In this document: positions 1 through 64,000 of the stretch, piece after piece
Layout of the letters: each line of letters opens with the position of its first letter
Position numbering within the stretch: position 1 is the stretch's first letter
Assembly (NCBI GenBank): GCA_036320915.1
Contig: JAXBDG010000013.1
Span: 372,001 to 436,000 of the forward strand
Reading direction: 5' to 3'
Length of the DNA stretch: 64,000 bases
Source of the DNA: Linnemannia elongata
Taxonomy: Eukaryota > Mortierellomycota > Mortierellomycetes > Mortierellales > Mortierellaceae
Program-made: the position numbers and the translations under genes
The notes under the pieces: model-generated
Seen by the model: only the letters and a program-made list of their open reading frames with translations
The model's database searches: none
What the model was told of the DNA's origin: nothing

Positions 1-200
1 ATGTTCTGATCCTTTTTTTGAGTGTCATGTGATTCAAATCGAGGGGGTTATTCTTTGTCCGCTCACTTTTTTTTTTTTGTATGCTGGTGGTTGGTAGTTG
101 GAAAGGGTCGTTATCAAACACGCGTCTAGCTAGGGAAACTCTACTTGTTTATGTAACTATGGGAGAGGAGGGGATACTATAGAACTGAAAGATGACAGTT

Positions 201-3200
201 TCAGATCTCAGCTGAAGGGATCAAGGGCCCAATTGACCCATGACTCTCCCTTCTCAACTCACCCCCCTCGTTACCGCCAGAGGGGGAGATTGGTGATGGG
301 ACTACCGAAACTGAAGCGGAACCAACAAACTTGGCCTTGAACAAACTAAACGTCTCCGCCCACGTCCCCGTTTGTGGTCGACTGCTATTGCTGCTACCAT
401 TCATCACATAGTTGTCAACACTCAATCCCGACGGCGACCCTCCACCACCACCGCCGCCTCCACCTCGTCCTCTATCACCCGTCGGCGGCCCTGGCCAATT
501 ATTGTTGGTTGTGCTATAACTACGAGTCGTCCACAGTCCATCAAGGCTCAATCCAGAAATACTCGGCGGCTTGTCCTTCTTGAAAGTCGCAGATCGAGGC
601 GTATACATTGGCGATCGGTGGTCGGTCCCCTCCAGATTATGATCTAACCGGTCGCTGTTCTGGACACCATCGATCTTGTTGTCCATGTACCCTCCACTAC
701 CACCACCTCCATTACCATTGCCATAGTCGGACGTCTCATCGTTCATGTTGGCTCCGCTGCTGTTATTGCCGTTGTTATTGGACGAAGTCCAGATCCGGAA
801 ATCGACACTTCGTCTAGAAGAATGCTTTTGGTATTGCTGGTGTTGATGATGACCATTGTTAGCAGACTCCTTGGGGTCGGGTGCAGAGACGACATAGTGA
901 AAGGATTCGTTAACGCGTTGGTCCCGGATCACTGTTGCGAGCTGGAGGATTGGTTGAATGTCGACTGGCGGATAGTTCTAGTACACAGAAGCAAGCAAGT
1001 GCAAGTAAATGATAGGTTTAGTACATGACCGAACACTGTAAGGACGTAACAGTTGGAGAGAAAAATGAAGGTGGGAGGGAGAGACATGATAGTTGTTCCA
1101 TGATGAAATTGTACCTGCAACAGTTTCACATTATCCGCAAAGTCCCCATCCAATAGCTCGGAACGGAGATGGCTATCAGTACCAAATCGCAACAATATGA
1201 AGATGGACGCAAGAAACATTAATACATGTCTTCCATAGAATCAGCACTTTCCACTCCAACTACTCAAGCAGCAACATAATAAAACTTACCAGACCATGGC
1301 ACACCCAAAGTCCAGTAAGAAATCATAATCTTTCTCAACACCCCCCGTGTCCGCAAGGACAGAATCCCATATACGCCAAACATCTGGCACCTCAAACTCC
1401 TGCGTACATAACACAGTCAGCCATCGGAAACTGTAATACTCGGGTGCGATCCCCTTTTCTTCCAGATCTTGCCACAAGTCTTCGTCAAAGTGCCGGAGGC
1501 GTCCGTTCATTCTGGCGATGGTCGATCCGATCCCGCTAACTCGGTCTCGGTCCAGAGAACGGACAAAGTGGTCCCGAAAGTGTGCCATTAGGAGATGGAA
1601 TAACCAGAATGACTCTGCTTCCGCGTGTGCTATTTCAACAGAACAAAAGCATAGGCACTTGAAGAATCAGCACTACGTACATCATCGACGAAACACTAGT
1701 AGTTGTAAGAGCTATAGCTGACAAGGTTACCTCGGCTGGTGTCGTCGGGGTCGTTGGCGAGGAGGTAGTAGAGTGGGCCAAGGATTTCATTCATGCCCTG
1801 GACATAGCCAACGCCTGGGTTCAGTTTTGCATAGATGAACAAGATCCTCTCAATCGCCTCCCAGTGAAGATCCTGTGGCAACTCATCATCTTCCTCTTCC
1901 TCTTCATCACCCTTATCCTCATCCTTGTCAACGCTCTCACACTCGCTCTCGATGCCCTGGAAACTGTCGTCATCATCCCATTGATTCTTCAGCGCTGCTC
2001 TCCTGCTCGTCTGCGGATCCTCCATCATGGATTCCGGTGAAGATGACGATGGGACATCGATAGGCGAAGCGGTTGTCGTCATGGCTGCTGCTGCTGCCTC
2101 TGCAGTTTTCCGCCCGTTGCTGAGCAAGTCCTTGCGCTTCTTGATCCAGTTCTCCTGAGATCGACTCGCCTGCAAGGTGTGAGGTTGATGTTCGCGAGAT
2201 CCGAAATCCTGATTGAGATGGGCGACTCTCTTAAACAGAGATCTTCGAGTCGGAATGGGCGAAAAGAGATAGTCCGGCAAAGTCGGCTTTTCATCTTCTT
2301 CCTCTGAATCGACCGATATGGATGCCATTCCTCTCAGCCTGGAGGGAACAGGTGACGAATAGCTGTTCCTGATTCCATTCATACCGGTGGTGGCGGAGGT
2401 GGTGTTGTTGACAGGTGTACTGAACCCATTAACAAGTGGTGGAGTCTCAGTCCCGTTCTGTGTTGCCTGGCCAGGAATAGGCCAAGAGTCCAGCTCCTTG
2501 GCGGCCGTTGGGATTTCCGGTCTCTTCTCTGCCCGTGGCGACAAAAGAGTAACAGTTTGCCGTCGCTTCAGTGTTGGAGTCATAGACCGTGCGATAGGCG
2601 ATCCCATTGTTCTGAGGTCGAGGTGAGAGGGCAGTCCTCCTGAGGTAATACTTTTCCGAGGAGTGAGTGCCGATTTTGGGAGGGACTTGGATAGCATGGA
2701 GATGGAATCGTGTGCGTAGTGGTTGGGTATGCTGCTTGGAGGTGTTTGTGTTTCTAGTATTGAGGCAGATTCCAATGAACCTGTAATAGGAGTGTTGATC
2801 ACGCTGCTGCTAGTGTTGTTGTTATGAGTGGCAGTGGTCGTTGCTATTGGAGCAGCGACTGTGTTGTTATCATCTGCTTTGGTGGTATCAGTTATGGGTT
2901 GTTGTTGCTTGGGCTGCTGCTTGGGCTTCCTGGTCCCGGGTTCGATACTGAGGGGGCAGAGAGGTGAATAAGGGATGGGGAGCTGAAAGAATGCAAAGTC
3001 CGGTAGTGTTCTCCGGACATCTTTGTCGATCTGCTCCAGCGTCTTGTTGTCCTGCAAGAAGAGTGACCAGTCCGAATCCTCCCTCTCGTCTTTAATAAAG
3101 TCTGCCTCGCCCAGTTCAGGCTCCACGATCAAGTCCTTCACAAAGCTCTGCACGGGGATGGAGAAGCAATACCGATGCATAAGCAATGTTGAAAGGAGAG

Positions 3201-4063
3201 AAAAGATAAGAAATGGTGAGTGAGTTGTTCCCGCTGCTCAGGCCCTTTGCATCTTTCATGTCCAACTCTCATCCCTTACCGTGCAAAGACAGTAAATTGC
3301 GGAGAATGAGAGAGTGATGGGAGCACAAATGAGAGTTTTCGTTCCTTTTTGTCTTCGCAGCGATCTGCCAACTTACATAGTAGAGTCGTCGCTGTTCCAA
3401 GAGCACACTGTCCCATTGTGTCTTGTCCAGAGGTAGATAGCGAAGTAGAATCTATATGCGAGAACATGGGAGGTGTATTATTTTGTGTTAATATAAATCG
3501 AACACTAGTGTTGTTCATTGTTCCAGTTTGTTGTCAATGGATCGTCGCTGCTGGTCGTCAAGGTGTCATGATAGCAATTGAGTGAGCGCATCATCGTTGA
3601 GGGGGGAAGAGGAAGACGAAAGAAGGGGCAGAGGGGGGGTCACTTGCCTTCCAACATGTTTGTCGAAGACCAGGCTTGTCAGGGATGCCTATCGTTATAA
3701 TAAACAAGAGAGTGCAAAAGTTGCAGCACCTTGTGTCAGTCCTTTCACTCTGGCTGATTGACAAAAATAGCTTGCAAAGGAGCAATGGATATGGCTAGCT
3801 TATTTACTTACCTCCGAAACAGAGGTCCTTAAACTCCTTGAGGCTAATGGTCTGGCCATCGTCTGGATCTAGATATCTCTCGAATTGGGATATTCTATGT
3901 GATGAATGGGCGTGAGTTCTCAATAGCATGGTGTTTATGGTTGCTGGTGGAGTAAAGGTCAAAATGGGGTCCTGGTCGAGGCTGAAGTGAAATAAAAGCG
4001 TAGCAAAAGAACATAGTTCATTCACAGTGACTGAGTTGGCTACCTTGCAATGTAGGACTCCAT
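201..4063 (-). CDS. TBC domain Rab GTPase-activating protein, TBC1D13-like
   Basis: Predicted Rab GTPase-activating protein. Eight exons: 4063-4044, 3894-3812, 3688-3648, 3451-3377, 3147-1731, 1629-1290, 1172-1115, 977-201; the sum is 2811 nt, or 936 aa. Visible TBC features are IDKDVRRTLPDF, which holds the arginine finger, and YVQGMNEILGPLYY, which holds the catalytic Gln. Further on are the RWLT...EFEVPDVWRIWDS segment and ELLDGDFADNVKLLQ. Exon order and these motifs match TBC1D13. Unlike that roughly 400-aa family, a low-complexity insert of about 300 residues rich in Ser, Thr, Pro and Gln splits the domain. The last 240 residues are a Gly/Ser/Asn-rich tail. The third intron uses a GC donor. 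The start at 4063 is the first Met in frame with the conserved N-terminus (MESYIAR). It is divergent from the APSES gene. Confidence 0.88.
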
Positions 4064-5561
4064 GTCGAATGAAAGTAACGAATGAATGAAGAGTGAATGA
4101 GAGCTTGGAAAAAAGAAGGAAGGCAGGGCCAAGGCGGACAAGGTGTGGTGAGAATAAATAAGGAGGGAACGAAGAGGGAAGAGAGGAAAGAGAAGAAAGA
4201 ACAAAAAGTGTGGAAGGTGCGACAAAGTACAAAAAAGGGACAAAGAATGAGAGAGAGAGTCAGATAGGCTGTCCAACTCTCACTCGCTTCCTCCACACAG
4301 ACACTCACATAAACACGCAGACACACTTCAAACAATGCATAACTCAAGCATACATTCACATCCACACCCTTCGATCCTCATCATTCTCTCTCCTTTCTTC
4401 TTTTTCTCTCTTTCGTCTGCCTCCTTTTCTTCTTTTTTTTTTTTTTGTTGTTGTTGGGACACACATCTATCTACGCAACCAAAAACAATTCCACGTTTCC
4501 TCTCCCTTTTCAACCTCGCACTCTCCTCTCTCATTCTTATAACCCCACTCATTCTTCTTTGTCTTCAATTCATGCTCGACATTCTCCTGAAAATAAACAA
4601 AAAAACGTGCATTTTCAGTTGCAATTACTTGACTGTTGATGTGTATCCGTCAATGTATGCCTTCGTTTCGTTTCGTCTTTGCATAGCCCTCCCTTATGAC
4701 CAACTGAGCAAAATGCGATCTATTTTTTGTTCAAAGAAAGAAGGAAAGGGCAAAGCAAAAAAAAAATAATGATAACATGAACGAGAGCCGTCATTCAGCG
4801 TGCATTATTAGTATGTACCATTGGCGATTTGAATCATGGATGTGTTCAACATGGTGTTATTTATCCGTCTCAGCCCAGTATTCTGTTGAGCAATTGTTCC
4901 CTGAACGACCAATCCTCGGCACAGTCCCTTCGTTAAATAGGATCGGGTACGTCTATACTTATTGACAAGCCCGTTGTTCGGTGATGGGAGTACCTATTGT
5001 TTGTTTTGCTCCAATTCTTTCAATTGGTAGCACCACCTGCAAGGACCTTCCTTTCCTTTGACTATCTTGGTATGTCGACCTCAACGCGTATCTCTTCACA
5101 GCTCAGGTACGATCACCCTGTCTGGCAACAAAGGATCAACGAGAGAGTGAGCGACCCTTAATAAAAAATTCAAAGCTTTCCTTTGCACTGTTGATCCTAT
5201 CCCTTTCTCGAGTCAGTTATCCGCTCCACACACTGACACCGACCGCGAAAACACAAACCTTGGCAGGGTCGACTCCTTTTCGATTCACGACGACACGACA
5301 CGACAAACGAACACGACAACAAACAACAATCAAGACGCGTCCCCATCCCCTCTCTTTCTCTCTCTATTTCTCATAAGCAACACCTTCTCTTCCTCTTCTT
5401 CGTCTACATCCCCCACACATATACTCACCTCCATAAGGGAAAAGCAACAGCAGACAGTCTACACGACAGTCAGGGAGAAACCATCATCAAGGACTCGCAT
5501 CATTCTCACGACAGCGACAAACAAAAATCAACAAACAACAAACACTCAGAGAAACACTGCC
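4064..5561. promoter_or_regulatory. Divergent intergenic promoter region with two MCB boxes
   Basis: About 1.5 kb between the divergent TBC and APSES genes. It contains GA/CT tracts around 4080-4560 and a T-run near 4433-4446. Two copies of ACGCGT, the MluI cell-cycle box recognised by MBF-type APSES factors, lie at 5084-5089 and 5335-5340, 473 and 222 bases upstream of the APSES start. No coding region was recognised here. Confidence 0.5.
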
Positions 5562-8086
5562 ATGGCAAGCGACATCTACACCGCCGTGTACTCGGGAGTC
5601 CCCGTCTACGAAGTCATGTGTCGCGGAATCGCCGTGATGAGACGCAAGCAGGACTCGTTCCTAAACGCAACACAAATCCTCAAAGTCGCTGGTATCGAAA
5701 AAGGACGCCGGACCAAAATCCTCGAACGCGAGGTCCTCCCAGGCGAACACGAGAAGATTCAGGGCGGGTATGGCAAATACCAGGGCACCTGGTAAGTCAC
5801 TTTCCACATGTTCTTTTCTGTTAGAAGTGCGCGTGTGCGCATTTTGTTTACAGAGGCTTGTATTAACAACGGTGCCTTTTATTTGTTGCTAATAGGGTCC
5901 CGTTTCAGAGGGGAAAGGATTTGGCAAAGCAGTACGAGGTCGAACCGTTCTTACGCGCGCTGTTTGAATATGACGTCCTGCAAGGCGAAGTCGACACGGT
6001 CACCCCAACAAAGGAGATGGCCCTCATGGCCCAAAAATCAAAGGATATCGCTATTGCCAAAGCAGCAGCATCGCCTCGACAAAGCCCCTCGGCTAAGCGG
6101 GCTCGTAGCTCCTCTGCCAAACCAGGCGCTGCTGGCGGCTCTCAGACGTTCAGCACAGCCTCGATGACACCATCACCTCTTCATCCATCCTTCAATGCAC
6201 CCTCACCATCTATCCCACCCTCACCCCAGTGGCCTGTCGATAACAGTACACCAGCCCGTAAGCGGCCCAAGATTCACTCGCCTGCTCAGCGATACGACCG
6301 CGACTTTACACCCGAGCAGGAGCATGGACACAACTTACTCCATCAGCAATATCGTCATCAGCAATTTCGCCAGAATGGGAGTGGATCAAGTCTAGCACCA
6401 CCACCACTACCAGAGGAGGCACCTTTGGAAGGCGCTGAGAAATATCGATCGATCCTGATGGCCATCTTCTTGAATGACGACACGGAAGAAATTCCACCCT
6501 TGTTGACGGATCCCACTATCCCTGAAGATCTCGACATTGATCTCATCATTGACGATCAGGGTCATACTGCCCTCCACTGGGCTGCTGCCCTGGCACGAAT
6601 TCAGGTCTTGGAGCTCTTGGTTCAGAAGCATGCGGATGTCCGTAGGGTCAACCACAATGGCGAGTCCGCGCTCATCCGCGCTGTTTTGGTGACCAACAAC
6701 TATGACAAGCAGTCGTTCCCACACCTACTCAGCATCCTCCACAGAGTCATCACAACTGTCGACAACAAAAACAGGACCATGTTGCACCATATCGCGATGA
6801 TGGCTGGAGTGCGCGGTCGTGGTGCAGCGTCGAGGTATTACATGGAGTGTCTTCTGGAATGGATCGCTCGGAACGGAGGGGACTTTTCGTCATTGGTCGA
6901 TATCCAGGACAAGAACGGAGATACTGCTTTGACGATTGCAGCTCGCGTTGGAGATCGCTATTTGGCCAGGTTTTTGATTGATGTTGGTGCTAATCGGGAG
7001 ATTGAGAACAAGGTCGGCCTTCGAGCCGGCGACTTCGGTGTCGACGACCTTGAGGTATGCGCTCCATTCACACTTGTCTTTCTATCAGGTGCTTTAGGAT
7101 ACAACCTTGTTATCCATAATATCCATAAAGTAATAATCGGACTAATTATTCTCTATATGCTTCACAAATAGCGTGGCCCATCGGAAGCGCCTTTTGTGCC
7201 ACGGGCATTTACAACAGCACCTCCATCAAAAGAGGAGAATGGCGGGAAACGTGGAAAGGATGTCATGCATGGTAAGTTATTCACTCTTTCACTTTCAAAC
7301 GTCAAAGATATATACCTTTTGGGCCATGAAATAACATTTTCTTGTATTACACAAACGTGAATAGTTGTACAGAAGATGGTGGATGAGCTAGATGTAGAGT
7401 TCTCGCAAGAGATTCTGGCGCGACAGGGCCAGCTCAAGGATACCCAATCATTGCTCAGGAACGCGACCCGAGAACTGACAGAGACACGAAGGAGTATTAT
7501 CGACTACAGGACGCAGGCGCAGCAAGTCGCCGAGGCGCAACAAAAGATCAAGAACTTGTCGCTTTCACTCGAGGAAGAGTCTCAACGGACGCGGAGTCAC
7601 AAGGGATACAATAGCAAACTGCGTGCTTCTTCGGGTGAGGATATCGACGTATTGTTCAATGTCCGTAAACGCACCAGTTCTGATGGTGTGACGACAACTG
7701 GAGCTGTTGAGGTTGGTGGCGGTGGCGAGGATCTAAAGACGCGTGAGAGGCTGGCTGAGGATGAATTAGTGCTCTTGCGGTCAAGGGTGTACGCGTACCA
7801 GAAGAACGACGAGGAGCTGGCATTGGAGTTGGCCGAGGCCAAATCCAAGACGTCTGCGAACGAGTTGTTGTGTAAGAAGGTCATTGCGATCTGTTGTAAT
7901 ATCCCGCTGGACAAGGTCGACGAAATGCTTGTCCCGCTGACGCTGGCTGTTGAGAGTGATGGTGCTAGTTTGGATCTTTCGCGTGTTGCTGGGTTCATGA
8001 GTCGGGTCAAGCAGCAGGAAGGAATGGGTATCACTGGGTCAGCATCATCATCGTCTGGGGCCGTACCATCTGCCCTTGGACCTTAG
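5562..8086 (+). CDS. APSES-domain transcription factor with ankyrin repeats (Mbp1/Swi4/Res family)
   Basis: Predicted DNA-binding subunit of an MBF/SBF-like complex controlling G1/S genes. Four exons: 5562-5791, 5896-7054, 7172-7271, 7365-8086; 2211 nt, 736 aa. The N-terminus is a KilA-N/APSES domain ([14 protein letters not shown]..., then [18 protein letters not shown] and [17 protein letters not shown]). A Ser/Pro/Ala-rich linker with basic patches, including KRARS and RKRPKIHSP, follows. Ankyrin-like repeats ([40 protein letters not shown]) lie around residues 290-470. The C-terminal 230 residues form a predicted coiled coil, typical of the region that binds Swi6-type partners. The ATG has a good context and the APSES domain begins within ten residues of it. 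Two MCB boxes upstream suggest autoregulation. Confidence 0.92.
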
Positions 8087-8434
8087 TTTAGTCGGGGTTA
8101 AGACCCAAAGGCGTCTTCTATTTCTTGTATCATATTTTTTTCTTTCGTTGCAATAACAGCACCAACGAACTCTTGTTCTAAAGCCTTGAAATCCGCTTTG
8201 ACATATGGTTGTTTGCTTTGTTGCCATTCAGAGCGAGTGTTTATATATGCTTTGGGACATCGAGGCTGCATATCGTTTTTCATGTTGAACTTGTAAATTT
8301 ATTTGACTCTTTTCTCTTCCTTTCCTTCATCCGTACACAGAAACACGCATACACATTAACAACACTATTCATAGCTCTCAGAACATTCTCTTTACCCAAA
8401 CAGCAAACAGTGATCATAAAAGAAGCAAACAAGC

Positions 8435-8955
8435 ATGAACCACCACCGCGACAACAAACCCCAACAGTTGCAGCAGCTTCAGAACCGACGTACCTCGACG
8501 AACAGCCTTGCTGCTCGACATCACTCTTACCACCCAAACATCAATAACATCCATGAGGACGAACTGGAAGATGGACGTAACGTTATGCTGGGGATGGTCA
8601 CCCAGATCAAGGAGGTATGTGTGTCCAACGTTTGCAATGCACACAAACGAACGCAAAAAGACGAGCTTAATTTTTGTTTGGTATTCGACAATGCAAACAA
8701 AAGACAACACTCATTCACAACCCCTACTTTCTTATTTACATTCATCGTCTTTAATAGCTCTACAAGGATGTGATCACCCTAACAGAGGAACGCAATCAGC
8801 TCAGGATCGACTTTGTAGTCCTCCAGAGGAAGACCTCAAACCTCGAGCGACAGGTCGCCAACTTTCAAGAGACGGAGCAACAGCGTCAGAGGGCCGAGGA
8901 GGACAAACGTAAGGTTGCGCCCGTTCAGAGTGCGATGAAGGTGTTGAAACTTTAA
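8435..8955 (+). CDS. Small coiled-coil protein of unknown function
   Basis: Two exons, 8435-8614 and 8758-8955, joined in phase by a GT-AG intron and giving 125 aa. The N-terminal 40 residues are rich in His, Gln and Asn. From about residue 45 onwards the protein is almost entirely heptad-like (ITLTEERNQLRIDFVVLQRK, NLERQVANFQETEQQRQ), so a coiled coil is expected. No family was recognised. It lies 348 bp after the APSES gene on the same strand with CT-rich leader DNA in between. The conserved splice signals and the continuous coiled coil across the junction support a real gene. Confidence 0.6.
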
Positions 8956-9580
8956 CCTTGGGAGCTCAAAGGAGAGCAGGAGAACAAGGTGAAGTTGTGA
9001 GCTTGGGATCCCTCATAGGCGTTCTTGGTGGTCCTTCACGCGCGCCTTTTTCTTTTCTTTGTATTCTCATTACTTTGATACCTTTGCACTTTCCCCTTGC
9101 TCTCTTACTCCGTTTACCTTCCTGTATTGCTATTCTTTCCTTATTCCTGACGAAGTTCATTTTCACTATCAAAGACTTTGTTCTCATAAAAATATACATA
9201 CAAATAAACCTATCCTTTTGCGAAGAACACATTAGAAAAAGCGTTCGAAATTGGTGGCAAATGGCTTATCCAAGACAACCATCAAAAAGTACATTTCTTG
9301 TTTTTTATGCCTTTTTTGATTCCATTTCTTACCTCATTTCTGTTTTCCCTCATCAAACAAGCTCGCTCGTCTTTCCTCTTTGCCTTTCACTTTTCCTCCA
9401 CTTCTTTACTCCCCTCCCCTCCTCTCTTTCCTTCTTCTCAATCATTTTCTACCAAGGAAGATGCTCATTCCTCAACTTCTGCCCGTCCGACGACGTGCAC
9501 AGATATTCATTGTACATCTGCGGCTTCGCCCGGACCCTCATATTCGCGAAAGAATAAAAATACGCCACCATTTTTTTTAA
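8956..9580. other. Intergenic region before the mobile element
   Basis: About 620 bp of T/C-rich sequence between the coiled-coil gene and the left target-site duplication of the 15.5-kb element. Open frames here are low-complexity and I see no gene. Confidence 0.5.
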
Positions 9581-9589
9581 ACTTTTCCT
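9581..9589. repeat. Left 9-bp target-site duplication of the 15.5-kb element
   Basis: ACTTTTCCT directly abuts the left terminal inverted repeat. The same nine bases follow the right one at 25079-25087. Confidence 0.85.
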
Positions 9590-9655
9590 GACGCTCTGAA
9601 CCACAACCAACTCGCCAGCAAAAGAATTTTGCTGACGAGGGGCTGGGACACAATT
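9590..9655 (+). repeat. Left 66-bp terminal inverted repeat of the 15.5-kb element
   Basis: Perfect reverse complement of 25013-25078. It contains an internal 8-bp palindrome, CAGCAAAA-GAA-TTTTGCTG, that could form a small hairpin. Confidence 0.9.
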
Positions 9656-9676
9656 TGCTCTTTTGCTAAGGAAGCG

Positions 9677-10383
9677 TAGGCTCGGTTCCATCCTGAGGGA
9701 AAGACAGATTCACTTTACTAAGGTCGCAGTAAATGCTGCAAGAAAATTCTGTTGCCTTTTATGGCAACGACATTTTTCTTTCTCCTCAGGTAGGCTCGCT
9801 TTCATCCGTTTCATATTACGAGGGTTGGAAATCTTTTCGATTTCTTTAGGACACTCTTCATATGACGGCTGGAAGGCGTCCAGCGTACCTAAAGGGGATC
9901 CCAAAAAGGAAAGTTGTTAAGGGTTTTACACAGGCGTAGAACATTTTTTTTTTGAGAAATCACGAAGGTGCTTCTACGCCTGTGTAAAACCCTTAACAAC
10001 TTTCCTTTTTGGGATCCCCTTTAGGTACGCTGGACGCCTTCCAGCCGTCATATGAAGAGTGTCCTAAAGAAATCGAAAAGATTTCCAACCCTCGTAATAT
10101 GAAACGGATGAAAGCGAGCCTACTCCTCAGGCTGGTCTCAAACTCGAGGTTCACAAGGGAGTGCTCAAACCAGCTCCAAAAAAGGAAACTTCTTAAGGGT
10201 TTAGCATCGCCCATGCCCTGTACCTGAGAGACGGGCATAGAGGGTTCATGCCTTGCTTTATGCATGCGTCAGCAGGGAGGACATGGAGGCATGGACAGAC
10301 CTAAATGCCACGGCGCATGTGTTTTGCATTCGCCCCTCATCACTCACTCACAACGACATACAACAGCACAACAACGCCCATGT
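9677..10383 (+). repeat. Left 707-bp inverted repeat of the nested element
   Basis: Inverted match of 15382-16468 minus its MITE insertion. The inner edge (CGCCCATGT) lies 78 bp downstream of the predicted RecQ start codon at 10305, so the arm carries the 5' region and first codons of that gene. Confidence 0.88.
9782..10131. mobile_element. Palindromic MITE-like element with 9-bp target-site duplication (copy 1)
   Basis: Element 9791-10122 (332 bp) made of two 151-bp arms (9791-9941 and 9972-10122) that read as exact inverted copies around a 30-nt loop. It is flanked by CTCCTCAGG at 9782-9790 and 10123-10131. The ends read TAGGCTCGC inward, matching the first eight bases of the nested element's own termini. 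It has no coding capacity, so it is likely a non-autonomous foldback derivative. Confidence 0.85.
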
Positions 10384-12633
10384 ACTGTTCAACATCGCTC
10401 GTGCTCAGCTCAGCACCTCTGACCATCGATTCTACAGAAACTTTTGACGAACAGAAAGCCAGAGCGCAGTGCCTCGAAGTTTTTGAAGTCCCTGCAAAGC
10501 CAGAACAGCTTGAGGTGGTCTCTGCTTTGGCACGGCGCCAGGATTGCATTCTGATTGCAGGTTGCGGTTGGGGTAAGACGCTTGTTTACTTTCTTCCATT
10601 GGTACTCTGGCCTGACCGAGTCATCCTTGTCCTGTCTCCACTGAAAGCCCTGGCGGAGGAGCAACAGCAAAAACTAGAGATCGTCAATATTCGCAGCATT
10701 GCCATCAAGGGAGAGACTGTTATTACACAGGAAATATTGAACAGCCTGGGCGAGGGAAGGTATCGCTATGTTGTCAAAAGATGTAGTAATAATCACACCA
10801 GGCGTCAAGCTATAAACGGCACGAACCTAATACAACCCACCTTATTTTCCTTCAACTTTTATTCTTCCTTTAAATTCTTCAGGTATAGGGCAGTTTTCCT
10901 CTCTCCAGAGCTCATTTTCAGCAGTGATCGCATAAAAAACCTGTGGAGACAGCCTGGTTGGAGGAAGCGGCTCTTTGCCATAGTAGTGGATGAGGCGCAT
11001 TGCATCGATTCTTGGGGCGGCAGCTTTCGTCAAGAGTACGGTCGTATTGGAGAATTGCGTAGTATGGTTCCCCGTGAGATACCTTTCCTGGCAACATCAG
11101 CAACACTTCCTCCTCAAGTCCTAGAAAACATCAAAAAACGTCTTCATTTTCGCCCGGATACCCATATTGTCAACGTTGGCAACGATCGGCCCAACATCAA
11201 GTTCATTGTCATTGAATTTCAATATCCTATGAATTCTTTTCAGGACCTCAAGTTTCTTATGGATTTCAAGAAGACGATTGTATATTTCAATACACGCCCG
11301 GATGCCGAACGCGCTCGCAGATATCTTCTGCAAGAGTTGTGTCTTGACTCGAACAAGATTGCAGTATATCACTCTATCAAGTCGGAAAAACTCAAAGCGG
11401 ATGTCCTGGAGAGATTCAGAAAAGACAAGGTCCTAATATTGCTTGCTACAGTGGCCGTCGGAATGGGCTGTGACATCAACAACATCGCCCGTGTAGTTCA
11501 GTACGGCATACCCCAAAGTCTCGCTTCCTTGATCCAACGACTTGGCCGAGCAGCGCGCGACTCGAAGTTGCAAGGTATAGGGCTCACTATTGTACCGCAT
11601 AATCCGTCTCGGGCAGTCAAAGATACAGCCGACAAGGACCTCCACGCGTTTCTTTACACCGAGACCTGTCGCCGCGAGGTTCTGGATGGTATATTCGGCA
11701 ATAAGAAACGCGAGAAGGAGGACGAGAAAGTCAACACCAATTGCTGCGATAACTGCCATCCTAAGAAGAAGAGTGTGGAGATTGTTTGCACTAACACAGA
11801 GGTTTATCAGGATGTGGAAGCCAAGGCTGCTGCCAAACGAGTTCCACGTCGCACAGATGAAGAAAAGGCTGTTGCTAAACAGGCAATTGAGAGCTGGAGG
11901 AAGGCAGTGTGGGAGCGCGACTTTTCCTCCAGAACTTTCTTTTTTCCTACGCCACAGTATGTGATGTCGGATCAAGTTCTACAGGCACTTGCAGACAAGC
12001 ATGCCAAAGTTGTGGCGGCCGACTCTATCAACTCTTTTCTTAATTGGAGCCCTCCAAAAAGCGAATACATACAGGAGCTAACCGCCATTCTCATGGACAT
12101 TAATAAGACCATCACAGATAGACAAGGAGAGAAGGTAAATGAACCATCTAGATCTACATTATCATTGGTGCAATGTCAATCAGCACCTAAATTAATACGC
12201 TGTTATCTTTTAGAGCTCGTCCTTAAAATATAGAGATTGTACTCCTAGTCGCTCGACAAATCAACCTCTGACACCTTCACCTAGGATGCCTCCGCCTCCA
12301 AAGAAGCCTCGCTTACACCAAGATAAATTTTCTTTTATCTACAATACCCCTCCTCCACCTTTTGCAGTTTCAATTGTTCAATTCGCGTTGCCGCCCAACC
12401 AAGTGCAGTCTCCGCCTCAACAACCATTCATCAATCCTACAGACAGTAATTCTCATTCCCCAACCCCCACCAAGTCTTCGACACTTCCACTTGCAACGCC
12501 TTTACCTACAACACTCACGCCCCCATCCCTTCAAAGGAAGTCTCGTCTTCCACGAAGCGGCTTTACATTTGCTGACCGGAACAACTGGACAGCGGCTAAG
12601 TACCTTGGTGGACAAGGATCCTCTTCAAAATAA
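10305..12633 (+). CDS. RecQ-type superfamily 2 DNA helicase carried by the nested element
   Basis: Three exons: 10305-10759, 10883-12134, 12214-12633; 2127 nt, 708 aa. The helicase motifs are complete: Walker A AGCGWGKT near residue 86, motif Ia LSPLKALAEEQ, motif II VVDEAHCIDSWG, motif III FLATSATLP, motif IV TIVYFNTRPDAERA, motif V VAVGMGCDINN and motif VI QRLGRAARD. A Cys cluster (CCDNCHP) follows, as in the RecQ zinc-binding region. The C-terminal 140 residues are Pro/Ser-rich and disordered. The start lies inside the inverted repeat, and the other arm encodes nearly the same first 26 residues. Predicted role: 3'-5' DNA unwinding, perhaps in transposition or replication of the element. 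The first intron is 123 nt and free of in-frame stops, so an unspliced form would also be open. Confidence 0.85.
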
Positions 12634-12846
12634 CATTATGGCGCTTGAAATTCCCATAAATAAAGGTAACGGCAATGTACCTGATGAAAACAAAATGACA
12701 TTTTCTCCCTCCTGCCTTCAGCGGCAGCAATGATTCTTAGGCATAACGACGCGATGAGAATTTAGTATTCTGCGTGTAAGGGGGAATATAGCATTTATTG
12801 CAAGGTGCATTACTCGCACAGATTATGCACGTAGTTAACAGCTCAC
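12634..12846. other. Convergent 3' spacer between RecQ and DUF6589-type genes
   Basis: 213 bp holding the 3' ends of two convergent genes. Nothing else was recognised. Confidence 0.5.
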
Positions 12847-15460
12847 TTATGCCTCATTCTCGACTTCCTCTCCAAATCCCTGGCTGTCATAAATATGCTT
12901 GTCAATGAAGGCTCGAATACGCTTCTCATCCTGTAGAGCGATGGTGCCGGCGAAAAGAAGATCTTTGGCAGCTTCTGTTCCTTTGCATTTCTGAACACAA
13001 GGCGAAATGTCGTGGCCGAGAATGTTGTTTTCTCTGAATATCGTCAATATGTCGTCTAGGGCCGTGTCTGCAGATACTGCTGCATGTTTGCGTTTATTCT
13101 TGGGTGCTTGGAATTGCTTTTCTATTTGATCTTTGGCATCGTCGAAAGTTTCTATGTTCGTCGATATTCGCTCCCGTAATGTGTCGAATGACGTGTCTCC
13201 TTGTCTGCTGTAATGGACATGTTTTATCGATCGATTGTGGTGCTCCTGATATAAATCCGTAGGTTTCCAGCCATACCGCTCCCCGGATTTGTTCACTAGC
13301 ATGGAGGACAGGATGGCGATCTTGGTTTGTTCGTCCCATACATGCGTGACACAGCAGCGGAAATGCATGAGCTCGTAGGCATAGTGTGGAGTGGACCCAG
13401 CATGAAAGACAATGGTGAGCCATTTGAGAGCTTTCTCAATACGTCCGATATCGCCGATCTTGATAGCCGAAGATAGCTCCATGTACAGCATCATGTCTCG
13501 AAGAAATAATGTAGCGTTCCTGGATGGAATATCCTCGATGTTGGACGTGTTGATATCCCGATCAATGACTTCCATGACTTTATCGTTGATAAGATTGCTG
13601 AATTCCATGTCGTTGCTGTATTTTCTCAGGTTGCACATCTCCTTGTCCTCCATCGATACCTCCCATAATCTGAGAACCGTCGCGGTAAAGACATGTCGAA
13701 GGAGTTCGTCCATTGCATGAAACTCTGGATTGTCGGAAAAGACCCTCTTCCTTTGTAACATTGTCGCAAGTTGTTCCAAAGATCCTTGCACATTGGCGGA
13801 GCCGCGATAGTTGTGTACGATAGTTCTGGCCAACAACATCTGCATATGAAATAGTTGTGCCACGGGAAGAGCCCAGTCCAATCGGTGGTATAGCGAGTGT
13901 TCGTCCGAGCGAAGGTCCTTTAAGCCTCGAAGTTTTTTAACGGTTGACAGATCTCCTGCTATGACGACCATCTTTCCACTAGCGAACCAACCCTCCTCCA
14001 GTCCGAGCACTTCCTCAATGATAGTCTCGACGACAGCTTTGTTCCCCTCCAGAGAAGACTCATCGATCTTCATGGTTGGCAATGGAAAAGTCGCTGTTTT
14101 TGTGGGCGTAAGTTGGTGTATGTCGATATTTGGGGGGAAGCAGAGGTCATATCCCTCCAGATTCTTCTTCAGTGCCTATGATAACAGCAGAGCAAAGAGG
14201 TGTGAATGTGTAAGTGGATGAGAGGGAAGACAAGACAAGAGAGACAAGGAAGAAGAGAGTATTAGAGAGTGAGAGATAGAGGCTAGAAAAGGTGATGGTT
14301 ACTGTACAGAAAGATCAGATATTTGTGCAGAGGGTTATCAGTGGGGTGTAGTTGTAGCATAGGTGGTTAGATGTGGATATGGTTAGATAGGGATGTGATT
14401 AGAGAGGGATAGGCGGTTCACTCCTCCTTATGAAACTGCCACATTACCTCAATGAAATGGAATCGACAAACTTGTTTTACATGAGCATCGTCCGCTTCGT
14501 CCATCATGAAATCTGCCGAGGAAAGGCGTGAATAAGAGTCACGGATCTGGTGGGCAGGGTAATGAGTGAGACGTTCGCCGATGATCATCGTTGCCGTTGT
14601 GCCGCTTTCGAAGTCGTCCGCGTTGCCTACTCGTTGATCGTACTTCCGTTTGGCAAAATTGATGTTGTCGTATACAAAAAACCACTCGTCTCGACCAGCC
14701 GCCTCCTTGATCCTCTCCAGGGCCTTTTCGGTCAGATCCTTGAGTAGCCGATTAATCGTTGGGAACGATACACATAGGCCAGCTCCGTGAAGAACGTCGA
14801 TGACCTTACGAGTACACCCTGCACTGTAGAGGTAGAGGCCCATCGTGATCTGCAAATATTTTGAACGATTGCACCGAGTAAACGCCAGAATGCTGCCGAT
14901 TATTGGAACGGCCAAGGAACGTCGCCTAGGGTTGGTTGTATCGAGCTTTTTCGGTTGTGTCAATCCTTGAAGAATCTTGAATATAAGGGGTGCGCTCGAT
15001 GCAAGACGTTGGTTGATGTGAGCCATAGAGAACTTGTGGACACTCGAAGCTGAATAGGAAGGTCTTTCGACGTGCAAGCGTTTATCCATGGCCAGGGTCA
15101 TTAGTTCTTTTCGTGCAAAGGACAAAACGTAGGTGACGGCAATATTGGCTAGTTCGGTATCCTTTGGGTGTTTAGCCATCCAGAGTTTGGTAATGTGTGA
15201 CGGCCCGCCATTCGAATAAAACTTGCCGACGTAACGCTTCACATGTTCGTTTTCACAATAACCTTCTCCAAAAACGTCCGCAGCGTTAACTTGTGTTTCT
15301 TGAATACCGCGAAGACCTCCAACAGCCCTTGTATAGGCGGTTTTTCTTGGAGAGAGTTAGGACCAGTTGCGAAAGTGGAGAACATGGGCGTTGTTGTGCT
15401 GTTGTATGTCGTTGTGAGTGAGTGATGAGGGACGAATGCAAAACACATGCGCCGTGGCAT
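12847..15460 (-). CDS. DUF6589-type protein, candidate transposase, with a probable frameshift near its N-terminus
   Basis: Main coding exons are about 15265-14448 and 14175-12847, joined in phase by a 272-bp GT-AG intron; the part from 15242 alone encodes 707 aa. Recognisable features of the fungal DUF6589 family, as I recall it, are a region near FFVYDNINFAKRK, then LPTMKIDESSLEGNK, then VVIAGDLSTVKKLRGLK, then LDWALPVAQLFHMQMLL. The acidic residues in FFVYDNINF and VIAGDL sit on predicted hydrophobic strands, as the first two acidic residues of an RNase-H-fold nuclease would, but that is inference. An N-terminal frame begins at 15460 inside the right inverted repeat (MPRRMCFAF) and runs GLLEVFAVFKKHKLTLRTFL, ending at a TGA at 15239. 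The main frame continues as ENEHVKRYVGKFY in another frame, so a one-base shift near 15243-15265 is likely. An unseen small intron is the alternative. Confidence 0.7.
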
Positions 15461-15520
15461 TTAGGTCTGTCCATGCCTCCATGTCCTCCCTGCTGACGCA
15501 TGCATAAAGCAAGGCATGAA

Positions 15521-15909
15521 CCCTCTATGTAGTCTCGACCCAGTCCTTCAGATTCCGAGTACTGGGAATTTCATTCCCATAGAGTATCTTCATCATAGAA
15601 GGTCTGGAAGAAATGAAGGTGTGTGACAAGGGGTAATCCTCTCTCAATTTTTGTGCCCCAAACCTTCCTTTTTGGGACGAAACTACAACCAGTCACATGA
15701 TTTAACATGCCATCTTCATGCCATTCTAGCCACGTGACTGGTTGTAGTTTCGTCCCAAAAAGGAATGTTTGGGGCACAAAAATTGAGAGAGGACTACCCC
15801 TTGTCACACACCTTCATTTCTTCCAGACCTTCTATGATGAAGATACTCTATGGGAATGAAATTCCCAGTACTCGGAATCTGAAGGACTGGGTCGAGACTA
15901 CCCTCTATG
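15521..15909. mobile_element. Second palindromic MITE-like element with 9-bp target-site duplication
   Basis: Element 15530-15900 (371 bp) with two 167-bp near-perfect inverted arms (15530-15696 and 15734-15900) and a 37-nt centre. It is flanked by CCCTCTATG at 15521-15529 and 15901-15909. Its ends read TAGTCTCGAC inward. The unoccupied site, with a single copy of the 9-mer, is preserved at 10236-10244 in the left inverted repeat. It lies about 60 bp upstream of the predicted DUF6589-type start. No coding capacity. Confidence 0.9.
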
Positions 15910-16013
15910 CCCGTCTCTCAGGTACAGGGCATGGGCGATGCTAAACCCTTAAGAAGTTTCCTTTTTTGGAGCTGGTTTGAGCACTCCCTTGTGAACCTCG
16001 AGTTTGAGACCAG

Positions 16014-16363
16014 CCTGAGGAGTAGGCTCGCTTTCATCCGTTTCATATTACGAGGGTTGGAAATCTTTTCGATTTCTTTAGGACACTCTTCATATGACGG
16101 CTGGAAGGCGTCCAGCGTACCTAAAGGGGATCCCAAAAAGGAAAGTTGTTAAGGGTTTTACACAGGCGTAGAAGCACCTTCGTGATTTCTCAAAAAAAAA
16201 ATGTTCTACGCCTGTGTAAAACCCTTAACAACTTTCCTTTTTGGGATCCCCTTTAGGTACGCTGGACGCCTTCCAGCCGTCATATGAAGAGTGTCCTAAA
16301 GAAATCGAAAAGATTTCCAACCCTCGTAATATGAAACGGATGAAAGCGAGCCTACCTGAGGAG
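16014..16363. mobile_element. Palindromic MITE-like element (copy 2 of the 332-bp type)
   Basis: Element 16023-16354 (332 bp) flanked by CCTGAGGAG at 16014-16022 and 16355-16363. It is the inverted counterpart of the copy at 9791-10122, at the equivalent place in the other arm. Confidence 0.85.
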
Positions 16364-16719
16364 AAAGAAAAATGTCGTTGCCATAAAAGGCAACAGAATT
16401 TTCTTGCAGCATTTACTGCGACCTTAGTAAAGTGAATCTGTCTTTCCCTCAGGATGGAACCGAGCCTAGAGTTTCGGGAAAATTTTGACAGCGCAATTGT
16501 GTTCCGTATAGGATTAATATAACCAAACGTGGATGTGACGTTAAGACTTGTCCAAAAATGGATGTGGCTTTTGGTGGCGTTATGTGTAGAGGCTCGTATG
16601 CAAGCCAGACTGTACAAAAGTTAATACGGACTCGTGAAGAGTCAAACGAGATCGTCTTTCTCTTTGTCCCCTTCGTTTCTTCAAGTCTCGCACCTCTTGT
16701 TACTCCCATTTCATTCAAC

Positions 16720-17751
16720 ATGGACGCACCCAATATCCCACCACTCCCTGTTCAGATTCTGCAAGATGACTTCAGCTTTCTCTCGCATTTTCGATTCACT
16801 CTAGAAGAGATCGCTTGGATGGCTGAACATCTTGGCCTCCCTGAAGTGATTATCAGCCCTTCAGGCAGAGAGAGAGTCTCTCGGTTTGAAGGTCTCTGCA
16901 TTGTCCTCCACCGTCTGGCCTGGCCAAACCGTCTGAAAGAATCGAAAATCCTGTTTGACATGCCGCTATCGTCCCTCTCTACCCTCTTCAATCACATACT
17001 TGTCGACATCCACCGGCGCTGGACGCATCTACTTCTCTGGGACCATGTCCGTTTGACCCCAGAGTTCTTGGTCGGATGCATGGATAACGTGCTACTGAAA
17101 GGAGGGCTCCTACAAGAGACCTTCGCCTTCATCGATGGCACCTGCATGGAGATCTGCCGCCCGGGGGAGTATCAGCAGGAGTATTACAGCGGTCACAAGC
17201 GGATGCATTGCTTGAAGTATCAAGCAATCTCGACGCCCGATGGCATCATAATTCATCTAGGCGGTCCATTTACTGGTCGGCACAACGATGCTGGTATGCT
17301 CATTAGGTCAAGCATTCGCCATTACCTCTCTGAGCATGCTCACTGTCCTGCCGGCAGACAGTTGGTCGTGTATGGCGACGAGGGTTACGGTCAGTCGCCC
17401 GAGGTCCGAGCGGCTTTCAGAGGCAACATCCTAACGCCTGAGCAAGAAGCCCGGAATGTGAGCATGCGGCGTCCCCGTCTCTCGGCCGAATGGGCATTTG
17501 GCTTTGTCTCCAACAACTTTGGTCTACTTAACTATCGCCAAAAGTTGAGGCTTTATCTCTCCCCTATTGGTCACTACTACCCGGTCGCTGTCCTTTTCTG
17601 CAACCTCTTGCGATGCTTTGGTAGGCATAGCACTACGCAGAGCTACTTTGGAAAAGCGCCACCAGGACCCGAGGAGTACCTCACCCCAAGAGTTATATGG
17701 GATGCAACTCGAGTTGTCCATAACAAGCCTGCTTACTTTGATCGGATATAA
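16720..17751 (+). CDS. PIF/Harbinger-like DDE nuclease (HARBI1-type)
   Basis: Single exon, 343 aa when started at the ATG at 16720 (good context, CAACATGG); the frame is open back to 16558. The catalytic triad of the DDE_Tnp_4 type appears intact: D139 in FAFIDGTCM, D220 in VVYGDEGYGQ and E257 in RLSAEWAFGFV, with spacings of 81 and 37 residues. The segments FTGRHNDAGML and SGHKRMHCLKYQAI also fit the family. These enzymes normally cut transposon ends together with a Myb-like partner and leave 3-bp duplications, whereas the enclosing element has 9 bp. The gene sits between the nested element and the coiled-coil gene. It may be the outer element's own enzyme or a domesticated passenger. Confidence 0.85.
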   Translation: MDAPNIPPLPVQILQDDFSFLSHFRFTLEEIAWMAEHLGLPEVIISPSGRERVSRFEGLCIVLHRLAWPNRLKESKILFDMPLSSLSTLFNHILVDIHRRWTHLLLWDHVRLTPEFLVGCMDNVLLKGGLLQETFAFIDGTCMEICRPGEYQQEYYSGHKRMHCLKYQAISTPDGIIIHLGGPFTGRHNDAGMLIRSSIRHYLSEHAHCPAGRQLVVYGDEGYGQSPEVRAAFRGNILTPEQEARNVSMRRPRLSAEWAFGFVSNNFGLLNYRQKLRLYLSPIGHYYPVAVLFCNLLRCFGRHSTTQSYFGKAPPGPEEYLTPRVIWDATRVVHNKPAYFDRI

Positions 17752-17899
17752 AACGCACGTGGCAACCATCCCACGATCTGACTAAACATTTGAAAACTGA
17801 GCGAAAAAAATAATACTCTTGACCAAAGGAAGACCCTTCTTTTGTTGCTACTGGAAGTAGAAATGGGCTTGAGATTTATGGAGGAACAGAGTATGGCGA

Positions 17900-19246
17900 C
17901 TATGTGAAAGGCTTATTCAATCTATTGTTAGTATCGAGCGTCGTGATCCTGTTGTCAAGATCGCGTGTCTTCTTACTGATGTCTGAGACGTCAAGGTCTA
18001 TCTGATTAAACTGGCCTTGCACCAGCTTGACCTGAGTTTGTACCACCTTGACCTCACTTTGCACCACCTTGACCTCACTTTGCACCAGAGTAAGCTGTTC
18101 CTGTAAAGATTGGGTGGACTGAACGTTCCGCCTTTTAAACGCTCGGAGCTCGTCGTCGATGTTGTCTACTGATTTTCGGGTTGACTGCGTGACTTGAAGC
18201 ATCTCCATTCTGAGCTGCCGGTTCTGCGCCTCGAGCTCTTCCACACGAGCAAGTAATGCTGATATCCTGTCAGTCTCAGCCGCCGTTGCGCGCCTTTTGA
18301 ACCTTGGAGCCGGGCGCACAAAGGCTGATGAACCTTGAACTTTGACAGGTGATGATGGATCCATATCCGTGGACTCACTCGCTGATGAGAGGTGTTGTCC
18401 CTGCATTGGTGGTCTTGCTGGTGCTCTCAACTGAATGGACTCTTTTTGACGGAGAATATCCGGCTGCATGATCGACGGTTCGCCAGTTCGCTGACTAGGG
18501 CCGGGACGCGCGTCCGAGATCCGATAAATTGGTGTAGGAGTTGATTCTGATGGAACGACAGGCGGCGGCGGCGGCGGCGGGTCGGCATCATCGTCGGCAT
18601 CATCATCGGCATCATCATCGGCATCATCTTTGGCATCGTTTGTGATCGTTACTCCAGTATCCTCGCCAACCTCGTCAACTACTTGCGACGCTCGCTTCTT
18701 TCCGGTCAGGTTACCAAGCATGGCATCCACAACCTGTTGCTCGACAACCAGGGCCTCCGATACCTGCTGCCTCTTCGCCTCGCTCTTCACCGCCTGTTGT
18801 CGATTCTCGCGATCCCGTAGCTCTCTGTCATTCTCAACCAGGCTCAGCGCCATATCCGACATCCGCGTATCTGTCCATGTAAATCCCGTTGCCATTACAA
18901 GAAAATCACTCAGTGCTTTCCGCTCTTTGATGATTTTCTCGTAGAGCGATACCAGAGCTAGAGGCGTGACATTCCGTAGGGACGGTTCGATTGATCCAAG
19001 TTCCGCTGCCAATTCTTTGAACGAAGCGCTGTCCTTCGTAAAGCCAAATTGATAGGTCTCGTCTTGCAGGTAAGCCTTTTCTGGAATGCGATTGTGAAGA
19101 AAAAGGACCGCCTTGAAGATGTTCTCACAGTTTGTGCAAGAGTTGTTAAACTGTAGCGAGCGAAACGGTCCGCTCAAGGACACTTCTTGACTGACGGCAT
19201 CGTGTGTATCACTGGCAGCTATGGAACACAGAGAGGAACTCGCCAA
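17900..19246 (-). CDS. Asp-rich coiled-coil protein of the element, unknown function
   Basis: Open frame of 448 aa. An N-terminal helical region of about 150 residues has no recognised family. It is followed by an acidic stretch of repeated DDAD units around residue 220 and a Pro run. A basic Ser/Pro linker comes next, then a C-terminal coiled coil. Within the coil a seven-residue unit of the type VQSEVKV is repeated about four times (18010-18100). The frame stays open past an AG at 19209, so the true 5' end may lie in an upstream exon at about 19489-19310 that encodes MTTRTRSNALYYCRVLDF. The splice donor there is not clear. Being beside a HARBI1-like nuclease makes a DNA-binding or targeting partner possible, but no Myb/SANT motif was seen. 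Confidence 0.55.
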   Translation of the reverse strand: MASSSLCSIAASDTHDAVSQEVSLSGPFRSLQFNNSCTNCENIFKAVLFLHNRIPEKAYLQDETYQFGFTKDSASFKELAAELGSIEPSLRNVTPLALVSLYEKIIKERKALSDFLVMATGFTWTDTRMSDMALSLVENDRELRDRENRQQAVKSEAKRQQVSEALVVEQQVVDAMLGNLTGKKRASQVVDEVGEDTGVTITNDAKDDADDDADDDADDDADPPPPPPPVVPSESTPTPIYRISDARPGPSQRTGEPSIMQPDILRQKESIQLRAPARPPMQGQHLSSASESTDMDPSSPVKVQGSSAFVRPAPRFKRRATAAETDRISALLARVEELEAQNRQLRMEMLQVTQSTRKSVDNIDDELRAFKRRNVQSTQSLQEQLTLVQSEVKVVQSEVKVVQTQVKLVQGQFNQIDLDVSDISKKTRDLDNRITTLDTNNRLNKPFT

Positions 19247-19270
19247 GGATCAATATGATGAAAAAGCATT

Positions 19271-19489
19271 TTAATTCAAGACAAACTCAATCTTGGAAAA
19301 AAAAGACGAACATGGTGTAACGGTTCTTCGCATCAGTTCCTCCGCATTCGGCGGGTCTCTGAAAACCTTGAGGTAGTGGTCGCGTTTTTGATACGCGGAG
19401 GCATTGGGCGAGAGCTCTAGCCTCCTCGATGGCTTAAAGTCCAGCACTCTACAATAATACAATGCATTACTCCGTGTTCTTGTAGTCAT
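19271..19489 (-). CDS. Possible first exon of the Asp-rich coiled-coil gene
   Basis: A 72-residue frame starting MTTRTRSNALYYCRVLDF, with a basic central part (KPSRRLEL, YQKRDHYLKVF), directly upstream of and on the same strand as the 448-aa frame. It begins about 16 bp from the satellite array. Weak GT donors exist near 19300-19320 and an AG lies at the head of the downstream frame. Without transcript data I cannot say whether it is one gene or a separate small ORF. Confidence 0.35.
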   Translation of the reverse strand: MTTRTRSNALYYCRVLDFKPSRRLELSPNASAYQKRDHYLKVFRDPPNAEELMRRTVTPCSSFFSKIEFVLN

Positions 19490-19504
19490 GATGGAGAGGA
19501 ACGA

Positions 19505-22500
19505 TCTCTACTATACTAAAAAAATATTGTTTTTTTTAAATGTCACGTGAGGGCGGAGCCCGAACGAAAGAAAAAGAAAATTGTGAGGGCGGAGCCCGAA
19601 CCAGTGTCTTGCGCGGAGCGCGGCCGCGCGAAGCGCCAGTACTTTGTGAGGGCGGAGCCCGAGCTATGGCTCCCCTTGCGCGAAGAGCACGGAAGAAGAA
19701 TATGTGAGGGCGTAGCCCGAACCAGGGGGGCTATCTTGCGCGGAGCGCGGTGGTATTTTGCGCGAAGAGCACGGAAGAAGAAGATGTGAGGGCGTAGCCC
19801 GAACTAAAGGAACAATCACGGCCAAAGTGCCAGAATTTTGTGAGGGCGTAGCCCGAACCAGAGGAACTATCTTGCCCAAAGCACAACCAGCAAGGGTATC
19901 CTGCTGGAAGCGCACGGAATAAGAGGGTGTGAGGGCGTAGCCCGAACTAAAGGAACAATCACGGCTAGAGTGCCAGTATTTTGTGAGGGTGTAACTCGAA
20001 CCAGGGAACTATCTTGCCCAAAGCGCCGGTATTTTGTGAGGGCGAAGCCCGAGCTATATGACCTTTGGCGCCAGTATTCTGTGAGCACAGCGCACTGACG
20101 GAAAAAGATGAGGGCGTAGCCCGAATCAGAGGATCTATGGCTATATTGTAAGAACAACGCCCGGGCTATGTGTTCCCTTCCCTGCCGCCGCATGCGGCAG
20201 AAGGGAGGGAGCGCACAGCGAGCACAATCGTCAAAGCAATCTTGCGTGAACTTTTAAGCAAGCACTTCTTTCCCCTGCTGATCTCTTTTTTTTTTTGATT
20301 GATGATCATACTATGTGTTGCGTCTTTATCCTTTCCTTTCTTTCACTCCAGATATCTCCTTACTCCACTGGCCAACTTTCATGCTCAGGCGCGCGCTCAG
20401 GCACACCTCCGAAAATGTTGAAGCACAAGAGAGGCAATCAAGACTGGAGACACACAGCGGGGGCTGGTATGTGCTTAAGAACAGCCAAGAGCATACGGGC
20501 CTGTGGTTGAAAAAATCAAGACGGTGAAGATCATAAGAGAGAGTATCGAAATGAAAACAGCAGCAGACGTTCTCCTCTCTTCTCCCCCTCCCTCTTCTCC
20601 CCTTCCCTCCCCTCAGCTAACGGGACTGCAGTGTTGACAGCACAGACACCCGAAGGGCATGATGTCAGACAGGCATGGGCACTCGAAGAGCACCCCCGAA
20701 GAGTACCCCCGAAGAGCACCCCCGAAGAGGACCCCCGAAGAGCACCCCCGAAGAGTACCCCCGAAGCGAATGTGGCCGGACACACAACGCGCAACTCTGG
20801 ACACGGAAGATATTTCTTTTTTCTTTTTTTTTTTTTTTTTTTTTTCTTTCCCCCTTCTTTTTCTTTTTCCTTTTCCTTTTCCTTTTCTTTTTACGAACAC
20901 CGAAAAAGCAAGCCCCAGTCGGACCTTACAACAACACAAAACAGTCACATTAAATCAATTTCAACTTGGGTCACCCTCACACCCTCACACCCTCACAAGC
21001 ATAACACGACATCCCAGAGTCCCAGAGAACCCAAAAAAAAAAGGCCAAGAGCCTCCAAGAACCCCAGCCCTCTCCCACCACGGCGCCAGCACCACACCCC
21101 AGCACCCGTGGCATCGCCCACGGGCACCCTTTCTAGTCTCTACTATACTAAAAAAATAGTGTTTTTTTTGCTAAATCACGTGAGGGCGGAGCCCGAACGA
21201 AAGAAAAAGAAAATTGTGAGGGCGGAGCCCGAACCAGTATCTTGCGCGAAGCGCGCCTGCGCGAAGCGCCAGTATTTTGCGCGGAGCGCCAGTACTTTGT
21301 GAGGGCGGAGCCCGAGCTATGGCTCCCCTTGCGCGAAGTGAACGGAAGAAGAAGGTGTGAGGGCGTAGCCCGAACCAGGGGGCTATCTTGCGCGGAGCGC
21401 GGTGGTATTTTGCGCGAAGAGCACGGAAGAAGAAGATGTGAGGGCGTAGCCCGAACTAAGGGGGTTATTTTGCTCAAAGCACCGGTATTTTGTGAGGGCG
21501 GAACCCGAGCTATGGGCCCCCTCGCGCGAAGAGCACGGAAGACGAGGGTGTGAGGGCGTAGCCCGAACCAGGGGGGCTATCTTGCGCGGAGCGCGGTGGT
21601 ATTTTGCGCGAAGAGCACGGAAGAAGAAGATGTGAGGGCGTAGCCCAAACTAAGGGGGTTATTTTGCTCAAAGCACCGGTATTTTGTGAGGGCGGAACCC
21701 GAGCTATGGGCCCCCTCGCGCGAAGAGCACGGAAGACGAGGGTGTGAGGGCGTAGCCCGAACCAGGGGAACTATCTTGCCCAAAGCACAACCAGCAAGGG
21801 TATCCTGCTGGAAGCGCACGGAAGAAGAGGGTGTGAGGGCGTAGCCCGAACTAAAGGAGCAATCACGGCCAGAGTGCCAGTATTTTGTGAGGGTGTAGCC
21901 CGAACCAGGGAACTATCTTGCCCAAAGCGCCGGTATTTTGTGAGTGCGAAGCCCGAGCTATATGACCTTTGGCGCCAGTATTCTGTGAGCACAGCGCACT
22001 GACGGAAAAAGATGAGGGCGTAGCCCGAATCAGAGGATCTATGGCTATATTGTAAGAACAACGCCCGGGCTATGTGTTCCCTTCCCTGCCGCCGCATGCG
22101 GCAGAAGGGAGGGAGCGCACAGCGAGCACAATCGTCAAAGCAATCTTGCGTGAACTTTTATGCAGGCACTTCTTTCCCCTGCTGATCTCTTTTTTTTTGA
22201 TTGATGATCACACTATGTGTTGCGTCTTTATCCTTTTCCTTTCCTTCACTCCAGATATCTCCTTACTCCACTGGCCAACTTTCATGCTCAGGCGCGCGCT
22301 CAGGCACACCCCGAAAATGTTGAAGCACAAGAGAGGCAATCAAGACTGGAGACACACAGCGGGGGCTGGTATGTGCTTAAGAACAGCCAAGAGCAGACGG
22401 GCCTGTGGTTGAAAAAATCAAGACGGTGAAGATCATAAGAGAGAGCATCGAAATGAAAACAGCAGCAGACGTTCTCCTCTCTTCTCCCCCTCCCTCTTCT

Positions 22501-24882
22501 CCCCTTCCCTCCCCTCAGCTAACGGGACTGCAGTGTTGACAGCACAGACACCCGAAGGGCATGATGTCAGACAGGCATGGGCACTCGAAGAGCACCCCCG
22601 AAGAGGACCCCCGAAGCGAAGGTGGCCGGATACGCAACGCGCACCTCTGGACACGGAAGAATTTTTTTTTTTTTTTTTTTCTTTTTTTTTTTTTTCCGCC
22701 TCCCCCATTTTCCTTTTCTTCTTTTTCTTTTTCCTTTTTTCTTTCCTTTCTTTTTCTTTTTCCTTTTCTTTTTCCTTTTCCTTTTCCTTTTCTTTTTACG
22801 AACACCGAACAAGCAAGCCCCAGTCGGACCTTACAACAACACAAAACAGTCACATTAAATCAATTTCAACTTGGGTCATCCTCACACCCTCACACGCATA
22901 ACACGACATCCCAGAGTCCCAGAGAACCCAAAAAAAAAGGCCAAGAGCCTCCAAGAACCCCAGCCCTCTCCCACCACGGCACCAGCACCAGCACCCGTGG
23001 CATCGCCCACGGGCACCCTTTCTAGTCTCTACTATACTAAAAAAATATCACTTTTTGCTAAATCACGTGAGGGCGGAGCCCGAACGAAAGAAAAAGAAAA
23101 TTGTGAGGGCGGAGCCCGAACCAGTGTCTTGCGCGAAGCGCGCCCGCGCGAAGCGCCAGTACTTTGTGAGGGCGGAGCCCGAGCTATGGCTCCCCTTGCG
23201 CGAAGAGCACGGAAGAAGAATATGTGAGGGCGTAGCCCGAACCAGGGGGGCTATCTTGCGCGGAGCGCGGTGGTATTTTGCGCGAAGAGCACGGAAGAAG
23301 ATGTGAGGGCGTAGCCCGAATTTGGGGGGTTATTTTGCTCAAAGCACCGGTATTTTGTGAGGGCGGAGCCCGAGCTATGGGCCCCCTTGCGCGAAGTGCA
23401 CGGAAGAAGAGGGTGTGAGGGCGTAGCCCGAACTAAAGGAACAATCACGGGCAAAGTGCCAGTATTTTGTGAGGGCGTAGCCCGAACCAGGGAAACTATC
23501 TTGCCCAAAGCGCGACCAGCAAGGGCATCCTGCTGGAAGCGCACGGAAGAAGAGGGTGTGAGGGCGTAGCCCGAACTAAAGGAACAGTCAAGGCCAAAGT
23601 GCCAGTATTTTGTGAGGGCGTAGCCCGAGCTGTGTGAACCTTGGCGCCGGCTGCGGCAAAATGGATGGAGTGCTTTAGCGCGACCATCAAGGTCATCTTG
23701 CGCGAAGCGCGCGGGGAAGAAGAAGATGTGAGGGCATAGCCCGAACCAGATGCACTAACTTGCGCGAAGCGCCTGTATGCTATGAGCGCAGCGCGCTCAC
23801 GGAAGAGGATGAGGGCGTAGCCCGAATCAGAGGATCTATGGCTATATTGTAAGAACAACGCCCGGGCTATGTGTTCCCTTCCCTGCCGCCGCATGCGGCA
23901 GAAGGGAGGGAGCGCACAGCGAGCACAATCGTCAAAGCAATCTTGCGTGAACTTTTAAGCAAGCACTTCTTTCCCCTGCTGATCTCTTTTTTTTGATTGA
24001 TGATGACACTATGTGTTGCGTCTTTATCCTTTTCCTTTCCTTCACTCCAGATATCTCCTTACTCCACTGGCCAACTTTCATGCTCAGGCGCGCGCTCAGG
24101 CACACCCCCGAAAATGTTGAAGCACAAGAGAGGCAATCAACACTGAAGACACACAGCGGGGGCTGGTATGTGCTTAAGAACAGCCAAGAGCATACGGGCC
24201 TGTGGTTGAAAAAATCAAGACGGTGAAGATCATAAGAGAGAGCATCGAAATGAAAACAGCAGCAGACGTTCTCCTCTCTTCTCCCCCTCCCTCTTCTCCC
24301 CTTCCCTCCCCTCAGCTAACGGGACTGCAGTCTTGACGCCAAGAGAGGGCACGATGTCAGACAGGCACGAGCACTCGAAGAGCACCCCGAAGAGTACCCC
24401 CGAAGCGAAGGTGGCCGGACACACAACGCGCACCTCTGGACACGGAAGATATTTTTTTTTTTTCTTTTTTGTTTTTTCTTTCCCCCTCCCCCCTTTTCCT
24501 TTTCTTTTTTCCTTTTCTTCTTCTTTTTCCCTTTTCTTCTTCTTTTTTCCTTTTCTTCTTCTTTTTCCCTTTTCTTCTTCTTTTTTCTTTTTCTTCTTCT
24601 TTTTTCCTTTTCTTCTTTTTCTTTTTCCTTTTCTCTTTCCTTTCTTCTTTTTACGAACCCCAAACAAGCAAGCCCCTGTCGGAACTTACAGCAACACAAA
24701 ACAGTCACATTAAATCATTTTCAATTTGGGTCACCCTCACACCCCTCACACGCATAACACGACATCCCAGAGTCCCAGAGAACCCAAAAAAAAAGACCAA
24801 GAGCCTCCAAGAACCCCACCCCACTCCCACCACGGCACCAGCACCAGCACCCGTGGCATCGCCCACGGGCACCCTTTCTAGT
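19505..24882. repeat. Three tandem 1.6-1.9-kb satellite units
   Basis: Head-to-tail units 19505-21136 (1632 bp), 21137-23025 (1889 bp) and 23026-24882 (1857 bp). Each opens with TCTCTACTATACTAAAAAAATA and a CACGTG site and ends with GGGCACCCTTTCTAG. Each unit has, in order: a GC-rich minisatellite of GTGAGGGCGGAGCCCGAAC-like and GCGCGAAGCGC-like repeats; a conserved 300-bp segment with the palindrome CCGCCGCATGCGGC; a 15-bp repeat CCCGAAGAGCACCCC; a long T/C tract; and a conserved tail. The frames found in it are periodic low-complexity translations, so it is treated as non-coding. Confidence 0.88.
20690..20770 (+). repeat. 15-bp tandem repeat inside satellite unit 1
   Basis: About six copies of a CCCGAAGAGCACCCC-type unit in the first satellite unit. 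The second unit (near 22585-22615) and third unit (near 24375-24410) keep only about two or three. Confidence 0.75.
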
Positions 24883-25012
24883 GTTGGAAAAAAGAGCTAA
24901 AGGAAACTATGTATATGACTGTTATTTTGTCACGTGATTCTTTCTCTCCTCCCATTTTGAGGTGTATTCAATCCGCAGCTATATAAACACCAGCTTCCTC
25001 CCGAACCTGCTG
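24883..25012 (+). promoter_or_regulatory. Right subterminal region with an outward TATA box
   Basis: 130 bp between the satellite array and the right terminal repeat. It contains TCACGTGA near 24930-24937 and CTATATAAAC near 24980-24989, oriented toward the chromosome. This could be an outward promoter; no clear gene follows it. Confidence 0.35.
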
Positions 25013-25078
25013 AATTGTGTCCCAGCCCCTCGTCAGCAAAATTCTTTTGCTGGCGAGTTGGTTGTGGTTCAGAGCGTC
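25013..25078 (-). repeat. Right 66-bp terminal inverted repeat of the 15.5-kb element
   Basis: Perfect inverted copy of 9590-9655. Confidence 0.9.
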
Positions 25079-25087
25079 ACTTTTCCT
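25079..25087. repeat. Right 9-bp target-site duplication
   Basis: ACTTTTCCT, identical to 9581-9589. Confidence 0.85.
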
Positions 25088-25819
25088 TCCCTCCCTTCGC
25101 CCTAACTGGCAAGCAATCCCCATATTACAATTATCAAACCATAGCCAGCTTCCTCGCTCATGCGTATTTACATTCCTTTATTAAAAGACACCTTTCCTTT
25201 CCCTTTCCCCTTCTCTTCCATCTTTTTTTTGCTGAGCGGGTCAAAATGGCCAGTACGCGTCCTACTCTACCCTTGGCTGGTGTGGAGAAAGGACCAATTT
25301 TGACGATACACATCGTCCCAGCGTTAGGTGTAATAGCAGATAATGTCTTTGGCTTTGCTTGTTGAGGGCGACCCCTATCGTCTCGATATGAAAGCGAAAG
25401 GAACTTGAAAACCTGGGTGAAGAAAAATGAATAAGAAAACGAGGTGGAAAATACTGTAGAAAGCATTTTTTCCTGCTGTTCTTTCTTTGTGAACGTCGCT
25501 TGAATGTTATCAATGGGCAGATAGAGAAACAACAGCCTCGTCAAAAGAAGTGGAAAGGTGCTGTTCCTAACGAAAAATCTATAGACCAAAGGTGTAAACC
25601 TCAGCGGATCGACGCAGCAGACCTTCTCGCTTCTCGCGACCCTTCCTTGTTCCTACTATTTCTCTCTCTCTCTTTCTCTTTCTCTGTCTCTTTCTCTTTC
25701 TCTCTCTCTTTGCTTTTAAATTATTAGTTTATTAAGTCCTTCATTATAGGGTTTCCGTTTCATGCCAGATGCTCGGAAGGTCGTCATACATGGCCAAAGA
25801 GTCTCTCCATATTCTGTGT
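25088..25819. other. Intergenic region right of the element
   Basis: About 730 bp holding a 39-codon frame at 25246 (MASTRPTLPLAGV), a CT microsatellite at 25660-25715 and the 3' flank of the pectate lyase gene. No gene is supported. Confidence 0.45.
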
Positions 25820-26662
25820 TTAACAGGCGGGGATGGACTTGGCTTGAGCGCCACGGCAATTAGCGGTGGTGGAGACCTTGGGAGATTCCTTTTTACCGTT
25901 CTTGACAATGCCCTTGAATTCCTGGCAGACATGCTTGATACCGGTTCCACACGATCCAGAGATGATAGCGACATCACCGTAGTTGGAGTTGATGCCAACG
26001 AGATCAGCGTTAACGGTGTTGGCCTTGACGTTTTGAACAATGACATTTCTTGGGCCACCGTTCTTGCTGCAGTTACCGCAGCTGCGGAAGAGCTTGCCGA
26101 CGTTGACGACGGTGTAGTCCTTGATGGTGACCGTTCCTCTTCCGTTGTGTTGGACGACCTTGTCCTTGGCGTTCTGAGCTCCACCTCCTTGGATCAAGAC
26201 GCTTCCGGTGCCTTTAATAGTAATGGCATCTAATTGAGAAAAATGCCAAGTTTTTGTGGTTAGGACAGGGGTGCGGTGAATGAGAATGTAGGTAGTGAAT
26301 GAAAATGTGTGCAGGGAATAGGAATGTCTTGTACCTTCGCAGACATCGCGGAACCAGACGTTCTTAAGAGTGCAAGCACCCTCGCAATGAACGCCCTCAA
26401 GAGCGTTCGCTCCGATGATGACGTTGCTCAAAGTAGCACCATCCTTAAGGATGAAGACGGCGTTGGCAGATCCAGTGTCCTTATCAGAGTTGCAAGGATG
26501 TCCACGGTCGAACTCCTTGTTGGCGAAGTCCTTAACTCCAGAGATAATGCTTGGTGCGGGGAGGGCAACGACGCTACCGGATCGAGTTGGGATGTTGAGA
26601 GTTTGCGCGGCGCCGAGGGTGGCGAAGACAGCAGCAGTGATAGTGGCGACTTGGAACTTCAT
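25820..26662 (-). CDS. Secreted pectate lyase, family PL3
   Basis: Two exons, 26662-26335 and 26229-25820; 738 nt, 245 aa. It cleaves de-esterified pectin by beta-elimination outside the cell. The first 19-20 residues (MKFQVATITAAVFATLGAAQ) are a clear signal peptide. The core has the right-handed beta-helix pattern of PL3, with ANALEGVHCEG, LKNVWFRDVCEDAITIKG, GTVTIKDYTVVNVGKL and several Cys pairs. The intron interrupts the Asp codon of the conserved DVCED-AITIKG motif, as expected if the model is right. Length fits the family. It points to a saprotroph or plant-associated life style. A TATA box lies about 150 bp upstream. Confidence 0.93.
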   Translation of the reverse strand: MKFQVATITAAVFATLGAAQTLNIPTRSGSVVALPAPSIISGVKDFANKEFDRGHPCNSDKDTGSANAVFILKDGATLSNVIIGANALEGVHCEGACTLKNVWFRDVCEGTRHSYSLHTFSFTTYILIHRTPVLTTKTWHFSQLDAITIKGTGSVLIQGGGAQNAKDKVVQHNGRGTVTIKDYTVVNVGKLFRSCGNCSKNGGPRNVIVQNVKANTVNADLVGINSNYGDVAIISGSCGTGIKHVCQEFKGIVKNGKKESPKVSTTANCRGAQAKSIPAC

Positions 26663-26806
26663 GTTGAATAAATGGATTCGGAAAGTAGATTCTTGGTTGA
26701 GGGTTGGACTGGGTGTGGTGTAATATTGATGCTGTAGATGTGGAAGCTAAAGACTTGGCGAAGACTGACTGATGAAGAGAAAAATGCCAAGGGACGAATG
26801 CAGTCC

Positions 26807-26815
26807 TTATATACC
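26807..26815 (-). promoter_or_regulatory. TATA box of the pectate lyase gene
   Basis: TATATAAGG on the minus strand about 145-150 bp upstream of the start codon at 26662. Confidence 0.5.
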
Positions 26816-28548
26816 TGTGAGGCAGCCCTGCTTCCCGTTCTAGACTGAAGATAAGTACACATAGGATACATACACGTTGACTAGAGAGAGTCGATTGAGT
26901 GCTCAAGAAGCCCTTCAAATATACGCTTCTTGTTGTAATGCATAAATGCGGCGAGCTCACCATAGCTTCCGTGATTGGTAACGGAAGAAAGTTGTCCTCG
27001 GGCGGATGTGCATTTAACGGTCGGTATCGGGACACAACAGCATAACACGCGATAAGGTTAAATTACCCCGCATGTTCTTTTGTACTCGCGAAATTTAGCG
27101 TTATTTTATGAGGTTTACCAGGTTACCAGGTCAGAAAGAGTGTTCCATCAATTCATATGGCACAGAGACAGTAGATGTGTCATTCAGCCTTCTGATCTGC
27201 ATACCACACTGACGACCTACCGACGCATATATAACGAATGTCTCTCACCAATGCCAAGCAGCGCTTCTGATGGTGATCACAAATTATAACTGGGATTACA
27301 AGAGTGTAGTTTGCAGCGAAGTCTTGTTTGCAGTTTGCAGTATGTTGTACGTGACGAGCTTCACTTTCGCTCGTCAAGATACATTAATGACTTTATGCCA
27401 ATGGAAATGCCAAGACTGGAGAGCAATACCGGGTGATGGGTCGTAATTGGACATTAGGATGCAATTGGAAATGTGGTGCTCTGCGAAAGTTCAGAGGGTC
27501 GTGTATATTCTTTCTCACGAAATCGTACGGCCGAGACCTTGGGAATTGTATCACGATCGGATAGCCACTTCTCACCACCTAGCTTTTGCCTACCACCCCG
27601 AGCCAATGAAAAGTGTGAGCCCTTATCGTTGTATTTGGGCGAAATGTCAACAAAGTCGTGGGAAGTCACAAGTTTATGTGGAATCGCTCATTTGCTGCAA
27701 GCGCCTTGAAATAATGTTAAGGTGAAGACGCGGGTAAATATTGGCAAATGATCCTTGTCACTTGTCACCATGCTACACTTATACATGCAGGTAAGGGAGC
27801 TAGGTTTCTGTGCCTTATCGGTGGATTGGGACGTATTGTAAACAAACTTTTGGGAAGTCACAAGTCTGCGTAGTGTCGCTGCTTGCTCCAAACACTCTGA
27901 AATAATTTAAGTTACAGATTAGGGAACAAAATGGCAACGATCGTTGTCACTATGCTACATCTAGATGTCGTGTTCTCTAGAATTTCGATCCTCGTGCTCT
28001 CGTCGGTGCTGTTCGTCTACTGATATCTTGGTCTGTCTCTTCTCTATTCTCCGTTTTTCCAATCTCGTTGCTTGTGGTGGGATGGGTTTGATCATGTTTG
28101 TGGGCATTAATTGGTTGGTGAAGTTGGCTTTCCCCATGACGATTCGAGTGTTGAATGTGTGGGCGGGTGGGGGTGGAGGGCCTTGAGTTGCACGGAGGCC
28201 GAGGCGTGGTAGAGTGTTAGAGTACTGGGATAGTAAGATAGAAGTAAATTTATGTGTGCGACACATAAGGAGTAAAGAACAAAGATAGAAAAGAAAGAAT
28301 GAAAGAAGGAGGAAAGGGAGGTGGGAAAGAAGAAAGAGAATGAAAGAAAAAGGAAAGACGGAACGAGGGAAGGAAGAGAGAAAGAAAGTGTAAGAACATG
28401 TAACAAGTAAAAGAAAGAAATCTGACAGTGGCGAGCGGAGGGGAATATTTATACCTGTGCCTCTTGGTGATATCGCTGATCACTGATAAAAACGAGCTCG
28501 TCTCAGGATTGTCCATCAGCAACCAAGAGATCAAAAGCAGCCTCCCCC
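26816..28548. other. Intergenic region with a diverged duplication
   Basis: About 1.7 kb with no supported gene. It contains a diverged direct duplication (27621-27777 and 27813-27959) and a purine-rich stretch at 28260-28400. Confidence 0.45.
27621..27959. repeat. Diverged direct duplication of about 150 bp
   Basis: 27621-27777 and 27813-27959 share, in the same order, CCTTATCG, GGGAAGTCACAAGT, a TCGCT/TTGCT block, TGAAATAAT and ATGCTACA, with substitutions and small indels between. Neither copy encodes anything recognisable. Confidence 0.6.
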
Positions 28549-28970
28549 TTGTCTCAAACACGTCTGGTCGATCAAACGCGTCCTCGTCCTGTCCATCAGT
28601 CGCGTATAAAAACCCTATCGACACGCTACGTTGCTTGCGAGCCATTACAAATCCGGATCGCCTCTTGCTTTGGCGACGGCAGCATTCCTCTCCCTGACGA
28701 CAGCCGGGACTCGAGCCTTGTCATTGTGAACGCCGAGCCGTGGGCTTTTCCGAGGATGTTGGGATTAAAGGACGAGGAGATGTGTCGATTGGGGTTCTTG
28801 GACTGCTTTGCTGAGTTGAGTAAGTTGGAGACGTTGAGAAGCCATGTTAGTGCTGCTTTAGATGAGAGTTGGATGCTTAAGGGCGCCAGGGGGCTAGAAT
28901 GGGTCTTGGAGCATTGACCGCCGCTTCAAGTTGCAGAGTAATTTGCGCTTGAACAGACGTCTTGGGAGTC
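28549..28970 (+). pseudogene. Degenerate F-box/leucine-rich-repeat fragment
   Basis: The frame 28549-28917 encodes a segment (LGFLDCFAELSKLETLRSHV followed by ...GARGLEWVLEH) that resembles the C-terminal leucine-rich part of F-box-like proteins common in Mortierella-type genomes. It ends at a TGA where such proteins usually have Trp in an EHWP motif. The same frame continues past the stop as PPLQVAE before further stops. No F-box is visible upstream. I read it as a truncated, inactivated relic. The family assignment is by pattern resemblance only. Confidence 0.4.
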
Positions 28971-29394
28971 GTTCCTTCATCTGTAGAATGTCCAGCTTCA
29001 GAGCGCGCACCAATCGTCAAGCTGACAAGGCCGTCCTCTTGGTCCCTGATTTAGAGCCTGTTCAATGATAGGGGTATGAAGTGTTGGAAGACTGGTAATT
29101 GAAAGCTTCTTGTGAGGTAAACTGGCGGCTGGCTCGCTACATAACGAGTTACGAGTTGCCTTTATAGAGCTTGAACTTCTTTTCTTACAAGATTTGGCAC
29201 CCACGCATGGGTCCAATAAATCAACCAAGCAAACAAAAGTAGTAAAATGAAATATTCTGTTTATGCAATGGATATGCTGTCTATGATATGGTAATGCTAA
29301 AGATATGCTAAAGATAATGGTACAATGAAAAAGAAAAAGAAAAAAACGAAACAATAACAGAAAGAAAAAAATACCCTCCCCAAACATCTCCTCC
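28971..29394. other. Spacer 3' of UTP20
   Basis: About 420 bp, A-rich toward 29330-29370, containing the 3' end of UTP20. No gene seen. Confidence 0.5.
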
Positions 29395-32300
29395 TTAATC
29401 GACACGACGTTTCTTGATGGTAGTCAGGCGGACCTTGTCCTTTGCAAACTCCTTGGTCTTGAGCTGACGCTTGCGCGACTTCATCTCGTTCTTCTGAAGA
29501 CGACGACGGGCCCGGGCCTGGGGGTCGTTCATGGCCTGCATGACGCGCTTCTGCTTGCGCTCGCGACGGACCTCGAGCACGTGCTGGCGGATCTTGTTGT
29601 AGGCCACAAAGTAGTCGGTTGTGCCTGCGCGCTTCTGGACCAAGTCCAAAACCTCTGAACCCAGCTTCTTGAGCTCCTCTATTTACATAAAAACAAATCA
29701 GAAAAAGATGTTAGAAAAGGGGTCGAAGCAGCAAGTTACGATAAAGAGGAAAGGGCAGAGACAAGACAAAAAAAGAAAATGCATACCGATTTCGGTGCCC
29801 TTGGCGGTCTCGTCGTTGACGATGCGGTAGATGGGCGAGATGATGGGAATGAGGTATGGCTTAAGCTCGTCCTGGTGAATGTGGGTGGTAATGGCAGCCA
29901 TGCACTGAAAGATGCAGGTCTGCTGGATCACAGACCGGTCATTGTTGTTCCTCATGGCAGCACCGCGCGACAGGAACGAGAGGCGCTTGACCAACCAGTA
30001 CAGCATTCTCTTGACAGGCTGCTTGGCCTCGGTGACCTTCTTGCCTTCCTCCTCTCCGCCTTCCTCCTCAGCCTCCTCATCCCCATCGTCATCGTCTTCG
30101 TTGCTCTCTTCATCGTCCTCTTGCTGGTCATAAGGAAGAGCGTAGAAGACCTTGGCGATAAAGAACAGGTTCTTGACAATCTGTCCTCCAAGATCCTTCG
30201 ACAGGAACTCACTCTTGAGCTGCTCGCACAACATCTGAGCAACAGACTTGATCATCTCGGGTGACAGCACCAAATCCGATGAGGCGTCCTTGACAGGGGA
30301 ACGGGTGACGGGATCGATCCCGGCAAAGAAGGTGCCAAACAGACGAGTGGCCGACAGACGGACCCAGGCATGAGGGTGGAGCATGTGCTCACGGATCAAG
30401 GGCCACAATGTGGTCACCTCGTTCGAGTTGATAACATTGGGGAACTGCTTGACCAGCTTGGTGAAGGTGTTGAGGGCATAGTAGCCAACCTCCCACTCAG
30501 CATCGAGATCCATTGCATCCTGCTCCTGCTCCTCAAACTTATCAGCTTCGGCAGCCTGCTCCTGGGCTTCCTGCATGATCTGCAAACTCGACTCGAGCGC
30601 AAACTTGAGACGGGGAACCAAAACAGGGATCTGCTTCTTGAAGGCAGGGCCAAAAGCCTCGATTGCCAAACCGTAGACCTGAGAAGCTGCACGCTGAAGA
30701 CTGCGCTGCTCGGTCTGGTCGAACCACTTGGCGAGCAAGACATAACTGTTGTCGAGCTTGGGGCGGCTCATTCTCTGGAATAGGGCTTTGATCAATGATC
30801 CAGCCATCTCGCGACACTTGCTCGAGTCATCGTTGACGAGCTGCATCACCAACGCCAAGAAGAAAAGCTCGACATAGTCCATGAGAATCTCGTCTGCAAA
30901 CTTTTGAATGATAAAGTGCATCATCTCCATCACCGACTGACGACCGCTCTCAAAGACGTAGCTCAAGTTCTTGACCAAAAAGTTCATCTGGTTGCGGAGA
31001 CGACCACGACCCTGGGGGTAATCCAAGAGGAACTGGAGAAGAGCGCGACGACACTCCTCACGGGCTTGATGGCTCTGCGAAGTGACCATGATCTCCGAGA
31101 TGTTCATCATGATATCGTACATCTCGGGAACCACAAACTGGCGCGAAACGATGGAACGGATGAGGGCAAAGGTGGTAGTCTGGCGCTCGGGCTCCTCCAA
31201 ATCGGGCTTGATCATGTTGAGAAGCATCGTCAGCTGGTCCTCCTTGAGCACAATGGCCTTGCTCTCGCGCATGGCGATCGCCAACATCTTGAAGCAACTC
31301 TGGGCAATCTCCGACTTGGTAGATCCTTGAGCCTTGAGAAGAACAAAGGTCTGCTTGATGACAACGGGCAGGCCCTTGTCGAGCGAAGGCAACTTGAGCT
31401 TGGCGAGGAGACACATGATCTTGAGCGACTGCTGGATGACATCGGGATGCTTGGCAAAGACACCGTTACCGACAACCTTGACAAAGGGGTCCAGGAGGGC
31501 CAATTGCTCGGTCGAGCGAACGTCAAACTTGTTGCGTGTCAAAGAAGAACGGAAAATGTGAAGACCGAAAGCCACGAAGCGGTGAGCGTTGGCAGGGAAA
31601 CAATCGGTCGACAACTGGGTAGGGCGCTTGGTGTCGACAGTGTAGTTGATCTCCATCCGAGACTTTTCCTTCTTGATCTCCTCCTTAGTCTTGGACAACT
31701 CCAGGTTCTGAGAGATCAAACCGTGGCAGAAAATGAGGGTCTCCTTGGTCTCGAAATAGGGGTTGCTGTTCAAACCGGTGGCCAAGCGACGCATAACCTC
31801 GTCGACCTTGCGCATCACCTTGACGGCCTCCGACTCGCTCAAGAGCTCCTTGATAGGAATCATGATCAATCCCATGTTCTTGAATTCGATAATACCGGCC
31901 ATCAGCTCGAACGAATGGAAGCTGAGGTTACTCTTAGCCTCCTTCATCTTTCCAGTAATCTCCTCAGTCTCCTTCTCAATACCAGTCTCACCAAAGATAT
32001 CGTTGATCAAGACGTCGATAATCTCCTTGAGGCAGTAGTCGAGCTCACCGACCTGCAAAGTGGGCACCAGGTGGGTTAACATGGCGTGAACAGTGAAACC
32101 AAGGACGTGGAGCTGGTATCCGCGGAGTAAAGCACCCTTCATCTCCTTCAGGATAAAGTTGAAGTAGCCAGCACCCAAGAACATCGTAATCTTAATGAGG
32201 GTATCACGGGTGGTATCACGGGCCTCCTGCTGACGACTCTTGAGGATCTGGCACACCGAAGTCAACAGGCCAGGAAGGTTGGTGCGGAGGGAGATATCGG

Positions 32301-35300
32301 GAAGAGCCTTGAGCAACTTGGTGATGGCCAAAGCGACGGGGACACGGATCATGACACTGGCATCGTCACGGTTGGTAAGGTAGCGGTGAAGTTCGGGGAG
32401 CAACTTCTGGATGACGGTGTCGTGGATGCGTCCGGCAAGAGCAGCGGCAGCTTCGGTGGGAGAGAGCTCAACCTGCATCGAGTCGTCGTCCTCATCGGCA
32501 TTCTCCTCGTTCTCCTCATCCTCTTCTTCAGCCTCCTCCTCCTCAGCTTCCTCCTCAGCATTAGCCTCAACAGCCTCTGGAGCCTCGCCAATTTGGGGCA
32601 TGGGGGCCTCCTCCATATCAACGTCACCCTCGGCATCACGACGACGGGGCTTGGAGCCCTCGACATCAGGCATCTCATCATCATCACCCTTGGCCTTTCT
32701 GCGGTCGACCTTGGGCTTGCTGACACGGACTCGCTTGTGGACAATGGCGACGGCCTCCTCGGGTGAGACCTCGACATGCTTGATATCAAAATGGAAGTTG
32801 TCGAGGATGGCAATGACAGTACGGACAAGGATCTTCTCCATCTCAGCCTTGCGGGGGATCAGCTTGAGATAGGTCCTCAAGAGCGAGTAGTAAGAGTTCC
32901 AGGGCAACTGAGAAGCGATGATTCCGAGAGTTGCAACAGTCTCGTTGACCAAGTTGTGGTCCGTGCTCTTGTCCGACTCGAAAATAAAATGAGCGATCAA
33001 GGGGGCAAAGATCTGGGTCAAGGTCGATGGGCGGAAGGCTCCCTTGGTACATTCCTCGGCGAAACGGTTGAGGGCACGAATACGACGATGAAGCTGGATG
33101 TGGTAAATGTTGGTGAAGAAGGAAGCCTCCTCGTCACCTCCAACCAACAGGGCTGACATATCCGAGAACTGGACCTGATCGGGGCAGCGCTTGACGGCAT
33201 GAGCAAGGACGGACACAAACTCGAATCGAACCAATTCGACGGGAGACTTGAAGCCCTTCTTGAGACCGGGGTAGATGACGTGGGCCAAGAGTCCCCTGAA
33301 GAGCTCGTGCTGAGGATCCTGGAGGTCGAGGTCGGCGCACTGGTCAATGAAGCGAGTCAAGGCAAAGGTCGAGTTGCTTCGGATCGACATTTCTTCAGGG
33401 TCACGAATGTAGAACATCATATTATGAAGAACAGGGAGCCACTGACGGTCGTTGAGATCCTTGTAGAGCGAGTTAGTCAACAGATTGAAGGCGTCCATGC
33501 GGCGATCGAAATCGGGCATATCAATACGGGTGGTCGAGAAGGAGTTGAGATCCGCAATGAGGGACGCGGCAGCCGTAAAGGATGAGTCGATCTTGGCGAA
33601 CGCGTCCATGATAGCCACCAGCAACACACGGCACTCTCTGGCCATCAAGGTCGAAAAGAGGTTGAGAATGTTGTTGAAGTAAGTGGTGAAGAGGGCACTC
33701 TGGGCCGTCAACTCGGGGATAATGGGCATAAAGTTGACAATGATGCGCAGAATGTCGGCCTTGGTGCGCTCGGGGACGACTCTGGGGCTCTTCTTGAGAC
33801 TGGGGAGCAGAAGATCGATCAACTTGATGGCCTGAGGACCGTTCTTGACGTAGGTAGCCACCTGGGACAAAATTGAGATCTCCCTCTTGGAAAAGCTGTC
33901 CTTGCCAAACTTGGCGTCGCCACTGCCCTTGGCGAGGACGATCTCGAGGTTGTCGAGGAGGCAGTCGGTGTAAGGAATCAAGACATGGGTCGTCAAGGGC
34001 TTTTCAGCGAGATCGTTCTCCTCGAAGCAGTGGCCCAAGATATCCTCACAAATCTCAAGGACCATCGAGATGACAGGATCGCGAACCTTCTTGGCCGACA
34101 AGCAGCCGTAAAGCTTTACAAGGACGTCCTTATTGTAGTTGATGAGGAAGGGAACATACTCCTTGCGACTGGCCCATGTGGAGAAAAGCTCCATGATGGC
34201 CGAGGGAGCCTGGGTGCTTTCGATATCCAAGCGACCAACACGTCTGTTCAGGAAGGACTCGAACATAGCAGGGACGTAGGGCTCAAAGTCAAAGCCGGTA
34301 TTAGGCAGGCTGAAGAGCTTGGTGATGCGCTTGATACCAAATTGGCGAACATCCTTGAGCTGCTTAATCTGGAGAGTCTCAATCATACCCTCCTCGGCAC
34401 CGAGCATCGACTGGTCGACCATATCGAGGTTCATGCGCTCCTGAGCCTGGTTGACCATGCAGAGGACAGCAGTCAACAGCTGAGGAATGAAGGGTTTCAG
34501 GGTGGTGCCGAGCATCTTGATGACATCCTCCATGATGTTGAGGAAACCGATCTGCTTGCGGATGTGGCCAACCGAGCCACGCTCAGCGGAAGGATCGGAC
34601 GCAAAGACAAATCTGTTGTCGACGATTCCAGAGGTGCCCATGTCGAAGGGACTGAGCATGAGCGAGACAAAGAAGGCAAGCTCCGTGGGCTTGCATCCTC
34701 CCAGGGCGGTCAAGACGGCCTTGCGTCGAGCAGACATACCTGCCTTGGCAGATCCCTTGCCCTTTCTCGAAATCATGCAGCCGTAGAGAAGTCTGATGAT
34801 GATGGGCATGACCTCGTCACGATGAATCGATCCAATGCTCGAACTCTCGCTGTCGGCGATGATAAAGGTCGATAACTCGTCCCTGAACTTGACGTCGTCC
34901 AACATATTCTTAAGGTTGTCATGGTAAGGAACCAGAGCTGGCAACTTGAAGGTGAACAAACAGTTCAAGGCGAGGGTCTGAAGAGGAGCATCTCCTATGG
35001 TCAACATGCGCAAGTAGAGTTCCCGCATGGTGGCGCTCTCGTAGGTCTGCTTAGGGTTCTTGAACTTGGCGAAGAGGGCCAAGAAGAGGTGAAGGCGCTC
35101 CTTGGTATCCTTGGTAGTCTTGGGGAGGACCTTCATCATCTCGACGGCATCTTCCTCTTGCTCATCGTCATCCAAGTCGCGCTCGTCCTTGCGGTTCCAT
35201 GCTGGCTCATACTCCTCTTTGATGAACGTCAAAAAGACGGATACGATTTGACGGTTGTGAACCTCGGCAATGGAGGGGACCTCAGCCAGGGCCTTCAAGA

Positions 35301-38300
35301 TCAGACCGTAGTAGTTCCAATAGTCGAGACGGTCGGCACCGGGGGCATAGACCTTGATAAAGTGCATGATCAAAGCCATGTTCTGCTTGGCGACCTCGGT
35401 GAGCTCAAAGGCGGTCTCGTTGGAGCGACGGACCTTGCGGAAATTGGGGCAGTCAAAGTTGATTCCCTTCTTCTTGGCCTCCTTGATCTCGGCGCCTAAT
35501 CCGAGACGAACCTGCGCATCATGATAGTCGGCAATCGCCTGAGCTGACAGACCACTCTCGACCAAAAGCGCCTCGTCCTCGAATCGCTTGATCTCTCCAA
35601 ACAACAGATCCCAGAAGGCGTCGGGGTAGATCTCGGCCGTCTTGACAAGGAGCGTCGTGGCATCCGCCCAAAGAGGCTGGAAGTTAATCGTCAATATACC
35701 TATCAAATTATCGGCGCAAACATTAGATTAGCCTCATGTACATTAAATGGCCGGGTGCAACGGTCATTGTAGCACTAGCGAATAAGAAGAATGTACTTAC
35801 CCAAGCAAAGACGCATGGCGACGGTCTTGTAAAAGTCATTGACTCTGCCAGATGCAACCATGGTGTGGAGCTTGCGGATCTGCATGGTCTTCTCTCTGTA
35901 GTTCTCGACAGTGACCTCGATGGCTTCAATCGCCAAACACTGCCAGAGGATGTCGTTCTGTGGGGCAGACTTTTGCTGAGGATCCTTTTCCTCATAGGGA
36001 ATAACGTCGAAGCTGGAGAGAATCTCAAGAGTGTGAAGCCTCCGCCTGTGCTGCAACGAGTTGATGTTCTTTTCGAGCTTAGGATAGAGTTCCCGAAGAG
36101 TATCAGTCGAGAAAAGCTTGCCAGAGACGTTACTATTTGTGGGAAGACCAAGATGACGAATGTTAGTTTTGCGACATTTTGAAGCACGGAGGAAATTGGC
36201 GTGAAAAATGAGCAAGTAGTTACCTCTGCTTGAGAATGGTGCAGTACTTGCCGACACCACGGAGGACGACCTCGTTAGAACCGTAGTTGTAAAGGGCATC
36301 CTTGATGATGATATCCCAATGGCTGGCAAGGAGCTTGGCTCCGGCTTCGCCCGATCGCTCGCAGATGACGGAGAGGATCTCGATCGTCTCACCCAAGAGG
36401 ATGTGCAGAGTAGCCATGGCCGATCCCTGGACGAAGGGTCGCTTTTGGAGAGTGATAGACTGGTCCTCCTTTGATAGTGCCTGCAACAAAGAGCTGAGCA
36501 ATTTCATGGTGGCGTCGGTTGTTGAAGCGAAAGGCGAAGAGATGTGGGGGACGATTGAAAGAGCAGCGGTCACCAATGCGATACGGGGGATAGCACTGTT
36601 GTCCGTGTCGTCTTCCAGAGTGATGTCGCCCAACATGTCGGCCTCAGCCTTCCAGTCGCATGGCTCAGACAACAATCGCAAAACTCCATCCACGATGCGC
36701 TCAGTGTCATCTGCGGATGACTTAGTCGTCTTCTTCTTTGTTGCGGGAGCCTTGGCAAGAGGGAACTTGAGCAATCCATTCTCATCAACCGTTGCGGCAA
36801 TCATACCAGGTGTCAAGGTAAGGACGTCTGAAGTGAGGAGGGTCGCCAAAAAGACAATGATCTGGCATGAGTTCTGAGCGTTCCAGTGAGTAGCGCAATA
36901 CTTCACGATGTGAGGAAGGAGGATTTGAGTGTAGTGGCTCCACTTCAAGTTGATCAGTGAAATCGAGAATGCCAACACGGTAGGGACATCCTATAATTGT
37001 GAATGAGATTGTAGAAGCCGGCATTAGCAGAATGTTCGATTCGGCATTAATTACACAACGAAATAATAATAAAAGAAATACGAACCTCATGCTTGTAAAT
37101 CGACTCGAGCAAAAGTCCTCCAGGGAAGAGAACGCTCTCCAAGGGCGAGAAGGCCAAGACGGAGCTAGAGAGCTTGACCAACTCCTGGACAACGACAGTG
37201 GGTGCCTTGGCCTGAGGAGCCAGGATGAATGTCGAAACCTTGATAGCCTTCTCGTAAATCTTGACAAAGTCTATACATGATACACAATACGGACGGAAGG
37301 GGTGTTAGGAATTACGCGCTCGAAAAGTAACGATAGATGAAAAGGTATGGGGTAAAAACCATCTTTTCAGCACAACATACCATCGATGCGGTTTCCCTTC
37401 CTGACAGAGACGCACACGTTCAAGAGTGCCATCGACTCTGCAATGTTGAGCCATCTCCTCTGAGCATTATCGGTCGTCACAGCCATGTCGAGGCTCGATG
37501 TTAACTCTGCCAAAAGCATCTCGCAAACGCCTTTGAAATGCTCCTTGGTCGAGTAGTGAACCATGAGAACGAGGGTCTTGCAGAGTGTCCTGAAGGTTGC
37601 GTTGTTGCTCATTCCCTTCTCCGTGACCTCGACATCCTGTTCCTGCTTCAATGCCCTGATAACCTCTCTGAGAACGACATCTACGCCACGATGTTGGAAC
37701 TGGTTGCCAACGAGCTTGATTGTCTCAAACAACAGCTTGGCCACGCCTTCGACAAAGTCTTCCGTTGGTGTTTCGCGCAATAATGTGAGAATGTAAGCGA
37801 TAATAACTTTGAGGTGGTCGACGGGTGCCTTCCTGATGAGAAATGAGAACGACTCTGCAGCAAAGTTGCGGATATATGGCTTTTGTGAGTTATCCTCGCC
37901 GAGCAGCGGTGCCAAAAGCCTATTGTAGATAGAGACAGCAGTTGTTAATAACGCGTAATATGACTGAGCGCACATTTTGCGTCAGACTTTGACTGCATAT
38001 ATCACATACTTGAAGGTAGGGCAGAGGTTCGTCCGCAGTTGTTCCGAGTACTTCTTGAAGAGCGAAGCTATGCAGTTGAATGCCCACTAGAAGAAGAGAG
38101 GGAGAGTAGATGAATACATTGCGCTCTTATTCCTTATGCTGACGGTCCGAATGATACCAGGAGAAAAACGATCTGGGATGCTTACCTCAATGACCTTGAC
38201 ATCACGAAATTCAACGAGGGGAAGGATGGCGGTCAAGAGGCGGTCGAAGTAGGGGAAGAGCTCGTCATCCAAATCCTTGGAGAGCTGTGTTGTCAAATCG

Positions 38301-38758
38301 AGGATGGGCTCCAGAGCGAGAACATTTCCATCATTCAAGTTCTTGATCAACAGCTCCACTACCCGATCCTTGTGATAGAGAAGCTGTGGGAGGGTCTGGC
38401 AGTAGTTCTTGACATCGAGAGCGAACCGCACAAAGGGTGCGGACAAGTTCAGCTCCTTCCATCCCTCGAGAGAGTCGTTAAAGAAAGATCCTGTCTCGAC
38501 TGTCGCATTGTCCTTTTGGCCGACTTGCCGAGTGACCTTGATCTTGAGCTGGTTGACCCGGTTGTTAAAGCTTTGGTACTACAATTCGTTCAGGGGGAAA
38601 TATGACAAACAAGTCAGCTTACAGGTCGAAACCATTAGATTTACAGAGGTGCAACAGAAACGATACACAGACACTAATATGAAGGCCTTGCAGCATACCC
38701 TGTAACGGTTAGCTCCTTGACCCTCGTTGAGTTCTTTGGCCACCGCGTTGTCCTGCAT
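29395..38758 (-). CDS. UTP20: UTP20, U3 snoRNP/SSU processome component
   Basis: Giant HEAT-repeat protein needed for 18S rRNA processing in the nucleolus. Nine exons: 38758-38699, 38578-38186, 38086-38010, 37919-37381, 37270-37086, 36990-36224, 36132-35801, 35699-29787, 29678-29395; 8550 nt, 2849 aa, close to the family's usual size. Family landmarks include an N-terminal SFNNRVNQLKIKV, then LCPTFKLLAPLLG across intron 3, AMRLCLGILTINFQPLWADA across intron 7, and a Lys/Arg-rich C-terminus (KSRKRQLKTKEFAKDKVRL) that should act as a nucleolar signal. Two acidic Glu/Asp stretches, near 32480-32600 and 30040-30130, interrupt the helical repeats. Exon 8 alone is 5.9 kb. The start at 38758 is the only Met upstream of the conserved first segment that splices in phase. 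Confidence 0.95.
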
Positions 38759-39114
38759 CCTTGTGATATATTAGGTATTGACTTCGTTGTTCCTCCGTGA
38801 GAGAGATAGTTCGTGGCCGTATGAAGGTGCGAGTCGTGGTATGTGCGTGAGTGAGAAGGAGAGAGTGGATGTATGTATGCTGGAAGAGAGAGGAGAAAGA
38901 CAATGAGAAAATGGAATGAGAAGGAAGGGAGAATGCAGGGGAGAGAGGATAGGCGGGAGAGGGGAGAAAAGAAGGGTAATGGAATGAAAAAGAAGGACTG
39001 ACCAGCTACTTTCCCCTCTTCACTTTTTTCACTTTCACTGAAGTATTATTCCACCTCACGACTGTCAAACACCCACCATAAAAAAAAAAAAAAAAAGAAA
39101 GCGAAGGCGACGGT

Positions 39115-39831
39115 GGCTTGCAAATTGTTGACTTTTTTTTTTTTTGAAAGTCAAGTTTAATCCATATAATAAATGGCAGTCTATGTGGAAAGCTAGCTGG
39201 CGAACCCACTTCCAGTGTCTACGTCACCCAATTGGGTGCGCTTATCCCGAACGACCCTTGCTGCCCTTCGTGGGGGCTGGTATTGGTTTCGGTCTTGAAT
39301 GTTTCCTGATCCCTGCTTGGAGGCCATTATGGTGCTTGGACTGCGAGATTTTTTGGTTTGGCCGCTAGGACCTTATTATGTGTGAGATTCCCGCACAGGC
39401 ATACGGCAGACGGTTGGTTCCGTTTAAACTTCCGGTCCTTGTCCTGAAAAATCCTTGTGGCGTGTCCTGACTCGTTCCATATCGTATCACCCCGGTCTAT
39501 GGTTCGGCATCTCACAACTGGCCTAACAGCCCTCGCTTTGGTATTCGGGTGGCTAGCCTACCATCCTCTTTCCACGGGTCTCGTCCTTGTTCGCAGTGCC
39601 GATTCAATTCCTATGGCATGAAAACCTGTACAGTCGGTCTGGGGAACGAAACGCCCCAAACTCACTCACAGGGGGGAGCCAACCCCCGGTATCCCTCGAA
39701 AACCCATAACAAAACATCATATGCAGCCAGTGCACTTCGCTGGTATCGAACCCAGCACCTCCAGATTTGGGAGTAGGAGCTTCAGCCAACTACGCCAGGG
39801 ATCCCAAGCTCGGGGCTTGCAAATTGTTGAC
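39115..39831 (-). mobile_element. tRNA-derived SINE with 18-bp target-site duplication
   Basis: Element 39133-39813 (681 bp) lies between exact 18-bp direct repeats (GGCTTGCAAATTGTTGAC at 39115-39132 and 39814-39831). On the minus strand the 5' end is tRNA-like, with an A box TGGCGTAGTTGG at 39797-39786 and a B box GGTTCGATACC at 39752-39742. The body has no coding capacity and the 3' end is an A-rich run of about 13 A at the left edge. This is the structure of a retroposed SINE. It lies about 360 bp upstream of the UTP20 start codon. Confidence 0.85.
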
Positions 39832-41201
39832 AATCATTGATTGTTCAAAAAGACAGTCCGTCTTCGTCACATGAAAGGATCCGCCCATCCACTCACCTCG
39901 CAGCTGAACTGAACGCATTTTGGACTTTTGGGACAATTTTTTACTTTCCGCTACATATGGCAAAAGGTTGACTGGCTATGCCACTACATTTTTTTTACAT
40001 ACTCAATCCCAACTCTACAGTTGCCCTACCGCCTCCTCCTTTGTGGCTGCCTTGTCTCTTATTCGCCTCTTTCTCTTAACCTTTGTCCTCTACTCACCCC
40101 GAGCCAAAGCCTGTTGTCCATCACCCCACCGTAATCAGAGTGCCATCGCGTTCCTGAAGGACCTGGCTTCTCCTCCGCATGCTGATAGTGCTGCTACCAG
40201 TCCTCATGAAGTCTTTACGGTTAGCTTTCCTCAAGACGCTGTCCCCAACCGTCCTCAAGTCCTGATATCTGGCAGACCCGGGGTTGTTTTTCGACTTGTT
40301 TGCGCTCCTGCGGTTTTATCCGTGGTGCCTGAGTTAACATCGGCTTTTCTCGAATATGAATTTGCACAATAACACATTTTTAGTGCTTTAAGCTTTTTAA
40401 ACATGATGGAAATTTGTAAGGTACAGCAAAAAGAATTAATGTAACACAGAGAGAGAAGGAAGGGAAGAGGAGAAGGAGGGAGAAGGAGGGAGAAGGAGGG
40501 AGATGAGGAGGAGCACCAAAACGCAAACATCCCAGTGTACCTCCTCTATGTCTGAAGAAAATAGGGAAACAAGCAGCGAAGGAGAAGCGATGAAACCGAG
40601 AGTCGATAGGAAAAAAAATCTCCATGTCCCCTATCCAATGTACTGAACATTAAAAAAAACCTCGGGACATCAGCCTTCGCGAACATTTGGGAGCCTACTA
40701 TGAGCGCAAAAATAGGAACCGTAAACAATGCTCAGACAGGCAAACGAGAGCTCAGACAGGTAAACGAGACTTAGACAGGTAAACGATGTAGAGTCCGATC
40801 TGCTAGTTCCCTCACATTCAATTTGGGGTCATTTGGTCTGCCATAACTGTGACAATAAGATGTTGATTGTTCTGCAGTACTTACTTTTTTCGCCTCCACT
40901 TTCTCCATTCACTTCTTACTTTTCTATTGCGCCAATTCTTCATTTCCTAATTTCACCCGCCGCTGTAACCTTTTCTTTTTTGCATCACTCATCCATTGAA
41001 TATCATTCTACAGATCCTTCATCCTTCACCTCTCTTAACTTCATCCATTCACTCTTACTTTTACACCTTTACTCTCTTTCTCTCTCTCTTTCTCTCTCTC
41101 TTTTCCACTCTCTCTTTTCCACTCTCTCTTTTCCACTCTCTCTTTCCACTCTCTCTTTCCACTCTCACTTTTCCACTCTTTTTCTCATTGACACTCTTAC
41201 A
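39832..41201. other. Intergenic region with simple repeats
   Basis: About 1.4 kb. A 150-codon plus-strand frame at 39920-40372 has no recognisable similarity and is not called. There is a GGGAGAAGGA-type microsatellite at about 40470-40505, roughly three copies of a 20-bp GAGCTCAGACAGGTAAAC-like unit at 40730-40790, and a CT-rich leader at 41075-41180 ahead of the next gene. Confidence 0.45.
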
Positions 41202-41612
41202 ATGGTTCGAAAGCCCATCAACCGTAACCCTCCTCCCGAAAGCAACAACTCCGATAAAAATAACATCGACCTGACCATGCCAGACATCATGGAAGACTAC
41301 GCCGAGTCCGAGTCTCCACCACCTGTCGTCCTGCCGGAGACTCCTTCGCCACCCTCAACTCTGCCGCCGTCACCACCGCCGTCACCACCGCCGGCCCCTC
41401 CCTCTACTCTCATCTCGCTGTCCTTGGCGCCATCCTTATTTACTGCAACCAAAGCTAGTCGCCAACCCTCTCATGGTGGTCATAGTCCTGTCATGTTCTT
41501 GCCGAACGTTACTTCTCCTCCGCTCATTGCTACCCACCCTCCCCACGTCCCTGTAGCTGGTCTCTCTTTTGTCCATACTCTTGAACAAGCCTCAGTCCTT
41601 GCCCCCAACTGA
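41202..41612 (+). CDS. Proline-rich hypothetical protein
   Basis: Single frame of 136 aa starting MVRKPINRNPPPESNN. The middle is a Pro/Ser run (SPPPVVLPETPSPPS and repeated PPSPPPS) and the tail is moderately hydrophobic. The ATG follows a long CT tract typical of fungal leaders. No domain recognised; it could be a small disordered protein or not a gene. Confidence 0.35.
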   Translation: MVRKPINRNPPPESNNSDKNNIDLTMPDIMEDYAESESPPPVVLPETPSPPSTLPPSPPPSPPPAPPSTLISLSLAPSLFTATKASRQPSHGGHSPVMFLPNVTSPPLIATHPPHVPVAGLSFVHTLEQASVLAPN

Positions 41613-42304
41613 CCGGAGGTAGTTTTGGACTTTGTTCAAAGTGTTTGGACGACGTTTCACACATCAACATCGACAGGGCATTTTTTTTATATAGAAACAA
41701 AAACTATATTGAATAATACAACGCAACAAGACTCTCTTTTATATTATGACCTTACGATTGTACGAAATGAGTGACGAAGCATAAAGTGTGGGATACAGCT
41801 GTGCCTGTTTGGGCCACGTTCTATCTTTTGGTATGTCCAACAACAACCTGAGCAACAACCTGAGCAACAATTAGAACGACAACCAACGATAGCGACAATG
41901 ATAGGCAACAATGGTTACATAAAGAAATGGATCTAGTCGCTGCCAGACCCTTCCATAGTATTGTTGTCGCTTGATGTGCTTTTGTCTCTCGTTAAAGCAA
42001 CTGGAGGAGTCAAGTATGAACAGAGAAGGAGGAGGTAACAAGTCATACTTGGTCAATTAGAAGGGAAGGTTAAAGAAGGTGAACGGGCGACATGGTATAC
42101 GATGGAAAATTGATCGGACCAAAAAAACGACGGCTCTGTTCGGACAGGAAAAAATGACGAAGACGAAAAAATGACCTGATCATTTCTCAAAATGGAAAGT
42201 GCCAACAGGCCTTATAGATTCTCAGTAAAGCCGACTTGTGAGCACCCATAAATCTTATCTTCAACCAGTCATATTAATGCGCCGTGGACTCGCAGTAACC
42301 TTTC

Positions 42305-42339
<35 letters not shown>

Positions 42340-42389
42340 ATGTACGAACTACTCAATAGGAAATCAGGTTTTACATACAAAAGGATGAA
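41613..42389. other. Intergenic region with a 33-base A tract
   Basis: About 780 bp between the Pro-rich frame and the AlaRS 3' end. A pure A run occupies 42306-42338. A short CAACCTGAG direct repeat lies near 41845-41865. No gene seen. Confidence 0.5.
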
Positions 42390-46338
<3,949 letters not shown>

Positions 46339-46458
46339 TTTTTTTTAGCGGACCCTTTCCTCCCATTGGCACGTCCAGAGTCCCAGTAAGAGGTGCTGTG
46401 TGGTATGCAAAAGAGAAAAGGTTGTATTATGCGTCGTCAAAGAAATGCTACTCCCGCA

Positions 46459-47732
46459 CTAGTAATCACCACCATCACCATCGTCACCATCATCATCGTC
46501 TCCTTCTCCGTTATCAAAGTAGTTCTCGCCATAATCGTTGTCGTCCTCGTCTTCCTCATCCTCGTACTCTTCCTCCTCCAGTCCATCTTCGCCATCGCCC
46601 TATCAAGTCATAAGGATAAGAAAGAAACGCGTCAGCAAAGAATATAACCAACATACACACAATCACGTTCAAAGCAACATGCAGCAAGGCGACTTACAGT
46701 CTTCTTAGGCAAGCCAGTCTCAGGGTCGATCTCCGCCTCGCCATCGTCCTCGTTCTCGTCGATCTTGCTGATGTCGTACTTTTGGTTGACCGTTCTTCTT
46801 TCTAGAGTGGATTTAGTGAGCAAAGTACGAGAATGTCAGTATCGACAAAGTGTGGGCATAGTACAGCACTGCTCAGCCTCCAGCATGTCCCGTTCATGTC
46901 CCGAAAACACAAAGTAACCATTCCACGTACTGGTGATAGTCTTGGGATCCAGAATCGAGTGAAGTTCATCAGGGAAGAAAGACTTGTCTGTTGGTGCCAC
47001 AAAAAAAAGGGCGGGAAAGTTTGTTAGTATCAACAATAAAATTTCCGCCGCAGTCAGATCCTAAATGTATTCGCTATGACTCTTCAGCCTCGCCCAAAAA
47101 ACGCTCTCCTCTCGCGCCCACGCCGAATACTTACTTGACTTGATAGTGTCCAGCTTGGGTCTTTTTGCTGCATGGTCTTGATGGTACCGATCCGTGTACC
47201 TTGTAATGGCTACAGTAATAGAACAAAACACTCATTATTCACTACCCTTTTTCTGATCCTCTCCGAACTTAATCATTCGTTTCCAATGCCGTCAGAATTG
47301 ACAAACAAAACGTGTCCCCGACTTCCTGACTTACCACCGGGCTTCTTTGGTTCTGTGAGGTAGTATGGGCTCGAATATAACGTCTCCTGCAGCTTCTTCA
47401 TGGCAATGTACATCTCTCCTTCCTCGTCCGTTGGTGGCCTTGCAACCGGCAAGATGATATCCTATTCCGTTTCAACAATAGATGTGATAACTGTCAGTTA
47501 TGATCTTCTGTGCATGCTATCCTGATCCAAGAGTTATGCTCCAGTGTCAAGAAGACGCCTTGTTTCCACGGCCATTCAAAAGGAGGCTGCTTACAGGGTA
47601 CGTCTCGCCAGGGTTTTTGAAAGTGGCTTGGATGGCGTCAGGCCCGAAGGTCTGAATACCTGGCACTCCGCCGCCGCGTCCACCGCCACGTCCGCCACCG
47701 CGTCCGCCTCCACGTCCACCACCGCGAGACAT
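46459..47732 (-). CDS. RPC31: RNA polymerase III subunit RPC7/Rpc31
   Basis: Subunit of the Pol III initiation subcomplex. Six exons: 47732-47595, 47461-47335, 47209-47135, 46987-46931, 46801-46698, 46599-46459; 642 nt, 213 aa. The N-terminus is five GGGR repeats followed by VPGIQTFGPDAIQ. The conserved centre is LPVARPPTDEEGEMYIAMKK, then SPYYLTEPKKPG, ITRYTDRYHQDHAAKRPK and FFPDELHSILDP. The last exon is almost entirely Asp, Glu and Gly, like the acidic tail of Rpc31 proteins. Length agrees with the family. The stop lies 120 bp from the AlaRS start, on the same strand. Confidence 0.85.
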
Positions 47733-48063
47733 GTTAATGATATGTTATGTAGAGAGGGGAAAGAGGAAAAGGGTATTGTGTGATGTTGGTGTGGTCTGAT
47801 GAGATCCCTTTGTTTATGTCCTGAGAAAACAAACTCGTCCGTGTCGTTTGTCCTTGATGAGGGTTGTTGAGTCTCGAATGCAAGCCTGATGCGAGAGAAG
47901 TGAACAGTCGTGAGAGAACAGAGAGAGCAAGCAATGGAAGAATAAGTCAAGCACCTTTTGCCCAGCCAGAGACACAAAAAATGAACCAAAACATAAAAAT
48001 TCGCTCAGCCACAAGAAATATGAAGGCACATTTTTTTCGTTTCATTTTTTGCTGCTCTAGAAT
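47733..48063. other. Spacer between RPC31 and COG6
   Basis: 331 bp with the RPC31 promoter and the COG6 3' end. No separate feature recognised. Confidence 0.5.
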
Positions 48064-50732
48064 CTAATCGACTAGGAGATCCTCTACGTCGTCTGCTGTG
48101 CGCACTAGAATGGTAGCCGGAAACTCGTACTGGTTCTTGGGGTCCTCAACAGCCTGGCACAGGCGCCGGTATGCATCCACAAACATCCTCACGTTCTGTG
48201 TACTAATAGCCTTGGCCAACCTCGACGACACAATCTTCGACAGCCACGACGACAGATCCAGGGTCACCGATCCTAAAAAGTGGTCCAGACGCGACAAGAT
48301 AGCCGAGATTGACATTGCATCCATGCCTGGCACCAACGATAGTGGCGTCTATGTATTGTTATAAGCAAAGTCTATGTTAGTTCAATTGGTCGTGAACATG
48401 AGATCAACTATTGCCATTGCCGGTAGTCGAATGCCTTACCTTCTCATCCTTGGTTTCCATGGCCTGTATTATTGGCGCAATGCCAGACTGCTTCAACAAC
48501 ACAATATGCTATATACCAGAGAGAAAGAGGCGCAAAGTTGTTTAGAAGACTTTGAGCCACCAACATATTCTAGTCAAGAGCAATTGATGCCGCTACTAAC
48601 CTGCTCATCGACAACAGTATCGACATAGTCCTGAACTTGCTTTTCAAGGTCTTCCACCTTGTGCTTTGTGAATGGGTATACGAGCGCCGACTATAGTAAA
48701 TTAGAGACAAAAAACGATGGTCAGAAAAAGACGCCAGACATAGTGCCCATCAAGTTAGCTGCAAACCAACGACACGAGAAATCTTACCTGGACATAGTGA
48801 AGACAGTTCATCATGTAGATGGCTCTGTTGAAGGCACTCAAGTGAGCGGCGCCAATCTCACACATCTGGAAAAGTGGATCAATCACAGCACTCAGGATGG
48901 GTGCAAAGTCCTTGTTGCCCTCATCGACCTGGACAAAGGACGTGTCGAACGATTTCATGATCTCCTTGAGTTGAAGTACAGTCTCCTTCATGGCTGGAGG
49001 TGGTCCGAGATCTGTTCCTGGAGTGTCAGGTCGACGTAAGAGATCAGCTGATTGCTTTCCGATCGCGTCAAAGAACACCTGCATCGAAGCATCCGAGATT
49101 TCGTGCAACGTTTTCGAAAGGGCTGCTTCTGTTCCGATGGCCCTCTCGATTGTCGAAGAGTAGAACTTGATGAGGTTGGAGATCTTGAATGCCGTGATGG
49201 CGTTTGCCTGAGAAACCAACACCTGCTCTACTCGCGTCTATTAAAAGAAAATGCAATTGTCGTCAAACTAATGCCCTATATCACGACTTTCCCTCCAGAG
49301 GTCCAAGTTGTCCTGAAACTCACCTTGAGTGGTCGTGCGGTTCCTTCGAGGTTCTTGTCCAGAAGCGAGTCAACAATCTCTGCATCTGTAGCATCGCTTT
49401 CGACAAGCCGCAATGGGCTAGCCTTGGGCAACTTGATCTCCGCCTGTCCACGATCCCGCTTCTTGCGCTCACTGCTCAGAACGCTCTCCAAAAACTCGCG
49501 TTCACTCGCCACAGTCTGATGGATCCATGCCAACATGTCTCCAATGTATCGCAGGGGGTCGTGAGCATGCAGTTCGATCGGTCGTGGTGTGCCTCCAGGT
49601 CCTCCTCTCGTCAAGGCATCAATGAATGCTCTGAGAATAGCGTTGCGTCGCACATGGACCAATTCCTCTAGAATCGATCTGAAGAATTGGTCATCCTGCT
49701 TGAGTGCCTGGATCGCCTTCTTGGTAACCTCTCGAACCTCCATCATCCCGTCCGGTCGACTCATTGTCCTGCATTCATTTTGCATCCATCTGAACAGCTT
49801 TTCGTATGAAATACTGCGATATGTCCTCATCGAGTCCATGATCTCCAACCTGTATAGACAATTCAACGACAAATAATGTAGAGGTTAGGCATAGCGGTCC
49901 AAAGTAGTCCTGGTACTTGTTCAATGGACTACCGGGGTTGCTTTCAAGAATGAACATACCCTGCTCGCTGATGCTCTGTAATTAAAAGCGCGTTGCAGTC
50001 GGCGTGAATGTTTTCCAGATGCTCCAGCGCGTCAAAGAAGGCTGGCGTGACATCCATAGCGGTCGAGCACAGGATCGTAATTTCTGACTCTGACAATGTA
50101 AATCGATCCAGAAACGCTTCCAAGATAGTCTGTCGCACTACGCAAATGTTGCTATTGTTCAGTTGAAAGAGCAGAAGGAAGTTAAGGTCAGTTGTTTGTG
50201 TGCAATTCATGGCGTCAATAAGTTTGGTTACACCTTCGTGAAAGAACGAGTTGTACCTCTGTTCCCGAAGAGCGTCAGTCTGCTCAAGCAAGGTGACGGT
50301 TTTGTCATTCGCCAAGTTCAGACGTTCCTGCATCTCCTGACAGAGTGAGTTCATTTCGTTCATCTCGGCCTCCAGTTCCAAGAATTGCTACAACGTCCAT
50401 GACCATAAAGACTGAAGAGTTAGATGATGAGTTCATCAGACGCGTGAGATGATGACTTCCGCCTCTTTGACAACCTCCTTTCTGGGTAGTCGAAAAGAGA
50501 AAAATAAAAAATAAGTGTATTTTACAATGTTGACTTTCTCCAGCTCACGGAGGAACTGGTAGTTGACTTCGGTGCCTCTTCGTTCTATATCGCCCCTGAG
50601 GTTATGTCGCGAGTTGACGGCATTGACGGTGTAGAACTCTGAGAGGGCGGTGAGGGAAGTCCTGAGTTTTGGGTCGTCGAGTGAGCTCGCAAGAAGCTTT
50701 GTCAGCTTTGCGCTGAGCGGGTTTGCATTCAT
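48064..50732 (-). CDS. COG6: Conserved oligomeric Golgi complex subunit 6
   Basis: Lobe B subunit of the COG vesicle-tethering complex on the Golgi. Eight exons: 50732-50526, 50387-50257, 50151-49960, 49849-49324, 49238-48788, 48689-48601, 48508-48440, 48348-48064; 1950 nt, 649 aa, the normal family length. Recognisable segments are NPLSAKLTKLLASSLDD, NSRHNLRGDIERRG, EMNEMNSLCQEMQERL, the highly conserved FIDALTRGGPGGTPRPIEL with HDPLRYIGDMLAWIHQ, and the C-terminal LDHFLGSVTLDL. The start is the first Met and matches the family N-terminus. The first intron carries a stretch of open frame (KEVVKEAEVI) that I judge not to be an exon, because the direct junction aligns better. Confidence 0.93.
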
Positions 50733-51005
50733 CGTTTGTGTCCAAGAGTTGAGAGGTAAATGAACGAATAAATGAATGAAAAGGAGGAGGTTGAGGTGAA
50801 AGCGTTGAAAGAAGTTGATTTTTTTTTTTGCCAGTCATGGTTTTCCTTCCTTGGAATTTCGTACGATGATCTCTACCAATTAGACGGGAACAGCACACAA
50901 TTCTCGGGCGAAGCAGGGGCCAACGACTTTCTTTTCTTTGCTTGAAGAATGCTGATGCTGGTGGTATGTTTATAGTTACAGGACAAAATGTAACAAAAAA
51001 AGGAT

Positions 51006-52016
51006 CTACAGGTAACCGTACTTCTTCTTGGCGAGCCATCGTACCAAGCTGGGACTCACAATCTGAAGAACAATACTGACTTGGTAGAACCATGGCATAA
51101 TGACCTCGTGTTGGCGCAAATCAGATCCTCGAACAATCCCCTCCGCACACGCCTTGGCCGTCATCGCGCCTTTTTTGGTTCCCGCCACTTTGACCGGAGC
51201 TGTTGGACTTGTCGACGATCCCACCTCTGATTTGGGGAGATCCACAGCGGACTGGCGAAGGTCGGTGGCGACTGTACCTGGAGAGACTATCCCAACGTGA
51301 ACTCCTGTCCGCTCAACTTCCATGCCCAAAGCATCAAAGAACCCCTGGGCGGCATGTTTGCTGGCACAGTAGATCGATCGAGTAGGGGCGCCGACCTTAC
51401 CTGCCATGGATGAAACGACGATGATGTTACCAGCTGCGCTGGTCTGTGTGAGTGCAGGGAGGAAATGGCTGGCGAGGTTGAGAGGTGCGTGGTAGTTGAC
51501 GTTCATGATCCTAGTAGAAGCCTCCAAGGCCTTGCCAGCGTCGGTAGGCAGGAGATGGCTGTAGTCGGATTCGGATGTAGCTGCTTTTGCAGAGTCTATG
51601 CCTGCGAGTTCAGCAAAGGGCAGGACAGAGATGATGCCGGCACAAATAATCAGTGTGTCGACTTTGCCGTTGAGAGCCTTCAAGGACTCGAGCGTGATCC
51701 TGCGTACATCCTCGGGCAAGGTGACATCTCCTTGGACAGCATGGATTGAGCCAGCAGTTGAAGAAAGCTCCTGAATCAATTGTTGAAGGAGCTCCATCCT
51801 GCGAGCGACCATAACGACGTGCGCGTGTCGACCAGCATATATACGAGCGAGTTCAGACCCAATTCCTGAGCTGGCTCCGATGATGACGACGCGTTCGTCT
51901 GCGTGAGGGATGGTCTTAGCCCTTGCGGGTCCTTTTGATCCTATGAGTGCCTTGATTAGGATGGGAGTGGCGACGGCGACTCCGGCGACTCCTAGTGCAA
52001 TGGCTGCCGTTGACAT
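51006..52016 (-). CDS. Short-chain dehydrogenase/reductase, 11-beta-HSD/DHRS7-like
   Basis: Single exon, 336 aa. NAD(P)-dependent oxidoreductase of the classical SDR type. An N-terminal hydrophobic segment of about 25 residues (AAIALGVAGVAVATPILIKAL) probably anchors it in the ER or another membrane. The cofactor loop is GASSGIG, preceded by ERVVIIG. ARR after VVMV suggests NADP preference. The catalytic residues are Ser in VSSMAGKVG and Tyr/Lys in YCASKHAAQG. Substrate unknown. It lies between COG6 (same strand, 273 bp) and COG7 (divergent, 297 bp). Confidence 0.9.
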   Translation of the reverse strand: MSTAAIALGVAGVAVATPILIKALIGSKGPARAKTIPHADERVVIIGASSGIGSELARIYAGRHAHVVMVARRMELLQQLIQELSSTAGSIHAVQGDVTLPEDVRRITLESLKALNGKVDTLIICAGIISVLPFAELAGIDSAKAATSESDYSHLLPTDAGKALEASTRIMNVNYHAPLNLASHFLPALTQTSAAGNIIVVSSMAGKVGAPTRSIYCASKHAAQGFFDALGMEVERTGVHVGIVSPGTVATDLRQSAVDLPKSEVGSSTSPTAPVKVAGTKKGAMTAKACAEGIVRGSDLRQHEVIMPWFYQVSIVLQIVSPSLVRWLAKKKYGYL

Positions 52017-52313
52017 GGTGTGAGCTGGATGGTTGAAGTAAAGAACGATGTAGGTTGTCCTTCAGTCCCCACTTCAACGTCCGTTCGTGGCTTCAACTCA
52101 AAAAAAGGACACAGTCCTGCACTTACAGTCTAATTTCTCTTGAACCGGTTTCGAGTGCCACATCCTCTTTCACGCCCATTGAACTTTTCCCTTGTTTCTG
52201 TCGCCCATCTTCTTCTCCATCTCCACTTCCAATCCCTTCCTTCTCCTTCTCCCCTTCCTGCGACATCATCTACAACCCTCCCATCCTCATCAGGCAACAC
52301 CCCAATACAAAAG
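52017..52313. promoter_or_regulatory. Bidirectional promoter of the SDR and COG7 genes
   Basis: 297 bp between two divergent start codons, CT-rich toward COG7. No TATA box seen. Confidence 0.45.
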
Positions 52314-55300
52314 ATGCCCGCGCCGGCAAGACCTCAGACCCACCACTCACAGCTGTCAGGGGCACAAGTCGTCCAAGGTCTCCCTGCCGTCGACCCAGCC
52401 TTCACCGCGCCCGACTTTGATGTCAAAGCATGGATTAACAACATCCTCAGCACTGTCCCTCGCCAGTCTGAACCAACTTCATCCACTACGACAAACAACA
52501 CCTCATCAACACCAGCCTCGCCATCCCTCAACGGCATCAAGGGTGTAAAGTCTTCAGCTTCTGTCGCGGGAGACAATGGCGACGCTTCTTTGGACGCTTC
52601 ACTCGACCTTCTTCAGACACCTGCACTCGACCCTGTCCTTGGTAAGTTGACATGGACCTGAAACGCGACGATGTCGTTGAAAATGCACACGCGTTATTAA
52701 CACCATAAACATTTATTTTGGTCACCCCTGTAGACGAGAAGGATGGGGTCGAAGACTCTTCTTCGAGCAGCTCGGCGACGCCACCATCAAGTCAGCAAAC
52801 TGCAGGAGCAGCAGCAGGATCAACAACATCCAAAAGCCAGACAACAATCTTGACCCAACACGCGACTACACACCTCACAAAACTACACTTGCTCGCTGGT
52901 CAGACTTCAGCAGCCCTGTCGTCCACAACTCAGGATATGGTCAAGCTTCTCCCGCGTCTGACCCACGAGCTCGACCAGTTGCGCCAGGAGACAAGGACGC
53001 TTCAAGAGGGCATTCGTCTTGTCAGAGGAGACATCAACACCGTCGACTCTAACGATACCGTTCAGGCCCTGGATCGTCTCAAGTATCTGGATCTGGTCAA
53101 AACTCGTATGGAGGCCACACACTCTGCCCTTCGCGAGGCTGAGAACTGGAGAAATCTCGAGGCAGAGGCAAAGGATATCTTGGCCAAGGGCGACTTCACC
53201 AGGGCTGCCACGAGACTTTCGGAAGCCGAGCGGTCACTTGTCGTCTACAAGAACACCAACGTCGAAGGCGATCGCATGACTCTCTTGCTCTCCCTCAAGG
53301 ATCAACTGGAACAGCAGGTCATGGGTAAAGTTAAGGAGGCGCTAGATCAGAAGGATACCGCTGCCTGTCAGGACTTGATCAAGGTCTTTGGGCTCATCGG
53401 GCGTCAGGAAAAGTTCCAGGACTTCTACATCTCGCAACGACGCGCACCTCTGTTGGAGCAGTGGAAGCGGTTGACACTGGCACTGAACATTGGTCTCCGA
53501 CCAGGCGGATCAGGCAGGCCAGGCACGCCTTCGACCACCACCGCCACCACCGACTCGAAGGATTTCATCACCGTCCTCCAGACGTTCTACAAGGATGCCT
53601 CCAGTATGCTGCACGACGAGTTTGCCTGGATCACCAGTATCTTTTCGGACCCTTCAGCCACAATCCACGGTCTTGTCCACGACATTTTCTCGCACATCGA
53701 TCCTAACATGCAGGCGGCCCTCCAGCAGGTCGCAAAGTCTCAGGGCGATGAAGGGGGACTTCCGATTCTGATCTCGGCTTTCATGGCGACCGAGGCCTTT
53801 GGCACCAGGATGGAGCGCATTGTTTATCAACCCCTCGTCGGAAACCAGCGTGAGCACAGCGGGAACCGGTCAAGAGCAGGAAGTCTGGTCGTACCTGACG
53901 GCTCCAAGGACGGCAAGGGTAACCGGGCGTCGTTCAGCCAGGACAAAAACCTCGATCTCAAGTCATTCCAAGATCCTCACGAGTGGGCATATGTTCTCTA
54001 TGAACCCTTTATGGGCTACCAGCGGAACTATGGGAAGCTGGAGGGAGCACATTTGAGGGCGCTGTTGACGACATCGGTGCCTGCAATGGCACCTTACCTG
54101 GACCCCGTGACAAGGAGCAGAGGAATCGCCAAGAGCAGCTCGCATCTGGTCAAGATCATGACGAATACCAATGCGCTTGCCTTCAACCTGGCCGAAGGAG
54201 CGATTGCTCGGTGTATGAGATTGACTCATGGTTTCGGAGCTCCTGGACTGTTGGACGGACTCAATGGGTTCTTCAAAGACATTATGGATCGCTACTCTGA
54301 GATCTTGTCCGAATGCCGCCTTAGGTCGGGACTGCAGGTGGATGCGAATGGAAACAAAATTGCCGCTGCCGCCACCATCAGACAGAACGAGTACGGGTCA
54401 AACTCTCGACAGAGCTCCAAGTACGACAACCAGCTTTCGGACTCTGCAGAGGACACGGATTCGGATGGTTGGGATGAAGATGTACAAGAGCAAGACCAAC
54501 GACTGTTCCAGATGGGTTGTCGGTTGATGGTCTTGTGTAGACAACTCTGTCAAAAATTGGACCAGCTGGATGTCAAGACCAAAAAGGCACTTCGGGGTGT
54601 GGAGGAGTTTGTTAATATGGATCAGAGTCACCACCAGGACGGAGGTCACCTTTCAGTCGACCAAGGATCGTCAGTGTCGGGACTCAAGTCTACAACAGCT
54701 ATCCAACCACCCAACGCCTCGATCGCCCTCCTTCAGCAGTCCAACTTGAACAGTTTCCGCCTCTCCGAGATTCTGGAACTTGTCAAAAAATCGAGTCTCA
54801 AGGACGAAACGACACCCAAGGACCAGATTTCGGCGGAGACGGATCTTGGATTGGACCCCAAGCCATACCACCTGTTCTTGCAGAGCCACCAACGCGCAGT
54901 TCATTTGACAAAGCTCTGTCAGCGGTTCATTTTCGACTCTGTCTACATTCCTCTGTCGCGACCATTGGCAGATTTGGCATTGCTTCCTTGCTGGACCGAG
55001 GGGGCTGACCAGCCTGGTGGACTCAACGATAAGGTTGCACGGAGGGTGCATCAGTCGACACTGGGAGGCACACGGACGGATGTTATCAGGTTCCGGTCCA
55101 GTCCTAGTGATTACATGGAGGAGTTGCTGAGACAGTTGTTGGCGTTGCCGTTGACCTTTGGCACGTATGAAGGAGACCCTGGTCTGCGGTTCGGGATCCA
55201 TTCGTTGCCGTATGCGGATCGACCCTTGGAGCTTCAGAACCAGCAAGAGTCGACGTTTGCAGAAGGAGGCGATGGGTCTGGGGAGAAGAGCCAGGATGCA

Positions 55301-56077
55301 GACCAGGATCTTGGAGTTGGGTCGGCTGACAATAAGTCTAAGGGAGAGGGTGATGACGAAGGAGGGGAGTCACTGGAGGACGAGGATGATTTGGCGGTGA
55401 TGCATCGCTGGATCACGTCGCTTTCTCGGGCCGCGATGCATACGATTATCGAGCGCCTATATGACCCCAATCTTGGCGAGTTTACATCCTCACCGACAAC
55501 ACTTTCTTCTGCCACCATGGCATCTCAACAACAGCAGAGGAACCGGTTCGGAGGTCCCACATCGTCGCCCGTCTCGTCGTCTTCTCCCGTTGGTGGTGTG
55601 TCGGCCAATGCCAAGAAGCAACATTACCTGAGCCGACTCTCGGAGGCTGGTGCCAACCAGTTGAGCATGGACTTGGGGTACTTTGTTGATACTTGTTTGG
55701 GCTCCTTGGCGATTGAGCCAACGCCTAGCATTCGATCTTTGATCAAGGCGTTGAGGATGAGTGAGGCAGGGTTGCTGATGGCTTTGCAGCAGATGCAACA
55801 GCAGCAACTGGAGCAGCAGGAACAGGATAGTTCTGTTGCTGCTGCCGCTGCTGCAGTGGCAGATTCGCCAGTGTTGGCTTCGCAGGATGCTGGGGCAGTG
55901 TCGAGCGGTAGTGCGTCGTTGGAGCCTCACCAGGTGTCGATTGTTATCCCTGGTGCGCCCGTGCTGCCATACGTCTTGGCGGTTGGCGATGAGGATATCC
56001 CTGGCCAGATGGAGTTAGAGATTGTTGTCTTCAAGTGGGTTGCTCGTCTCAAGGGTATCGCTATTCCTTCTTCATAG
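52314..56077 (+). CDS. COG7: Conserved oligomeric Golgi complex subunit 7
   Basis: Lobe B subunit of the COG tether. Two exons, 52314-52641 and 52734-56077; 3672 nt, 1223 aa. The family N-terminus is clear: DFDVKAWINNIL, then, after a Ser/Thr-rich insert, a coiled-coil region (DMVKLLPRLTHELDQLRQET, IRLVRGDINTVDS) and KTRMEATHSALREAENW. It is longer than animal COG7 (about 770 aa) because of low-complexity inserts, including an acidic/Gly stretch near 55260-55390 and a Gln/Ala-rich one near 55790-55900. The start at 52314 is chosen because the conserved region follows within 35 residues. An upstream in-frame ATG at 52140 would add 58 CT-encoded residues. Confidence 0.88.
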
Positions 56078-56370
56078 ATTTGATCCTATCAAAAAAAAAA
56101 AGTATTTGATTTGATGTTGTTGATTTGACCCGCATGGTATTGGACATTGTGGAGAGATGTATTTATTTATTTATTTTTGTTTGTAAGTACTGGAGGTGAA
56201 CTCATCCAGTTGTAAAAAGAAGGGTGAGGAGGAGAGGATATAGGAAGGGGATAATATGAACAGGCGAAAGAAAGGAGTGTTGTTTTTTACAAAGTAAATG
56301 GACAAAGGAAATGTCAGAAAAAAGTGGGGGGGAGAAGAATCGCGAATTCGCCCCTGGAGGGGCGGGTTTT
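56078..56370. other. Convergent 3' spacer between COG7 and PMA1
   Basis: 293 bp holding the 3' ends of two convergent genes, with an A-run at 56090-56101 and a TTTA repeat near 56160-56176. Confidence 0.5.
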
Positions 56371-59300
56371 TTACAGACTACCACCATGACGATCCCAAGA
56401 AATATCCTCCATCATCGACTGCGGGATCTTGCTCCCACCACTCCCGATCGCCAGCAAGACCCTCGTCTTTGCAACAATTGCCTCGGGTCCTTTATGCATA
56501 CTCCTCCAAATCCGCTTCTGGCTCACTTCAACCCGTTTGCGATCTTGGAGCATTTTCCTTCTTCCTCCGCAGGGTGCACAGGAGAGGGAGTGAGAGCCAA
56601 GAGTCCAGAATTTGAAGACTTGGACTTTGATAACGTCCAGGACCACACAGGAGACGAGGGAGATACCAAAGACTGCGAGGGCCTGAGTGGCGGGGACGGC
56701 GGGGGTGAGCCATCCAAAGATGACCATCAACAATGCGACGACCTGGGTACCAAGGATCACGAGCGTGAACCAGATACTTGGCATGCTCTCCCAAAAGTAT
56801 CCCGTCAACCTCGTCGAGAAAATAAGGAAATGGGGAGCAGAGGAGATGTGGAGGTACATGATCGATTCAAGGGACCGGTCGACTTCGGGGGAGTTGCCTT
56901 CTGCAGTTGGGTAAGGGTTGTAACCATGGACTTTCCAAAAGTAGAAGAAGTGGCCAAAGGAAAGACCAGTGAGGAGGACGCCAAGGAAGCAGGAGAGGAA
57001 AATTAGTTGACCGACTCGCCACTTGTCTGGCATCTTTGAGATCTATTTTTTGATTGAATGGAAAGGGGGGGCCATTGAAGTGATTAGAAACATTGGTCAA
57101 AGTACATCAGAAAAGTTTAAGAGTCCCAGGTACAATAACTGATCAAACACGCTCAAGAAGAGAAAGAAGACATACCTGGGCGTTGTCGACGGCAATAACA
57201 AGGGTGGCAAGATCGTTCAGGACACAGATAAGAATCAACAGCTTGGCAGGCAAAGTCCAGTCAAAGACCAAGATGACCACAAAGAAGAACATCAAGAAAT
57301 GCACCGTCGACGTGATACGGTACAACGCATACGACCGCATCCGCTGGAAGATCGCCCGCGAGGCCAAAATACCATCAACAATCGTCGACAAACCAGGGGC
57401 AAGAAGGACAATATCGGCCGCAGACCGTGCAGCATCCGTACATCCGTGGACTGCAATTCCAACATTGGCCTTCTTGAGTGCAGGAGCATCGTTGACTCCG
57501 TCACCTGTCATACCGACGAGGAGTCCGCGTTGCTGGAGGGCGTCAACAATCCTAAACTTGTGCTCTGGTGTGACCTCTGCAAATCCGTCAGCACGGTAGA
57601 AACGGTCCGACCGCTGTTCCTCCGAAAGCGACCCGTCCGCCAGATGAGAGGCATCCAAGATAACACGGCCTAGACCCAAACGACGCGAGACCTCCTTGGC
57701 AATGATCTGCTGATCTCCTGTCACCATCTTGACCGTAATACCCATCTTCTGACACCGCTGAATCGTTTGCTCTGAATCCGGGCGAGGAGGGTCCAACATG
57801 GCCGCCAATCCAACCAATGTCCACTTGTCAGTCCCTGCAAGCGTCCTAGCAACACCAAGAGCACGCAATCCACGCTGAGCCATTGTCGTGTATGCCCTAA
57901 CAGCCTCATCGCTACCACCAACCAACTGGATGATAACCTGGGGGGCACCCTTGGCGACCTTGTAAGTAGTTCCGTTGCTGACATCCCGAACAGTCGCCTG
58001 GGTGTACTTGGAGCTTGGGTTGAAGGGGATAAAGTTGCTGATCTCATACCCAGGAACCTTGCTGGACCCAGCGGGACGGTTACGGAGAATAGGAACCTGC
58101 CACTCAGCGGCCTGACGGACAGCCAACTCGATAGGATCATTTGCGCCAAACTCCGACGCGAGGTAAGAATACAACAACAGGTCCTGGGGGGAGTAGCCTT
58201 GGGCGAGGTAAGGTTCATCAAAGGTCAACTCATTGAGGGTCAAGGTGCCAGTCTTGTCGGAGCAAAGTACAGAAAGGGCCGACATTTCCTCGACGGCCGC
58301 AAGACGCTTGACAATGACCTGCTTGGCAGCCAGACCACGGGCACCGACAGCCATAGTGACGGCCATGACAGATGGAAGACCGATAGGGATAGCAGAGATA
58401 GCCAGGATCATGACCGGTCCAAGGATGTTCAGAACCTGTCCCCGGATAGGGTCGTTGCGGTAGGTGATATACTGGACGACGATGATGATGATCGTCAAAA
58501 CCAAAGTAAAGAGCACCAAAAAGTTTCCGATCCGATTGATGACCTTCTGGAAATGCCCCTCGCTCGCCGTGTTGGCAATCAAATGCGCCGCTTTGCCAAT
58601 ATATGTCTCACTCCCGGTCTTTGTAACAATCGCCCTCTGCTGACCCTGCTTCACAACAGTCGACGAATAGACCTCCTCGCCCTTTTTCTTCGACACCGCA
58701 AAAGATTCACCCGTCAAGGACGACTGGTCGACAAGAAGTTCCCCGTCCGTGTGCGCACCTGAAGCATCGATTCCCAAAAGACGACCATCAGCGGGGACGA
58801 TATCTCCCAAGCGGAGGACAATGATATCTCCGGGGACCAAGAGGGTAGTGTCGATTTCCTGAAGTTGCCCCTCGCGCCAGCAGCGGGTCTTGAGAGCTAG
58901 GGTTTGGCGGAGGGCTTCGACTGCGGACTCTGCACGGGCTTCTTCAAAGTATCCGATAATCGCGTTCAAGAACAAGAGGCCGAGAATCGTAAAGAAGTTG
59001 AACCAATCCTATTATTGTAGAGAGATAAGGGCTGTTTAGTGCCTTGCCCTCGTTATTGGTTTTGCACGTGTACGTGTTGTTACAGAAGAGAGTGTTGGTA
59101 GGTGAAACTACTAGCGCCGGCACGATGTACGCAACACATATTCGATGGCAATGAAAATCCAACTAAAATAACGTCCAAAAAAGATGCGTGCAGCATTCCC
59201 CTCATGTTTCGACTGAGCAACCTTCTTTGAATATCAGTATACCGTCTTTGTGTTGCTGCTGTTGTTGTGGTCGTTGTGGTTCTTGCGCATCCACTCATCC

Positions 59301-60233
59301 TTGCCATCTGAGAGCACTGCCCACAAAAAAGAACTTCAAGAAAACCAGTGGGTCCAGACTAAGTGACAAACAAGGAACAAAAAACGGTGTGTCCACAAGT
59401 GTATCGCAACGGCTACAACAAACCTGTCGGCTCCCTTCCCTTTCCCAGTCAGCCCTGCAGTCCTGCGCCATGTTGTATGCGGCTGCAGTGCGTACATACA
59501 TGCAAGCAATACAATACGCCCCCCTCCTTTTCCCCTTCCCTCCGCTGCCACTGCCACACTCTCTTTGACGGTCGACTGTGTCAGATAGGTGTCATAGCCA
59601 CTTTTTCTTTTTTTCCAATTGTTTGTCCCATTAGTCCAGACATCTCCTTCCTCAGCCTTACTCTCCCTTTTTTTAACAGGGTCGTGCGTGCTTCCTTCCT
59701 TGTGCTTTTTTGTACGTGCGTGCACGCCCAAAAAACATAGGAGGGTTAAAAATAACCTTCCCTTGCCGCCCTGTGCCCTCCATCTTCTTCCCCCCCTCCC
59801 TCTCGCTCCCTCATTCCTTGCGCGTGTTACTCTGTGTTCAGATAACAAATACGAAAAGCAAAAAAAAAACCTCCTTTACCTTTACGATGGCAGAGACGAT
59901 ACAAGCAGCCTCAATCAAGAAGGCAATGGGCCCGACAAAATAACTCAAAAACTTCAACAGCTGGTTAACCTTGACTTCGACCAACTGGTTTGGCCCAAAA
60001 GTCTTCAACCGTTGAGCCGCCTGTTCGTGTGTGAGCCCGGTCTGGGGGTTTGTCAACATCAGGTCGTCCATCTCGACTCCTGCATGTTCCTTTGAGCCAT
60101 TGTTGTTGTTACCAGAGGGGACGCGTGAGCGAGAGGGGGAGGAAGAGGAGGATGAAGGAGAGGTGGAGGCGGAGAAGCCTTTGAATTCTTCTTCCTTAGG
60201 GTCGTCGTGGAGTTCGAGGTATCCTCGCGTCAT
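56371..60233 (-). CDS. PMA1: Plasma-membrane H+-transporting P-type ATPase (P3A)
   Basis: Pumps protons out of the cell using ATP and energises secondary transport. Three exons: 60233-59880, 59008-57176, 57042-56371; 2859 nt, 952 aa. Diagnostic motifs are all present: LTGES in the actuator domain, the phosphorylation site CSDKTGTLTLNEL, MVTGD, GDGVNDAPALKKANVGIAV, and membrane segments such as FLVLFTLVLTIIIIVVQYIT and FLMFFFVVILVFDWTLP. The N-terminus is Ser-rich and the C-terminus is a basic tail of about 60 residues likely to be regulatory. The first intron is 871 bp, long for this region. The gene is convergent with COG7. Confidence 0.95.
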
Positions 60234-61836
60234 GACCGGATTGTTTGGTGGATTATGTATAAAAGGGAGGGAAGAAAAGGTATTGAAAAGAGCGAGGATT
60301 GTTCTGATGCGTGTTTAAGTTGAAAGACGGAGTTGAACAAAGGAAAAGTAAAGAAGGAAAGCGAAGAAGGAGGAGGAGGAGAGGAGGAAGAGAAGGGCGA
60401 AGTAAGAAGTGAGAAGAGGGGGAAAGAGAGGAAAGAAGCCAATGGGCTTGGTAGATGAAGTGAAAGGGACGAGAGTCTTTCGCTTGCAAGTGAGGGGGGT
60501 GAAGAGGTGAAGAGGTGAAGGGTTGTTACTTGGGTTAAGTAAGAATGAATTGATGTACAAATTGCCTTTAGAAGGCAACAAAGTAAAGGCGTTGTTGATT
60601 GTCTATCTCGGTGTTAGACGGGTTGCCGAGTTGGAGTTGAGAGAGAAGGAGAAGGAGAAAGAGACTATCCAAAGGAGACAGAGGGAGGGATAAAGAAGAG
60701 AAAGGAGAGAAGAGAAAGAGAAAGAAGAGAAAGAGGAATAAACGAAGACAAGAGGAAGTGGCGATGACAAAGAAGCAACTGGTGGTAAGTTTGAACAGAA
60801 TAGGGGAGTCGAGAACAACAATGCTTTGTCTCTTTGCATTGCGCCCTGGAAATGGGACCCTATCTCGCTGACATCTCTTTTTTTCCTCGCTCGTCCACCC
60901 TGACCACCACAGACACAGTCAACGCCCTATTTTGAGAGCATTTTTCTTCTTTTCTTCGTTCTCCTTTTTCCACTCCTGCCTCATGTGCTTCTTCACTCCT
61001 TCGCTCACTCGGACTCGACCGAGGACTATCATCTGTGGCTGTCTGCCCATCCTTCTCCTCCGTATTGTGTGGTCAAGGTCAATTGGCAGAGTTTATGCTT
61101 GCTTGTCAACAAATTTGCAAGAGCCCATCCCCGACCAGCAAGCACACATACACACAGACATACATAAAGTTGCTACGGCAAAGGTCAAAAAGTCGACAAT
61201 CAAGCAAGAGTGGCGTTGTGTTCAGCTTCATTTTGCTCTCGATTCTTCCCCCTCTTTGCTTTGCTCGTCCAACCAACAGCCAGCATCCATACGCCCACAT
61301 GCAACATGCAGGTAAACATGTAGAAGTATCAGCTCCTCCTTTGTCTCTCATAATCATACGTCCAAGAGCTATATGAATGAAACTTTTGTCATTGACGCGC
61401 CCAAGCGATGCGAAGCGTGTGCACAATGCTCCCCCCGGAGTTCCCAGCCCTCCGACGTCTTAATGACCGCCCAACGTTAATAATAAGAAACCGTCATTAG
61501 CTCCCTGCCGTACTCAAGTACTGGCACAGTACAAGCGTGAAGGAAAGAAGGTCCAAGCACACTAATTATTACTCCCGTAGCACCAAAACAAAAATGACCC
61601 AATTTTGCAATCGATCCCCACCTTCCATTTCATCCTTTAAAGCTAATAAAAGGAAAAATAAGGCAATGATTGCCCTTCAATCGATACAGGTCTCGATCCA
61701 AGTTCATATCGAAAAGGTGTGGATAATATATATTTGATGAATTGAGGAGTTGGTATCACGACAAAAAAGAAAGGTGTAACACAAAGACTGAACTGTTTGA
61801 CAAAGAAAATATACACAAAAAAGAAACAGCTACCAT
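60234..61836. other. Long intergenic region upstream of PMA1
   Basis: About 1.6 kb with no supported gene. It has purine-rich blocks (60350-60440, 60630-60740) directly upstream of PMA1, which may be promoter and leader. Toward the left end there is a plus-oriented TATAAAAGG near 60258, antisense to PMA1. The UROD 3' flank is at the right. Confidence 0.45.
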
Positions 61837-63692
61837 CTACCACTCAACCTCACCCTCAGCCTCACTCCACCTCTCAGCAGCCACCTCACGCCCCACACGG
61901 TGAACAGTCTTCAAGAAAACCTCCATAGCATCCACTGACACATCCGGCAGGATCCCATGCCCCAAATTCGCAATATACTTCTTCCCACCATCAGCACCAC
62001 CAAAGAAGCCCCGAACCATCTTCTCCGTTTCTTCAACAATCGCATCCTCCCCTCCCAAAAGCACAGTCGGATCCAAGTTCCCCTGCAACGTCACTCTTCC
62101 ACGACTCACAGTCTTTGCACCCGCAGGGGTATGACTCCAATCCAACGAGACCACATCAAAACCAGAAGAAGGATCCGACAACTTGTCTAACGCGAACCAG
62201 GCACCCTTTGCGAACACCGTCATGGGCACTGCCTTCTCAGGTCCTAATTCTGCTTTGACACGACGCGCGATTTGGATGAGATACGGGAGAGAGAATTTTT
62301 CAAACTCATTGGGACCAAGTTCTCCGGCCCAGGATTCAAAGACTTGGAGCATCTGCGCTCCGGCGTGGACTTGGCCGACGAGGTAGTCGACGGAGACGTC
62401 GGTGATTCTTTGCAAGAGTTCGTGGGATTCCTTGGGGTGCTGGAAGATCCATGTCTTGGCCTTTGAGAACGTCTTGCTCCCTCCACCCTCTACCATGTAT
62501 GCCTATTAGACATTTTTTTATCAATTGGAACGCGTTTTTAGTTACCAGGTGTAGCATCCATGAATAGTAAAGTCAAGCAGGTGTTACAAGTAATACGACG
62601 TACCATCTGAGTCCAGGGAGCACCAGTGAACCCAATCAACGGTACTCTCCCCTCCAATGCATGTCTAGTCATCGTAATTGCATCAAACACGTACTGCAAC
62701 TCCTTATGCACATCCACTTTCTTCTTCAACCTCTTCATATCCTCCGGTGACGTCAATGGGTTGGGCAAAGAAGGTCCCTTTCCGGGGAGCATCTCTACCA
62801 CAAGACCGAGTGCCTGGGGGACGACGAGGATGTCGGAGAAGATGATGGCGGCGTCGAGGAGGTTGTTGTAGCGGTCGATGGGTTGGAGGGTTACTTTTGT
62901 CGCCAGTTCGGGGGTCCGAACGACTTTGAAGAAATCGTGTTCTTCCCTAACCTTGCGGAACTCTATTATAGGAAGGGAGGAGGGGGGTGGTTCAATTGAA
63001 GAATGTGGAAGGGTGTATAAATATTAATATGTGTTTTTCTACGCTGTTGATGCCCCGTTGACATACATCATACATCTCCCGCTTTGCTCATTTCGCGCGA
63101 CTATCTCTTGAGAGATGTCGGATCGGGCGACAAAATTTTTCATCTTTCTTTTTTGTCCTATCCTCCGCTCTTTTTTTTTTTTTCCTCCTCCAACGGCTGA
63201 TCTTGCCAGCCTGAACATGTCATTAACTCATTTTACTTTCCCCATTCCTCTTCTTCATGTCGCCCAATTTCCCTCCTCCCTCCAACACGCCACCAACAAC
63301 AACGACGACTCAACAAACTAACACCTCCGCAACTTGCGAAACTAAAAGGCACCAAAGGCATAAAAAAAAAAAAAAAAAAAAATCTTACCAGGAAGGTACC
63401 GTCCAGCCTGCCGCATAACCCACACAGGAACCCGTTCTGTCTCCTCGCCCCTCGCAGCTCTCAGGATCAAATCGTTCTTCAACCTAGGGAATGCTTTGCC
63501 CATTGGGTCTACCTGCTCCCCTTCAGTCCATGATGTCAATGCCGACGATGAGGAAGGGGTAACGGAACCAAAGGGATGCTGCTCGACACGAGGGAAAACA
63601 AGGGCAGAGGTCAGGGTCGAGACGAGGAGGACGGCCGTCAAGGCGCGGAAGAGTGGTGATGATGAGAGGCGAGGCATGGTAATGCTAGCCAT
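61837..63692 (-). CDS. HEM12: Uroporphyrinogen decarboxylase
   Basis: Fifth step of haem biosynthesis: removes four carboxyl groups from uroporphyrinogen III. Three exons: 63692-63389, 62962-62604, 62502-61837; 1329 nt, 442 aa. The signature [18 protein letters not shown] spans the first intron, and the second signature is [10 protein letters not shown]. Substrate-binding elements [21 protein letters not shown] and LGHGILPDV are intact. Unlike typical cytosolic UROD (about 365 aa), the N-terminus has about 75 extra residues with a hydrophobic stretch ([20 protein letters not shown]). This could be a targeting signal or a mis-chosen start; Met residues close to the core are few. A TATA box lies about 170 bp upstream. 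Confidence 0.92.
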
Positions 63693-63858
63693 TGTTTTTG
63701 ATATTGTTTTATGAGGATTAGGAGAAAGGAGAGGTATCAATTGATTGTGCTGTTGGGTAAGAATGAACGGGAAAAGAGGAGAGAAATGTGAAGAGAGAAA
63801 ACAGAGAGGAGAAGAATGAAGAAAAAAAAGGTGCGGACGATCAATTGAACTAGACTCA

Positions 63859-63868
63859 CCTTTTATAC
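63859..63868 (-). promoter_or_regulatory. TATA box of the uroporphyrinogen decarboxylase gene
   Basis: TATAAAAGG on the minus strand about 170 bp upstream of the start codon at 63692. Confidence 0.45.
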
Positions 63869-64000
63869 CCTCACTTCGGACTGGATCGTAGATCTCTCTC
63901 TCATACACACACACCGTTCCATTGTTCGCATAATAGAGGTGGGTAAATCCTGCCTGTCTGAGAAAAAACAAGATATCGGCATATCCTGTATGAGAGAAGA

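Follow-up and report, generated by a model that had tools for sequence, protein, structure and literature searches.

The 15.5-kb element lying within the 64,000-nucleotide stretch of Linnemannia elongata DNA analysed here (the window, C5:372001-436000 in an assembly of 51.1 Mb and 32 contigs) is a nest, in which the ends of a helicase-type transposon surround a second transposon, a copied piece of the genome and three rolling-circle elements. The unit is real and well bounded, but is made of known kinds of component: outer ends with a 9-bp target-site duplication (TSD), an inner element from another family of the same class, a segment resembling a locus on contig C4, a Helitron array inside that segment, and MITEs within the inner terminal inverted repeats (TIRs) (Table 1). 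We consider it likely that the whole belongs to a class of TIR transposons that encode a helicase and a DUF6589 protein and bear the hallmarks of AcademH, and that it is a non-autonomous member carrying cargo. The probable function of DUF6589, the hairpin-bearing TIRs and the presence of cargo under AcademH-type ends are new here.

Table 1. Features of the 15.5-kb unit (window coordinates)
Feature	Position	Strand	Basis
Left 9-bp TSD, ACTTTTCCT	9581-9589	n/a	flank comparison
Left outer TIR (family A), sub-terminal hairpin	9590-9655	+	repeat match; fold z -3.5
Outer-element interior, 21 nt	9656-9676	+	
Inner transposon (helicase, DUF6589) with termini TAGGCTCGG and perfect 569-nt arms; this copy lacks a TSD	9677-16468	n/a	repeat analysis
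MITE1 in left inner TIR, 9-bp TSD CTCCTCAGG	9791-10122	n/a	
RecQ-like helicase, open frame 642 aa	10305-12233	+	ORF list, Pfam scan
DUF6589 gene, probable DDE transposase	12847-15356 (open frames 12847-14175, 14418-15356)	-	ORF list, Pfam scan, structure model
MITE2 in right inner arm, 9-bp TSD CCCTCTATG	15530-15900	n/a	
MITE1 in right inner TIR, mirror of left MITE1	16023-16354	n/a	
C4-like segment, first part, 99% identity to C4:652282-655442	16469-19504	+	alignment
DDE_Tnp_4 (HARBI1-like) gene, open frame 420 aa	16489-17751	+	ORF list, Pfam scan
Open frame 449 aa, no Pfam family above cut-off	17900-19249	-	ORF list, Pfam scan
Tandem array of three non-autonomous Helitrons	19505-21136, 21137-23025, 23026-24881	+	TC start, hairpin, CTAG end; between A and T
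C4-like segment, second part (match continues to 25017 via common AATTG)	24882-25012	+	alignment
Right outer TIR (family A)	25013-25078	-	repeat match
Right 9-bp TSD, ACTTTTCCT	25079-25087	n/a	flank comparison

Outer termini and a related transposon family

The original prediction described perfect 66-bp inverted termini bordered by a 9-bp duplication, and this was borne out: the repeats are identical at 66/66 nt and ACTTTTCCT stands on both sides, as expected of a transposition unit with long TIRs that is not itself a Helitron. This 9-mer occurs seven times in the window, counting both strands; its evidential weight nevertheless lies in its placement at both borders. A chance duplication is unlikely, because only 28 of 3,968,064 pairs of 9-mers, one taken from each 2-kb flank, match (7.1e-6). 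A genome search with the 87-nt left end returned four places, comprising both ends of the unit, an exact 70-nt half on C13 and a relic on C10 that matches positions 4-86 at 79%. Further copies of the terminus exist at C13 and C10, but only at the window locus do family-A ends occur in this genome as a facing pair. At C13 the copy spans 143 bp and is a hybrid, pairing a family-A end with an end of a second family, B (GACGCTGTGATACCCAACCA), and comparison of its flanks revealed no TSD.

A history without transposition of the unit, in which recombination or local copying brought its ends together and the 9-bp match is fortuitous, is very improbable. Family-A ends do occur singly, at C13 and as the C10 relic, and the inner copy shows that rearrangement happened here; against this, the two ends are in facing orientation with 66 nt of perfect identity, and their flank match has a chance probability of ~7e-6.

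The family-B motif has 14 exact matches in the genome, compared with one for a reversed control pattern, and these form five facing pairs and four single ends. All the pairs carry 9-bp duplications (5/5), and their TIRs show no difference in the 48 to 74 nt compared. Two of the pairs, on C1 and C14, are 8,048 bp long and hold matches to both DUF6589 (307 bits, in a 964-aa open frame) and the helicase (170 bits, 38% identity, two internal stops). DUF6589-helicase pairs are also present on C2, C28 and C31. Alignment of the A and B TIRs scores 53.5, against 42.0 for the best of 500 shuffles, and single-strand folding predicts a hairpin in the A TIR (z -3.5), the B TIR (z -4.3) and the inner end (z -4.4); judged from the alignment, the A and B TIRs are homologous, with a common hairpin plan. 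Homology between the outer and inner TIRs was also considered but none was shown (score 25.0, best shuffle 36.5). A 154-bp facing pair of GACGCT-type ends with 2 mismatches (C29:1150572-1150725) perhaps represents a further small family.

MULEs are known to pack host DNA. The outer ends might derive from a different superfamily whose TSDs are 8-10 bp long, MULE for example, and only resemble family B, the TSD length being similar (4 to 10 bp for IS256/MuDR; PMC10045372, extract), although we regard this as unlikely given the apparent homology and common hairpin plan of the A and B TIRs, the DUF6589 and helicase matches in family B and the lack of a MULE domain in the five main window ORFs.

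The inner transposon and its MITEs

The 569-nt perfect arms of the inner element (9677-10245 and 15900-16468) enclose the helicase ORF and both DUF6589 ORFs. A genome search with its first 113 nt gave 16 matches: seven facing pairs, counting the window's own, plus two single ends. The flank of one single end, on C29, is identical to that of a paired C29 copy. Duplications of 9 bp border 6/6 of the pairs outside the window, whereas the window copy has none, its flanks being AAGGAAGCG and GAGTTTCGG. Overall, 15 of the 17 two-ended places carry a 9-bp TSD, the two misses being this inner copy and the C13 hybrid.

A 5,734-bp copy on C29 (C29:1474494-1480227) is 99.7% identical to the window copy over a 5.4-kb block, and such near-identity is a sign of recent movement of AcademH-type families. 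MITE1 and MITE2 are absent from this copy but are present in the window copy, inside the TIRs and with 9-bp duplications of their own. MITE1 occupies both arms of the window copy, but in the C12 and C32 copies just one arm has it, which suggests arm-to-arm copying. A second C29 copy (1494353-1499046), with a broken helicase match, lies ~19 kb from the first and has an identical right flank, so that the region looks duplicated. The C12 copy (C12:1737751-1743708, 5,958 bp) has an interior unlike that of the window copy and was considered as a second case of capture; it was rejected as a MITE-like copy with an inserted element, since ~5 kb of other sequence, including one ORF with a hAT dimerisation domain, lies inside it, and it represents nesting, not capture.

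The C4-like segment

When the array is removed, window positions 16469-25017 align with C4:652282-655442 in one stretch of 3,173 columns at 99.2% identity (12 mismatches, 13 gaps). No outer TIR is present in the 29.8 kb examined at the C4 locus. The left border of the segment is exactly the inner-element terminus, and at its right border AATTG is common to the segment and the outer TIR. A border that falls precisely on the terminus while the flanks do not match is compatible with two routes, recombination of one inner copy with another or an adjacent deletion made by the transposase. Five homologues on C18 and C21 (~82-88% identity) have neither border in common and their DDE matches are interrupted by stops. 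The DDE gene encodes a transposase of PIF/Harbinger type (DDE_Tnp_4, PF13359, 1.9e-21), but a Harbinger element was ruled out since no convincing TIRs surround the C4 copy of the gene (best matches 10 nt, E 3.3). We read the segment as cargo and not as a mobility module.

A tandem array of Helitrons

The array consists of units of 1,632, 1,889 and 1,856 bp that start with TCTCTACTATAC and end with a hairpin and CTAG; a 5' TC, a 3' hairpin (z -2.6 to -3.0) and a CTRR-type end are found in 3/3 units. The empty site on C4 reads ACGA/TGTTGG, hence the array was inserted between A and T and caused no duplication. A further C4 array is also preceded by A and followed by T, and one on C13, for which only the 3' border applies, is followed by T. 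Genome-wide there are 41 matches to the 3' end and 142, across many contigs, to the array sequence. Helitron_like_N domains occur elsewhere in the genome, with 29/30 matches exceeding the cut-off, and one (C8:1133575) is situated between stretches of this array sequence on C8. A scan of one array ORF gave no Pfam family; a Rep/helicase protein is required only of autonomous Helitrons. These properties fit non-autonomous Helitrons in tandem. They differ from known examples in the head-to-tail arrangement of three copies, and the host lies outside the Fusarium Helitron2 cases of PMC5148889 (extract). Satellite DNA was ruled out because the Helitron ends account for the array, a caution that apparent satellite DNA can consist of Helitrons in a row. 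Six 3' ends of the same Helitron, ~2 kb apart and in one direction, form a longer array at C7:232373-242494. Two lone 5' look-alikes on the minus strand of the window (48707 and 59023) were dropped as they have no 3' end.

The helicase, DUF6589 and DDE domains and the array, all of which had been placed inside the element, are indeed there (Pfam scan, repeat analysis), but they are of separate origins and not the contents of one element: the independence of the inner transposon (9677-16468) and the Helitron ends of the array had been overlooked, and the outer ends enclose an inner transposon together with a C4-like segment and a Helitron array. That they constitute one integrated 15-kb element of a new class, moved jointly by helicase, DUF6589, DDE nuclease and array, is thus highly unlikely. 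All the parts do lie inside one perfect TIR pair with a TSD, yet independent copies of the parts already contradict such integration: the inner family, with helicase and DUF6589, occurs alone with its own 9-bp TSDs, the DDE segment is present on C4 without outer ends, and the array shows Helitron ends as well as an empty site.

The DUF6589 and helicase proteins

The DUF6589 protein of the window is 98% identical to a Linnemannia elongata protein, which suggests that the host is this species or one close to it. Its predicted model superposes on DDE transposases, a proxy for comparison with the Academ transposase, and acidic residues are kept in most rows of the alignment (D241 in 32/34, D378 in 37/37 and E571 in 35/36). 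A PDB sequence search with the alignment gave five matches, all at chance level, and there was no sequence match beyond chance to the solved hAT (Hermes) or P-element transposase structures. hAT and P elements make 8-bp TSDs; the present elements differ from both in their 9-bp TSD and linked RecQ-like helicase. An alignment search for distant relatives listed 17 proteins, and those with a named source are from Mortierellomycete fungi; the literature searched contained no mention of DUF6589. Gene context, placement in TIR elements with 9-bp duplications and predicted fold together point to DUF6589 as a probable DDE transposase, which gives this Pfam family of unknown function a probable role.

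Relatives of the transposon helicase without a nearby DUF6589 match, with equal scores, are located at C1:4795350-4796822, C17:397984-399456, C18:12816-14288, C18:37536-39008 and C20:105647-107119. The distance to the contig end is ~13 kb for some of those on C1 and C18, a placement resembling that of subtelomeric RecQ helicases in other fungi, and the helicase of the transposon may be a relative of those linked to telomeres.

Relationship to known transposon classes

AcademH DNA transposons were reportedly described by Kojima in 2020. They make duplications of 9 or 10 bp and AcademX elements of 3 or 4 bp, a difference linked there to helicase versus nuclease (PMC10045372, extract); AcademH is of low copy number and is reported from Basidiomycota, Ascomycota and Mucoromycota (PMC10799480, extract), and non-autonomous Academ elements from Marasmius (PMC8290104, extract). 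The present families resemble AcademH as low-copy fungal DNA transposons that encode a helicase and make TSDs of this length. The assertion that the element matches no known fungal class was not supported, as the gene pair, TIRs and 9-bp TSD match AcademH (PMC10045372, extract). The RecQ-like helicase belongs to the inner element and, with two stops in the match, to family B; the remainder of the outer unit contains no helicase. Neither an XPG nuclease, the mark of AcademX, nor a tyrosine recombinase, as in a Starship captain, was found among the five window ORFs scanned. The helicase, TIRs and duplication length therefore fit AcademH, and we designate the families AcademH-type on these features. 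The outer unit departs from AcademH in its 15.5-kb length, its lack of a transposase of its own outside the inner element and its burden of C4-like segment and Helitrons. It appears doubtful that the DUF6589-helicase transposons form their own DDE superfamily separate from Academ, with a helicase that helps to open hairpin TIRs and an ability to package and move many kb of foreign DNA, other transposons included.

Pack-TYPE transposons include plant MULE, CACTA and similar elements, and resemble the present unit in that transposon ends enclose non-transposon or foreign DNA, although the cargo here is itself largely mobile DNA. Among the titles returned by literature searches on Pack-TYPE or gene capture with Academ, Mortierella transposons and Helitron arrays, weak evidence since titles only were covered, none describes such an element. 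Kolobok duplications are TTAA. KolobokH is also a fungal DNA transposon with a RecQ-like helicase (PMC9587614, extract), but is ruled out by TSD and gene layout, as the duplications here are 9 bp of varying sequence and the helicase is a separate convergent gene.

A possible origin of the nest

A DUF6589 protein probably acts as the DDE transposase; supplied to the outer unit in trans, most likely from a family-B-like element with TIRs homologous to the outer ones, it would have mobilized the unit, whether or not the later insertions were already in place, and left the 9-bp TSD. The cargo would have become enclosed when inner copies located in two different contexts recombined, or by an adjacent deletion that the transposase made, with end joining at the common AATTG in addition; as a guess, the helicase might help to open the hairpin-bearing ends. 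These AcademH-type elements provide an example of growth to large size by nesting and capture. Outside the unit, a pectate lyase gene (PF03211, 8e-71; window 25820-26746, minus strand) starts ~730 bp past its right end.
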